Shown here in pieces: positions 1 to 49,100 of a DNA stretch of 49,100 bases. The position numbers were made by a program, and so were the translations under genes. Origin of the DNA: Candidatus Stoquefichus sp. (lineage in GTDB: Bacteria; Bacillota_I; Bacilli_A; Erysipelotrichales; Coprobacillaceae); contig JAETUM010000017.1 of the NCBI GenBank assembly GCA_021768625.1, positions 1-49,100 of the forward strand, read 5' to 3'. Below the pieces are notes generated by a model. That model did not search any database. It worked only from the letters and a program-made list of their open reading frames with translations, and had not been told where the DNA came from. Each line of letters opens with the position of its first letter. Within the stretch, counting starts at the first letter, position 1.

Positions 1-85
1 CAGAATCTATAAATTTTGGAGTCTTTCTATGCCTTTGATGGAACAATTTAATAAAAATATTATGAATTGTATATTTTTGTCTTGA
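1..85 (+). CDS. Possible 3' end of an upstream gene (partial)
   Basis: One frame is open from the left edge of the window to a TGA at 83-85, giving 27 residues rich in hydrophobic and aromatic amino acids. No family can be recognised from so short a piece, and the open frame could be chance in AT-rich DNA. If real, it ends about 30 bases before the hydrolase gene that follows on the same strand. Confidence 0.25.
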   Translation, partial: RIYKFWSLSMPLMEQFNKNIMNCIFLS

Positions 86-115
86 CAAAGGTCACTTCAT
101 AACAGGTGATTTATA

Positions 116-1027
116 TTGAAAGAACATTTTAAAATACATTCCCAATTTGATCAATTACCAATAGATATTATCATAACAAGTCCATCACATCCAATAGGTA
201 TTGTTCAAATATCACATGGAATGTGTGAACATAAAGAAAGATATCTTGATTTTATGTATTTTTTAAATCAACATGGTTATGTTTGTTGTATTCATGATCA
301 TAGAGGACATGGAAAAAGTATTCATAATGATAATGACTTAGGCTATTTTTATAAAGATGGACATATTGGTATTGTTGAAGATTTACATCAACTAACACAA
401 CTCATGAAAGAACGTTATCCACATTTACCTATCTATTTATTTGGACATAGTATGGGCTCATTAGTTGTAAGATGTTATATTAAGAAATATGATAATGATA
501 TTAATGGTTTATTTGTTTGTGGTAGCCCAAGCTACAATAAATCATCAAATCTTGGTATTCACTTAACTTCTTTTTTATCAAAGATAAAAAATGATCACTA
601 TCGACCACAAATCATTCAAAAACTTGGTTTTGATGCTTTCAATAAAAAATTTAATAAAGCGATTGACAACAGTTGGATTTGTAGTGATAGTCAAATTGTT
701 GATGATTATAATAACGATCCATTATGTCATTTTACATTTACAAACAATGGTTTCTATTCATTATTCCAGTTAATGAAAGAAACCTATTCAAAGGAAAATT
801 GGCATCTCAATCAACCAACACTACCTATTCACTTTATAGCTGGTCGTTTAGATCCATGTATTACCAATGAACAAGAATTCGATAAAGCTGTTCAACATCT
901 CAAAGATATAGGCTATACAAATGTCACATCTCAGCTTTTTGATAATATGCGTCATGAAATACTTAATGAAAAGAATAAATATCATGTTTATCAACATATT
1001 TTAAAAATATTAAGGTCCCAGAAATAA
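116..1027 (+). CDS. Alpha/beta hydrolase, lysophospholipase / monoacylglycerol lipase-like
   Basis: Predicted cytoplasmic serine hydrolase of 303 aa in the family of lysophospholipases and monoglyceride lipases (serine aminopeptidase S33 fold). The nucleophile elbow GHSMGS (Ser112) follows an oxyanion-side motif around HDHRGHG (residues 61-67). The acid and histidine of the triad fit AGRLDPC and MRHEIL near the C-terminus. There is no signal peptide or membrane segment. The start is a TTG at 116, supported by an AGGTGAT ribosome binding site at 104-110; no in-frame ATG with a site lies nearby. The gene stands alone, convergent with nrdG, and ends in a shared hairpin. The substrate cannot be told from sequence: a glycerolipid or carboxyl ester is likely. 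Confidence 0.8.
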   Translation: MKEHFKIHSQFDQLPIDIIITSPSHPIGIVQISHGMCEHKERYLDFMYFLNQHGYVCCIHDHRGHGKSIHNDNDLGYFYKDGHIGIVEDLHQLTQLMKERYPHLPIYLFGHSMGSLVVRCYIKKYDNDINGLFVCGSPSYNKSSNLGIHLTSFLSKIKNDHYRPQIIQKLGFDAFNKKFNKAIDNSWICSDSQIVDDYNNDPLCHFTFTNNGFYSLFQLMKETYSKENWHLNQPTLPIHFIAGRLDPCITNEQEFDKAVQHLKDIGYTNVTSQLFDNMRHEILNEKNKYHVYQHILKILRSQK

Positions 1028-1040
1028 TCTGGAACCTTAA
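1010..1040. terminator. Bidirectional hairpin terminator between hydrolase and nrdG
   Basis: Arms TTAAGGT (1010-1016) and ACCTTAA (1034-1040), extended by CCAGA/TCTGG across one C/A mismatch, with a five-base loop. It overlaps the hydrolase stop codon and ends next to the nrdG stop. A T-rich stretch follows on the minus strand (ATTTTTAAAA), so it best serves nrdDG, but the convergent layout suggests use on both strands. Confidence 0.7.
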
Positions 1041-1561
1041 TGTTTGTTTATAAATTCTCCATATTCATTAATATCTTGTAATATCACTTTGTTTTGTTGT
1101 AATGATAAGGGTATGTTTATTATTCTTTGATTTGATGAACCTTTATATCTTAAAGATAAACTTCTCAATGATTGAATATATCTCCCATCAACAAGTGTAT
1201 GACATAAAGATAACAATTTTCTTTCATCTTTTCCTAAAGAAATGATTTCCTCAAATGTATATCCACTATAAATCATAATATGAAGATGGCGTTTGTGTAT
1301 CTCTTCTACAAAAGGAATTAAAGATTTTGCTTGAACAAATGGTTCTCCTCCTGAAATCGTTACACCATCTAACAAACTATTTTTATCAATTTCTAAAAGT
1401 AAATCATCAATATTAACCCAATATCCATCATTATTATCATGACTTTTTGGATTATGACACCCTAAACAACGATGAGGACATCCTTGTGTAAAAACAACAT
1501 ATCGTAGTCCTGGTCCATCGACAATCGAATCATTCACTGTCCCATAAACTTTTAATTTCAT
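1037..1561 (-). CDS. nrdG: Anaerobic ribonucleotide reductase activating protein NrdG
   Basis: Radical-SAM activase of 174 aa that makes the glycyl radical on NrdD using a [4Fe-4S] cluster and S-adenosylmethionine. The cluster motif is visible as C28-x3-C32-x2-C35 (CPHRCLGC), and the SAM-binding GGEP motif lies in VTISGGEPF. Length fits the family. It overlaps the end of nrdD by four bases (ATGA), a classic translational coupling, so the two are made together. The pair supplies deoxyribonucleotides in the absence of oxygen. Confidence 0.95.
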   Translation of the reverse strand: MKLKVYGTVNDSIVDGPGLRYVVFTQGCPHRCLGCHNPKSHDNNDGYWVNIDDLLLEIDKNSLLDGVTISGGEPFVQAKSLIPFVEEIHKRHLHIMIYSGYTFEEIISLGKDERKLLSLCHTLVDGRYIQSLRSLSLRYKGSSNQRIINIPLSLQQNKVILQDINEYGEFINKH

Positions 1562-3864
1562 TCATGAATCCCATGTTTGACTCTATCACTCTCTTCAGCC
1601 TTTTTCGCATCATTAAAGCGATTAAGAGTTCCTACTAAATAACCAGTAATACGACGAATTCTTTCAAATTCTTGATGTTCTTCCTCAGTACGTCCACATT
1701 GTGGACATACATCATCAATAATACCATTATAGCCACATACTGGATCTCTATCAACAGGGTGATTAATAGCCCCATATCCTATCTGAGCATCATGCATAGC
1801 TCGAACTATTTTTTCAAAAGCAGGCAAATTCTTTGTTGGATCTCCATCCATTTCTATATAACTAATATGTCCTCCATTTGTAAGTGCATGATAAGGTCCT
1901 TCTATTTTTATTTTTTGAATAGCTGTTATTGGATAATCAACTGGAATATGGAAACTATTTGTATAATAATCTTTATCTGTAACTCCTTTAATTTTTCCAT
2001 ATAATTTTCTATCTATTTTAACAAAGCGTCCTGATAATCCTTCAGCAGGTGTTGCTATTAAAGAAAAATTTAAGTGGTATTTTTGTGATGCTTCATCCAT
2101 TCTCTTACGCATATGAGCAATAATCTGTAATCCTAAAATTTGTGCCTTTTCATTTTCTCCATGATGATAACCAATTAATGATTTTAATGTTTCAGCCAAA
2201 CCTATAAAACCAACTGTTAATGTTCCATGTTTTAAAACTTCTCTTACCTCATCTGTTGGTTGAAGTTTTTCTGAATCAATCCAAATACCTTGTCCCATCA
2301 AAAATGGATAATTCATTACATGACGTTTACATTGAATTTCAAATCTTTCTAATAATTGATCTATACATATATCTATCATTTGATCTAATTTATCAAAAAA
2401 TTCGTCTATATCCCCTTTTGATTTAATCGCTAAACGAGGAAGATTGATTGATGTAAAACTTAAGTTTCCTCTACCAGGAGATATTTCCCTTGAAGGATCA
2501 TAGATATTTCCCATAACTCTTGTACGACAACCCATATAAGCAATTTCTGTCTCAGGTGTACCCTTATAATATTGAAGATTAAATGGTGCATCTATAAATG
2601 AGAAGTTTGGAAATAAACGTTTAGCAGACACTCTACATGCCAGTTTAAACAAATCATAGTTTTTATCTTCTGGATTATAGTTAATACCTTCCTTTACTCT
2701 AAAAATTTGAATAGGAAATATAGGTGTTTCTCCATGTCCTAATCCTGCTTCAGTTGCTAATAAAACATTTTTTATAGCCATGCGTCCTTCTGGAGAAGTA
2801 TCCATTCCATAATTAATTGAACTAAATGGAACTTGTGCACCTGCTCTTGAATTCATAGTATTCAAGTTATGAATGAGCGATTCCATTGCTTGATATGTTT
2901 CTTTATCTACTTCTGCATATGTTTCTTTAACTGTAAATTGTTGTATTTTATGAATTGTTGGTTCATCTATATGATATTTTAATAAAATTTCTTTTTCCTT
3001 TTGTAAATAGCCCTGATCCTCTAATGTTGGCACAACATCTAATAATTGAATTTCTTCTAAAGAAGATAATGCTTCTTGATTTGTTAAAAGCTCCAAAACT
3101 TTTTTTAGATTTTTATAATATGTCTTTTGATATGATTTTCTAATTCCATCAGCCATTCCATAATCAAAATTAACAATGGCTTGACCACCATGTTGATCAT
3201 TTTGATTTGATTGAATTGCAATACATGTTAATGCAGAATATGTTGTGATACTATTAGGTTCTCTTAAAATGCCATGTCCAGTAGAAAACCCATCTTTGAA
3301 TAATTTAATGATGTCTATTTGGGCACATGTTGTCGTTAATGTTAAGAAGTCCATATCATGAATATGAATATCACCTGACTTATGAGCTGCACTATGCAAT
3401 GGATTTAATACAAACATTTCATTAAACTGTTTTGCTGCTTCTGCTCCATACTTCAACATTGTTCCCATAGGTGCATCAGCATTAACATTCGCATTTTCTC
3501 TTTTTAAATCACTATCTTTAGCATCTTGGAAAGTTATTTCTTCTAGTGTTCTCATTAAACGAGACTTACGATCTCGTGAACGTGTTCTTTCTGCACGATA
3601 AAGAATATACGCCTTTGCTATTCTGACATATCCTTTTTCTATCAATGTTTCCTCTACTGTATCTTGAACAAGTTCAACTGTTGGTAACTCTGTATGTCTT
3701 GACTCTAATTTTTCTTGAACAATATGAGCAACCTGTATAGCTGTGTCTAAATCATACTTTGCTTCTGTCGCTTGAAAAGCTTTATAAATTGCTCCAGCAA
3801 TTTTATTAACATCAAAGACATCCATTCGTCCATCTCTTTTTCTTATATACTTAATCACATACAT
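1558..3864 (-). CDS. nrdD: Anaerobic (class III) ribonucleoside-triphosphate reductase NrdD
   Basis: Catalytic subunit, 768 aa, reducing ribonucleoside triphosphates to deoxy forms by glycyl-radical chemistry. Residues 1-95 form an ATP-cone allosteric domain. The catalytic barrel follows, and the C-terminus carries the glycyl radical loop RRITGYLVG, with the radical Gly near residue 741. A zinc-binding segment (DPVCGYNG followed by CPQCGR) precedes it. It has three cysteines, with Asp where some family members have the first Cys; this may be normal in related Firmicutes. The start ATG has a perfect AAGGAGG site five bases upstream. It is transcribed with nrdG from a likely promoter at 3884-3912. 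Confidence 0.96.
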   Translation of the reverse strand: MYVIKYIRKRDGRMDVFDVNKIAGAIYKAFQATEAKYDLDTAIQVAHIVQEKLESRHTELPTVELVQDTVEETLIEKGYVRIAKAYILYRAERTRSRDRKSRLMRTLEEITFQDAKDSDLKRENANVNADAPMGTMLKYGAEAAKQFNEMFVLNPLHSAAHKSGDIHIHDMDFLTLTTTCAQIDIIKLFKDGFSTGHGILREPNSITTYSALTCIAIQSNQNDQHGGQAIVNFDYGMADGIRKSYQKTYYKNLKKVLELLTNQEALSSLEEIQLLDVVPTLEDQGYLQKEKEILLKYHIDEPTIHKIQQFTVKETYAEVDKETYQAMESLIHNLNTMNSRAGAQVPFSSINYGMDTSPEGRMAIKNVLLATEAGLGHGETPIFPIQIFRVKEGINYNPEDKNYDLFKLACRVSAKRLFPNFSFIDAPFNLQYYKGTPETEIAYMGCRTRVMGNIYDPSREISPGRGNLSFTSINLPRLAIKSKGDIDEFFDKLDQMIDICIDQLLERFEIQCKRHVMNYPFLMGQGIWIDSEKLQPTDEVREVLKHGTLTVGFIGLAETLKSLIGYHHGENEKAQILGLQIIAHMRKRMDEASQKYHLNFSLIATPAEGLSGRFVKIDRKLYGKIKGVTDKDYYTNSFHIPVDYPITAIQKIKIEGPYHALTNGGHISYIEMDGDPTKNLPAFEKIVRAMHDAQIGYGAINHPVDRDPVCGYNGIIDDVCPQCGRTEEEHQEFERIRRITGYLVGTLNRFNDAKKAEESDRVKHGIHE

Positions 3865-3883
3865 ACCTCCTTTTTATATGTTT

Positions 3884-3934
3884 AGTATCTCATATACCTA
3901 CTATTTTCTCAATTTATATGAATGATACATCATT
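3884..3934 (-). promoter_or_regulatory. nrdDG promoter with upstream palindrome
   Basis: On the minus strand a -35 TTGAGA (3907-3912) is separated by exactly 17 bases from GATACT (3884-3889), which has a TG one base upstream (extended -10). Just upstream lies the perfect inverted repeat AATGATACATCATT (3921-3934), a possible operator. It does not match the usual NrdR box, so the regulator is unknown. Confidence 0.45.
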
Positions 3935-3949
3935 ATTTTTTTAAAAGAA

Positions 3950-3971
3950 AAAGGATGAAAATCCATCCTTT
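3950..3971 (-). terminator. Terminator of the HPr-like gene
   Basis: Perfect eight-base arms AAAGGATG (3950-3957) and CATCCTTT (3964-3971) with a six-base loop. On the minus strand the hairpin is followed by a T-rich tract, directly after the stop codon of the HPr-like gene. Confidence 0.8.
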
Positions 3972-3978
3972 CTCCCTA

Positions 3979-4254
3979 TTATTCAATATGAGCAATCTTT
4001 AACTCATTTAATGTTTCTATAATGACATCCATTGCTCTCTTTTCTTCTTCCCCATCTGTAATAACCTCTAATGATGCTTTTGTTGGTACTCCAAGCGATA
4101 AAACACCCATCATACTTTTCAAATTCACTTCTTTTGATCCATATTTCAATGTAACATGACAATGAAATTGTCTGACAGTATTCACTAATTCTGTTGTAGG
4201 AGTAGCATAGAGTCCGACAGGGTCAGTAACGATGAAATTTAAATGTTGTGCCAT
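3979..4254 (-). CDS. HPr-like protein with Tyr in place of the phosphorylatable His (Crh-like)
   Basis: A 91-aa protein with the complete HPr fold. In ordinary HPr the active-site motif is GLHARPA, whose His takes the phosphate from enzyme I. Here it reads GLYATPT, so His is Tyr16 and the supporting Arg is Thr; the TAT codon is unambiguous in the DNA. The regulatory site is kept: NLKSMMGVLSLGV carries Ser47, equivalent to Ser46 that HPr kinase phosphorylates. This is the same pattern as Bacillus Crh, which has Gln at position 15 and acts only as a CcpA corepressor. I infer a regulatory, not a sugar-transport, role. It stands alone, with its own promoter and terminator. It is a variant by sequence; the binding partner is not known. 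Confidence 0.88.
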   Translation of the reverse strand: MAQHLNFIVTDPVGLYATPTTELVNTVRQFHCHVTLKYGSKEVNLKSMMGVLSLGVPTKASLEVITDGEEEKRAMDVIIETLNELKIAHIE

Positions 4255-4278
4255 ATATGATACCTCCTTGTTAATTAT

Positions 4279-4308
4279 ATTATATCACAAAGATATTCAA
4301 TGAGTGAA
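4279..4308 (-). promoter_or_regulatory. Promoter of the HPr-like gene
   Basis: Minus-strand TATAAT (4279-4284) with TG one base upstream, and a weak -35 TTCACT (4303-4308) 18 bases away. The gene's AAGGAGG site lies just downstream, leaving a short leader. Confidence 0.5.
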
Positions 4309-4326
4309 TTTTTATGCTATAAAAAA

Positions 4327-4350
4327 AGAAAAAGTTTATCTTCTTTTTCT
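4327..4350 (-). terminator. Terminator of the rhodanese-fold gene
   Basis: Arms AGAAAAAG (4327-4334) and CTTTTTCT (4343-4350), overlapping the last codons of the gene, followed on the minus strand by a run of T. Confidence 0.6.
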
Positions 4351-4698
4351 TCTCTTTCTTTTTGCATTTAGTCCTTCTTCATCTTCACGATAATCAACAA
4401 AACTTCCTAAATCATAAACATCATATCCTTGTTTATAAAGTTTCTTATATGCTCTTTCACTAATTGCTGGATTAATTGCATAAACATAATATATATAGTC
4501 TTTTTCTGGATAATATTCTTCCATATCATCCATCAAACGAAGTGGTAAACATTCAGCACCTGCTATATGTAAATCATCAAAGCTTCTTTGTTCATCAGCA
4601 CATAAAATGATAATTTTATTAGAGTTTTTTTCATAATTTCTATATGCTTCATTAATATCTAACTTTTTTATCTCAATCTTTTTTCCAAATCCAAACAT
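4336..4698 (-). CDS. Rhodanese-fold protein lacking the catalytic cysteine
   Basis: A 120-aa protein. The pattern fits a rhodanese domain: a DINEAY-type start, a central AGAECLPLRLMDD like the usual entry loop, a YYVYAIN strand, then ERAYKKLYKQGYDVYDLGSF like the C-terminal half. At the place where active rhodaneses have Cys followed by a phosphate loop, the sequence is YAINPAISERA, so sulfur transfer is unlikely. The C-terminus is a very basic tail (KRKRRKRR), which could bind nucleic acid or ribosomes. No signal peptide is present. The ATG has a GGAGG site. It faces away from the tRNA pair and seems to be a single-gene unit. The role is not recognised. Confidence 0.65.
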   Translation of the reverse strand: MFGFGKKIEIKKLDINEAYRNYEKNSNKIIILCADEQRSFDDLHIAGAECLPLRLMDDMEEYYPEKDYIYYVYAINPAISERAYKKLYKQGYDVYDLGSFVDYREDEEGLNAKRKRRKRR

Positions 4699-4750
4699 TC
4701 AAATTCCTCCAATACTTCTCTATAATAACATTTATTCTTATTTTTTTCTA

Positions 4751-4779
4751 TTGCTTTTGTCTTTTTTCTATGCTATTAT
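4751..4779 (+). promoter_or_regulatory. Promoter of the tRNA-Glu/tRNA-Trp unit
   Basis: -35 TTGCTT (4751-4756), exactly 17 bases, then TATTAT (4774-4779) with a TG one base upstream (extended -10). The first tRNA base is at 4797, so the leader is short, as expected for tRNA genes. Confidence 0.65.
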
Positions 4780-4796
4780 ATTAAAGCAACAAACAT

Positions 4797-4872
4797 GGCC
4801 TGTTGGAGAAACGGTTAACTCACATGCCTTTCACGCATGCATTCACGGGTTCGAATCCCGTACAGGTCACCA
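4797..4872 (+). tRNA. tRNA-Glu (anticodon TTC)
   Basis: The acceptor GGCCTGT pairs with ACAGGTC (one G-T pair), with an encoded CCA end. The anticodon stem CATGC/GCATG closes the loop CTTTCAC, giving anticodon TTC. The T-arm has the standard GTTCGAATC loop. Length is 76 including CCA. Confidence 0.95.
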
Positions 4873-4875
4873 TAT

Positions 4876-4949
4876 AGGGGCGTGGTTCAATGGTAGAGCA
4901 TCGGTCTCCAAAACCGTTGATGCGGGTTCGATTCCTGCCGCCCCTGCCA
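4876..4949 (+). tRNA. tRNA-Trp (anticodon CCA)
   Basis: The acceptor AGGGGCG pairs perfectly with CGCCCCT, followed by discriminator G and an encoded CCA. The anticodon loop is CTCCAAA, anticodon CCA. The T-arm GCGGG/CCTGC encloses TTCGATT. It lies three bases after tRNA-Glu, so both are cut from one transcript. Confidence 0.95.
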
Positions 4950-4958
4950 TTTGAAATT

Positions 4959-4985
4959 AACGTTGATTTATTCAACGTTTTTTGT
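4959..4985 (+). terminator. Terminator of the tRNA unit
   Basis: Perfect arms AACGTTGA (4959-4966) and TCAACGTT (4972-4979) with a five-base loop, followed by a run of T. Confidence 0.9.
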
Positions 4986-5070
4986 TTGTTGAGAAGTTTC
5001 ATCCAAATAAACTAATAATTCATCTTCATTTCTTTGTTTTAGTATGATAAAACTTTATAAAATCAATTAA

Positions 5071-5364
5071 AAACCTTTAAAAGTTGGTCGTTTTAAACCT
5101 CTAAATGATAGAACAGTTTTAAGCGATGCTAGTAATATAGATTTCTTTGACAAATATGTTATATTTGAAGGTATTTCAAAAAAACAATTCGAATAAAAGC
5201 AAAACTTTCCATTGTGGCAATCTGTCACAAAGAACTTTTATCAATTATTAGGATATCAAATGTCAATTAGAAGAGCCAAAACATCTGAATTATTACTTTA
5301 AAAAACAAATAAAAATATTATTGAAATTTCATTAGACAACTTTTCAAACGATAAAACAGCCTAA
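5071..5364 (+). pseudogene. Decayed AraC-family regulator remnant
   Basis: One reading frame carries protein-like sequence across about 290 bases, interrupted by TAA codons at 5194-5196 and 5299-5301 and ended by TAA at 5362-5364. The middle and last parts resemble the C-terminal helix-turn-helix of AraC regulators: FYQLLGY, then RRAKTSELLL, then TNKNIIEIS and NFSNDKT, with the stops sitting between conserved blocks and some residues missing. No start codon or ribosome site remains. The first block (VGRFKPLNDRTVLSDASNID) is not recognised and may belong to another domain. I call it a non-functional remnant; the AraC assignment rests on pattern only. Confidence 0.55.
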
Positions 5365-5406
5365 ATTTATATATCAAAAATGATGATTACAATAGTATAA
5401 TTGTAG

Positions 5407-5502
5407 GTTAAAGTACATGATAATTGGTCAGCAAGTGCAGAAAATAAACATAGGGGTTGGATTATGGCTGGTTGGATTTATAAAGGAGTGTATACAAACT
5501 AA
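5407..5502 (+). pseudogene. Fragment resembling the end of an SH3-like domain
   Basis: A 31-codon frame bounded by TAG (5404-5406) and TAA (5500-5502) encodes a stretch containing KVHDNWSASAENKHRGWI and ending GWIYKGVYTN. The pattern of conserved W, R-G-W and Y resembles the last strands of bacterial SH3 domains in cell-wall proteins. It has no start and is probably the tail of a deleted gene. Its stop overlaps the ATG of the next gene (TAATG), and the AAAGGAG site of that gene lies inside it. Confidence 0.4.
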
Positions 5503-6041
5503 TGAAGAATAAAAAGAAGATAATAATTGGATTATGTTTTATATGTATAGCATTTATTTTTATGTTTCATTATTTTACAAGTTCTCATGCTAATTATTAT
5601 AATAGTATTAGTCAATATATGAAAAGCAATGGAAATTGGTTCTATGATTTTTATGAACCAGCAAGCTATTTTGATAATAATATAGAAAAATTGAGTATGA
5701 AAGATAAAAATAAAATAGATGTTTATTATTATAATGATCCTAAAGAAGGTTATCAAATTTCATATTCCAACATCAATGATATGGAAATAGATTAATTTGC
5801 ATTCAAATATCAAAAAACACCACAAGACTTTAAAAAAGAATATACAAATGATTATCAGGAAATTGATATAAATAATAATAAAATATATTATCAAAATACA
5901 AGTACAATGACTGATGTTTATTATTATCATAATGGAATAGCAGTTGAAATAAGGATTATGGGATATGATGAAAAAAGTAATTATCAAAAGATAAAAGATA
6001 TAGCAATTTTAATGATTACTGATTCAATAAAACTCAATTAA
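5502..6041 (+). pseudogene. Membrane-anchored protein interrupted by one in-frame stop
   Basis: The frame beginning at ATG 5502 (AAGGAG site upstream) encodes 97 residues and reaches a TAA at 5793-5795. After this stop the same frame stays open for 81 more codons to a TAA at 6039-6041, with protein-like sequence (KYQKTPQDFKKEYTNDYQ, IAVEIRIMGYDEKSNYQK). Restoring the stop would give one protein of 179 aa. The N-terminus is a membrane anchor (IIIGLCFICIAFIFMF); the rest would be outside the cell. The ending, with a small globular region closing in DSIKL, resembles extracellular domains of clostridial DUF4367-type proteins, but I am not sure. A strong terminator follows. A tyrosine codon mutated to TAA would be the simplest cause. 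Confidence 0.75.
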
Positions 6042-6109
6042 AAAATGTTTAAAATATAGCCAAAATATATATTTCATTTGTACCAATAATATTTATGATT
6101 ATAAAATCT

Positions 6110-6136
6110 AAAGTACACCACAAGGTGTGCTTTTTT
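6110..6136 (+). terminator. Terminator after the broken membrane-anchored gene
   Basis: Ten-base arms at 6110-6119 and 6124-6133 (one T-G pair) around an ACAA loop, running directly into a row of T. The remaining bases up to the next gene at 6293 are AT-rich with nothing else clear. Confidence 0.85.
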
Positions 6137-6292
6137 AATATAGCAAAAAGAATATCTTATCTAAATTATAAATAATACTCATTTATAAAGTTTTCGTATA
6201 CTTATGAGGTATATGAAGTTATTCTTTATAAGTATTTGATTTTTAAAAACTATCTGTTAGAATAATGGAAAATAATGAAAGAGGAGAATTGT

Positions 6293-7228
6293 ATGGCAGC
6301 ATTAACAACTTTATTTCCAGTCTTTTTTATGGTTGCATTAGGTTTATTAGCAAGAATAAAAGGCTTTGTCACACCCGAGCAAAAGAATGGGGCTAATAAT
6401 ATTGTTTTCAACGTTTTATTTCCTATATTAATATTTAATGTTCTTTTTACATCAAAAATAGAAATATCAGCTATATATATAGTTTTATATGTTTTAATAG
6501 CATTTTGTTTAACTATGATTATAGGTAAGTTCTTAGGAAGGTTTACAGGAGAAAAGTTTGCACATATTTCTCATTATATGTTAACAACTTGTGAAGGTGG
6601 TAATGTTGCTTTACCTTTATATACATCTATTGTTGGTGTAGCATATGCAAGTAATACTGTTATTTTTGACCTTGCAGGAACTTTAGTTGCTTTTGTTATT
6701 ATTCCTATTTTAGTCGCAAAAAGTTGTGCAGGTGAAATATCAAGTAAAGATTTAATGAAAAAAATTCTTTCTAATTCTTTTGTTATTGCAGTCATTGCAG
6801 CTTTATGTCTTAATTTTTTAGGTGTTTATCAAATATTGGCAGAAAGTTCTTTTATTGATGTTTATACAAATACTATTTCTATGGCTACAGGACCTATTGT
6901 TGGAATGATCTTGTTTATTATTGGTTATGATTTAAAGATTGATATGAATACTATTGGTCCTATTTTGAAATTACTTGTTGTGAGAATTGTATTATATGTT
7001 TTCATTATTATTGGATTCTTTGTATTCTTCCCACATTTAATGGTAGAAAAAACATATCTCATTGCTGTACTCATTTACTTCATGTGTCCAACTGGTTTTG
7101 CATTACCAATGCAAATATCGCCTTTGTTTAAAGAAGAGGAAGACAGCAGCTTCACATCTGCTTTCATATCACTATATATGATTATTACACTTCTCGTATA
7201 TACTGTTATTGTCTTATTTATTGTTTAG
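6293..7228 (+). CDS. AEC-family (auxin efflux carrier / malate permease-like) transporter
   Basis: Integral membrane protein of 311 aa with about ten hydrophobic segments, in the auxin efflux carrier family (PF03547), whose bacterial members export or import small organic acids such as malate. Family signs are the N-terminal FMVALGLLARIKGFVTPEQ, the NGANNIVFNVLFPILIF region, the central EGGNVALPLY motif and the C-terminal CPTGFALPMQ. An ATG at 6275 is in frame, but the AGAGGAG site at 6280-6286 lies inside that longer version, so I place the start at the ATG 6293. The gene is monocistronic. The substrate is not predictable. Confidence 0.85.
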   Translation: MAALTTLFPVFFMVALGLLARIKGFVTPEQKNGANNIVFNVLFPILIFNVLFTSKIEISAIYIVLYVLIAFCLTMIIGKFLGRFTGEKFAHISHYMLTTCEGGNVALPLYTSIVGVAYASNTVIFDLAGTLVAFVIIPILVAKSCAGEISSKDLMKKILSNSFVIAVIAALCLNFLGVYQILAESSFIDVYTNTISMATGPIVGMILFIIGYDLKIDMNTIGPILKLLVVRIVLYVFIIIGFFVFFPHLMVEKTYLIAVLIYFMCPTGFALPMQISPLFKEEEDSSFTSAFISLYMIITLLVYTVIVLFIV

Positions 7229-7250
7229 AGGTTTACCCTCTTTTTTTATT
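7228..7250 (+). terminator. Terminator of the AEC transporter
   Basis: Short hairpin AGAGG/CCTCT right after the stop codon, followed by a run of seven T. Confidence 0.65.
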
Positions 7251-7307
7251 AAAATTTTTAAAACTTCTTTATATTTTACTAAAAAACATATGATTTTTTT
7301 ATCGTTA

Positions 7308-7316
7308 TGTTATAAT
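7308..7316 (+). promoter_or_regulatory. Extended -10 promoter of the GH2 gene
   Basis: TATAAT (7311-7316) with TG one base upstream. No good -35 is visible, as is usual for extended -10 promoters. It lies 42 bases before the gene start. Confidence 0.5.
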
Positions 7317-7358
7317 ACTACTGTATTTAAAATATACTTAAAGAAAGTTGGATAAATT

Positions 7359-9020
7359 ATGAACAGTTATGAAAATTGGCAGGATTTTTATCCTCGCCCT
7401 ATGTTAAAAAGACAAAGTTTTTTTAATTTAAATGGTGAATGGTTTTTAGATAATACCTCTATTGATATTCCTTTTCCACCACAATCTACACTCTCCCACT
7501 ACAATAAAGAAGTGAATGATCATTTGACATATATTAAAGAATTTCAATTACCACAAGATTTTGTTCCTGAAAATCATCGCATTCTTTTACATTTTGGTGC
7601 TATTGATCAAATTGCACGTGTATATATTAATAATCAATATTTAGGTGAGCATATAGGTGGATATCTTCCATTTTCATTTGATATCACAGACTTTTTAAAA
7701 GATGCGGTGAATCAACTTCGTGTTGATGTTACCGATACTCTTTCGCATGTTTATCCATATGGTAAACAAAGAAAGAAAAGAGGTGGAATGTGGTATACTC
7801 CTGTATCAGGAATATGGCAAACTGTTTGGATAGAAGCTGTTCCTCAACAAGCTATTCAAAGCATAAAAATAACACCTTCTCTATCAGGTATTCATATTCA
7901 TATTGATTCTGATGCAACACAATATCATATTTCTATTCCTTTAAATGATTATATATTTGAAAAGACATACTCATCACAAGACATAGATATTGATTTGTCA
8001 AAAGAAACAGACACTTTGCACTTATGGACTCCTAAAAATCCATATCTTTATTCAATAACAATAAAAACTGAAACAGATTGTATTGAAAGCTATTTTGCTT
8101 TAAGAACTATAGAAATTAAAAATCAACAAATATGCCTTAATAATCAACCAATCTTTTTACATGGTGTTTTAGATCAAGGATATTTTGATGATGGTATTTT
8201 CTTACCAGAAAAACCTCAAGGTTTTGTTGATGACATTTTAAAAATGAAAGAATTAGGATTTAATTTTTTAAGAAAGCATATTAAAATTGAACCAGAAGTA
8301 TTTTATTACGCTTGTGATAAATATGGTATGCTTATTATGCAAGATATGGTTAATAATGGTAATTACAATTGGTTTTTAGATACTGCTTTGCCTAATAAAG
8401 GTGTTTTATATCGCCCAGATAGATTTCCTGGACAAAAGCAAAGAAAACAAGTTTTTGAAAAACATATGCTAGAAACTCTAGACCATTTATATAATCACCC
8501 ATGCATTATTTCCTATACAATCTTTAACGAAGGTTGGGGACAATTTGATGCGGATAGAATGTATAAAATTTGTAAATCTTATGATCCTACAAGATTCTAT
8601 GATGCAACATCTGGTTGGTTTCACCAAAAAGAAAGCGACGTTGACAGTCTTCATGTTTACTTTTGTACAAAAGAACTTTCAACAAAAATGGAAAAACCTC
8701 TATTTTTAAGTGAGTGTGGTGGATACACACGACCTATTCAAGACCATCTTTTTAAAAAAGATGCACATTATGGTTATGGGCAAACAGATAGTGAAGAAGC
8801 TTTAACAAATCGCATTATTGATCTTTATGAAGAAATGGTTTTATCTTCTATACCAAATGGTTTATGTGGTTGTGTCTATACACAGTTATCTGATGTTGAA
8901 GATGAAATTAATGGTCTATATACATATGATCGTCAAGTTTGTAAAGTTGATAAAAAAAGAATGCAAGACATTTCAAATAAAATCTTTGATTGTTTTAAAA
9001 AAAATCAAAAAAAGCTGTAA
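7359..9020 (+). CDS. Glycoside hydrolase family 2 (beta-galactosidase/beta-glucuronidase type)
   Basis: A 553-aa cytoplasmic glycosidase. Domains in order: N-terminal sugar-binding jelly roll (about 10-160, containing YPRPMLKRQSFFNLNGEW and GGYLPFSFDITDF), an immunoglobulin-like domain (about 165-250), then a TIM barrel (about 255-545). The catalytic acid/base is Glu391 in TIFNEGWGQFD and the likely nucleophile Glu452 in PLFLSECGGY. No signal peptide is seen, so it would act on imported oligosaccharides or glycosides. It is short for the family and lacks the C-terminal domains of large beta-galactosidases. No sugar transporter lies beside it. The exact sugar (galactose, glucuronate, mannose) cannot be assigned. 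Confidence 0.88.
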   Translation: MNSYENWQDFYPRPMLKRQSFFNLNGEWFLDNTSIDIPFPPQSTLSHYNKEVNDHLTYIKEFQLPQDFVPENHRILLHFGAIDQIARVYINNQYLGEHIGGYLPFSFDITDFLKDAVNQLRVDVTDTLSHVYPYGKQRKKRGGMWYTPVSGIWQTVWIEAVPQQAIQSIKITPSLSGIHIHIDSDATQYHISIPLNDYIFEKTYSSQDIDIDLSKETDTLHLWTPKNPYLYSITIKTETDCIESYFALRTIEIKNQQICLNNQPIFLHGVLDQGYFDDGIFLPEKPQGFVDDILKMKELGFNFLRKHIKIEPEVFYYACDKYGMLIMQDMVNNGNYNWFLDTALPNKGVLYRPDRFPGQKQRKQVFEKHMLETLDHLYNHPCIISYTIFNEGWGQFDADRMYKICKSYDPTRFYDATSGWFHQKESDVDSLHVYFCTKELSTKMEKPLFLSECGGYTRPIQDHLFKKDAHYGYGQTDSEEALTNRIIDLYEEMVLSSIPNGLCGCVYTQLSDVEDEINGLYTYDRQVCKVDKKRMQDISNKIFDCFKKNQKKL

Positions 9021-9035
9021 TTGTACAGCTTTTTC
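9007..9035. terminator. Bidirectional terminator between GH2 and CAP lipoprotein genes
   Basis: Ten-base arms (9010-9019 and 9024-9033) around an ATTG loop, with A on one side and T on the other, so it works in both directions. It covers both stop codon areas. Confidence 0.9.
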
Positions 9036-9036
9036 T

Positions 9037-9732
9037 TTAACATTTTTTTGTAAAGTGTTGGGCTATATAAAATGTAACTCTTCCTTTTGAAAGTGTTGTA
9101 TAAATACTTATGCCCACAAATTTATATTTTGTATTCTTAATCACTTTTTTATGTGTTGTACTTCCCATTAAACATTTATGAATCATGCTTGCATAGTTTT
9201 TCAAATGAGTTTGACTATAACTTGACTTTGCTGAAATCATTAAATTCGCTAAATTTTCGCCAGACGAATTTCCTTTCATATTGACTTTTGCAGCAGTTAA
9301 AGTCGTAGACCATGACTTTTTATTTGGACGTGTATGTGAAAATTTCTTTTTCAATTCTTTGGCTCTCACTAATGATGATGATTCTAACTTTTTATGACTA
9401 GAAACCTTTGTAGAACGTTCTTCATTAATTAATCTTACTAGCTCCTTTTCAACAGTTTCACATTCTTTTGCTGTCAAATTTCTAGCTTTTGTATTTTTAC
9501 TCCCAAAAGTTGCCTTATTAACAAGAACATCACCCTTGATTGTTTCATCTATTTCACCATTTTTAAGTGCTTCTTCATCTTCATCTGTTACAGCATCAAT
9601 AATTGTAACTGCACCCTCCTCTGTGTTTTGATTAACTTGTGGAACTTCCTTCTTTTCCTCATTTGAGCATCCAGTTAGTAAGAAACTCATACTTAAACAT
9701 ATAATACTTATCTTTTTAAGCAATTTTTCCAT
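9037..9732 (-). CDS. CAP-domain (SCP/PR1-type) lipoprotein
   Basis: A 231-aa secreted lipoprotein. The start at 9732 gives a lipoprotein signal (ICLSMSFLLTGC) and has a GGAGGAG site. An acidic linker follows, then a CAP domain over about residues 90-231: LVRLINEERS, RAKELKKKFSHTRPN, SGENLANLM, HKKVIKNTKYKFVGISIY and FYIAQHF match the family pattern. Bacterial CAP proteins are extracellular, often in wall or spore contexts, with unclear activity. It is the last gene of the ECF sigma operon, 13 bases after the protease gene, so it is likely part of the same envelope response. Confidence 0.82.
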   Translation of the reverse strand: MEKLLKKISIICLSMSFLLTGCSNEEKKEVPQVNQNTEEGAVTIIDAVTDEDEEALKNGEIDETIKGDVLVNKATFGSKNTKARNLTAKECETVEKELVRLINEERSTKVSSHKKLESSSLVRAKELKKKFSHTRPNKKSWSTTLTAAKVNMKGNSSGENLANLMISAKSSYSQTHLKNYASMIHKCLMGSTTHKKVIKNTKYKFVGISIYTTLSKGRVTFYIAQHFTKKC

Positions 9733-9745
9733 ACTCTCCTCCAAA

Positions 9746-11683
9746 TTATTGAGAACTAAATTTCTGTATATCAGAACCAGATACATTACCATAAATATCT
9801 TGTACCATTAAAGTTGTATAAAAATCTCCTTTAGAAATATCCATGAACTTAAATTCAAATTTTTCTTGTGGATTAACAGAAATAGCTTGTAATGTCCCTG
9901 TTGATTTCCATTCCCTAAATGGTTTAGGTTTATGATTTTTATCATACTGTACTTGCATAATTGTTGATAAAAATTGAATTTCTTGATAATCATTAATATC
10001 TATATAATTTTTAGCAGCCAAATTACTCTTTAAATTATCTGCTGGAACAACTCCAGCTAATCTAACATCTAATGTTTGTCTATTAACATGTAAAATAAAG
10101 TATGAGCGTATTACTTTGAAATTCTTAAATCCATCTTCATAATGGAACATGATAGCTGGTATTTGATAACGAATATATTCAGGACTAGAATCTATTCCTA
10201 TTAATGTTGTAACAATCTGTTCATCACCTGAACATATTGTCATAACTTTATTATTATAATTAGCAGTTAAAGTTGTATCCGTTAAAGTTAAATCAGTATC
10301 CCAATAAACTGGCATATAAGCATCTTTCATATCATCGACTTTCTGTAAAATCGCATATTTCCCTCTAGCATAATTCTTTGCTTCCTCTTTTGATAACTCA
10401 ACTGATATTTTTTCAGATTTTTCATTCTTTTCAGCTAATACTTTTGCATTTTCTAAAGCTTGATTTTCACTTTTATTTCCTTCAACAATAATACTAGAAA
10501 AGTTCAATAAATAACGATAGTATTCATCTGCAAATTCAAATCGTTGATATTCTTCTAAATAATCAGATACATGAGATATATTTTCATATGGATAATAGAC
10601 AGAAACACCACTCGCATTATCTACATTTCCATCCTCATAAACAATCATTTCATTTAAACTATTCTTTAATGTTTTGGATTCATCTGGATAATCACTTTCT
10701 AATTCATTAACTAAAGCTCCTAAATCGACTAAATCATAATCATAACTTGAACTTTTTCCGAAAGATTTTACATCACTTCTTGATGTTGATAGAGAAGCAA
10801 ACATACTGTTATCAACACTTTCCTCTGTTAAAGATGTATCTATTTTTTCAAATAAGTGATTCATACCTTTTTCAACATCATCCATCTTATTAAGATCTAT
10901 ACATGATAAAGTTGTATCTAGGTAAACATTTTGTTCTTTAGAAATTTGATCATAGAAATCTACATAATGATCTATAATAGCTTTAGCCAAACTCTCTCCA
11001 TCTATTTTATTATCAACATCTTTTAAGAAACTATAATCCCATCCATACCCAGGAATTGTTTCTTGAGAAGCTATCATATAATTAGCATGATCTTTTAAAA
11101 CATATCCTGTTTCCACACAAGACATTAAACATGCATCAAATCCAATCACTTCTAATTTGTTGTCTTTTGTAAAAGGACTATCTTCTAAAGCTGCTTTAAT
11201 ATCTGTTAACTTTAAAGTTGTTTCATATAGCTCATCATACCCATAACCAAGAATAGAACCTCCACCATGATCCCATAAAATTAAATCATAGCTATCTGTT
11301 TTATAATTCTCATATCCATAATTCAAAAACTCAGATAATGTATCAGGATCACACATATCATCTTTTTGATGATTGATTTCCTTTAATTTATAATTTTCAT
11401 CAAGCTCATAAAGTCCTCCATCCTCATGAATTTCATCACTTTGCCATGATAAAGAACCACCTAACTTGAAAACAATCTTTGTCTTATCTAAATCAACCCC
11501 ACTTTTTTCAATAGCATCAATATTAAAAGACCCAAATCCATACTGCCCCTCTAAATCACTCCCAATCATATAAATCATGATTGTTTTTGTTCCTGCAGTC
11601 CCCTGTGGCTTTGAACAACCATTGAGCACTATAACCATTGCTAAACTCACATAAATAAATAATAACTTTTTTAACTTTCTCAT
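9746..11683 (-). CDS. Clostripain-family (C11) cysteine protease lipoprotein
   Basis: A 645-aa lipoprotein; the lipobox is VLNGC (Cys23). The C11/caspase-like catalytic domain spans about 32-400, with His139 in LILWDHGGGS and the nucleophile Cys185 in VIGFDACLMS, the two family signatures. The C-terminal half (about 420-645) is a beta-rich extension, perhaps for substrate binding. C11 enzymes generally cut after Arg or Lys and mature by self-cleavage. It sits outside the membrane. It is the third gene of the ECF sigma operon, before a CAP lipoprotein, which suggests a role in envelope stress or in processing surface proteins; this is inference. Confidence 0.88.
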   Translation of the reverse strand: MRKLKKLLFIYVSLAMVIVLNGCSKPQGTAGTKTIMIYMIGSDLEGQYGFGSFNIDAIEKSGVDLDKTKIVFKLGGSLSWQSDEIHEDGGLYELDENYKLKEINHQKDDMCDPDTLSEFLNYGYENYKTDSYDLILWDHGGGSILGYGYDELYETTLKLTDIKAALEDSPFTKDNKLEVIGFDACLMSCVETGYVLKDHANYMIASQETIPGYGWDYSFLKDVDNKIDGESLAKAIIDHYVDFYDQISKEQNVYLDTTLSCIDLNKMDDVEKGMNHLFEKIDTSLTEESVDNSMFASLSTSRSDVKSFGKSSSYDYDLVDLGALVNELESDYPDESKTLKNSLNEMIVYEDGNVDNASGVSVYYPYENISHVSDYLEEYQRFEFADEYYRYLLNFSSIIVEGNKSENQALENAKVLAEKNEKSEKISVELSKEEAKNYARGKYAILQKVDDMKDAYMPVYWDTDLTLTDTTLTANYNNKVMTICSGDEQIVTTLIGIDSSPEYIRYQIPAIMFHYEDGFKNFKVIRSYFILHVNRQTLDVRLAGVVPADNLKSNLAAKNYIDINDYQEIQFLSTIMQVQYDKNHKPKPFREWKSTGTLQAISVNPQEKFEFKFMDISKGDFYTTLMVQDIYGNVSGSDIQKFSSQ

Positions 11684-11738
11684 AATTTCCCTCTATATAC
11701 TTTCCTCTATTCAAAATTTATTTAACACTATCAATTAT

Positions 11739-12416
11739 TTAACCTTTTTCAATAATAGATAAAACCATCAATTTCATTTCCTCATAAGACAGATTCTTAG
11801 AAATAATCTTTAATCTTACATCGTGATAAAGACATTCAACATAATAACAATGATCCTTATTTTCACCAATGACTAATTCAATACCTTTTATTTTTGATTT
11901 TTCTTCTTGTTTATAAAATGAACTCATTTTTAAATTCGCATTCTTTTTTTCTAATTGAATATCAACCCTTCTACTTTTGTCTTTACTTATATAAGTTATT
12001 TTATTAGTATCTGCATAAATTTCACCATTTTTCTTATATATTCCATACCTCTTTTCTTGTTCTTTTAAATCATCTGGTATTTTCATATTAAATGATATTT
12101 GATAATAATCTTCTAATTGTTGTTTATCCATCTTTGTAAAGTCTTCATTATGCAAATCTGTTGTTAAATCTTTATCCAAAATAACATCAATTTTATGAAT
12201 AATTATTTTTTCTTCTTTTATATTTTTATCCACAACAAGATTTTCATCTTTTAAAGAAGGTGTATGTACTATTTGAAAATTCCATATCTCTATTCCTAAA
12301 AAAATCATTAAACATCCCAACAAACATATACCATACTTTTTCCTACGTTTTCTTTTAACAATATATTCATCTCTACGACGAAAGACATCTTGAGCCATTT
12401 GATTATAATTCTTCAT
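11739..12416 (-). CDS. Probable anti-sigma factor (single membrane span)
   Basis: A 225-aa protein with a short charged cytoplasmic N-terminus (about 1-33, rich in Arg/Lys), one membrane span (YGICLLGCLMIFLGIEIW) and an extracellular domain of about 170 residues. This is the usual layout of anti-sigma factors paired with ECF sigma factors. The outer part ends in a fold like clostridial DUF4367 (GIYKKNGEIYADTNKITYIS, then GIELVIGENKDHCYYVE). No zinc-type anti-sigma motif is visible. The start at 12416 follows an AAGGAGG site and lies 14 bases inside the end of the sigma gene, so translation is coupled. The function is inferred mainly from position. Confidence 0.7.
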   Translation of the reverse strand: MKNYNQMAQDVFRRRDEYIVKRKRRKKYGICLLGCLMIFLGIEIWNFQIVHTPSLKDENLVVDKNIKEEKIIIHKIDVILDKDLTTDLHNEDFTKMDKQQLEDYYQISFNMKIPDDLKEQEKRYGIYKKNGEIYADTNKITYISKDKSRRVDIQLEKKNANLKMSSFYKQEEKSKIKGIELVIGENKDHCYYVECLYHDVRLKIISKNLSYEEMKLMVLSIIEKG

Positions 12417-12957
12417 ACACAAAGCCCTCCTTATCAAGTTCTGATTTAAGAGCCAGTCTTGCTCGATATACTAAAGTTTCAATATTATGTACAGATTTTT
12501 TCATAACAACAGCAACTTCTTTATTACTAAAATTCTCAAAGTAAGTTAGCCATAAAACTTGTCTATATTCAGGTTTTAACTGCATAAGTGCTTTATGAAC
12601 AATAATTTTTCTTTCCTCTTTAATATATGATTGTTCTAGACTTTCTTCATCTTGTGTTAATTTTTGATAATCATCTAAAGATAAAGTTTGATGATAATGA
12701 CGCCTTAAATAGTCAATAGCAACATTTCTTCCAATAGCGTATAACCATGTTTTAAAAGAAGATTTCCCAGAGAAGACAGGCTTCTTTATAACTATTTTTA
12801 CAAAAGTATCTTCTGTTAATTCTTCAGCTATATGAATATTATCCACGAAACCATTAATATAAAAGATAAGACCATCTTTATATTCCTTAATGATTTCAAC
12901 AAAACCGTTATCATCACCATCAAGAAAACGGCGGTAACTATTTGCACCGTTATCCAT
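12403..12957 (-). CDS. ECF-type RNA polymerase sigma factor
   Basis: A 184-aa sigma-70 family member with only regions 2 and 4. Region 2 lies at about 10-90 (AEELTEDTFVKI, then FKTWLYAIGRNVAIDYLRRH), and region 4 at about 125-175 (LKPEYRQVLWLTYFENFSNKEVA, then NIETLVYRARLALK). The start at 12957 follows an AAAGGAG site; a longer frame upstream to 13050 has no such site. Next come the anti-sigma candidate, the C11 protease and the CAP lipoprotein, all in one direction. It probably drives its own operon, since an ECF-like promoter precedes it. Confidence 0.92.
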   Translation of the reverse strand: MDNGANSYRRFLDGDDNGFVEIIKEYKDGLIFYINGFVDNIHIAEELTEDTFVKIVIKKPVFSGKSSFKTWLYAIGRNVAIDYLRRHYHQTLSLDDYQKLTQDEESLEQSYIKEERKIIVHKALMQLKPEYRQVLWLTYFENFSNKEVAVVMKKSVHNIETLVYRARLALKSELDKEGFVYEEL

Positions 12958-13000
12958 GAGATTACTCCTTTCTAAAAGGAATTTTGTATCCTTCTTTTTA

Positions 13001-13028
13001 TTAGACGAGTGAAATATTAAAAACCTCA
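13001..13028 (-). promoter_or_regulatory. Possible autoregulatory ECF promoter
   Basis: On the minus strand TGAGGTTTTT (its first six bases at 13023-13028) is followed 15 bases later by CGTCTAA (13001-13007). Firmicute ECF promoters of the SigM/SigV/SigW group typically pair a TGAAAC-like -35 with a CGTC or CGTA -10. The -10 fits well; the -35 is a partial match. Confidence 0.45.
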
Positions 13029-13144
13029 CACTTTTTTTGAAATTTATCATTATATTTTTATTATATCAATTACATACACTTTCTCCAATCTATTTATCAC
13101 ATATTTTTTTCTTTAACATATATTAATAACGAAAGGAAGATATT

Positions 13145-13714
13145 ATGGATACTCAACTTAGTCATGTGACTCAACAATATCTCAATGAATTTTATCAAAT
13201 ATTAGACACAATGATACAAAGAATGACAAATGTAGATATCACTACTAGCATCTCACGTAACTTTATATTACAAATGATTCCTCATCACGAAGCTGCTATA
13301 GAAATGTCTCGTAACCTACTACAATATACAACAAATATAGAACTTCAAAACATTGCATTAAATATTATTACTAGTCAAAATCAAAGTATAGAAGCAATGT
13401 TAAGAGCTCTTGATAGATGTTCAACCATTGTCAATCAAAACACTGATATTGTCAATTATCAAAGAGCATATAATTCCATTATTGAAGAAATGTTTAATAA
13501 TATGGCCAATGCACCTATAAGTAATAACATTGATATCAACTTTATAAATGAAATGATTCCTCATCATATTGGTGCTGTTAGTATGGCTAGAAATGCTTTA
13601 CGCTTTGACTTGTGTACCGAACTTATACCAATACTCAATGAGATTATTCGTTCACAATCTATAGAAGTACAACAAATGCGAGTACTTCTTGCAACTCTAG
13701 AAAACCAAACTTAA
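13145..13714 (+). CDS. DUF305 protein with two repeated domains
   Basis: A 189-aa protein made of two tandem copies of a four-helix, ferritin-like half. Each has the DUF305 hallmark: FILQMIPHHEAAIEMSRN (about residues 40-57) and FINEMIPHHIGAVSMARN (about 135-152). Family members have His-His pairs thought to bind metals, and are often linked to copper. There is no signal peptide or lipobox, so this one is probably cytoplasmic or surface-associated by another route. An AAAGGAAG site precedes the ATG. It is a single gene divergent from the ECF operon, with its own terminator. The cellular role is not known. Confidence 0.85.
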   Translation: MDTQLSHVTQQYLNEFYQILDTMIQRMTNVDITTSISRNFILQMIPHHEAAIEMSRNLLQYTTNIELQNIALNIITSQNQSIEAMLRALDRCSTIVNQNTDIVNYQRAYNSIIEEMFNNMANAPISNNIDINFINEMIPHHIGAVSMARNALRFDLCTELIPILNEIIRSQSIEVQQMRVLLATLENQT

Positions 13715-13737
13715 AAATCCTTATAGGATTTTTTTTG
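13713..13737 (+). terminator. Terminator of the DUF305 gene
   Basis: Arms AAAAATCCT/AGGATTTTT around a three-base loop, running into eight T in total. Confidence 0.85.
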
Positions 13738-13857
13738 TCTATTTCATACAAAATGTCACAAAGATGCATATTTTCTTTGTGATTAAAATCGTAAATATTG
13801 ACTTTTCAAAGAAAAGCCAATAGAATATTACTATTAATAGAAAAAGGGGATTATATT

Positions 13858-15300
13858 ATGGATAAAGAAGTTCAAAAATCTCAACAAATACATCTTAAAA
13901 CAAAATACAAAATTATTTTTATCGCTATTATAGCATGTCTTCTTATGATTTATTTTATAGGATTTTTCTATTTTAATGGTAAATTCTTAAGTCATACAAC
14001 GATTAATAATATTGATGTGTCCCAACTATCTATCAATCAAGTACATAAAGTATTAAGCGATAAGATTCAAAATCATTCTCTTAATCTTACTTTCATAGAT
14101 AAAGAGAAAGAAACACTTTCTATTGCTGATTGTGGTATCCAATATAATGAAAAAAATCATTTGAATGACATCTATCATCAACAAAATCATTGGTTATGGT
14201 TTATGAGTTTCTTTCAATCAGAAAACTTAGTGTTAGATGATATTGTAACAGTAGACAATCAAAAACTAACTACCTCTATTCAATCGCTAAAACATTTAGA
14301 AACTGATAAACAAGTTGCTCCAGTGAATGCTAAAATTGTTTACAAAGATACAAAGTTTTCTATTAATAAAGAAAAAATTGGTTCAACAATTGATAAAGAT
14401 AAACTAAAAGAAGTAATTATATCTGCATTTTCTCATGGAAAATCAGAAGTTAACGTTTTCAACGAAAATGGTTATGTATTACCAGAAATCACATCCAAAG
14501 ATAAGAAGCTTAATAATTTATTAGAAGCTTCAAAAAAGCATGCTAATGCTTCTATTACATATCAAACAATATCTGGTGATGTTGTCTTAGATGGTAATAC
14601 AATTATGAGTTGGCTTTCTATTGACGAAAGTGGTCAATACTATCGTGATGAGAAAACATTTAAAGAAAATGCAACGAAATTTGTTAAAGGGTTAGCTAAA
14701 AAGATTAATAACATTGGTACATCTAAAACATTTACAGTAGCTAATGGCCGTCAAGTGACTGTTACTGGTGGGAATTATGGCTTAAAACTAAAACAATCAG
14801 AGGAAGTTGAAGGTTTATTAAAAGATATTTCTTCTTCTAAACATGGTATAAGAAAACCTGTAACAAGTGGTGTTCAAGCTTCTTATAGCAATAATGGTTT
14901 AGGAGATACATATGCAGAAGTTGACTTAACGAAACAACATATATACTTTGTTAAAAATGGGAAAGTTATTTTAGAATCAGATTGTGTAACAGGAAAACAC
15001 ACTGATCCTGAAAGAAGAACACCTGCAGGAACTTATTACCTTTACTTTAAACAACGTGATCGTGTTTTAAGAGGAACAAGACTTCCTAATGGAGAATGGC
15101 CTTATGAAACACCTGTTTCCTATTGGATGGCTTTTAATGTTGGTATAGGATTTCATGACGCTTCATGGCGTCATGGAAAATTTGGGGGTAATATCTATAT
15201 CAATAATGGTTCTCATGGTTGTGTTAATTTGCCACCCAATGTTGCTAAAAAATTGTATGAAAATATAACAACAAAAACACCTGTTGTTGTTCATTATTAA
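13858..15300 (+). CDS. L,D-transpeptidase (YkuD) with membrane anchor
   Basis: A 480-aa enzyme that makes 3-3 peptidoglycan cross-links or attaches proteins to the wall. Residues about 18-45 form a membrane anchor (YKIIFIAIIACLLMIYFIGF). Two PG-binding-4-like regions follow (about 55-330). The catalytic YkuD domain is at the C-terminus, with the His of GFHDASWR and nucleophile Cys455 in NGSHGCVNLP, the classical HX(n)SHGCVN signature. The start ATG at 13858 is chosen because of its AAGGGG site; a TTG at 13798 is in frame but has none. Expected to act outside the cell membrane. Monocistronic. Confidence 0.93.
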   Translation: MDKEVQKSQQIHLKTKYKIIFIAIIACLLMIYFIGFFYFNGKFLSHTTINNIDVSQLSINQVHKVLSDKIQNHSLNLTFIDKEKETLSIADCGIQYNEKNHLNDIYHQQNHWLWFMSFFQSENLVLDDIVTVDNQKLTTSIQSLKHLETDKQVAPVNAKIVYKDTKFSINKEKIGSTIDKDKLKEVIISAFSHGKSEVNVFNENGYVLPEITSKDKKLNNLLEASKKHANASITYQTISGDVVLDGNTIMSWLSIDESGQYYRDEKTFKENATKFVKGLAKKINNIGTSKTFTVANGRQVTVTGGNYGLKLKQSEEVEGLLKDISSSKHGIRKPVTSGVQASYSNNGLGDTYAEVDLTKQHIYFVKNGKVILESDCVTGKHTDPERRTPAGTYYLYFKQRDRVLRGTRLPNGEWPYETPVSYWMAFNVGIGFHDASWRHGKFGGNIYINNGSHGCVNLPPNVAKKLYENITTKTPVVVHY

Positions 15301-15327
15301 AGGGTTTGACTAAGCAAACCCTTTTTT
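15299..15327. terminator. Bidirectional terminator between L,D-transpeptidase and M18 genes
   Basis: Arms AAAGGGTTTG and CAAACCCTTT around a six-base loop, flanked by A and T runs. Confidence 0.9.
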
Positions 15328-16644
15328 CTATTCTATCTCTAATGTATGATCATCTGTTTCTTGAAGATGTGAATTATAAAATTCTTCTATAACTTTTATC
15401 ATATAATAAGTATCTTTCATTCCAGCAGTCTCATATGAAGAATGCATGGCTAATTGAGCAAGTCCAATATCTACACTATTTAAAGATACTTGTGACATAG
15501 CAATATTTCCTAAAGTTCCCCCACCAGCTTCATCTGAACGATTTGCAAAAAATTGAACTGGAACTTCTGCTTTTTGACATAACTCTTTAAAAACAGCAAT
15601 ACTCACTGCATCACTCGTATATCTTTGACCAGCATGTGATTTCACAACAATTCCTTCATTCATATAAACACAGTTTTTAATATCTGTTTTTTCAGGATGA
15701 TTAGGATGAACTGCATGAGCATTATCAGCACTTAGCATAAAACTTGAAGCTAGGGCACGATAGTAATCTTCTTCGTTCTTATTTAATGACATATTGATTC
15801 TCTTTAGAACATCATATAAAAATGTAGATGCTGCTCCCTGTTTAGATTGTGAACCAACTTCTTCATTATCAAAACAAGCCATAACATTAATACTCTTCTC
15901 ATTATATCCACTCAACAAACCTTTTAATGAAGCAAAGCCACATTGTAAGTCATCTAAATGTTGAGAAGAAACAAATTCATTATTTGCTCCCCAAATAGAT
16001 GGTGCTGTTCTATTATAAAGATACAAGTCACTTCCATATATATCCTTGACTGCAACATTTAATTCATCAGCAATTAGCTTTTTAAAATCTCCAGATTTTG
16101 AATCATCTCCGCCAAATAATGGTAACATATCTACTTGCATATTATATGCATAACCATTATTAACAGCTCGATTCATATGTATAGCAATATTTGGAATCAA
16201 AAGTAAATCTCTATCTATCTTTAATAATTTTGTAACAAAACGATTGTCTTGCTTAACAACAACACGCCCCGCTATAGATAGTGGACGATCGAACCATGTT
16301 GCACATAACATTCCACCATATCCCTCTGTATTTAATTGTGTGTACTTTCCACGCACTTCAATTTCAGCATTTTCTTTTATTTTAAATGTTGGGCAATCAC
16401 TATGACTTGCGACAATATTAAATCCATAATGGTCCAATTTTGTTCCTACATGAAAAGCAATAAGACTCGACTGATTTCTTGTCACAAAATATTTACCACC
16501 TAATTCAATATTCCAATGACTACCTTCTAATAATTCTTTATATCCATCATTAATTAATTCTTCCTTTATACTTTCAACAGCATGAAAAGCTGTTGGACTC
16601 TTTTGTAAAAAATCTAGCATTTCTTGAGAAATTTCTTTATACAT
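15328..16644 (-). CDS. apeB: M18 family aminopeptidase (aspartyl aminopeptidase type)
   Basis: A 438-aa cytosolic dizinc aminopeptidase that removes N-terminal residues, usually acidic ones, from peptides. Signatures in order: SPTAFHAVES near the start; ASHSDCPTFKIKEN, the first metal ligand region; SSQHLDDLQCGF, the bridging Asp; FDNEEVGS, the catalytic Glu pair; ADNAHAVHPNHPEKTD; and GLAQLAMHSSYE, the last ligand His. Length is normal. The ATG at 16644 is preferred over the TTG just before it for spacing to AAGGAGG. Single gene, divergent from the ABC-F gene. It would help use of peptides as nitrogen source. Confidence 0.93.
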   Translation of the reverse strand: MYKEISQEMLDFLQKSPTAFHAVESIKEELINDGYKELLEGSHWNIELGGKYFVTRNQSSLIAFHVGTKLDHYGFNIVASHSDCPTFKIKENAEIEVRGKYTQLNTEGYGGMLCATWFDRPLSIAGRVVVKQDNRFVTKLLKIDRDLLLIPNIAIHMNRAVNNGYAYNMQVDMLPLFGGDDSKSGDFKKLIADELNVAVKDIYGSDLYLYNRTAPSIWGANNEFVSSQHLDDLQCGFASLKGLLSGYNEKSINVMACFDNEEVGSQSKQGAASTFLYDVLKRINMSLNKNEEDYYRALASSFMLSADNAHAVHPNHPEKTDIKNCVYMNEGIVVKSHAGQRYTSDAVSIAVFKELCQKAEVPVQFFANRSDEAGGGTLGNIAMSQVSLNSVDIGLAQLAMHSSYETAGMKDTYYMIKVIEEFYNSHLQETDDHTLEIE

Positions 16645-16773
16645 CAATATGTCCTCCTTACTTCTTGTCTATTATATCATAATTCTTCTATTCTCTAAAA
16701 GTACAAAATATATCATCTTATATTTACAAAAATAAATCCCATGATAAAATAAATAAAACAAGGAGAATAGATT

Positions 16774-18504
16774 ATGTTAATAACTGCTTCACATATTACA
16801 AAATATAACAATTTAAAATGTATTGTTGACGATGTTTCTTTTACTATACATGAACAAGATAAAATTGCATTTATAGGAATTAATGGAACTGGTAAATCAA
16901 CTCTTTTAAAAATACTTGCTGGTTTAACTGATTATCAAGGAGAAATTATCAAAAAGAAAGACATAACAATAAGTTATTTACCTCAAAATCCTCATTTTCA
17001 ACAGAATTATACTGTTATGCAACAAGTTTATGAGTATATTGATAAAAGTGTTCCTGAATATGAAATAAAAGCTATCTTAAATAAATTTGGTATTACAGAT
17101 TATCAACAAACCATTCAACAACTCTCAGGTGGACAACAAAAAAGGGTTGCTCTTGCTATTACTTTATTAAAACCTTGTGATTTATTATTATTAGATGAAC
17201 CAACAAATCATCTTGATAATGAAATGATTGAATATTTAGAAAAATATTTAATCAAATATAACAAAGCTATCTTTATGGTTACACATGATCGTTATTTCTT
17301 AGAAAGAATTACTCATAAAATATTTGAATTAGATCGTTGTCAAATTTATACATATGATGCTAACTATTCTCTCTTTTTACAACAAAAAGCACAAAGAGAA
17401 GAAGTCGCTTTTGCAACTGAAAGAAAAAGAAAACTCTTTCTCAAAAAAGAGTTAGAATGGGTTCGTGCAGGAGTACAAGCACGTACAACAAAGAGTAAAG
17501 ATCGTTTACAAAGATTTGAAGAATTAAGCCAACAAGCAAATATACAAAAAATAGACCAAGTAGAAATGGTAAGTCTCTCTTCACGATTAGGAAGAAAAAC
17601 GATTGAATTAGATAATATTTCTATGTCATTTGAAAAAACTTTATTTTATCCTTTTCAATATCATTTTAAGAAAAATGATAGGATTGGTATATTAGGACAA
17701 AATGGTTGTGGAAAATCAACTTTATTAAATATTATTGCTGGAATAACACAACCTACGAGCGGAAAGGTTATTATTGGTGATACGATTAAATTTGGTTATT
17801 TTAAACAAGGTTATGAAGATATGAATATGCATCAAAGAGTTATTGATTATATCAAAGAAACAGCTTCTGTTTTAAATACAAGTGATGGTCAATTATCAGC
17901 TAAACAAATGTGTGAAAAATTCTTATTTGATTCTGATTTACAATATACAACAATAGAAAGATTATCTGGTGGTGAAAGAAGACGTTTATATTTATTAAAG
18001 ATACTTATGGAAGCGCCTAATGTTCTTTTATTAGATGAACCAACAAATGATTTAGATATTACAACATTACAAATTTTAGAAGATTATTTAGATACATTTG
18101 AGGGTATTGTTATTACTGTTTCACATGATCGTTATTTCTTAGATCGTATTTGTGATGGATTATTTGTTTTTAAAGACCAAACAATTACATATTGTATTGG
18201 TGGATATAGTCAATATATAGATACAACTTCTTCTTTGAAAACAAAGAAAACAAATGGTTCAAAACAATATCGAGAACAAAAAACTAAAAAAGTAAAGCTT
18301 TCATATAATGAGAAAAAGGAACTAACACAGTTAGAAGAAAGTATCCCTTTATTAGAAGAGAAGATTAAAGATATTGATTTACAATTAAATGATGTAACAG
18401 ACTTCCTTGATATTCAAGAATTAGTGAAACAAAGAGAAGAACTTGTTAATCAACTTGATGAATCAAGTACAAGATGGCTAGAATTATTAGAAAAAGAAAC
18501 TTAA
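16774..18504 (+). CDS. ABC-F ribosome-associated ATPase (Uup/YfmR-like)
   Basis: A 576-aa protein with two ABC ATPase domains in one chain and no membrane segments, the ABC-F arrangement. Domain 1 has GINGTGKST, LSGGQQKR and DEPTNHLD; domain 2 has GQNGCGKST, LSGGERRR and DEPTNDLD. The linker between them is charged and helical (AQREEVAFATERKRKLF), and the C-terminus (about 505-576) is a coiled coil like that of Uup/YfmR. ABC-F proteins bind the ribosomal E site; some give antibiotic resistance, others aid elongation. The coiled coil favours the housekeeping Uup/YfmR group, but resistance cannot be excluded. Monocistronic, with an AAGGAG site. Confidence 0.9.
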   Translation: MLITASHITKYNNLKCIVDDVSFTIHEQDKIAFIGINGTGKSTLLKILAGLTDYQGEIIKKKDITISYLPQNPHFQQNYTVMQQVYEYIDKSVPEYEIKAILNKFGITDYQQTIQQLSGGQQKRVALAITLLKPCDLLLLDEPTNHLDNEMIEYLEKYLIKYNKAIFMVTHDRYFLERITHKIFELDRCQIYTYDANYSLFLQQKAQREEVAFATERKRKLFLKKELEWVRAGVQARTTKSKDRLQRFEELSQQANIQKIDQVEMVSLSSRLGRKTIELDNISMSFEKTLFYPFQYHFKKNDRIGILGQNGCGKSTLLNIIAGITQPTSGKVIIGDTIKFGYFKQGYEDMNMHQRVIDYIKETASVLNTSDGQLSAKQMCEKFLFDSDLQYTTIERLSGGERRRLYLLKILMEAPNVLLLDEPTNDLDITTLQILEDYLDTFEGIVITVSHDRYFLDRICDGLFVFKDQTITYCIGGYSQYIDTTSSLKTKKTNGSKQYREQKTKKVKLSYNEKKELTQLEESIPLLEEKIKDIDLQLNDVTDFLDIQELVKQREELVNQLDESSTRWLELLEKET

Positions 18505-18525
18505 AAGGTGGTTAACCCACCTTTT
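18503..18525 (+). terminator. Terminator of the ABC-F gene
   Basis: Arms AAAAGGTGG (18503-18511) and CCACCTTTT (18517-18525) with a five-base loop. The same arms recur at 21190-21212, because this is part of a duplicated stretch. Confidence 0.8.
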
Positions 18526-18863
18526 ATGCTTTATAACTACTATATATATTTAACTGAACAAATTATCAATCATGGATATAAACTTATAGAATCAAATATA
18601 TGATAATTTCCATAAGTTAATAGTATCGACACTAAGAATAATAATACTGCTATAAAAGAGGTCAATATATTATCTCTTGCTTTTAATGCAATCGCATGTT
18701 TCACAACATTATACAGATAATCACAAATAATTTGAAAAGCAAACTTATCAAACATTCCATCCCTATAGAAAGACAGAATGAAAGATGTGAAAGTTGTTAA
18801 ATATAATAGATACTCCTAAAGAAGAAAACCCATAAAACTGATGAAACAATAATATATTGACTC
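18503..18863 (-). pseudogene. Decayed copy of the 3' end of the ABC permease gene
   Basis: This stretch is clearly related to 21190-21640, the last part of the ABC permease gene plus its end hairpin. Read on the minus strand it encodes HQFYGFSSLGVSII, later KHAIALKARDNILTSFI and LLTYGNYHIFDSISLYP, matching the permease's HQAYGFSSLGASII, THAIALKTRNSILASFI and LLTYGNYHIFDSISLYP. It contains frameshifts, many substitutions and a deletion of roughly 75 bases near the gene end. No start or ribosome site exists, so it is not a gene today. With the intact copy it brackets the LysR/alcohol dehydrogenase pair. Confidence 0.88.
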
Positions 18864-19048
18864 CATAAAACTCAAAAGAACAATCCATAACTGAATTGTT
18901 CTTATTTTGTTTATATATTTTTATTTCTAAATCTTTTAAATTGAAAAATAAGTAGAATAATTTTTTTATTAAATCATTTAAAATTCTATGATATTTCTCT
19001 ATTTCTATAGAATATATTAGAACATAAATGATCTTCTTCATTTTTAAA
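18864..19048. other. AT-rich spacer with one hairpin
   Basis: The stretch between the permease remnant and the dehydrogenase gene shows only a hairpin with perfect nine-base arms, AAGAACAAT (18876-18884) and ATTGTTCTT (18895-18903). It may end transcription from the dehydrogenase side. An ORF running across here into the remnant has no ribosome site and is chimeric. Confidence 0.5.
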
Positions 19049-20095
19049 TCATGAACATTTTACAAGTATTTTATATAATGTTTTATCTTTCAATAATACC
19101 TCTATTCCTTCATCTACAAGATGATCTAATTCAATCTCTTTAGAAATTAACTTTTGAGGAGTTAATTTTCCTTCTGATATTAATCTTAAAATATCATCAA
19201 ATCTATTATTATATGCTGCTGATGACATTTTTAATGTAAGATCATGCCCCATAAACGTTACTTGATTTTCTATAACTATTGGTTGATGATACATAGCCAC
19301 AACTTGTATAGTACCATGAATTTTGGCACAATCTATCGCATTATTAAATGTTTGTTGAGTTCCTGCTGCTTCAATAACAACATCTGCACCTCTACCAGTT
19401 AATTCCTTTATACGTTCTACACAATTTTCTTTAATTGCATTTATAGTATATGTTGCTCCCATTTCTTTTGCTAATGCTAATCTCTCTTCTACAACATCTA
19501 CAACAATAGTCATTTTTGCTCCTATCGCATTCGCTGTTTGCATTGCCATAAGACCAATTGTTCCTGCACCAAAGATTACACAACTGTCTTGGAATTTCAA
19601 TCCACTATCAACAACTGCCCCATATCCAACACCAGTTGGTTCAATTAAAGTTCCAACTTTAAAATCTATATTTGATGGAAGCATATGTACATTTCTTTCA
19701 TCCATAACAATATATTGTGCAAAAGCACCATCTGCTGCATATCCTAAACAAGTAATTTGTTCACAAACATTATAATGTCCACTGCGACATTCTTCACATT
19801 CTCCACAATACATTAATGGTTCTGCTGTAACACGATCTCCTACTTTAAAACGAGTAACATTTTTTCCTACTTCTACAACAATTCCTGTAAACTCATGTCC
19901 TTGTGCATATGGTGGTTCTCCTTTTGAAAGATTAGAAGGAACAACCAATGGTGGATACGCATACGCTCCCAAATCACTTCCACAAATACCACAATACTGA
20001 ATTGCAATTTTGACATCATCATCTTTTTCTATAGATGGTTCTTTTACATCCACAAAATCAATTTCCTTATTTCCTAAAAACTTTGCTATTTTCAT
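19049..20095 (-). CDS. Zinc-dependent alcohol dehydrogenase, butanediol/sorbitol dehydrogenase-like (MDR)
   Basis: A 348-aa NAD(P)-dependent medium-chain dehydrogenase. Catalytic zinc ligands are Cys35 (CGICGSD) and the GHE pair His67-Glu68. The structural zinc site has Cys97, Cys100, Cys103 and Cys111 (CGECEECRSGHYNVC). The Rossmann nucleotide site GAGTIGLMAMQ lies at about 172-182. The pattern is closest to (R,R)-butanediol dehydrogenase and polyol dehydrogenases; the substrate is uncertain. The start at 20095 follows an AGGAGGAAG site; an upstream in-frame ATG (20131) has none. A LysR gene lies directly upstream on the same strand, with a terminator between, so the regulator may control this gene from a separate transcript. 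Confidence 0.9.
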   Translation of the reverse strand: MKIAKFLGNKEIDFVDVKEPSIEKDDDVKIAIQYCGICGSDLGAYAYPPLVVPSNLSKGEPPYAQGHEFTGIVVEVGKNVTRFKVGDRVTAEPLMYCGECEECRSGHYNVCEQITCLGYAADGAFAQYIVMDERNVHMLPSNIDFKVGTLIEPTGVGYGAVVDSGLKFQDSCVIFGAGTIGLMAMQTANAIGAKMTIVVDVVEERLALAKEMGATYTINAIKENCVERIKELTGRGADVVIEAAGTQQTFNNAIDCAKIHGTIQVVAMYHQPIVIENQVTFMGHDLTLKMSSAAYNNRFDDILRLISEGKLTPQKLISKEIELDHLVDEGIEVLLKDKTLYKILVKCS

Positions 20096-20145
20096 ATTTC
20101 TTCCTCCTATATATATTTTATCTAAATTCATGACATTTTAAAAAT

Positions 20146-20180
20146 ATAAATAGAGAATAGCCCAGCTATTCTCTATTTAT
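20146..20180 (-). terminator. Terminator between LysR and dehydrogenase genes
   Basis: Long arms AAATAGAGAATAG and CTATTCTCTATTT around a CCCAG loop, overlapping the LysR stop codon. The minus strand continues in a T-rich run. Confidence 0.85.
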
Positions 20181-21044
20181 ATAGTGCTTTAATTCTTTAA
20201 TAAAATATCTTGCTTCTAAAGATAGATTCCTTTCTTTAGAATAAAAAAATCCAATTTGTACTCTAATAGCATTATCATCAACTTCCTTAGAAAGGATATC
20301 TCTATCTTCAAATAATTCCTTATCCCAAGGAGTTTGAATCACATAAGCTAAAGAAGTATTCATTAATTCTTTTGCTAAACAAACACTATTTGTTTTACAT
20401 GAATGGTGAGTAAAAAGCAAAAGATTATTTTCTGTATATTCGTCTAAATTGAAGATAATTTGTGGATAATCTATTAAATCTTTTTGAGTTATCTTATTCA
20501 ATTTTGAAATAGGATGATCTTTATGATAATAAATTGTAGCCTTAGCCTCTTTTATAATTTCAAAAGTTAAATGATGCTCCAAAAATATATCCTTAAAACG
20601 AATAGGATCTAATGTAGACGTCATGATTACCCCAATTTCACTTTGGCTTCTTGATACATCATTAATCACTTGGGATCTATGAGTTTCCCTACATTTTATA
20701 AGAATATAAGATTCTTGAAGTTGACATAAAGATTTGAAAACAGGATAAATAGGCTGAGTACTTATTTTAAATTCAAATCTTTGTTCTTTTCTTTGATTAT
20801 AATAATCAGTTATACTTTTAACTTGATTTAAAATAGAGACAGCTTGATTCAACAAATCCATCCCATCTATTGTTAAAGATACACCTTTATTCGTTCTGTT
20901 AAATAAAGAAACACCTAATTCATTTTCTAATTGTTCAATACTTTTGCTTAAATTTGGTTGTGATAAATATAATTGTCTTGCTGCTAATGAAAATGAACGA
21001 CATGATGCAGCAGTTACAAAACATTCTAATTGATGTAAATTCAT
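20166..21044 (-). CDS. LysR-family transcriptional regulator
   Basis: A 292-aa DNA-binding regulator. The N-terminal winged helix-turn-helix (1-60) is typical: MNLHQLECFVTAASCRSFS, then AARQLYLSQPNLSKSIEQLE and LFNRTNKGVSLT. Residues about 90-290 form the effector-binding periplasmic-binding-protein-like domain; the ligand is unknown. LysR members usually sense a metabolite and control neighbouring genes, so the dehydrogenase downstream is the likely target. It has a good sigma-A promoter at 21104-21132. Confidence 0.93.
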   Translation of the reverse strand: MNLHQLECFVTAASCRSFSLAARQLYLSQPNLSKSIEQLENELGVSLFNRTNKGVSLTIDGMDLLNQAVSILNQVKSITDYYNQRKEQRFEFKISTQPIYPVFKSLCQLQESYILIKCRETHRSQVINDVSRSQSEIGVIMTSTLDPIRFKDIFLEHHLTFEIIKEAKATIYYHKDHPISKLNKITQKDLIDYPQIIFNLDEYTENNLLLFTHHSCKTNSVCLAKELMNTSLAYVIQTPWDKELFEDRDILSKEVDDNAIRVQIGFFYSKERNLSLEARYFIKELKHYINRE

Positions 21045-21103
21045 AAATTCACTCCTAATATAAGATTATCCTATTTTTATAAATAACTTTTAAAACTAAA
21101 TTT

Positions 21104-21132
21104 ATTATACTATTCGTTTTTTATATTGTAAA
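21104..21132 (-). promoter_or_regulatory. Sigma-A promoter of the LysR gene
   Basis: Minus strand: TTTACA (21127-21132), exactly 17 bases, then TATAAT (21104-21109). Confidence 0.65.
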
Positions 21133-21189
21133 ATAAAACTGTTTAGTTATTTTTAGCAATTCTTAACTTTCAGTTTACAATTAGAACAT

Positions 21190-21212
21190 AAAAGGTGGTT
21201 CATCCACCTTTT
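21190..21212 (-). terminator. Hairpin at the end of the ABC/two-component operon
   Basis: Arms AAAAGGTGG (21190-21198) and CCACCTTTT (21204-21212), overlapping the permease stop codon. The T run on the minus strand is short. Its twin lies at 18503-18525. Confidence 0.7.
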
Positions 21213-23577
21213 ACGCTTTATAACTATTGTCTATAAATTTTAACGAACATATCATCAATAATAAATAACCAACAAAAGAATAGAGTATTTGCATAATTCC
21301 TTGATTATCCATTGCATATTGACCATTCATCAATAATGGATATAAACTTATAGAATCAAATATATGATAATTTCCATAAGTTAATAGTATTGGTACTAAG
21401 AATAATAATACTGCTATAAAAGAAGCCAATATACTATTTCTTGTTTTTAATGCAATCGCATGTGTCACAACAATTATACAGATAATCGCAAATAATTTGA
21501 AAAGCAAACTTATCAAACATCCCATTCCTATAGAAAAAAATGAGGGAAGATGTGAAAGTTGTTCAATAGATATAATAGATGCTCCTAAAGAAGAAAAACC
21601 ATAAGCTTGATGAAATAATAATATAATTGGACACATTGTAATCATTAAAAATAATAGACATATAACAATGGAAACAATGTATTTATAGTGAATGATTGTT
21701 TTGTTTCCTTTCACTGTGATTAAAGTCATTCTTTGTATATTATTTTGATATTCATACGGAAACATTTGAGAACCACAAATAATGATAAAAAGACATAAAA
21801 TAATTGAAGGAATCATTGTCCATGTACTTTGTAAAAAAGTGACTTGATATGCATATGGAACAACAAACTCACATTGTGGATTATTTTTAACCCTTTCATA
21901 TTGATCGAAAACTTCTAAAAAAATATCTTCTCCTTCTAATTCTTGATGAATAGGTTCTAACAGTAGTTCTGCTTTTTGAGGTGTTATTTCTTTATTGTCT
22001 TTTCTTTGCATAATCATTTCTTCTTGTTTATGCAAAGATTCATAATATTGTTCTTGTTGGTGAATCCATTCTTCTTTTTCAGGTGTTAATTTCCCTTCTA
22101 ATTTTTTCATATACTCCATATAAATGACTTCATTTTGATCTTTATATATAGTCATATCATGATATTGATAGAATGACAAACCTATACATATCATACACAA
22201 TACCAAAACTTTTTGAATCCAAAAAGTCTTATAAAACTCTTGTGCTAATAATGAAGATAATACATGACTATGTTTAAAATGAAATGATAATTCAAATGGT
22301 GTTATAGACATATTCTTTTTATAATGATAAGTCAAAACACATACTCCTAACATGAAAAGAAATCCTATCATCAAAACAACAAACATTATACTTTGTAAAG
22401 AAATTGCATAACCTAAAATATTGATATTACGATAGATTTGAAATAGTGTTTGAATTTGTAAAAATGAAATAATATTCAAATATTTTAATAAGTAGAAGAT
22501 ATGTAATGGAGGTATTAATATATACAGTATAAATTCTATCCCCACAATAACAATAATGGAAAATAAAGCCATTATTTTATGATTCATCATCACAATAAAC
22601 CACATCATAAATAAACCAACAAAGCTAACAGCTATCCATTTCATTAAGAAAAAGAGAAATAAAAACTGCCAAACATTGATAGCTAAAGGACAATAGGAAT
22701 AACTAGATAATGATTGAATACTCTTTGATAAGTGCCCTATTCCTATACTCATATTCATATAACACAGTTGTGATAATATCATAATCAGAATCATTATTCC
22801 TAGAATCATCATAAAAACAATACTTTTAGAAAGCATTAACTTCCATTGACCATTAGACGTCATTTTCATGATTGAAAATAATTTCTTTTCTTTTTCATCA
22901 ACAATCATCGAAGATGCTAAAACAAACATACTTATCATAATGAGTAAATTTGTCATAGGAAATGAAAGTACATCATTAATTCCTTTTTCGCTTTCATAAA
23001 GTAAGTCAACATTATATAGATTTTGATAATCATGTGCTGTTTTATCTATGTTCTTCTTAGAAAAATCATCACTTTTTTGAAAAACTCCAATTTGTGTTAT
23101 TGTTTTTGCTTTCTCTTGAATATCTTGAAGATATTCAGGATATTGATGTAAAGTATGAAACTCATTATATATTTTTTCTAAAAAAGCTTCTTCACTTTCT
23201 ATAGACTGTGTGTAATATGTTTGATGATTTTCTTGATAAAGTTTTCGATATTTTATCTCAATATCAGGATTTTCACTAAGTAATAAATCTATCGTATTTT
23301 GATTATCTTCAGAACTTTTTTTGAGTTTTTCGATAGTTTCTATAACTTGAAATGCATGATATTTTTGATATTCATCATAAATATATTGATATCTTTGATT
23401 GTTAGGAATTTCATCTAAATTTGATTGTAACTTTGCATAAGCTGATGGTGGAAATGTGGGATTTAACTTCTGATCATATATAAAGACACCTAAGTGAAGT
23501 ATACAAATCATAACTAAAAAGAAGATAAGGTTCTTTTTTTGTAATACTTTTTGAAACTCATATATAATCTGAAACAT
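21211..23577 (-). CDS. Large ABC-2-type permease with extracellular loop
   Basis: A 788-aa membrane protein. A first span lies at about 20-40 (FFLVMICILHLGVFIY), then about 180 residues outside the membrane, then five or so spans (about 215-430), a second membrane-anchored outer segment (about 460-590), and a final set of spans to the C-terminus. This two-half layout resembles ABC-2 permeases that export or expel peptides. The TTG at 23592 is a possible start, but the GAGGAAG site is spaced correctly for the ATG at 23577. It overlaps the ATPase gene by 20 bases, and the two form one transporter. The last ~450 bases are also present in decayed form at 18503-18863. The cargo is unknown. Confidence 0.82.
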   Translation of the reverse strand: MFQIIYEFQKVLQKKNLIFFLVMICILHLGVFIYDQKLNPTFPPSAYAKLQSNLDEIPNNQRYQYIYDEYQKYHAFQVIETIEKLKKSSEDNQNTIDLLLSENPDIEIKYRKLYQENHQTYYTQSIESEEAFLEKIYNEFHTLHQYPEYLQDIQEKAKTITQIGVFQKSDDFSKKNIDKTAHDYQNLYNVDLLYESEKGINDVLSFPMTNLLIMISMFVLASSMIVDEKEKKLFSIMKMTSNGQWKLMLSKSIVFMMILGIMILIMILSQLCYMNMSIGIGHLSKSIQSLSSYSYCPLAINVWQFLFLFFLMKWIAVSFVGLFMMWFIVMMNHKIMALFSIIVIVGIEFILYILIPPLHIFYLLKYLNIISFLQIQTLFQIYRNINILGYAISLQSIMFVVLMIGFLFMLGVCVLTYHYKKNMSITPFELSFHFKHSHVLSSLLAQEFYKTFWIQKVLVLCMICIGLSFYQYHDMTIYKDQNEVIYMEYMKKLEGKLTPEKEEWIHQQEQYYESLHKQEEMIMQRKDNKEITPQKAELLLEPIHQELEGEDIFLEVFDQYERVKNNPQCEFVVPYAYQVTFLQSTWTMIPSIILCLFIIICGSQMFPYEYQNNIQRMTLITVKGNKTIIHYKYIVSIVICLLFLMITMCPIILLFHQAYGFSSLGASIISIEQLSHLPSFFSIGMGCLISLLFKLFAIICIIVVTHAIALKTRNSILASFIAVLLFLVPILLTYGNYHIFDSISLYPLLMNGQYAMDNQGIMQILYSFVGYLLLMICSLKFIDNSYKA

Positions 23578-24292
23578 GTTCATCTTCCTCAAATAATTTT
23601 AAATAGACTTCTTCTAAAGAAGAAACTTGATATTGTTTCACCAATTCTTGTACACTTCCACAACCAACTATTTGTCCTTTTTTTAAAAAAATAACTTTAT
23701 CAGCAATACTTTCTACATCAGAAACAACATGAGTTGCAATTAAAAGAATATGATCTTTTGATAATTTTGCAAAAACATTTCTTAAAGAAACTCTTTCTTT
23801 AGGATCTAATCCTGCTGTTGGTTCATCAAACAATAAAAGCTGTGGTTGTCCAAGCAATGCTTGGGCAACTAACATTCTTTGTTTCATTCCCCCTGAATAT
23901 GTTTTACACTTTCGTGAAAGATATTTTTCCATATTCACAAGTTTAGCAACTCTAGCTACTTCATCTTTTATTTTTTCTTTAGGTATACCTTTCAATAATG
24001 CCATATATGTTAAAAAGCGTAATCCACTCATTTCCTCATATAACCCTTGTTGTTGAGGAGCATATCCTAAAATAGAATAAAATTGATTTTTAAGTTTATA
24101 AGTAGGCTGTTGATTCCAATAAACTTCTCCTGATGTCATACTTAACTGATATGTAATAATATTCATAAGTGTAGATTTTCCTGCCCCATTAGGACCAAGT
24201 AAAGCATAAATGCCTTTATCTATTTGAAGGTTAACATGATCTAATGCTACAACATCTTTATATTCTTTTGTAACGTTTTTTATCTCTAACAT
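23558..24292 (-). CDS. ABC transporter ATPase (peptide/antibiotic exporter type)
   Basis: A 244-aa nucleotide-binding subunit. Walker A is GPNGAGKST, the Q-loop region YAPQQQGLYEEMSG, the signature YSGGMKQR, Walker B LLLFDEPTAGLD and the switch His in LIATHVVSD. The sequence is of the ABC-2/CcmA group (DRA-like), as used by exporters of lantibiotics and other peptides. The start is the ATG at 24292 behind an AAGGAG site. It lies between the lipoprotein and the permease genes of the same operon. Confidence 0.92.
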   Translation of the reverse strand: MLEIKNVTKEYKDVVALDHVNLQIDKGIYALLGPNGAGKSTLMNIITYQLSMTSGEVYWNQQPTYKLKNQFYSILGYAPQQQGLYEEMSGLRFLTYMALLKGIPKEKIKDEVARVAKLVNMEKYLSRKCKTYSGGMKQRMLVAQALLGQPQLLLFDEPTAGLDPKERVSLRNVFAKLSKDHILLIATHVVSDVESIADKVIFLKKGQIVGCGSVQELVKQYQVSSLEEVYLKLFEEDEHVSDYI

Positions 24293-24304
24293 ATACACTT
24301 CTCC

Positions 24305-25597
24305 TTATTGAATGACAGACATTTTTTGATAGTTTTTCTTGTTATTAAAGAAGTCATCAATAGAAATCAATCCTTTATATTCTTTTTTTGTTTCATATTG
24401 CATTGTTCCAGCCCATGTTTTTTCATAGTCACCTTCTCTATCATATAAAACAAAAACTTTATCAGAAGTCATAGAAATAATATTTACAGGTTCTTTAGGA
24501 GCCCTTGTATATTGTTTTAATTCTTTGATTTTAGGTTTATCAATAGATGAAATTAATGTTTTTTGGAATTTATCTCCTTTCCATTGATTTATCAAAAGTT
24601 GATGACCATAAACATCCAATGAATATTCATAGCCTTTATCTAAAGAAAGAAATTTACTAATTTTTTGGGTTGCTAAATCAAAACAATAAACAAAGTTTTT
24701 ATCTGTATAATAGGTCTTATTTTGATAATAATTCACTGGTATAACTTCTTTTGTTTTGATGGTCTCTTTCTTAAGAGTATCTATATTCACAATTTCATAT
24801 AAAGATTTGCTCTTTTCCATAATACGATCATATCCACTAAAATCCTTTTTATCTAAGTATTTTTGAGGATCTTCTTGACAATAGTAACCTGATAAAATCA
24901 ATTTTCTTCCTTCTACAGCCGCAATATCTTTATCAGATAAACCATCATATAAATCCATAACTTTTTCCTTTTGACCTGTTTTTAAATTAATTTTAAATAA
25001 TTCATTTTGTGTTATTACTTGCATATGAGAATTCTTGCTTGTTTCAACATCATCATTTTTACTAATAGAGAGATACATATCATGACCATCTAAAGCAATA
25101 TTTCCTGCTGTAAATTGATAACCTTCTTCTAATTGACATAGTTCTTTTCTGTTTTGTCCATCTAAATCCATTTGATAAATATGTGGTGTAGATTTCATTG
25201 ATGATACTAAACCATCGCCAGAAAGCTGCATAACTGCACCTGCTGACTCTATAAAATAAAGATGATCTTTATAAACAAACATCTCGGATATATCACCAAA
25301 TGGTAAATAAGATGTACATGATTCATCTTTATGTTGACATTCTGGTTTATTACATAAATAAATTTCTTGACCTGTTGAATAATCAGTATAGAGAAGATGA
25401 GTTTCTCCATCATTATGACTTAAACGATAATATCCATCATCATTTCCATCTCCTTCATTAGCTAAATACTTCCATTCTTTTAAAACTAAATTTTCCTTTT
25501 GAGATGGATTGTCACTTGCTTCTGGCTTATTTTTTCCGTTCTTTTCTTGACAAGCGACTAATAAAATACAACATAATATTAAAATAACCTTTCTCAT
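24305..25597 (-). CDS. Beta-propeller-like lipoprotein of an ABC/two-component operon
   Basis: A 430-aa lipoprotein with lipobox CCILLVAC near residue 16. After a short linker it shows repeated strand motifs of about 45-60 residues (FVYKDHLYFIES, IALDGHDMYLSIS, YYTDKNFVYCF), as in beta-propeller or DUF5050-like sensors. A conserved feature is EIYLCNKPECQHKDESC, a Cys-rich motif seen in many Firmicute lipoproteins of this kind, which may bind a metal or form disulfides. Position between the kinase and the ABC genes suggests a binding or sensing part of the transporter. Exact role unknown. Confidence 0.7.
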   Translation of the reverse strand: MRKVILILCCILLVACQEKNGKNKPEASDNPSQKENLVLKEWKYLANEGDGNDDGYYRLSHNDGETHLLYTDYSTGQEIYLCNKPECQHKDESCTSYLPFGDISEMFVYKDHLYFIESAGAVMQLSGDGLVSSMKSTPHIYQMDLDGQNRKELCQLEEGYQFTAGNIALDGHDMYLSISKNDDVETSKNSHMQVITQNELFKINLKTGQKEKVMDLYDGLSDKDIAAVEGRKLILSGYYCQEDPQKYLDKKDFSGYDRIMEKSKSLYEIVNIDTLKKETIKTKEVIPVNYYQNKTYYTDKNFVYCFDLATQKISKFLSLDKGYEYSLDVYGHQLLINQWKGDKFQKTLISSIDKPKIKELKQYTRAPKEPVNIISMTSDKVFVLYDREGDYEKTWAGTMQYETKKEYKGLISIDDFFNNKKNYQKMSVIQ

Positions 25598-25645
25598 TTT
25601 TCATCACCCATAGTTACTTTATCAAGCACTTGTATCTAAATTGTA

Positions 25646-25669
25646 AATAGCACTCATATGAGTGCTATT
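25646..25669. promoter_or_regulatory. Perfect 24-bp palindrome inside the operon
   Basis: AATAGCACTC, then ATAT, then GAGTGCTATT: a perfect palindrome overlapping the stop codon of the membrane-anchored gene and 49 bases before the lipoprotein start. On the RNA it would be a stable hairpin but with no T run, so it may tune expression within the operon or be an operator. Confidence 0.6.
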
Positions 25670-26426
25670 CCACAATAATATGAACTTGTTTTTGAAAAGC
25701 AGAATAAAGTATTGATGTTCTTATACTATAAGTTTGTTGCCCATCTATCACTGTATTTTCAAATGACACACGCAATTTTGCTTGATAAGATTCATAACCA
25801 TTTTGGTTATAATGCCAATCGTCTATATCATCTAACTCTAAATATTGAATCATATTCCATAATAATGTTTTCATTTCATCCTGATTGATTTGTTGAACAT
25901 CATCTTTTGTTATAGAGATTTTCATAATCTTATGTGTTTGAGCATCCATATGAAAATCAATGATTTTATCATGTTGACTATTCAATCTATAAATTTGTTC
26001 TAAAGCATATTGTTCAATTGTTTGTTTCTTATTTTTTATTAATGTTCCAAAAGTTAATTGATAATCTTTTTGTGGATCACTTTCTAAAAGAGAATGCGTT
26101 AATATCTTATGGTTAATGAGTTTTTGTATTTCTTGACTATATATATCTTGCATATTCTTTAAACTTTTTTGTTGTTTCTTTGAATATGATTGACTATTTT
26201 TAATAATATATCTCTCTTGTTCTACTTCATTATTTAAAACATAATCATACTGATATAAATAAGAAATCAGAGGATGCTTTTTTAAAATATCTTCCATCTT
26301 CCCTCCATCTATTGATATAGCCTCATTATAATTTGTATAATCCTGAATCATAAAAGATAATTTAGGTAAACCAAGACATAATCCAATAAGTATACTTCCT
26401 AAAACCCTTACTTTGACCTTATTCAT
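25665..26426 (-). CDS. Membrane-anchored protein of unknown function
   Basis: A 253-aa protein with one N-terminal hydrophobic segment (VRVLGSILIGLCLGLPKL) and an extracellular domain of about 225 residues with no recognised family. It ends in a beta-rich region (YQAKLRVSFENT, QTYSIRTSILYS). The start at 26426 follows a TTGGAGG site and overlaps the end of the kinase gene by eight bases. Being between the sensor kinase and the lipoprotein, it may assist sensing or the transporter, but nothing in the sequence proves this. Confidence 0.7.
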   Translation of the reverse strand: MNKVKVRVLGSILIGLCLGLPKLSFMIQDYTNYNEAISIDGGKMEDILKKHPLISYLYQYDYVLNNEVEQERYIIKNSQSYSKKQQKSLKNMQDIYSQEIQKLINHKILTHSLLESDPQKDYQLTFGTLIKNKKQTIEQYALEQIYRLNSQHDKIIDFHMDAQTHKIMKISITKDDVQQINQDEMKTLLWNMIQYLELDDIDDWHYNQNGYESYQAKLRVSFENTVIDGQQTYSIRTSILYSAFQKQVHIIVE

Positions 26427-27829
26427 TGCTAACCTCCAATTCAAAAGAAATTGTTGTTCCTTTATTAAGCTCTGATTCAATAAGTAATTGTGTTTGGTGC
26501 AAATGACAAATACGTTTCACAATTGCTAAACCTAATCCTGCCCCACCTTGTGAACGTGCTCTAGATTTATCTGCCATATAAAAAGCTTCCGTTGCCTTTT
26601 TAGCATCCTCTTGGCTCATTCCAATACCTTCATCTATAACAGAAATCCGCAATTTTGAATATTGTAATTCTGCTTTCACTTGTATTGTCTGCCCTTTTTC
26701 ACTCGCTTTGATTGCATTATCAATTAAATTACGAAGGAGTATAAATAATAAATCCAGATGGGATATGACATGAATATCTATAACATCAAAGATAATAATA
26801 TACTCATTAGTTTTTCCACGATAATATTCTTTGAGTTGAGAAAAAACATGTTGTAACGAAATAGACTTTAACTCTGCTTGATTATCTCCCATTGAAAGTA
26901 ATTCCATTAAAGCATAAGAAAGACTTTCCAATCGCTTAGCTTCTGTATAAATATATTGAGCCGCTTTTTGCCTTGTTTCCTCATCACAATCACATGTTCT
27001 AAGTAAATCAGCAAATCCTAAAATCGCTGTCATTGGTGTTTTAATTTCATGAGAAAAACTACCCATAAATTCTTCTTTTTGAATAACACTTTCCTTTAAT
27101 TGTTGAATTGTTAATTCATTCATTTCAGCCATCTTATCAAAACTTTGTGAAAGTTCCCCTATTTCGTCTTTACTCTGTATATGTGTACGTACATCATACT
27201 CACCCTCAGCGATACGTTGACTCATTTTATTTAATTTATAGATAGACTTTGTCATATATTGAGCAACAAATCTTAAAATAAAGAATGCTAATACAAACAT
27301 AAATAAACTTGTTATGAAAAAGCTTTGAAGTTGTCTATCTCTTTCTTCATAACAATAACTAATATCATAACATGCTGTTAAATAATATTGTTTTTCACCC
27401 AAATGAATATCTGTTGTTATAAACATAAGGTTTTTATGATGATATTTTTGAAGATAATACTTTTGATTATTTTTTACTGATATAAATGAATGATATTCAT
27501 TATTCATATTTGAAAATAAAATATCATTATTTTGACTCAAAGCATAAGATGTTTGTTTTTGAGATAAATAATGCAATTGTTCAAGATAATATGTAGCTTG
27601 ATTAATTACTTTTTCTTGATAATCATCATCTAAAGAAGTTGAATATATACTTTGTAAAAGATGATTTTGTAAATTATATATTTCTAATTCATAAGATAAT
27701 ATATTTTGTTGAATTGTATTCTCTAAAAGATGATGATGATTTTGAGAAAGTATAAATGTTTCCCCTAAAGAAAAAAACAATAACCAATGTCAAAAGACAT
27801 GCCCATATAATTTTTTCTGCAAACTTCAT
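26419..27829 (-). pseudogene. Sensor histidine kinase with a frameshift in a 7-nt homopolymer
   Basis: The natural start is the ATG at 27829, which overlaps the regulator's TGA (ATGA) and has a GGAGGAG site. It encodes MKFAEKIIWACLLTLVIV, a good first membrane span. At seven A on the plus strand (27771-27777; T on the coding strand) the frame is lost, and translation would stop after about 45 codons. The rest of the kinase lies one frame over, open to 26419. With six T the two parts join into one protein of about 469 aa: outer sensor domain (about 20-160), second span, HAMP, HisKA with FSHEIKTPMTAILGF, and HATPase (SVIDEGIGM, GLGLAIVKRI). It may be broken, phase-variable, or a sequencing error. 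All other parts look intact. Confidence 0.85.
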
Positions 27830-28482
27830 ACATGCTCCTCCAACATGTACCCTACTTTAAAAATAGTCTTAATTTCATGATGCCAGTTTAACTTTTTTCT
27901 CAATCTTTGAATATGCAAATCCAAAGTTCGACTCTCATCCCATTCTTCTTCCCAAACTTTTTCATACAAAACTTCACGATAAAGAGCAGTATTCCTATTT
28001 TGAACAAGATACAACAAAAGATCATATTCCTTATTCGTTAAAGAAATAATTTGATTATTTTGTTTAACTTGTCTTGTCTGTGTATCAATTTCAATATCTA
28101 ATACATGAATAACTTTCATTCCTTTATGATATCTTCTTAATACACTTTCAACCCTTGCTATTAACTCATCAATAGAAAATGGCTTTACAAGATAATCATC
28201 AGCACCCATATGCAATCCCTTCACACGATCCTTAATACTTCCTTTTGCTGTCACAAAAATAACAGGTATCCCTAATGGCTCTATATATTCTAATAACTCA
28301 TAACCATTAATATGTGGTAACATAATATCTAATAAAACCAAATCATAATCATTTTCTGCTAACAAGTCAGCGCCTTCTTTTCCATTATTCGCACACTCAC
28401 ACTGATATCCAACCCTTTGCAAATTTATTTTTATTAAATCTAAAATAGCTTTTTCATCTTCTACAATCAATATCTTTATCAT
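27826..28482 (-). CDS. OmpR/PhoB-family response regulator
   Basis: A 218-aa regulator. The receiver domain (1-115) has the acidic pocket VEDE, the phosphorylated Asp52 in LVLLDIMLP and the Lys of DYLVKPFS. The C-terminal winged helix (about 125-218) has NKEYDLLLYLVQNRN and SRTLDLHIQRLRKKL. First gene of the operon, coupled to the kinase by a four-base overlap. The start could also be a few codons upstream (28494); the ATG at 28482 gives a usual N-terminus. Tandem 11-bp repeats in the promoter suggest that it controls its own operon. Confidence 0.93.
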   Translation of the reverse strand: MIKILIVEDEKAILDLIKINLQRVGYQCECANNGKEGADLLAENDYDLVLLDIMLPHINGYELLEYIEPLGIPVIFVTAKGSIKDRVKGLHMGADDYLVKPFSIDELIARVESVLRRYHKGMKVIHVLDIEIDTQTRQVKQNNQIISLTNKEYDLLLYLVQNRNTALYREVLYEKVWEEEWDESRTLDLHIQRLRKKLNWHHEIKTIFKVGYMLEEHV

Positions 28483-28499
28483 ACTTATCACCATTATTG

Positions 28500-28532
28500 A
28501 TTATAATAAAAAGTTGTATCAAAATTGTATCA
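28500..28532 (-). promoter_or_regulatory. Promoter with tandem 11-bp repeats (response regulator boxes)
   Basis: Minus-strand TATAAT (28500-28505). Immediately upstream lie two adjoining 11-mers, AAGTTGTATCA (28511-28521) and AAATTGTATCA (28522-28532) as read on the plus strand, differing at one base. They cover the -35 position. OmpR/PhoB regulators bind direct repeats with an 11-bp period. Confidence 0.6.
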
Positions 28533-28549
28533 TCATCCAAAAGAAATAT

Positions 28550-29482
28550 TTATTTATTATGTAGATATTCCTTTATTCTTTCTTCATTTAAATTCTCCCC
28601 AATAACAATAATAATTTCTTGTCCTACTTTTATAGGTTGAATACAAATATGATTATGTGTTGCATTCATTTCAATCCATTCACCTTGAGAAACTTGTATA
28701 AATCCTTTTATACGAAAAACTTGTCCACAAGATGAATCATTCATTATATAATTGATTATTTTCTTTAAATTATCTTTATTGATATGATTATTCATGAAAT
28801 ATAGTGTTTGAAAAGAATAATCATGAAAATGTTTTATATAGCTTTCATTTCTATATCCACAAGATGAAATCATTTCAAAGTCTTTTTCTGTGAAATCTTC
28901 CCAATTTTTAGAAATAACTTCATCCTTAATTTGACGTTGACATTGAATTGTTTGTAATGATTGATTGATATTACTAATTGTTTTTTGTATATCTTCATAA
29001 GAAGCATCTTGGCTTTTACTGAAAATGATACATCCAGCATGAGCTACTTGAGAGGCTAATAAATAACTTGATTCTTGAGAAAAATAATCTTCTCTCTTTG
29101 CATTCACAATAGTCATTACATTTCCAATCTCATACCATTGGTTTAATGGTTCTTCATACAAAACATCAAAAAATTCATCAACATCATAAATCCCTGAAGG
29201 TTCTATTAAAATACGATCATAACCTAACATTCCCATAGATATGAGTTTTGTTTTAAATCTTCTTCTATGTGTCTCTTGATCACATCCACCAGATATCATT
29301 TCTAAATCACATTTTTCTCCCATCATATCTTGTAGTAACATCATATCTACATTAACTGCTCCATAATCATTTTCAATAATCCCTATTTTATATCCTTCTC
29401 TTAATAAATAATGAGCATATTTTTTAATAAATGTTGTTTTACCAGAACCTAAAAATCCTGTTATTAGATCTATTTTTATCAT
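28550..29482 (-). CDS. CobW/G3E-family GTPase without the CxCC motif
   Basis: A 310-aa P-loop GTPase (COG0523). Walker A is GFLGSGKTTF, switch I includes IENDYGAVNVD, switch II RILIEPSGIYDV and a guanine-like motif FSKSQD; the C-terminal CobW domain follows (about 210-310). Relatives place metals (zinc, cobalt, nickel) into proteins. The metal-binding CxCC normally found after switch I is reduced here to ISGGCDQE, with a single Cys, so metal handling may differ. The ATG at 29482 has a GGGAGAG site. Single gene downstream of pckA, separated by pckA's terminator. Confidence 0.82.
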   Translation of the reverse strand: MIKIDLITGFLGSGKTTFIKKYAHYLLREGYKIGIIENDYGAVNVDMMLLQDMMGEKCDLEMISGGCDQETHRRRFKTKLISMGMLGYDRILIEPSGIYDVDEFFDVLYEEPLNQWYEIGNVMTIVNAKREDYFSQESSYLLASQVAHAGCIIFSKSQDASYEDIQKTISNINQSLQTIQCQRQIKDEVISKNWEDFTEKDFEMISSCGYRNESYIKHFHDYSFQTLYFMNNHINKDNLKKIINYIMNDSSCGQVFRIKGFIQVSQGEWIEMNATHNHICIQPIKVGQEIIIVIGENLNEERIKEYLHNK

Positions 29483-29551
29483 ACTCTCCCTACTTTCATT
29501 TTCTATTTTCAATACTTATTATAGTATACTTTTCTACTTTCAGCATAAAAA

Positions 29552-29582
29552 ATAACTTCAATAATCAAGTTATTGAAGTTAT
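29552..29582 (-). terminator. Terminator of pckA
   Basis: Perfect 13-base arms (29552-29564 and 29570-29582) with a five-base loop; on the minus strand the hairpin is followed by six T. Confidence 0.92.
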
Positions 29583-29590
29583 AATTTTAT

Positions 29591-31171
29591 CTATTCATCT
29601 TTTTTTCCAGGTCCAGCTTTGATAACAGCTTCTGGGAAATTCGTATATTGTTTAAAGTTTTCTTGGAACATTTTGACTAATCTTTCTGCAGTTTTATCAT
29701 ATTCCTCTTTATTTAACCAAGTTGTCTTTGGATTCAACAATTCTTGTGGAACACCTGGACAGAACTTAGGCATATTTAAATTAAAGAATGGATCAGTTTC
29801 ATAAGCAACATAATCTAATTCCCCATTAATTGCTGCATTAATCATAGCACGAGTATACTTTAATGGAATACGTTTACCAACTCCATAAGAGCCTCCTACC
29901 CATCCAGTATTAATTAAGAAAACATTAGCTCCTGCTTTTTCAACTCTTCTTTGGAATTGTTGAGAATAAAGCAATGGATCTAAAGGTAAGAATGGTTCTC
30001 CAAAGCAAGTTGAGAATGTTGCTTGTGGCTCTGTGATACCATCTTCTGTACCTGCTAATTTACTTGTATATCCTGATACGAAATGATATGCTGCTGAGTT
30101 TTTATCCAACTTAGAAATTGGTGGTAAAACTCCAAAAGCATCTGCTGCTAAGAAGAAGATTGTTTTAGGAATTGGTCCAACTCCTTTAGGTTCTATATTA
30201 GCTATAAAATTAAGTGGATATCCAACTCTTGTATTTTCTGTGATAGAATCATCATTAAAGTCAATAACTCTACTATCTTCAAATAATTTAACATTTTCAG
30301 CAACTGCACCATATCTAACAGCATCCCATATTTCAGGTTCATTTTCTTTAGAAAGTCCAATACATTTTGCATAACATCCACCTTCAAAGTTAAAGATTGA
30401 TGTTCTTGACCAACCATGTTCATCATCACCAATTAATTTACGATTTGGATCTGCAGATAATGTTGTTTTTCCAGTTCCAGATAATCCAAAAAATAATGCT
30501 GTATTTCCATCATTTCCAATATTTGCTGAACAATGCATTGTAAAGACATTCTTTTGTGGTAACATGAAATTCATAACACAGAATACACTCTTCTTAATTT
30601 CTCCAGAGTAACCTGTACCAGCAATTAAAACCAAATGTCTTTCATAATCAATAATAACAGCAGCTTCGCTATTTAAACCAATACTTGGATCCATTTTACA
30701 ATCAGGTGCTACTAAAATTAAGAAGTCTTCTTGAAAATGTTGTAATTCACGTGGTGTTGGTTTAATTAACAAATTAGAAATAAATAAGTTTTGACTTGCT
30801 TTTTCATTAATAACTCTAAATGCATAAGAGTATTTTGGATTTGCTCCTGCATATCCATCAAAAATATAAAGATCTTTATCTTTAAAATGATCAACTATTT
30901 TTTTATAAACAATATCACAAACTTCAGATGATATTGGTTTATTAACCTTCCCCCATGCAATAAGGTCATGTATAGCAGGTGTATCTACAATATATTTGTC
31001 ATTAGGAGATCTCCCTGTTCTTTCTCCTGTTTCAATACATAAACATCCTGCTCTACTTAATCTTCCTTCACCTTTTAATAAAGCTTTTTCCACCAAAGAT
31101 CCAGGTGGAATATTTCTAAATATAGAACCACTTGTTGTAATTCCATACTCTTCTAATCCATAAGTATCCAT
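29591..31171 (-). CDS. pckA: ATP-dependent phosphoenolpyruvate carboxykinase
   Basis: A 526-aa cytosolic enzyme that interconverts oxaloacetate and phosphoenolpyruvate with ATP/ADP. Signatures: the N-terminal GRSPNDKY, the catalytic loop LIAGTGYSGEIKKS, the P-loop GLSGTGKTTLSAD at about 229-241, and GDDEHGW for metal binding, all in order; length is normal. In anaerobes it often runs toward oxaloacetate with ATP gain. The ATG at 31171 has an AAGGAGGAG site; the longer frame to 31234 has none. A TATAAT lies upstream. Monocistronic. Confidence 0.95.
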   Translation of the reverse strand: MDTYGLEEYGITTSGSIFRNIPPGSLVEKALLKGEGRLSRAGCLCIETGERTGRSPNDKYIVDTPAIHDLIAWGKVNKPISSEVCDIVYKKIVDHFKDKDLYIFDGYAGANPKYSYAFRVINEKASQNLFISNLLIKPTPRELQHFQEDFLILVAPDCKMDPSIGLNSEAAVIIDYERHLVLIAGTGYSGEIKKSVFCVMNFMLPQKNVFTMHCSANIGNDGNTALFFGLSGTGKTTLSADPNRKLIGDDEHGWSRTSIFNFEGGCYAKCIGLSKENEPEIWDAVRYGAVAENVKLFEDSRVIDFNDDSITENTRVGYPLNFIANIEPKGVGPIPKTIFFLAADAFGVLPPISKLDKNSAAYHFVSGYTSKLAGTEDGITEPQATFSTCFGEPFLPLDPLLYSQQFQRRVEKAGANVFLINTGWVGGSYGVGKRIPLKYTRAMINAAINGELDYVAYETDPFFNLNMPKFCPGVPQELLNPKTTWLNKEEYDKTAERLVKMFQENFKQYTNFPEAVIKAGPGKKDE

Positions 31172-31269
31172 ATTATACTCCTCCTTTTTATCGTTTATAT
31201 TTCCCCTAATTATAATAATATCATGAAAGGGCATTCATAATCTAGTTATTTTTCATTTTTTATAATTAA

Positions 31270-31295
31270 AAACACTCTTCTAACGAAAAGTGTTT
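31270..31295 (-). terminator. Terminator of the metF-metH operon
   Basis: Eleven-base arms 31270-31280 and 31285-31295 (one G-T pair) with a four-base loop, following the small ORF. The minus strand continues with TTAATTATA. Confidence 0.8.
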
Positions 31296-31302
31296 CTATT
31301 TT

Positions 31303-31458
31303 TTATTTCTCTTCTTGATTATTTTCTACAATATTAATTTTAACAATAGATTCCTCAAGTTGAATATCCTTCACTGCATCTTGTGCAGTTGCAAATAATG
31401 GAATATCTACTAAAAATGTATCATCATCTTCTACATCTAATGTTGTTTTTAAAGCCAT
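31303..31458 (-). CDS. Small acidic protein of unknown function (51 aa)
   Basis: A short ORF directly after metH: 11 bases separate the metH stop from its ATG at 31458, and a strong AGGAGG site lies in that gap. It encodes MALKTTLDVEDDDTFLVDIP and 31 more residues ending in NNQEEK. It is acidic, with a repeated valine/isoleucine pattern that may form beta strands; no transmembrane segment or Cys. The good site, the spacing and the terminator directly behind it argue that it is translated. No family is recognised; its position suggests a link to the methionine synthase unit. Confidence 0.75.
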   Translation of the reverse strand: MALKTTLDVEDDDTFLVDIPLFATAQDAVKDIQLEESIVKINIVENNQEEK

Positions 31459-31469
31459 TTTCTTTCCTC

Positions 31470-33818
31470 CTATGATAAAAGTTTATTTAATAATGTCACT
31501 GACGCCATTGCATCCTCACAATAATAGTCAGCTCCTATTTCATCAGCAATATCTTGTGTTAAAACTGCTCCACCAACCCAAATAGGACATTGACAATTGA
31601 TTTCATGCAAAGCTTCAATTGTTCTTTTCATATTGACTACAGTTGTTGTCATTAAAGCACTTAATCCAATCATTAATGGTTGATACTTATGATAAGCTTC
31701 TATAACTTTTTCAACTTTCACATCTTTTCCTAAATCTATAACTTGATATCCATAACTTTCTAAAACAACTTTCACAATATTTTTACCAATATCATGAATA
31801 TCCCCTTCAACTGTACACATTAAAATAGGTCCTTTGACTTGACTATCTACACTAAATGTTGATTTCACAACTTCAAAAGCTAATTTGGTTGTTTCTGCTG
31901 ATTGAATTAATTGTGGTAAAAAGATTCTGTTGGTTTCATAATCTTTTCCGACTTTATTTAATGCAGGTATAATCATGTTATTGATAACATCCATTGCATC
32001 TAAAGTTTTCAATACTTCCTTGGTTTTATCTTTCACTTCATCTTTTAAACCGTGAATAATCATATCTTCTAATGAAAAAGAAGTTGTTGTAGTTTTTATT
32101 GTTTCTATTTGGGATTGTTTAGAAATATAATGTGTACTTTCTTGATCAAAGTTATATAAAACATTGTAAGCATCAATTGTACTCATCAATTGTTCATCTA
32201 ATGGATTGATGATTGGTAAATCTAATCCAGATTGCATTGCTAATGCTAAAAATGTTCTATTTAATAATGGTCGATTAGGTAAACCAAATGATACATTGGA
32301 AACACCTAATACTGTATGTACACCTAGTTCTTTTTTCACTAAAGTTAATGCTTTTAAAGTTTCTTTCACTTCTTTTTGTTGTGCAGAAGCTGTTAATGTT
32401 AAACAATCAATAATAATATCTTTTTTATCAATACCATATTCTTTTGCTTTATTAATAATCTTTTGAGCAATTTTCAATCTTTCTTCTGCTAATAATGGAA
32501 TACCATCTTCTAATGTTAACCCAATAACAACACCACCATATTTTTTGACAATAGGAAAGATAGCATCCATGACTTCATCTTTTCCATTTACAGAGTTAAT
32601 TAAAGGTTTCCCATTATAATAACGGCATGCTTTTTCTATAGCCTCTGGTGAAGAGGAATCAATTTGTAATGGTAAGTTAATAACTTCTTGAAGTAATTGA
32701 ATGACTTTTTTCATAGTAGCAGGTTCATCTATTCCAGGTAAACCAACATTAACATCTAAGATATCAGCTCCTGCTTGTTGTTGTTTAATACCTTCCACAA
32801 CGCATTCATCATAGCGTTCTTCTTTTAGTGCTGCCTTTAATTTTTTCTTTCCTGTAGGATTTAAGCGTTCTCCACATACAACAACCTGTCCTTGAAAAGT
32901 AACTGTTTGATTTTGACTTGAAACACGTGTATAAGTTTTCATCTTCCTAGAAGTAACATATTTGGGTGCAACCTGTCGTAATTCACGAATAAAGTCAGGT
33001 GTTGTTCCACAACATCCTCCTACAATACTTACTCCTCTTTGCATATAATCAATCATAGATTGTGCATATTCTTCACTTGTTACCTCATAACATGTATGAC
33101 CTTCGTGTAAACATGGTAATCCTGCATTTGGTTGAATAAGAATAGGTGTTGATGATACTTCTAATATTTCATCAATGATAGGTTTTAATTCATTTGGTCC
33201 TAAAGAACAGTTCACGCCTAATGCATCGACACCCAATCCTTCTACAACATTTACAAAAGCGAGAGGATCTGTACCAGTTAATGTTCTTTTATTTTGTTCA
33301 AATGTCATTGTCACAAAAACAGGTAAATCACTATTTTCTTTAACTGCTAAGATTCCAGCTTTCACTTCATATAAGTCTGTCATTGTTTCCAATAAAACTG
33401 CATCAACCTCATCCTTTACAAGCAACACTTGCGAAGCAATGATTTCATAAGCCTCATCAAAAGTTAAAGTCCCTAATGGTTCTAATAACTGACCAATAGG
33501 TCCAATATCTAAAACAATATAAACGTCTTTATTCACAGCATTTCTTGCCTCTTGAGCATTATTAACAGCTGCCTTAAGCATATCACAATAACAATATCCA
33601 CTATCTTTCATCTTTAAGGGATTACAACCAAAAGTATTGGTTGTAATAAAATTGGCTCCAGCTTGTAAATAACGTGAGTGTATATCAACAATAATATCTG
33701 GATGTTCTATATTATAAACTTCAGGGATATCTCCTGCTTTTAGACCAGCTTCTTGAAGTTGTGTTCCCATAGCCCCATCAAAGATCAACAAATCTTTTCC
33801 TAATCTTTCACGTAACAT
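31470..33818 (-). CDS. metH: Cobalamin-dependent methionine synthase, three-domain form
   Basis: A 782-aa enzyme transferring a methyl group from methyltetrahydrofolate to homocysteine through cobalamin. Order: homocysteine domain (about 1-285; zinc ligands Cys204 and Cys269-Cys270 in GGCCGTTP), pterin domain (about 305-560; GERLNPTGKKK and DVNVGLPG), cap (about 580-660) and B12-binding domain (about 665-782; GDIHDIGKN with His675 under the cobalt). The reactivation domain of long MetH is missing and instead is encoded by the gene just upstream, overlapping by 19 bases. The AGGAGGGG site fits the ATG at 33818. Confidence 0.94.
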   Translation of the reverse strand: MLRERLGKDLLIFDGAMGTQLQEAGLKAGDIPEVYNIEHPDIIVDIHSRYLQAGANFITTNTFGCNPLKMKDSGYCYCDMLKAAVNNAQEARNAVNKDVYIVLDIGPIGQLLEPLGTLTFDEAYEIIASQVLLVKDEVDAVLLETMTDLYEVKAGILAVKENSDLPVFVTMTFEQNKRTLTGTDPLAFVNVVEGLGVDALGVNCSLGPNELKPIIDEILEVSSTPILIQPNAGLPCLHEGHTCYEVTSEEYAQSMIDYMQRGVSIVGGCCGTTPDFIRELRQVAPKYVTSRKMKTYTRVSSQNQTVTFQGQVVVCGERLNPTGKKKLKAALKEERYDECVVEGIKQQQAGADILDVNVGLPGIDEPATMKKVIQLLQEVINLPLQIDSSSPEAIEKACRYYNGKPLINSVNGKDEVMDAIFPIVKKYGGVVIGLTLEDGIPLLAEERLKIAQKIINKAKEYGIDKKDIIIDCLTLTASAQQKEVKETLKALTLVKKELGVHTVLGVSNVSFGLPNRPLLNRTFLALAMQSGLDLPIINPLDEQLMSTIDAYNVLYNFDQESTHYISKQSQIETIKTTTTSFSLEDMIIHGLKDEVKDKTKEVLKTLDAMDVINNMIIPALNKVGKDYETNRIFLPQLIQSAETTKLAFEVVKSTFSVDSQVKGPILMCTVEGDIHDIGKNIVKVVLESYGYQVIDLGKDVKVEKVIEAYHKYQPLMIGLSALMTTTVVNMKRTIEALHEINCQCPIWVGGAVLTQDIADEIGADYYCEDAMASVTLLNKLLS

Positions 33819-34429
33819 CTTACCCCTCCTTTTCTTAATTCACATTGTTCTTTTCTTATACATGATAAACATGTTTTTTGATATTCTTTTCCTAATCCAA
33901 TAATTCCTAACATTGATTTCATTGGAATAAATAATCCACCATCATTTATTGAAACACCTATTTTTTTATCTATTTGTAAAACCTGTGATAATGGTATATT
34001 TAATGCTAGTGGTAAATCTCCATATCCAGGTGCAAAACGAAATGTATGCAATCCTAAATTTAAAGTTTTTTCATAATCATCACAACATTTTTCTAAATAA
34101 TAACTACTTACAGCATCAAAAACAACTGCTTTAGCCATATCAATATGTTGATAGTATTTAATCTTTCTATCTATTTGTATTCCTAATGTACATGCTATAA
34201 TAAGACATTTTGAACATTCTTGAAAATAGAAATCTAAGTCTTGAGAATGAAATAATAAATCTAGTTCAGGAATACATAGTGGGTGATGATTTAAATCAAA
34301 TTCTTTTGTTACTGCTTTAAAATGTGATAATTCTCTAACTTCCTCTATACATTCATCTATTAATTCATTTGTTTGAGTATCTACATGACCTTGGTATCTT
34401 AAATACTGTAATATTTTTTTCTTATTCAT
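33800..34429 (-). CDS. Separate methionine synthase reactivation-domain protein
   Basis: A 209-aa protein matching the C-terminal activation domain of MetH, which binds S-adenosylmethionine and re-methylates oxidised cobalamin. Signs are the LHTFRFAPGYGDLPLALN block, the IGVSINDGGLFIPMKSMLGIIGL block and a Cys cluster (CLSCIRKEQC) at the end. Thermotoga TM0269 is the known example of such a split domain. It lies between metF and metH, overlapping both, so the split synthase is made as one unit. Assignment by pattern and context. Confidence 0.82.
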   Translation of the reverse strand: MNKKKILQYLRYQGHVDTQTNELIDECIEEVRELSHFKAVTKEFDLNHHPLCIPELDLLFHSQDLDFYFQECSKCLIIACTLGIQIDRKIKYYQHIDMAKAVVFDAVSSYYLEKCCDDYEKTLNLGLHTFRFAPGYGDLPLALNIPLSQVLQIDKKIGVSINDGGLFIPMKSMLGIIGLGKEYQKTCLSCIRKEQCELRKGGVRCYVKD

Positions 34430-35312
34430 GATTTAGCTCTTTTAATACTGTTGGAATATTATAAAATACAGCTTGAGCAATTTCTGGTTTATTCATCGTA
34501 TATATATGAATACCATCTACACCATTTGTAATTAAATCAATAATTTGATGTGTTGCATAATTAATTCCAATTTCTTTCATTGCTTCAGGATAATGATAAT
34601 AAGACTCTATCATTGTAGATAATTGATAAGGTATAGAACAACCACACATTTTCGCTGTATGTAATAAAGATTTTGAATTAGTTATAGGCATAATACCTGC
34701 AATAATTGGAACTTGAATTCCTCTCTTTCTTGCTTCTTTGACTAATCTATAATAATAATTATTATCAAAGAATATTTGTGTGATTAAGTATTCTGCTCCT
34801 GCATCAACTTTTTCTTGTAATGCTTTTAAATCATTTTCAAAGCAATCTGCTTCTTGATGAACCTCAGGATAACAAGCACCAGATAAACAAAAATCATTAG
34901 GAAATTCTTGTTTAATAAATTCATCTAATTCTTTAGCATAATGAAATTCAAGATGTTCTTTATCAAAATGATCATCCTGTGGATAATCACCACGTAATGC
35001 TAAAATATTTTCCACATTGTTTTCTTTTAACTTTTGACATATATTCACTATTTCTTCTTTTGTAGAAGATATACATGTTAAATGGGCAACTGCTTCAATA
35101 TGATAATCATTTTTTATTTTAGATGCTATTTCTACTGTCTTTCCTTTTGTAGAACCGCCAGCTCCATAAGTAACACTTATAAAATCGGGATTAAGTTTTG
35201 CTAATTCATCTATAGTGTGATAAATTGAAGAAATATCTCCTTGTTTATTTTTAGGAGGAAATACTTCAAAAGAAATTGTTGCTTTATTTTTTAATATTTC
35301 TGATATTTTCAT
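34422..35312 (-). CDS. metF: Methylenetetrahydrofolate reductase
   Basis: A 296-aa flavoenzyme (FAD TIM barrel) making 5-methyltetrahydrofolate, the methyl donor for MetH. Signatures: ISFEVFPPKN near the N-terminus, DFISVTYGAGGS, NILALRGDYPQD, AGAEYLITQIFFDN and IPIIAGIMPI. Full length. First gene of the metF-reactivation-metH set; it overlaps the next gene by eight bases. An AAAGG site is used. Its leader holds an 11-bp inverted repeat that covers part of the ribosome site. Confidence 0.95.
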   Translation of the reverse strand: MKISEILKNKATISFEVFPPKNKQGDISSIYHTIDELAKLNPDFISVTYGAGGSTKGKTVEIASKIKNDYHIEAVAHLTCISSTKEEIVNICQKLKENNVENILALRGDYPQDDHFDKEHLEFHYAKELDEFIKQEFPNDFCLSGACYPEVHQEADCFENDLKALQEKVDAGAEYLITQIFFDNNYYYRLVKEARKRGIQVPIIAGIMPITNSKSLLHTAKMCGCSIPYQLSTMIESYYHYPEAMKEIGINYATHQIIDLITNGVDGIHIYTMNKPEIAQAVFYNIPTVLKELNHE

Positions 35313-35323
35313 AGTATATAACC

Positions 35324-35363
35324 TTTCTATGTTTAGATTTTTTTATATTTTAAAACATAGAAA
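35324..35363 (-). promoter_or_regulatory. Inverted repeat in the metF leader, overlapping its ribosome site
   Basis: TTTCTATGTTT (35324-35334) and AAACATAGAAA (35353-35363) form perfect 11-base arms with an 18-base spacer. On the metF transcript the arm next to the gene contains the AAAG of the AAAGG site. It could be an RNA hairpin that hides the site, or an operator. Confidence 0.45.
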
Positions 35364-35397
35364 AAGAATAGTCAAATAATCAACCATTCTTTTCAAA
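35363..35397 (-). terminator. Terminator of the bacteriocin-like cassette
   Basis: Arms AAAGAAT and ATTCTTT around a long loop after the ABC ATPase gene, followed on the minus strand by TTTC and more T. It separates the cassette from metF. Confidence 0.5.
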
Positions 35398-35402
35398 TGA
35401 AA

Positions 35403-36026
35403 TTATATTTTAATAATAGTGTCCGCTATTTCTTTCAACTTATCATCATGTGTAACGATAACAATAGTCTTCCCTTTTTCTTTTAACATCATTAATAATG
35501 ACATAACCATATCTCTACTCTCTTTATCAAGTGATCCTGTTGGTTCATCTGCTAAAATGATTTCACTATCATGCAATATAACTCTTGCTATAGCAATTCT
35601 TTGCTTTTGACCACCTGAACATTCACAAACTTTTTTATTCTCATATTTTTCTAACCCAACCATTTTTAAAGTATTTAATATTTTATTTCTATTTTTCTTT
35701 CTATCTTTTATTGTTGGATAAACAATCTCTAAATTATAAAGAACACTTTTATCTTCTAATAAAGCAAAGTTTTGAAACAAAAAACCTATCTTTTCCTTGT
35801 GAATTTTTCGTATATCTCTTTTTACAATTTCTTGATTACTAAGTAATACTTTTCCTTTATCCACAGGTTCAACCAATCCCATAATATTTAACAAAGTTGT
35901 TTTCCCTTGACCAGATTTCCCCATAATAACAACAATTTCATTTTCATTAATACTTAAAGAATAATCATTAAAAATAACTTGATTACCATAAGATTTAAAT
36001 ATATGCTCTAATTGAATAATACTCAT
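35403..36026 (-). CDS. ABC ATPase of a bacteriocin-type export/immunity transporter
   Basis: A 207-aa nucleotide-binding subunit of the MacB/LolD-like group. Walker A GKSGQGKTT, Q-loop FLFQNFALLED, signature CSGGQKQR, Walker B ILADEPTGSLD and switch His IVTHDD are all present. Its length and style resemble the ATPases that pair with DUF1430 (bacteriocin-associated integral membrane) proteins. It starts two bases after the permease stop, so it is co-translated with it. Third gene of the cassette. Confidence 0.88.
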   Translation of the reverse strand: MSIIQLEHIFKSYGNQVIFNDYSLSINENEIVVIMGKSGQGKTTLLNIMGLVEPVDKGKVLLSNQEIVKRDIRKIHKEKIGFLFQNFALLEDKSVLYNLEIVYPTIKDRKKNRNKILNTLKMVGLEKYENKKVCECSGGQKQRIAIARVILHDSEIILADEPTGSLDKESRDMVMSLLMMLKEKGKTIVIVTHDDKLKEIADTIIKI

Positions 36027-36028
36027 AT

Positions 36029-38023
36029 TTATACCTCCTCCAATAACTTTATTTTAGATTTTAATCGATATGTTTTTAAGAAAATATATAAACAATCAAT
36101 AAGTATAAATATAAAGAAATAAATAAACAGTTCATTAATCATTTCTAATTTTATTGATATAAGTAATGGTATAATTAGTGTTAAAAAATCAAAAACATAT
36201 ATTTCTTTAAATATTTGCATATAAGAATACCCATGAATCATTTTTATTGAAATCTCTTTTTCCTTATCTTTAATATACATACTCATCAACAGTTCTAATA
36301 AGAAATAATACACAAAACAATAAATACTCATAAATAGAATATTATCTAAAACCTTTGGATAAATCTGCTCAGTTAAAAAATTCTTAATATATTTGCTATT
36401 TTCCTGAATTTCAATATCACTTTCATCCATTATAGACGATAACAATAACTTATATTCATGAATACTCTTATGATTAGGTAAATAAAAATCTTGGCTAGAA
36501 AATTGATATTCATCATTAACAACTAAAATAATTGGATTTTTTATAGGAAATTCTATGACCAATGACGGATCATAAAAAGTATAACTTTCACTTATATAAG
36601 ATATATCTACATCTAAATCTTGATTATATGTTGCTATATCTATATTATTATATTTTTTTGGAATTAAAAGTGTTGGCTTTTTCACATCTATATGAATATC
36701 ATATAAGTGTAAGAATTCTTGATTAACAATGATGTAAGGTATATAACCTTTTGTATCCTTATTCAATAATATATCTAAAAAATCACATGCAATTGCTCCA
36801 TTATGACATAAAATTTTAGAATATCTTTTATCATCCTTAATATTTTTAATATCATAGACACTATTTATAATCTCTCTTTGATGATAGTAACTAGACAAAA
36901 GTTGATAATATGGATAATTAGGTATCGTACTACTTATAATAAATATCACAAATAAAATCATAAATATTGCCTTATTAATAAGTTGACTAAATACTATAGA
37001 ATTAAATGTCTTCCCATGACTTAAATATGTATACTTTCTAGTTTTATATATAAATAATATAAACATAAAAATTGATACTATAAAAATAGAAATAAAAATA
37101 GCAGTGAATTTCAATAAATCAAAGAAAAATGATATTGTATAACTATTGATACGTGAAACAAAAATACTAAAATAAAAAATGAAAGAAGTGACTAAAACTA
37201 AAACACACAACATTGTTTCCTTCAAATAATAATTTTTAAATATTTCCATCTGGTTATAACCTAGCAAATTAACAATTGTCATTTCTCTATATTGATTATA
37301 AAACATATAAAACATGTAAATAATAAATGACGTACCTAAAAAAATAAAAATAACAATATTATTATTTAATGATTCTTTTTCAATATGATGTTCTGATAAA
37401 CTATCAAAAGATGCATATTGAGTTTCATCTAGATAACCTTGTATTATCTTTTTAAGATTAACTATATCATTTTCATTGTTTATATAAATATAATAATTAA
37501 TATTATCATTAACAGCATGATAGTCCTCAATAAAATTTGCCATGCATCTCTCTTCGTAAACAACTTTATTTCTCTTTAAATAATTATGATCAAACAACAC
37601 ATAATAACCATCTGCATTTGATAAAATATCTGTTGAAATATAACTATGGCTTTTCACCTGAGAAAAATCGACATTTTTACCATTATACTCATATTGACTT
37701 TTTATAAAATTAAAATATATATTTGTAGGATCATATAAATAATTAGAAATAATTTCATAACCATTATCAAGATATTGGTTATATCCTGTTTTGACAACAA
37801 TTTTATTGTCAACTGCATATTCTAATAATTGATTATGTAATTCTGATAATGTATCTCTAGATGTGTTAAATATTGAAAATTCATACACTCTTTTATTTGT
37901 TATTTTTTCCAATACACTCTCTATTTCAAGATAATTTATATCTTCTTGAGATCGCTCTTGAAATAAAACACTAAAAAAGAAAGAGCTTATCAAGAAAATA
38001 ACTAAAAATAACTTTCTTTTCAT
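36029..38023 (-). CDS. Bacteriocin-associated integral membrane protein (DUF1430-like)
   Basis: A 664-aa permease partner. One N-terminal span (LFLVIFLISSFFFSVLF), a long outer domain (about 25-215), a central block of spans (about 222-365), a second outer domain (about 380-545), then the last spans. The outline resembles the DUF1430 / bacteriocin-associated 7-TM family found next to lactococcin-972-like peptides, where it serves export or immunity. The ATG at 38023 follows a GGGGGAG site; the in-frame ATG at 38086 lies inside the peptide gene and has none. Base composition is even more AT-rich than its neighbours, perhaps a sign of transfer. Confidence 0.75.
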   Translation of the reverse strand: MKRKLFLVIFLISSFFFSVLFQERSQEDINYLEIESVLEKITNKRVYEFSIFNTSRDTLSELHNQLLEYAVDNKIVVKTGYNQYLDNGYEIISNYLYDPTNIYFNFIKSQYEYNGKNVDFSQVKSHSYISTDILSNADGYYVLFDHNYLKRNKVVYEERCMANFIEDYHAVNDNINYYIYINNENDIVNLKKIIQGYLDETQYASFDSLSEHHIEKESLNNNIVIFIFLGTSFIIYMFYMFYNQYREMTIVNLLGYNQMEIFKNYYLKETMLCVLVLVTSFIFYFSIFVSRINSYTISFFFDLLKFTAIFISIFIVSIFMFILFIYKTRKYTYLSHGKTFNSIVFSQLINKAIFMILFVIFIISSTIPNYPYYQLLSSYYHQREIINSVYDIKNIKDDKRYSKILCHNGAIACDFLDILLNKDTKGYIPYIIVNQEFLHLYDIHIDVKKPTLLIPKKYNNIDIATYNQDLDVDISYISESYTFYDPSLVIEFPIKNPIILVVNDEYQFSSQDFYLPNHKSIHEYKLLLSSIMDESDIEIQENSKYIKNFLTEQIYPKVLDNILFMSIYCFVYYFLLELLMSMYIKDKEKEISIKMIHGYSYMQIFKEIYVFDFLTLIIPLLISIKLEMINELFIYFFIFILIDCLYIFLKTYRLKSKIKLLEEV

Positions 38024-38039
38024 AAACTCTTCTCCCCCT

Positions 38040-38351
38040 TTATCCATAGTATGCTTCAAATGAATGTTTATGCCCTGTATGATCAAATGATGCTTTTACT
38101 TTTCTCTTTGTAGCAGTTGTTGAAACAGTATTTGCTTCATTACCATAAGAACACCTAGCAATTCCTTCTGCCAATTTATCATTTGCTGATAATACTGTTA
38201 CCCCTGTAACAATAGCATCTTCAGTTGATACAACAACTCCTCTTGCTGCTGCTCTCCCATCACAAGAGAAAAATGTCCACGCATTTACATTTGGAATAGT
38301 TAAAGTTAAAACTGAACCAAGTATCACAAATGTTAAAAAAATTTTTTTCAT
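38040..38351 (-). CDS. Secreted 103-aa peptide, candidate bacteriocin precursor
   Basis: A Sec signal peptide (MKKIFLTFVILGSVLTLTIP, cut probably after VNA, near residue 24) leads to a mature peptide of about 79 residues starting WTFFSC. The mature part has two Cys (one near its start, one in IARCSYG) that could form a disulfide, a Thr/Ala/Val-rich middle and a basic, His-rich end (HTGHKHSFEAYYG). No double-glycine leader. It is followed 16 bases later by a DUF1430-like permease and an ABC ATPase, the layout of lactococcin-972 cassettes, but its sequence is not obviously of that family. It has a perfect AAAGGAGG site. The activity is inferred from context only. Confidence 0.72.
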   Translation of the reverse strand: MKKIFLTFVILGSVLTLTIPNVNAWTFFSCDGRAAARGVVVSTEDAIVTGVTVLSANDKLAEGIARCSYGNEANTVSTTATKRKVKASFDHTGHKHSFEAYYG

Positions 38352-38613
38352 AAATTTATCCTCCTTTATGTTTAATATAAAGGAATTAGACTAATTTAGA
38401 AATCTATACTGTATAAAATACATCATAATTGCATAAAATACATACTCTAAATTGCATTTAATCATATATTAAAAATAATTTCCTAAATATATCTAAATAT
38501 TATTTTATCATATATATTCTTAAAGTTGTCTATATTTAGTAAAAATAAAATAGATTCATTAATAACAATTCTTCTATATTTCTTCACTTATCATAAAATA
38601 TAAAAGATTATAA
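38352..38613 (-). promoter_or_regulatory. Control region of the bacteriocin-like cassette with 20-bp-period direct repeats
   Basis: A 262-base AT-rich spacer. On the plus strand ATAAAATACAT occurs at 38413-38423 and again at 38433-38443, a period of 20 bases (two helical turns); read on the minus strand the match extends to about 14 bases. Such repeats upstream of peptide genes are typical operators (for example LytTR-type regulators in quorum-sensing bacteriocin loci). No perfect -10/-35 is obvious. The upstream half holds nothing else clear. Confidence 0.5.
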
Positions 38614-40845
38614 TCATTCTCTTGTATTTTTATTCTCAAATGCATCTTTCTTTAAAATTCCTTTTAAAGGAAGTAAAGAAATAATAAGTATCATCATGAC
38701 AACAATAAAACTTACTCCTATAATAATCAATGATGTATTTACATGAAATATATATTCCATTTCCATTAAAGCATTATATTTATAATATATATCTAAACCA
38801 TAATAAATACTTCCAAATATAAAACCAATCATAATTGTTATCAATGATTTAAAGAAATAAATTGATCCTATTTCTTTATGAGTCAAACCTAGTAATTGAT
38901 AACATCCTATATCTTCTTTTTGTTTATATAACTCAAATATAAATTGATAAATATAAATAATTGCTAGAGCACCAATAAGTAATAAAGATTGAATATCTGT
39001 TTGAGATACAGAAACTTCTTCTTGATTATAATCAGACAAACTGACTTCATACTTTTGATTAATTCGAGAAAAATCTTGAGAATATGTTATGAGAGCTTGT
39101 GTTCTTTCATGCACATTATCAAAAGAAAGTTCTATTCTTGTATATCCTGTTTCTGGATTATTTTTTAAATAGTTATTGTAATCTTTTTGATTTAGGAATA
39201 CAGAAATATCTTCTTTATCTACAACTTGAACAACTTCATATTCATGTCCCATTATTGTAATATTCTTTATATCTTCATTAATTCCTTTACTATTAATATA
39301 TGTATATGTTAATATGATTTGCCCTGATTGGATATCTTCTAAATGATATTGTTTTTGTAAGTTGGAATCCACACAATATAATGATGGTATATCATAAAAA
39401 GATTCATCTAAGCCATCTGCTAATCTTGTTGAATATTTATCCATTAAAGTTTCTGATGAAATATAGTTATATGAAACCATTGATTGAACATATGGGTTTA
39501 AATTTTTAAAATCATTTTCTATCTCCAAATATGATATTTTCTTATGTAAATCATATTCTATTGTTTGTGTATCTAAACTTATATCATTTTGATTAAATAG
39601 TGTATATTCTACAACATTCATTGTAGTAACTGTGATAATCGTAATTATTAATACTTTTATAATCATTTTCTTTTTAAATGAAATCAATTGACGCCATGAT
39701 AAATATAGCGGTCTCATATTATGCAATTTTTTATAACGATAATAGAAGTATTGAAATTCCTGTCCTTCAAAATTTCCAGTCAACGCCTTTCTTGTAGCAG
39801 CTTTAGCAGGCATCAAATAACTTACAATAGCAATAAATAAAATAATTGTACAATTCCATATAACATCTAAAGGAGAAAGTAATAATGTAACAGGTAATGT
39901 TATAAGTGATGGTAATACTATAGATAAAATGTAAACTATCGATATAGATATAACTATGGGCATAAACGATAATAATAAGCTTTGTAAGAAAACAACATAA
40001 TATATTTGTCGTTGTGTTGCTCCTATACTTCTTAATAATGTATAATCTTTTTGTTTCTTTTCAAATGATGTTAATGTTATACCATAAATAATAGCTAATG
40101 AAACCAATACAATTAACATTTGAATAACTGTTAATGTAAAAGCTATATCAAATGCACCAACAAAATCACTAGAAGTATAATTTGGATCTAGCATTAATTC
40201 TTCGTTATTGTCAATTGTCTCATTTGCTTTTGTTTTCAAATAAAGTTCATAATTATTGGATTGACACATCTCTTGAGAAACAATAATACCATGCTCATTT
40301 TCTTCAATAATACCAACAACTTTAAATTCTCCTACTTTCATATTATTTTGCCCTTCAGGAGTATAAAGCAATTTTATATATTGATTGATTTGATGAGAAT
40401 ATCCCCATCTATCTAATACACTTTTTTCTACAACTATTTCATTTTTTTGTTTAGGCATTCTTCCTTCTAATAATTGTAAAGAAAGAATTGAATAGTCTCC
40501 TTCCAATGCACTCATATTTTCATGTTGATAAGTACTTCCACAATTATAAGTTATACAATGTGGAATATCTTTTAACTTTCTTTTTTCTCCATTGATGAAA
40601 AAGTCACTTTTTTTAAAAGTACCTAAAGAAATATACTCAATATCGACTGTGTTATATACATAAGTATAATTTCCATTTTGTTTTTGATACTCAACATAAC
40701 GTTCGTTTGTTATGAGAGGAGTCAATAAAGAAACTAACATAACAGTCATTGAAACAATAAAAATCGTTATCATCATAATGATAGAATCTTTTTGATGTGT
40801 TTTTAAATCATTAATTGCAAATTTATTTAATATATTATTTCTCAT
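38614..40845 (-). CDS. FtsX-type ABC permease (Bce/Vex/MacB-like)
   Basis: A 743-aa membrane protein. First span near residue 20-45 (SIIMMITIFIVSMTVMLVSLL), outer domain (about 50-210), three spans with FtsX signature (YGITLTSFEKKQKDYTLLRS, then IGATQRQIYYVV), a further span near 400-420 with a second outer domain, and last three spans including YQLLGLTHKEIGSIYFF. The two FtsX halves mark a peptide or antibiotic-peptide transporter. The ATG at 40845 (GGGTGAT site) overlaps the ATPase gene by 11 bases. A two-component system precedes it, as in Bce-like peptide-resistance modules. Confidence 0.87.
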   Translation of the reverse strand: MRNNILNKFAINDLKTHQKDSIIMMITIFIVSMTVMLVSLLTPLITNERYVEYQKQNGNYTYVYNTVDIEYISLGTFKKSDFFINGEKRKLKDIPHCITYNCGSTYQHENMSALEGDYSILSLQLLEGRMPKQKNEIVVEKSVLDRWGYSHQINQYIKLLYTPEGQNNMKVGEFKVVGIIEENEHGIIVSQEMCQSNNYELYLKTKANETIDNNEELMLDPNYTSSDFVGAFDIAFTLTVIQMLIVLVSLAIIYGITLTSFEKKQKDYTLLRSIGATQRQIYYVVFLQSLLLSFMPIVISISIVYILSIVLPSLITLPVTLLLSPLDVIWNCTIILFIAIVSYLMPAKAATRKALTGNFEGQEFQYFYYRYKKLHNMRPLYLSWRQLISFKKKMIIKVLIITIITVTTMNVVEYTLFNQNDISLDTQTIEYDLHKKISYLEIENDFKNLNPYVQSMVSYNYISSETLMDKYSTRLADGLDESFYDIPSLYCVDSNLQKQYHLEDIQSGQIILTYTYINSKGINEDIKNITIMGHEYEVVQVVDKEDISVFLNQKDYNNYLKNNPETGYTRIELSFDNVHERTQALITYSQDFSRINQKYEVSLSDYNQEEVSVSQTDIQSLLLIGALAIIYIYQFIFELYKQKEDIGCYQLLGLTHKEIGSIYFFKSLITIMIGFIFGSIYYGLDIYYKYNALMEMEYIFHVNTSLIIIGVSFIVVMMILIISLLPLKGILKKDAFENKNTRE

Positions 40846-41515
40846 AAGTATCACCCACAATCTTACCATCTTCAATTGTGAGAATACGATCAGCTTGAGA
40901 TGCAATCATATCATCATGTGTAACTAATATTAATGTTTGCTTATATTTTCGTTGAGATAATTTCAATAATGAAACAACTTCCCTAGAACTTTTTGCATCT
41001 AAATTACCTGTTGGTTCATCAGCTAAAATAAGTGCTGGTTTCATTGCTAATGCTCTTGCAATTGCAACTCTTTGTTGTTGCCCTCCACTTAATTCTCTTA
41101 CAAAAGCTGTTTTCTTTTCTTTTAAATCAAGCAATTCTAATAACTCATTTATATAGTCTTCGTCTTCTTTGATATGATCTAAATGCATTGGCAAAACTAT
41201 ATTTTCTATAACATTTAAACTAGAAATCAAATTATAGAATTGAAAAACAAACCCCATTCTTCTTCTGCGATATCTTGATAACTGATCATCACTCATTTCA
41301 TACAACGAATGTCCTTCTAATAAAACAGTACCTTTACTTGGTCTAGTTAAACCTCCCATGACATGTAATAATGATGATTTCCCACTTCCACTTTTACCAA
41401 CAATAGCGACAAAACTTCCTTCTTCAATTGATAATGTTACATCAGATACAGCTTCAATCTTATTTTCATCATATCCATAACTCTTTTTCACATTTTTTAA
41501 TTCTAATATATTCAT
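40835..41515 (-). CDS. ABC ATPase of the FtsX-type transporter
   Basis: A 226-aa ATPase of the MacB/BceA group. Walker A GKSGSGKSS, Q-loop FVFQFYNLISSL, signature LSGGQQQR, Walker B LILADEPTGNLD and LVTHDD are present. The start ATG at 41515 follows a GAGGAGGG site. It pairs with the overlapping permease and lies 39 bases after the kinase gene. Confidence 0.94.
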   Translation of the reverse strand: MNILELKNVKKSYGYDENKIEAVSDVTLSIEEGSFVAIVGKSGSGKSSLLHVMGGLTRPSKGTVLLEGHSLYEMSDDQLSRYRRRRMGFVFQFYNLISSLNVIENIVLPMHLDHIKEDEDYINELLELLDLKEKKTAFVRELSGGQQQRVAIARALAMKPALILADEPTGNLDAKSSREVVSLLKLSQRKYKQTLILVTHDDMIASQADRILTIEDGKIVGDTYEK

Positions 41516-41554
41516 GTTATCCCTCCTCACTTCTACTATAGCCTTTTTTTCTTA

Positions 41555-42583
41555 CTACTTAGTGACTATAAATTTACTTTTTGTTTTTTTATGAGGAAGC
41601 GTAATTTTGAATAATGCTCCATTATGGTTAATCACATCAATATTCCCATGATGATCATCAATAATTCCTTTACTCATTGATAATCCAATCCCTATTCCTT
41701 TTCCTTTCTTTGATTTTCCTTGATAAAATCTTTCAAAAACATGAGGAATGTCTTCTAAATGAAATCCATCTCCATGATCTTGGATATAAATATCAATATA
41801 TGAAGAGTGATTTTCACATGTAATATCAATGATTGAATGATCTTTTTGTTCTATACAATTTTTAAGAATATTTTCAATTGCTTCACTCATCCATTTTTCA
41901 TCACAATAAATAAGATGATGAACATCATGTAATTGAAAATGAACATGATGTTTTTGTTTGAGTGGTTCTAATAAATAATCAATTTGTTCTATAATATTAT
42001 CAAAATAATATTCATCTTTATGATATTCAATACTATGAGATTCTATTTGAGCTAAATGTAACAAAGACTCAATTAAATCTTTGATTTGTTCTGTTTGACT
42101 ATATATATGTAATAATATTTCTTTTTCTTGTGAATCATCTATCATTTCTAATAACATTTCTTCTCTTAAAATCATAGATGTTAATGGTGTTTTTATTTGA
42201 TGTGAAATATCTTCTATATAATCTTTTAAATGAATTTGTTCTTGTTTTAATCTTTCTATCATTGCTTTCATTCGTGTATCTAGAATAGACAAATGAGAAT
42301 ATAAGACTGCTATAGGACTTTCTCCATCAATAATGATAGAAGAATGTTCTTTTTGTTCTAAAATATCTGAAGTTGTTTGAATTAAAATTGAAAAATATTT
42401 TTTTAAACGAAAGATAAAAATAAAATAACTCATGATACCTATTCCTATAAAGATAAAAGTCATTATAAAACAATAAATATTTTGAAAATAAAGTGTTATT
42501 ATCGATAAAATAAAAGCTACTGCAAAAGAAACATATGAAAAGATTGGATATAGTGTTTGACTTTTTACAAATCTTGTCTCCAT
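41555..42583 (-). CDS. Sensor histidine kinase
   Basis: A 342-aa kinase. Two spans (about 13-60) separated by a very short outer loop, as in intramembrane-sensing kinases next to peptide transporters. HisKA has the phosphoacceptor in DISHQIKTPLTSM (about residue 127), and HATPase has NILKNCIEQ (N box), DHGDGF and GIGIGLSMSKGI. The start ATG at 42583 overlaps the regulator's end by 19 bases; a GGGGG site precedes it. With so small an outer part it probably senses through the transporter. Confidence 0.92.
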   Translation of the reverse strand: METRFVKSQTLYPIFSYVSFAVAFILSIITLYFQNIYCFIMTFIFIGIGIMSYFIFIFRLKKYFSILIQTTSDILEQKEHSSIIIDGESPIAVLYSHLSILDTRMKAMIERLKQEQIHLKDYIEDISHQIKTPLTSMILREEMLLEMIDDSQEKEILLHIYSQTEQIKDLIESLLHLAQIESHSIEYHKDEYYFDNIIEQIDYLLEPLKQKHHVHFQLHDVHHLIYCDEKWMSEAIENILKNCIEQKDHSIIDITCENHSSYIDIYIQDHGDGFHLEDIPHVFERFYQGKSKKGKGIGIGLSMSKGIIDDHHGNIDVINHNGALFKITLPHKKTKSKFIVTK

Positions 42584-43230
42584 CTATATCCAATCCCCCT
42601 TACTGTCTCTATATAACTTTTTCCTTGATATGTTCCTAGTTTTTCTCTTAATCTTTTCATATGAACAGATATTGTATTATCCTCAATAAAATTTCCAGTT
42701 TTTTCTTCTACAAGTTCAATTAATCTTTCTCTTGTCATAACAACACCTTGATATTTAATTAAATGAAATAAAATCACATAACCAATAGCAGTTAATTCTA
42801 AAATATTATTATCCTTTTTAACTATATATTGATTCATATCAATATATAAATTTCCTGTTTTAATCACACCTATTTCTTTCTTCATTCTTCTTGATACACA
42901 TTCAATACGTGCTAATAATTCTTTCATGTGAAAAGGTTTCTTAATATAGTCATCTCCACCACATCTTAATGCTTCTACAATTGAATCTTCATCTAATCTT
43001 GCTGTTAAAAATATGATAGGAACTTGCGAAAATTGACGGATTTGTTGACATAAAGATATTCCATTACCATCTGGTAATTGTATATCCATAATAATCAGTT
43101 CTATATCCTCATTAAGAACATCTAATGCTTCTTTAATATTAAAAACTTGCTTCATGTGATATCCTTTTATACCTAAGTATTGTTTTAATACATCTTGTAT
43201 TTCTTGATCATCTTCAACAACTAATATCAT
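42565..43230 (-). CDS. OmpR-family response regulator
   Basis: A 221-aa regulator. Receiver: VVEDDQE, phosphorylated Asp49 in LIIMDIQLPDGNG, and DYIKKPFH. Winged helix at the C-terminus (GYVILFHLIKYQGVVMTRE, NTISVHMKRLREKLG). The ATG at 43230 follows AGGAGGA; the longer frame to 43266 has none. First gene of the four-gene regulator-kinase-ATPase-permease unit. A TATAAT lies at about 43255 on the minus strand. Confidence 0.93.
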   Translation of the reverse strand: MILVVEDDQEIQDVLKQYLGIKGYHMKQVFNIKEALDVLNEDIELIIMDIQLPDGNGISLCQQIRQFSQVPIIFLTARLDEDSIVEALRCGGDDYIKKPFHMKELLARIECVSRRMKKEIGVIKTGNLYIDMNQYIVKKDNNILELTAIGYVILFHLIKYQGVVMTRERLIELVEEKTGNFIEDNTISVHMKRLREKLGTYQGKSYIETVRGIGYRWRQDL

Positions 43231-43268
43231 TTTCAATCCTCCTATATAAAATATATTATAACACAATC

Positions 43269-43293
43269 AAAAAAGAAGATGAAAACATCTTCC
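43269..43293 (-). terminator. Terminator of the C39-like protease gene
   Basis: Perfect arms GAAGATG/CATCTTC with a four-base loop, followed on the minus strand by six T. Confidence 0.9.
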
Positions 43294-43306
43294 TTATATA
43301 TTTATT

Positions 43307-44062
43307 TTAAAGGCTATATGCCCATAAGTTTTTTATTTGATTTCTTATTTGTTCAAAAGTATATCCTTGTTGGCTTTTCTCTACGCTGTTAGGATCATTC
43401 ACATAAAAGTATCCATCTTTATAATCACGTAATACTATGTAATGACCACCTGTTGTAAAAATGCCCTTAGACATACTACAAATAATTGGATGTTGCATTT
43501 GTAAATGTTGAATAATTTGATCTTCATCCAATGGTAATTCTTGCACATTTAAGCCTAAATCCTGTGCACCTTCATTCATAAGCTCCCATGACGTTCCTTG
43601 GGTTGTATAATATCCTCTACGATAAGCATATTGTGCAACATAATAAGGATGATATTGTGAATTTTGTTTTAAGTAACTTGAAACCATTGATAAGCATGTT
43701 GGTCCACAGCCATTAATAGCCATCATATTATTTCCATATGTTTTATATCCCCATCTCTCATCCCATTGTAATAATAATGGCATTTGTTGACTTTTTAATT
43801 CTTGAGATAATAACATTGATGTTTTTTGATTATGTTTTTGAGGATAATTATATACAAAAGAAATTGTTTCTCTATTATTTAAAGCAAGTTTAATGAGTGA
43901 CGATGGATATTCATCTTGATGTTCATATATATAATTCCAAGCACGACTTGTATCATATGAAGCATTCACATCTACATTTTCTTTTAATATAAAATGATCA
44001 ATTGCTAAAATGAGAAATGGTATAATAATAACACCTATAAAAACAATAACTTTTCTTTTCAT
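43307..44062 (-). CDS. C39-like papain-fold peptidase with membrane anchor
   Basis: A 251-aa protein with an N-terminal membrane anchor (VIVFIGVIIIPFLILAI) and an outer peptidase_C39_2-type domain (about 95-251). Catalytic Cys119 lies in MAINGCGPTCLSM, His207 in TTGGHYIVL and the third member in VNDPNS. It is not fused to an ABC transporter, so it is not a classical bacteriocin exporter. Such surface cysteine proteases cut peptides or remodel surface proteins. It follows a two-component system and has its own promoter with 11-bp-period hexamers, so it is probably a target of that regulator. The start ATG follows a GGAGGTAAG site. Confidence 0.85.
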   Translation of the reverse strand: MKRKVIVFIGVIIIPFLILAIDHFILKENVDVNASYDTSRAWNYIYEHQDEYPSSLIKLALNNRETISFVYNYPQKHNQKTSMLLSQELKSQQMPLLLQWDERWGYKTYGNNMMAINGCGPTCLSMVSSYLKQNSQYHPYYVAQYAYRRGYYTTQGTSWELMNEGAQDLGLNVQELPLDEDQIIQHLQMQHPIICSMSKGIFTTGGHYIVLRDYKDGYFYVNDPNSVEKSQQGYTFEQIRNQIKNLWAYSL

Positions 44063-44083
44063 TTCTCTTACCTCCATACTTAT

Positions 44084-44138
44084 AGTATAAAAGAAAGAAA
44101 AAATGATTTTTTTAAGAAATACTTAAGATTTTCTTAAA
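44084..44138 (-). promoter_or_regulatory. Protease promoter with three CiaR-like hexamers
   Basis: On the plus strand TTTAAG (44111-44116), CTTAAG (44122-44127) and CTTAAA (44133-44138) are each separated by exactly five bases. The palindromic character means they also read as TTTAAG/CTTAAG on the minus strand. A likely -10, TATACT, is at 44084-44089, so the repeats lie at and above the -35 region. Streptococcal CiaR binds TTTAAG-N5-TTTAAG. Confidence 0.6.
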
Positions 44139-45231
44139 ATGCATCTTTATGAGGTAAAATAACTTCAAATATTGTTACATGATTTTGACTTGATACTTTT
44201 ATAAAACCTTGATGTTGCTTTGTGATTGTTTGAGCAATAGACAACCCTAATCCTGATCCTCCAGTTTGAGATGAACGAGATTCATCTAAACGGTAAAATT
44301 GTTCAAAGATTAAATCTAATTTATCTTGAGGAATAGTTGGACCATAATTCTTGAATAGAATATATGTATAGATGTGATCTTCTTTAGTTTCTATTGTTAT
44401 AGAAGAATCTTCATCACCATAATACATTGCGTTTTTGATAATATTATTGAAAACTCTTGCTATTTTTTGAGCATCTACATATATCATAATATTTTGATCA
44501 ACTTGTATTTGTAATTGCTGATGATGTTGAGTTAATAATGGATAAAATTCTTCTTTCATTTGTTCCAATAGATAATATAAATTCACTTCTTCTTTATGAA
44601 GGGTTTGATATGCTTGATTTAACTTTGCTATATCAAAAAATTCATTAATTAATTTTTCTAAGCGATATGCTTTATCAAGTGTCATCTCTGTATACTTTTT
44701 TCTTAAATCTTCTGATAAATCTGTTTCATTCAATAAGCAAAGATATCCTATAACTGATGCTAATGGCGTTTTAATATCATGAGCAAGATAAGCAATCATA
44801 TCAACTTTATGTTGTTCTTCTCGAATAGCTTTCTTTTCATTTTCTATACTTTCTTTTTTTAAAGCATTTAAATCTTGTTCCAATTCTTTTAATGAATCTT
44901 CTAAAACAATCTCTTTATCATCTTTTGAAACTAGAGTTTTCATTGAAGTAAAAACTTGAGATATTTTTTGAATAGCATAAACCTCTACAAGTAATGAATT
45001 AATCATTAGAGCAATTAATAATGTTATAAAAATAACAACCTTTTGATTTTTTAATATAAAGTGTGCAAAGCTATATCCAAATAAATCATTTATAAAGTTA
45101 ATAATTGCACCATTATAAAAGTGATCTATAAAAAAGTATAACAATAAAATAATAATCATTGAAATCAAAGCAATAATAATATGTCTTTTAATAATCTCTT
45201 TTTGAAACTCTTTTGTATAATTTTTATCCAA
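44134..45231 (-). CDS. Sensor histidine kinase (CiaH/VanS-like)
   Basis: A 365-aa kinase with two spans (about 15-37 and 60-85), a short outer loop between, HisKA with YLAHDIKTPLASVIGYL (phosphorylated His near 153), and HATPase with NNIIKNAMYYGD and GSGLGLSIAQTI. The gene starts with TTG at 45231 and overlaps the regulator by eight bases; the GGAG site lies in the regulator's last codons. Second gene of a regulator-kinase pair, followed by the C39-like protease. Confidence 0.92.
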   Translation of the reverse strand: MDKNYTKEFQKEIIKRHIIIALISMIIILLLYFFIDHFYNGAIINFINDLFGYSFAHFILKNQKVVIFITLLIALMINSLLVEVYAIQKISQVFTSMKTLVSKDDKEIVLEDSLKELEQDLNALKKESIENEKKAIREEQHKVDMIAYLAHDIKTPLASVIGYLCLLNETDLSEDLRKKYTEMTLDKAYRLEKLINEFFDIAKLNQAYQTLHKEEVNLYYLLEQMKEEFYPLLTQHHQQLQIQVDQNIMIYVDAQKIARVFNNIIKNAMYYGDEDSSITIETKEDHIYTYILFKNYGPTIPQDKLDLIFEQFYRLDESRSSQTGGSGLGLSIAQTITKQHQGFIKVSSQNHVTIFEVILPHKDAF

Positions 45232-45904
45232 TTTTATAACCTACTCCCCATACTGTCTTTATATATTTTGGATTATCTGCTGAATCATTCATCTTTTCAC
45301 GAATATGTCTAATATGTACCATAATAGAACTACTATTAGATGTGTAATATTTCTCTCCCCACAACTCTTGAAAAATCTGATCAACAGTAATAACCTTTCC
45401 TTTATTTTCGCATAATAACCATAGAATATCAAATTCAGTTGGTGTAAGTGATATTAATTCATTATTCAAATAACATTGATGATTTTCTTTTTCTATTGTT
45501 AATGCTCCAATAGTAATCAAATGTTCTTTCTTTTGATTAGAGAAAGATGTATAACGACGAAGTTGGGCTTTCACTCGAGCCATTAATTCTAAAGGTCGAA
45601 ATGGCTTTGTAACATAGTCATCTGCCCCTATTGTAAGTCCTGTTATTTTATCTATCTCTGTTTCTTTTGCTGTTAACATAATAATTGGAAACTCATGTCT
45701 TTCACGAATTTTTTGACAAATTGTTAAACCATCAATATCAGGTAACATAATATCTAATATAGCTAAATCAATATGTTCTTTCTCACTACAAAGAAGTGCT
45801 TCTGAACCATTATAGAATTTATAAACTTCATATCCTTCATTCTTTAAATATAATTCTACTAAATCTGCAATTTCTTGTTCATCATCTACGACTAATATTT
45901 TCAT
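45224..45904 (-). CDS. OmpR-family response regulator (CiaR/VanR-like)
   Basis: A 226-aa regulator. Receiver: VVDDEQE, phosphorylated Asp51 in LAILDIMLPDIDG, and DYVTKPFR. Winged helix with LTPTEFDILWLLCENKG and SSSIMVHIRHIREKMN. The ATG follows an AAAGGGG site. The promoter has a degenerate version of the same hexamer repeat seen before the protease gene, suggesting autoregulation. Function by analogy: envelope homeostasis; no target beyond the neighbours can be named. Confidence 0.93.
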   Translation of the reverse strand: MKILVVDDEQEIADLVELYLKNEGYEVYKFYNGSEALLCSEKEHIDLAILDIMLPDIDGLTICQKIRERHEFPIIMLTAKETEIDKITGLTIGADDYVTKPFRPLELMARVKAQLRRYTSFSNQKKEHLITIGALTIEKENHQCYLNNELISLTPTEFDILWLLCENKGKVITVDQIFQELWGEKYYTSNSSSIMVHIRHIREKMNDSADNPKYIKTVWGVGYKIG

Positions 45905-45920
45905 ATTCCCACCCCTTTTT

Positions 45921-45953
45921 ATTATAGTATAATATTTTTATGAATATCTTAAG
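45921..45953 (-). promoter_or_regulatory. Regulator promoter with CiaR-like hexamers
   Basis: Plus-strand TTTATG (45937-45942), five bases, CTTAAG (45948-45953). The -10 is TATAAT (45921-45926) on the minus strand, within TATACTATAA, a string also found at the protease promoter. The hexamers cover the -35 position. Confidence 0.5.
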
Positions 45954-45972
45954 AATTTATTAATTTAAAAAG

Positions 45973-45992
45973 GATTTAGACATCTAAATCCC
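45973..45992 (-). terminator. Terminator of the HAD/MFS operon
   Basis: Arms GGATTTAGA (45973-45981) and TCTAAATCC (45984-45992) followed on the minus strand by five T. Confidence 0.85.
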
Positions 45993-46844
45993 TAAAGCAT
46001 CTTGAACGGCCTCTTGAAAACCATCTTCTTTGCAATCTTTGACAACACGATACGCTAACTTTTTAATTTGTTGTTCAGCATTTTGTGGTGCATATGAATA
46101 TGGAAAACATTCAAATAATGACAAGTCATTCATTCCATCTCCTAAAACAATAACCTCTTCTTTCGATATTCCTTTTTGCTGAATCACTTTTTCTAAAATA
46201 TATCCTTTTTGTGCCTCCTGATGAGTAACCTCTATATTATCATCAAATGATGATAAGTAAGAGATAGATGAAATATTTTGTAGTTGTAGATGCGCTTCTT
46301 TGATTTGTTGATGTGTTAAAGAAAACGCCTCAACTTTAATAATATCAATTTCTTGTTTTAAAAATGCATCAAAGTCACTAATATGTTGAAGATGATTACA
46401 TGGAGATGATTCATATTGTCCACCCACTTCATATTTTAAAGGATCATCATGAAATCTTTTTACACTTCTTTGAATGAATGCCTGGCGTACAAATTCAGGA
46501 GAATGTCCAGTATAAAAACCATTTGTAGTAAAAATCATATATGGAATATGACTCTTTGTAAATATAGAAACAATATCCTTAATATGAGACTTATCCATAT
46601 AACAACTCATTAATACTTTTCCATCTTTATCCACGTATTGTGCACCATTACCAAGAATTGCTTCACATTGGATTCCGTAACGATTCATAATTGAACAAAC
46701 ACCTTCATAATCTCTACCAGTTGCTATAACAAAATTGATATGTTGTTCCATTAATTGATGTATAGTTTCTAAATTCCCATGAGAAATATCTGATGAAGAA
46801 CTTAAAAGAGTTCCATCCATATCACTTACAACCATCTTAATCAT
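45984..46844 (-). CDS. HAD-family phosphatase (Cof type)
   Basis: A 286-aa haloacid-dehalogenase-superfamily phosphatase with an alpha/beta cap (type IIB). Motif I is SDMDGTLL (nucleophile Asp8), motif II IATGRDYEG, and motifs III/IV are near the end, VIVLGDGMNDLSL. Cof-type enzymes hydrolyse small sugar phosphates or other phosphorylated metabolites; the substrate is not predictable. Third gene of a HAD-MFS-HAD row on the minus strand. A GGAGG site precedes the ATG. Confidence 0.9.
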   Translation of the reverse strand: MIKMVVSDMDGTLLSSSSDISHGNLETIHQLMEQHINFVIATGRDYEGVCSIMNRYGIQCEAILGNGAQYVDKDGKVLMSCYMDKSHIKDIVSIFTKSHIPYMIFTTNGFYTGHSPEFVRQAFIQRSVKRFHDDPLKYEVGGQYESSPCNHLQHISDFDAFLKQEIDIIKVEAFSLTHQQIKEAHLQLQNISSISYLSSFDDNIEVTHQEAQKGYILEKVIQQKGISKEEVIVLGDGMNDLSLFECFPYSYAPQNAEQQIKKLAYRVVKDCKEDGFQEAVQDALGI

Positions 46845-46861
46845 TTCTTATATCCTCCACT

Positions 46862-48073
46862 CTATTTATCCATAGCAACTTCATTATTTCCATTCAATGC
46901 AAGGAAAACAATTCCTACACCTATAATAGAAATGAAAATACCAATTAACAATACTTGTTGTACTCCTACTGCGTCTAGTAAAACTCCTCCAACTAAATTA
47001 GCTAAAATCCCACTTGCTGTATAAGACATTGTTACCATAGATTGTCCTTTAATAGAATCTGTCTTAGCTATCATTTGATTAGCATAATAAACACAAGCTG
47101 GTGTTAATATAGCATATGCGCCCATTTGTAATGCTTGGGCTATATATATTGTTGTCATATTAGTAGCGAAGTATGTTAAACCATGCTTAACTGCAAATAA
47201 TATAACAGCAATTTTAATTAATGTTGTACATTTCACCTTTTGTCTAAGTAAATCAAAACAAATCATTGCAGGTAATTCAACAATAGCTGCTAAAAAGATG
47301 GCAGTTCCCATATCACTTTCTGTTCCATGAATAGGTGTAATGACTTGTATAAAGAAATTGTTAATAATAGTATGAGTAAAATAAACAAAAACAGTTCCAA
47401 AAATAAATAACATAAATTTTTTATATTTTTGACAAAATTCTATAAAAGATAATTGTTTTTGTTCTTCTTCAATTTGATTATCATTTTGTATATTTTGTTG
47501 CTCGTTTTTAGGAACAACAAATGAATAAACAATAAATAACAATAAAATATTGAATGCAATATAAACAAGTGGAATCATATCTGCACCAAATCCATCCATC
47601 TCAAGCAAATGTCCTAATGCTAAAGAAACTAATGCATAAGCTGCACTACCAATTCCTCTTCCTAATCCAAAGTTAATAGCAATACCATGTTTTTCAAACA
47701 TGAAAGCCATTGAGTTAAGTAAAGGTGTCATTGTTTGCATACATGTAGAAATACCAATAAATGCACAAATTAAAATAATAGATCCCTTTCCTAAAAATAA
47801 CATACTTACTGATAAAACTATAATTACCAAAAGCATAACAGCAATAATTTTTCTTAATTCTATATGTTTATTTTTATCTGCAAAGGAAGCAACTGTTGGT
47901 TGAGCAAAAACTGCAATTGCACTGATAAATGCCAAAACAATACCAATAACTGAATTACTAAATCCTTTGTTTAATAAATAGACTGACGCATACCCCATAA
48001 GAGCACAAAATGATCCAAAATATAAAGCTTGTATTGCAGAATATTTGATATCTAATGCTAAAATCTTTTTCAT
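46862..48073 (-). CDS. MFS transporter
   Basis: A 403-aa major facilitator with about twelve hydrophobic spans and a central cytoplasmic loop near 195-215 (NEQQNIQNDNQIEEEQKQ). The first spans (LDIKYSAIQALYFGSFCALM and GYASVYLLNKGFSNSVIG) and the GLGRGIGSAAYALVS motif resemble the LacY/nucleoside-symporter-like group (MFS_1_like), so sugar or nucleoside uptake is likely. It lies between two HAD phosphatase genes, which may act on its imported cargo. The substrate is not determined. Confidence 0.85.
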   Translation of the reverse strand: MKKILALDIKYSAIQALYFGSFCALMGYASVYLLNKGFSNSVIGIVLAFISAIAVFAQPTVASFADKNKHIELRKIIAVMLLVIIVLSVSMLFLGKGSIILICAFIGISTCMQTMTPLLNSMAFMFEKHGIAINFGLGRGIGSAAYALVSLALGHLLEMDGFGADMIPLVYIAFNILLLFIVYSFVVPKNEQQNIQNDNQIEEEQKQLSFIEFCQKYKKFMLFIFGTVFVYFTHTIINNFFIQVITPIHGTESDMGTAIFLAAIVELPAMICFDLLRQKVKCTTLIKIAVILFAVKHGLTYFATNMTTIYIAQALQMGAYAILTPACVYYANQMIAKTDSIKGQSMVTMSYTASGILANLVGGVLLDAVGVQQVLLIGIFISIIGVGIVFLALNGNNEVAMDK

Positions 48074-48113
48074 CCTTTTTCCTCCATTTTCCCTACTATA
48101 TAAAATAATTGAC

Positions 48114-48884
48114 TTATTTCACTCTTTTTTCAAAAAGAGAAACAGTATCTAATAATTCTATTGCTTCTGATACTGAACCAACTAACTGATCTGCTTTATC
48201 TTGAACAATGACTGAAGAATCTACAAATGTAAAAGCACAATCTGCACTTTCCAACATAGGTATATCATTATAAGAATCACCTATTCCAGCTACATAATCA
48301 AGTCCCAATACATCTTTTAATTTTAAAATTGCATTTCCTTTAGAACATCCTCTTTTTACTACATCCATATATTGTTTATTTTGAAATGCTTCTACCTCTG
48401 GAATATTCTCATTAATTTCTAAACAGAATTTTCTTGCATTATCCTCACTATATGTATTAATAGATAATCCATAAATTTGTCCTTCTACCTCATCTAAAGA
48501 TTGAACAATTGTTTGTGGAATAGATACATTTAAATTAGCACTTTTAAAAGTATATACTTGTTGACTTGCTTGTATAGAGATATGTACTTTTTCTTCATAT
48601 GTAGATATAATTTTTTGTGTTACTTCTCGACTCATAGAATGTTCATCAATAACTTGCATATTTTTATCTAAAATTAATGCTCCACTTGTTAAAATATAAA
48701 AATCAAAATCTATTTTATCTTGTACATGTGGAATAATTCCATTTAAAGGTCTACCTGTACAAATCCCAAATAAATGCCCTTCTTTTTGAAATCTTTTAAT
48801 TGCTATTAAATCATCTTTACGAAAATTAGATATTTCATTTTCAAAAAATAATGTTCCATCAAAATCACTTGCTAAAGCTTTCAT
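48114..48884 (-). CDS. HAD-family phosphatase (Cof type)
   Basis: A 256-aa type IIB HAD phosphatase. Motif I ASDFDGTLFF, motif II GICTGRPLNG, and IGDSYNDIPMLES as motif III/IV. It differs clearly from the phosphatase at 45984 (different length and cap). First gene of the HAD-MFS-HAD row. AAAGGAGG site precedes the ATG. Confidence 0.9.
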   Translation of the reverse strand: MKALASDFDGTLFFENEISNFRKDDLIAIKRFQKEGHLFGICTGRPLNGIIPHVQDKIDFDFYILTSGALILDKNMQVIDEHSMSREVTQKIISTYEEKVHISIQASQQVYTFKSANLNVSIPQTIVQSLDEVEGQIYGLSINTYSEDNARKFCLEINENIPEVEAFQNKQYMDVVKRGCSKGNAILKLKDVLGLDYVAGIGDSYNDIPMLESADCAFTFVDSSVIVQDKADQLVGSVSEAIELLDTVSLFEKRVK

Positions 48885-48978
48885 CTTATCCTCCTTTATA
48901 TATCAATATATATATGGAAATCATATCACAAAGAAAAAACTAACACCAATTATTTTCATGATTATGAAAAATAAATCA
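48885..48978. other. AT-rich spacer
   Basis: Upstream region of the HAD/MFS row. Only AT-rich sequence with a possible minus-strand promoter area near 48900-48930; nothing else clear. Confidence 0.3.
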
Positions 48979-49100
48979 AAACTCCCCTTCAAAAGGGTAG
49001 TTTGTTCTGAGGCTATAAGCCTCGCTTACTTGCTCGCGTCTCAAGGCGCTGCTTTCACTTCGCTCAAGCCTACCGCTCTTGACTCTCGCTGTCCCTCAAA
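48979..49100. repeat. GC-rich hairpin-containing element at the right edge (partial)
   Basis: After 48.9 kb of AT-rich DNA the last ~100 bases are GC-rich. It opens with an imperfect hairpin (AAACTCCCC at 48979-48987 against GGGTAGTTT at 48995-49003), then a perfect GAGGCT-ATA-AGCCTC (49009-49023). After that, short CGAG/GCGAG-type units recur on the minus strand (CAGCGAGAG, GAGCGAAG, CGCGAGCAAG, AAGCGAGG). No ORF is supported. It looks like a dispersed intergenic repeat cut by the window edge; the full element and copy number are not visible here. Confidence 0.5.

Follow-up and report, generated by a model that had tools for sequence, protein, structure and literature searches.

The genes described here lie in a window of 49,100 nucleotides, a term used throughout for the whole stretch of DNA analysed, on contig JAETUM010000017.1 of a Candidatus Stoquefichus sp. 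assembly. Three minus-strand genes are read in one direction and encode, in order, a secreted peptide, a permease and an ABC ATPase, which is the gene order of lactococcin-972-type loci. They are closely packed, the permease ATG at 38023 standing 16 nt after the stop codon of the peptide gene and the ATPase ATG 2 nt after that of the permease (Table 1). An earlier, sequence-only reading of this DNA had recognized a lactococcin-972-like arrangement of three tight genes, and gene order, both spacings and the type of permease and ATPase agree with it. The G+C content is 0.33 for the peptide gene, 0.21 for the permease gene and 0.26 for the ATPase gene, with 0.28 for the window, so that recent import is not clearly indicated by composition.

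Table 1. Genes and putative regulatory elements of the cassette, with window coordinates
Feature	Position	Strand	Size, details and basis
Secreted peptide precursor	38040..38351	(-)	103 aa; ORF and translation, homologues L004:7023-7358 and L005/L084, alignment
Ribosome-binding site AAAGGAGG of the peptide gene	38360..38367	(-)	Sequence
Permease, bact_immun_7tm/DUF1430 type	36029..38023	(-)	664 aa; topology scan, profile link to permeases that partner lactococcin 972 peptides, sister-permease matches
ABC ATPase	35403..36026	(-)	207 aa; Walker A (GKSGQGKTT), signature (CSGGQKQR) and Walker B (IILADEP) motifs all intact
Direct-repeat pair ATGTATTTTATgCA/ATGTATTTTATaCA, probable LytTR-type regulator site	38410..38443	(-)	Start-to-start spacing 20
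Putative -10-like TATAGA(T) that closely follows the second repeat	38403..38408	(-)	Sequence; inference

Two other parts of the window drew attention. Directly upstream of the cassette and on the same strand, positions 38614-43266 carry an ABC permease, an ATPase, a histidine kinase and a response regulator with the look of a Bce-type antimicrobial-peptide-resistance block; this block is not a conserved neighbour of the cassette, and the idea that it belongs to the system was dropped, because in genome G033 its relatives are on another contig than the cassette. Further away, at 9037-11683, two adjacent predicted lipoproteins were noticed by eye, one of them clostripain-like and the other CAP-like in its C-terminal region, with a sigma-factor-like gene nearby (12403-13050).

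The precursor, whose gene is single-copy in the genome, begins with Lys-Lys, runs on into a hydrophobic core and has an Ala just before the likely cut, which falls between NVNA and WTFF. By inspection, the signal-like N-terminal segment MKKIFLTFVILGSVLTLTIPNVNA, with W as the next residue, is predicted to be cut off after residue 24, which would leave a 79-aa mature peptide that contains two Cys and has the C-terminal end DHTGHKHSFEAYYG (HKHSFEAYYG). A search of 316 genomes of the order returned homologues in two others, G033 (43 % identity) and G038 (34 %), the latter copy matching Clostridiales bacterium VE202-01 (L005/L084, L084 being VE202-01 contig 98). Both belong to other genera, and in both the homologue is the first gene of the same three-gene order and keeps the Sec-like start; the ORF is thus not a product of chance. 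Positions that do not vary across the three sequences include the first Cys, LA...AR, one Gly, TT...R.V.A, HxH and YG at the very end. The Sec signal, the two Cys and the His-rich end picked out by the sequence-only reading are all present in the window peptide, with the qualification that the second Cys is not conserved in the family: a pair of Cys was rejected as its hallmark, the first alone being kept, and what the family conserves as its hallmark is the HxH at the C-terminus. In VE202-01, the ATPase gene behind the homologous peptide appears as two overlapping ORFs (L084:7939-8567), through a frameshift or a sequencing error.

The distribution of the peptide is patchy (3 of 316 genomes of the order), as for bacteriocins. 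A draw of 392 genomes from the phylum returned it from the window's own genome only, weak matches in this draw and in the order scan being taken as noise. No relatives of the peptide were found in plasmids or phages, and viral contigs yielded relatives of neither peptide nor permease. A species-wide contig scan found nothing with the single peptide sequence and at least one locus, L084, with the peptide alignment. The window peptide had no match in Pfam, NCBIfam, PHROGs, PADLOC or PDB sequences, and a limited set of open-access papers yielded no description of such peptides.

Lactococcin 972 folds as a two-sheet beta-sandwich (2LGN), and its family is characterized by lipid II binding and septum inhibition. 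Against the PF09683 profile of this family, the window peptide gave no match even at E 10, lactococcin 972 itself scoring 56.8 bits, and hhalign comparison of the window peptide group, a shallow profile of three sequences, with eight lactococcin-972-type sequences gave a probability under 1 %. The N-terminal signature GGxWxxG...H..K.H (GGxWxxG...HxxKxH) is absent, and the His motif is C-terminal, whereas the genuine PF09683 peptides of the class carry H..K.H near the N-terminus. AlphaFold models from a two-sequence input reached pLDDT 49 and 37, too poor to be informative; the better one, itself of low confidence, is all-beta and had no meaningful Foldseek match. These searches bear out the sequence-only observation that the tryptophan/tyrosine pattern of lactococcin 972 is missing from the precursor: the PF09683 pattern is absent, and no other family, bacteriocin or otherwise, is matched in its place.

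The permease has an N-terminal transmembrane segment, an extracytoplasmic domain of about 200 aa, four transmembrane segments, a second extracytoplasmic domain of about 190 aa and two or three final segments. By hydrophobicity profile, this topology, with a second outer domain of about 190 aa or larger, is common to the permease of locus L107, whose own peptide belongs to PF09683 and whose own permease scores above the TIGR01654 cut-off. The DUF1430 label given by the sequence-only reading is not reached directly, a profile search with the window permease returning no TIGR01654 or PF07242 match and weak FtsX only; it is supported through the sister permeases and by profile comparison. The sister permeases at L005/L084 (2.9e-12), L004:10841-12901 (4.4e-11) and L044 match TIGR01654 (bact_immun_7tm), two of them also PF07242 (DUF1430), all below the curated cut-offs. 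Moreover, the profile of the window clade aligned to that of permeases neighbouring lactococcin 972 peptides, built from three PF09683 loci and one locus with a lactococcin-972-like pattern, at 99.5 % probability (E 3e-23, 418 columns), the reversed control giving 3.4 %. The best family for the ATPase is TIGR03608 (L_ocin_972_ABC) at 239.1 bits, 16 under the cut-off of 254.85, with the next family at 159, and a sister ATPase lies above that cut-off (269.2 bits). Judged by sequence, the permease and ATPase are of lactococcin-972 type.

Relatives of the permease were counted in 31 of the order's 316 genomes, and a tree of 34 permeases shows what stands in front. A small secreted ORF directly precedes 19-20 of the 34: eleven have an HxH peptide, one a partial HxH, one a truncated peptide, three a PF09683 peptide, one a peptide with a lactococcin-972-like pattern and three another secreted peptide. 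None was recognized before the other 14, which implies that the transporter also has peptide-free uses. Peptide-less permeases are therefore not a consistent rule, a point that the sequence-only reading had singled out as a check on its bacteriocin proposal. The small secreted peptides found upstream are many and different, and among those that were scanned, no match to a known family was found. HxH falls within the last 22 residues in 10 of 13 representative non-PF09683 peptides, with 0.2 expected from per-peptide shuffling, a contrast that is overstated, as the sequences are related and not independent. Besides that of the window peptide, the ends include HRHYYGIYQN, HSHMYDKYLN, HIHTYTVNRN, HCHTYMKYTN, HSHGATSALVE and HVHTRK. 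Profile tests of the window group against the other HxH peptides gave no significant link beyond this motif, and common ancestry of all HxH peptides is therefore not claimed. Across the tree, whole peptide types are swapped while the pump stays alignable. Broken HxH-type peptide genes were also seen at L128 (G038:C128:940-1188) and L127 (G041:C38:430-765), one of them sharing a contig with the VE202-01 cassette.

The window permease falls in a clade with those of L004a, L084, L051 and L053 (support 100/99). At L051:4727-6718 and L053:3188-5155, near permease and intact ATPase pairs have no secreted peptide in front and are possible immunity-only loci. Two islands, L004:4375-13800 (G033) and L052:5294-17252 (G032), hold two to three successive cassettes of peptide, permease and ATPase with differing peptide types, placed around an agr-like module composed of AgrB, a 46-aa AgrD-like ORF, a LytTR regulator and a kinase-like gene.

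LytTR-regulated promoters contain two direct repeats of about 9-10 nt, some 21 nt apart, before the -10 element. The repeat upstream of the window peptide gene is 14 nt long with 13 of 14 letters equal, and 2.5 % of shuffles were as good in a 12-letter test. Similar pairs at 20-21 nt occur upstream at L005 (5 % of shuffles), L055 (4 %) and L056 (1 %), more weakly at L004b (23 %), and by eye at L054; TATAGAT directly follows the pair at L005, L054 and L055 as well. No repeat pairs were found at L063, L039 and L044, peptide loci of the order's other family. The window pair is the sole exact copy in its genome, near matches being at control level. LytTR regulators adjoin L004, L005, L052, L054 and L055, and L004 also has a histidine-kinase-like gene, AgrB (PF04647, 1.8e-30) and the 46-aa AgrD-like ORF. 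At least ten LytTR places were counted in the window's genome, and none of them is beside the cassette. At one locus of this genome (L099:2370-2801, contig C75), a 143-aa predicted secreted protein lacking a Pfam match is divergent from a LytTR regulator and may be a further regulated secreted peptide.

Taken together, the locus is probably a lactococcin-972-style bacteriocin operon, quorum-regulated, with a Sec-exported peptide of an undescribed HxH group and ABC-type self-immunity. A LytTR regulator of agr type would probably switch expression on through the paired promoter repeats. The product of the first gene would then be exported by Sec and trimmed to a mature protein of about 79 aa, probably beta-rich, which we infer to attack related Gram-positive neighbours from outside, with the cell envelope as the most plausible site of action. 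Together, the permease and ATPase would make up an ABC machine of MacB/FtsX-like build, with large extracytoplasmic domains, and would protect the producer by removing or blocking the peptide at the membrane. The known loci with such a layout produce bacteriocins that are exported by Sec and left unmodified, and lactococcin 972 binds lipid II (PMC11796350, PMC12345188); streptococcin B and mediterrocin, the latter from a gut relative of Clostridium (PMC12345188), are active (PMC11796350, PMC12345188). By analogy, it is most likely that the window peptide is Sec-exported and acts on neighbours and that the ABC pair protects its producer. The lone permease and ATPase pairs of near relatives fit such an immunity role, as do pneumococci that keep scbBC without scbA. 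Against a bacteriocin weigh the missing sequence or profile link between peptide and PF09683, the poor AlphaFold models, the 14 of 34 peptide-free permeases and the lack of such a regulator beside the cassette. The locus is predicted to work like a lactococcin-972 operon, and we do not claim that its peptide is a lactococcin 972.

One form of this bacteriocin reading goes further and takes the peptide for a genuine lactococcin 972 family member, with the beta-sandwich fold and lipid II binding, that has diverged too far for profiles to detect. The operon and transporter are the same, the low-confidence model is all-beta, and for mediterrocin the fold is predicted to persist in spite of an identity of 18 % (PMC12345188); yet the PF09683 and profile-profile tests are negative, the N-terminal signature is missing and the His motif sits at the opposite end, so that we hold this form to be tentative, with the balance somewhat against it. 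The 'new class' of the sequence-only reading was nevertheless too strong, since the setting is of a known kind and the peptide may be of diverged lactococcin-972 type. Rather unlikely, in our view, is that the HxH-ended peptides preceding DUF1430-type permeases constitute a large group in their own right, antibacterial and exported by Sec but with a fold unrelated to that of lactococcin 972; the invariant C-terminal HxH would then bind a metal or a target, and only the immunity ABC machine would be shared with the lactococcin 972 family.

Two further explanations dispense with a bacteriocin. The permease and ATPase could be a free-standing envelope-stress or resistance pump directed against foreign bacteriocins, with the peptide as an accessory binding or sensing protein. 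The MacB/FtsX-like architecture and the 14 pairs without a recognized peptide, two of them close relatives, would suit such a pump; where a peptide is present, however, it is the first gene and tightly spaced, the replacement of one peptide type by another beside an alignable pump is what would be expected of a toxin, and the pump type is elsewhere tied to lactococcin 972, which together make this account improbable. Still harder to sustain is a secreted signalling or cue peptide, an option raised by the sequence-only reading, that is sensed by neighbours or the producer through the ABC pair as sensor or importer: the cassettes of relatives do lie in or beside agr-like regulatory loci, but agr-type pheromone modules are present there as genes of their own (AgrB and the AgrD-like ORF), mature peptides of about 80-95 aa that diverge strongly are unlike known short pheromones, and it is with lactococcin 972 bacteriocins that this type of transporter is linked.

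Three known systems come closest to the proposed bacteriocin operon. In agr/plantaricin-type bacteriocin loci under LytTR regulation, paired direct repeats lie upstream and the LytTR regulator alongside. The window resembles these in the repeat pairs, 20-21 nt apart, upstream of the peptide gene and in the placement of relatives' cassettes beside a LytTR regulator, one with AgrB; it differs in that its own regulator is not adjacent and that the product is a Sec peptide instead of a double-glycine leader peptide. With the lactococcin 972 family (lactococcin 972, streptococcin B and mediterrocin), it shares a Sec-type precursor of about 100 aa, a predicted small, unmodified mature protein, and then a multi-spanning DUF1430/bact_immun_7tm protein and an L_ocin_972-type ABC ATPase, although the window peptide has neither a PF09683 match nor the GGxWxxG signature and is marked instead by an early Cys that is conserved and by HxH at its C-terminus. 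This suggests that the secreted peptides served by the lactococcin-972 transporter pair extend far beyond one named family and escape current profiles. Candidate narrow-spectrum bacteriocins of gut Erysipelotrichia and their relatives would come to light in a search from the transporter side combined with the C-terminal HxH. The streptococcin B locus scbABC has the same three-gene order, quorum-linked control and strains with the B and C genes only, and differs in its control by competence (ComE/ComR) rather than an agr-type system and in its own lactococcin-972-like peptide (PMC11796350). Some pneumococcal strains keep scbBC as 'immunity-only' loci without scbA, and immunity and transport are presumed for the B and C genes of lactococcin-972-type loci, albeit unproven even in known members (PMC11796350); the search from the transporter side would also give a direct test of whether these are immunity genes.
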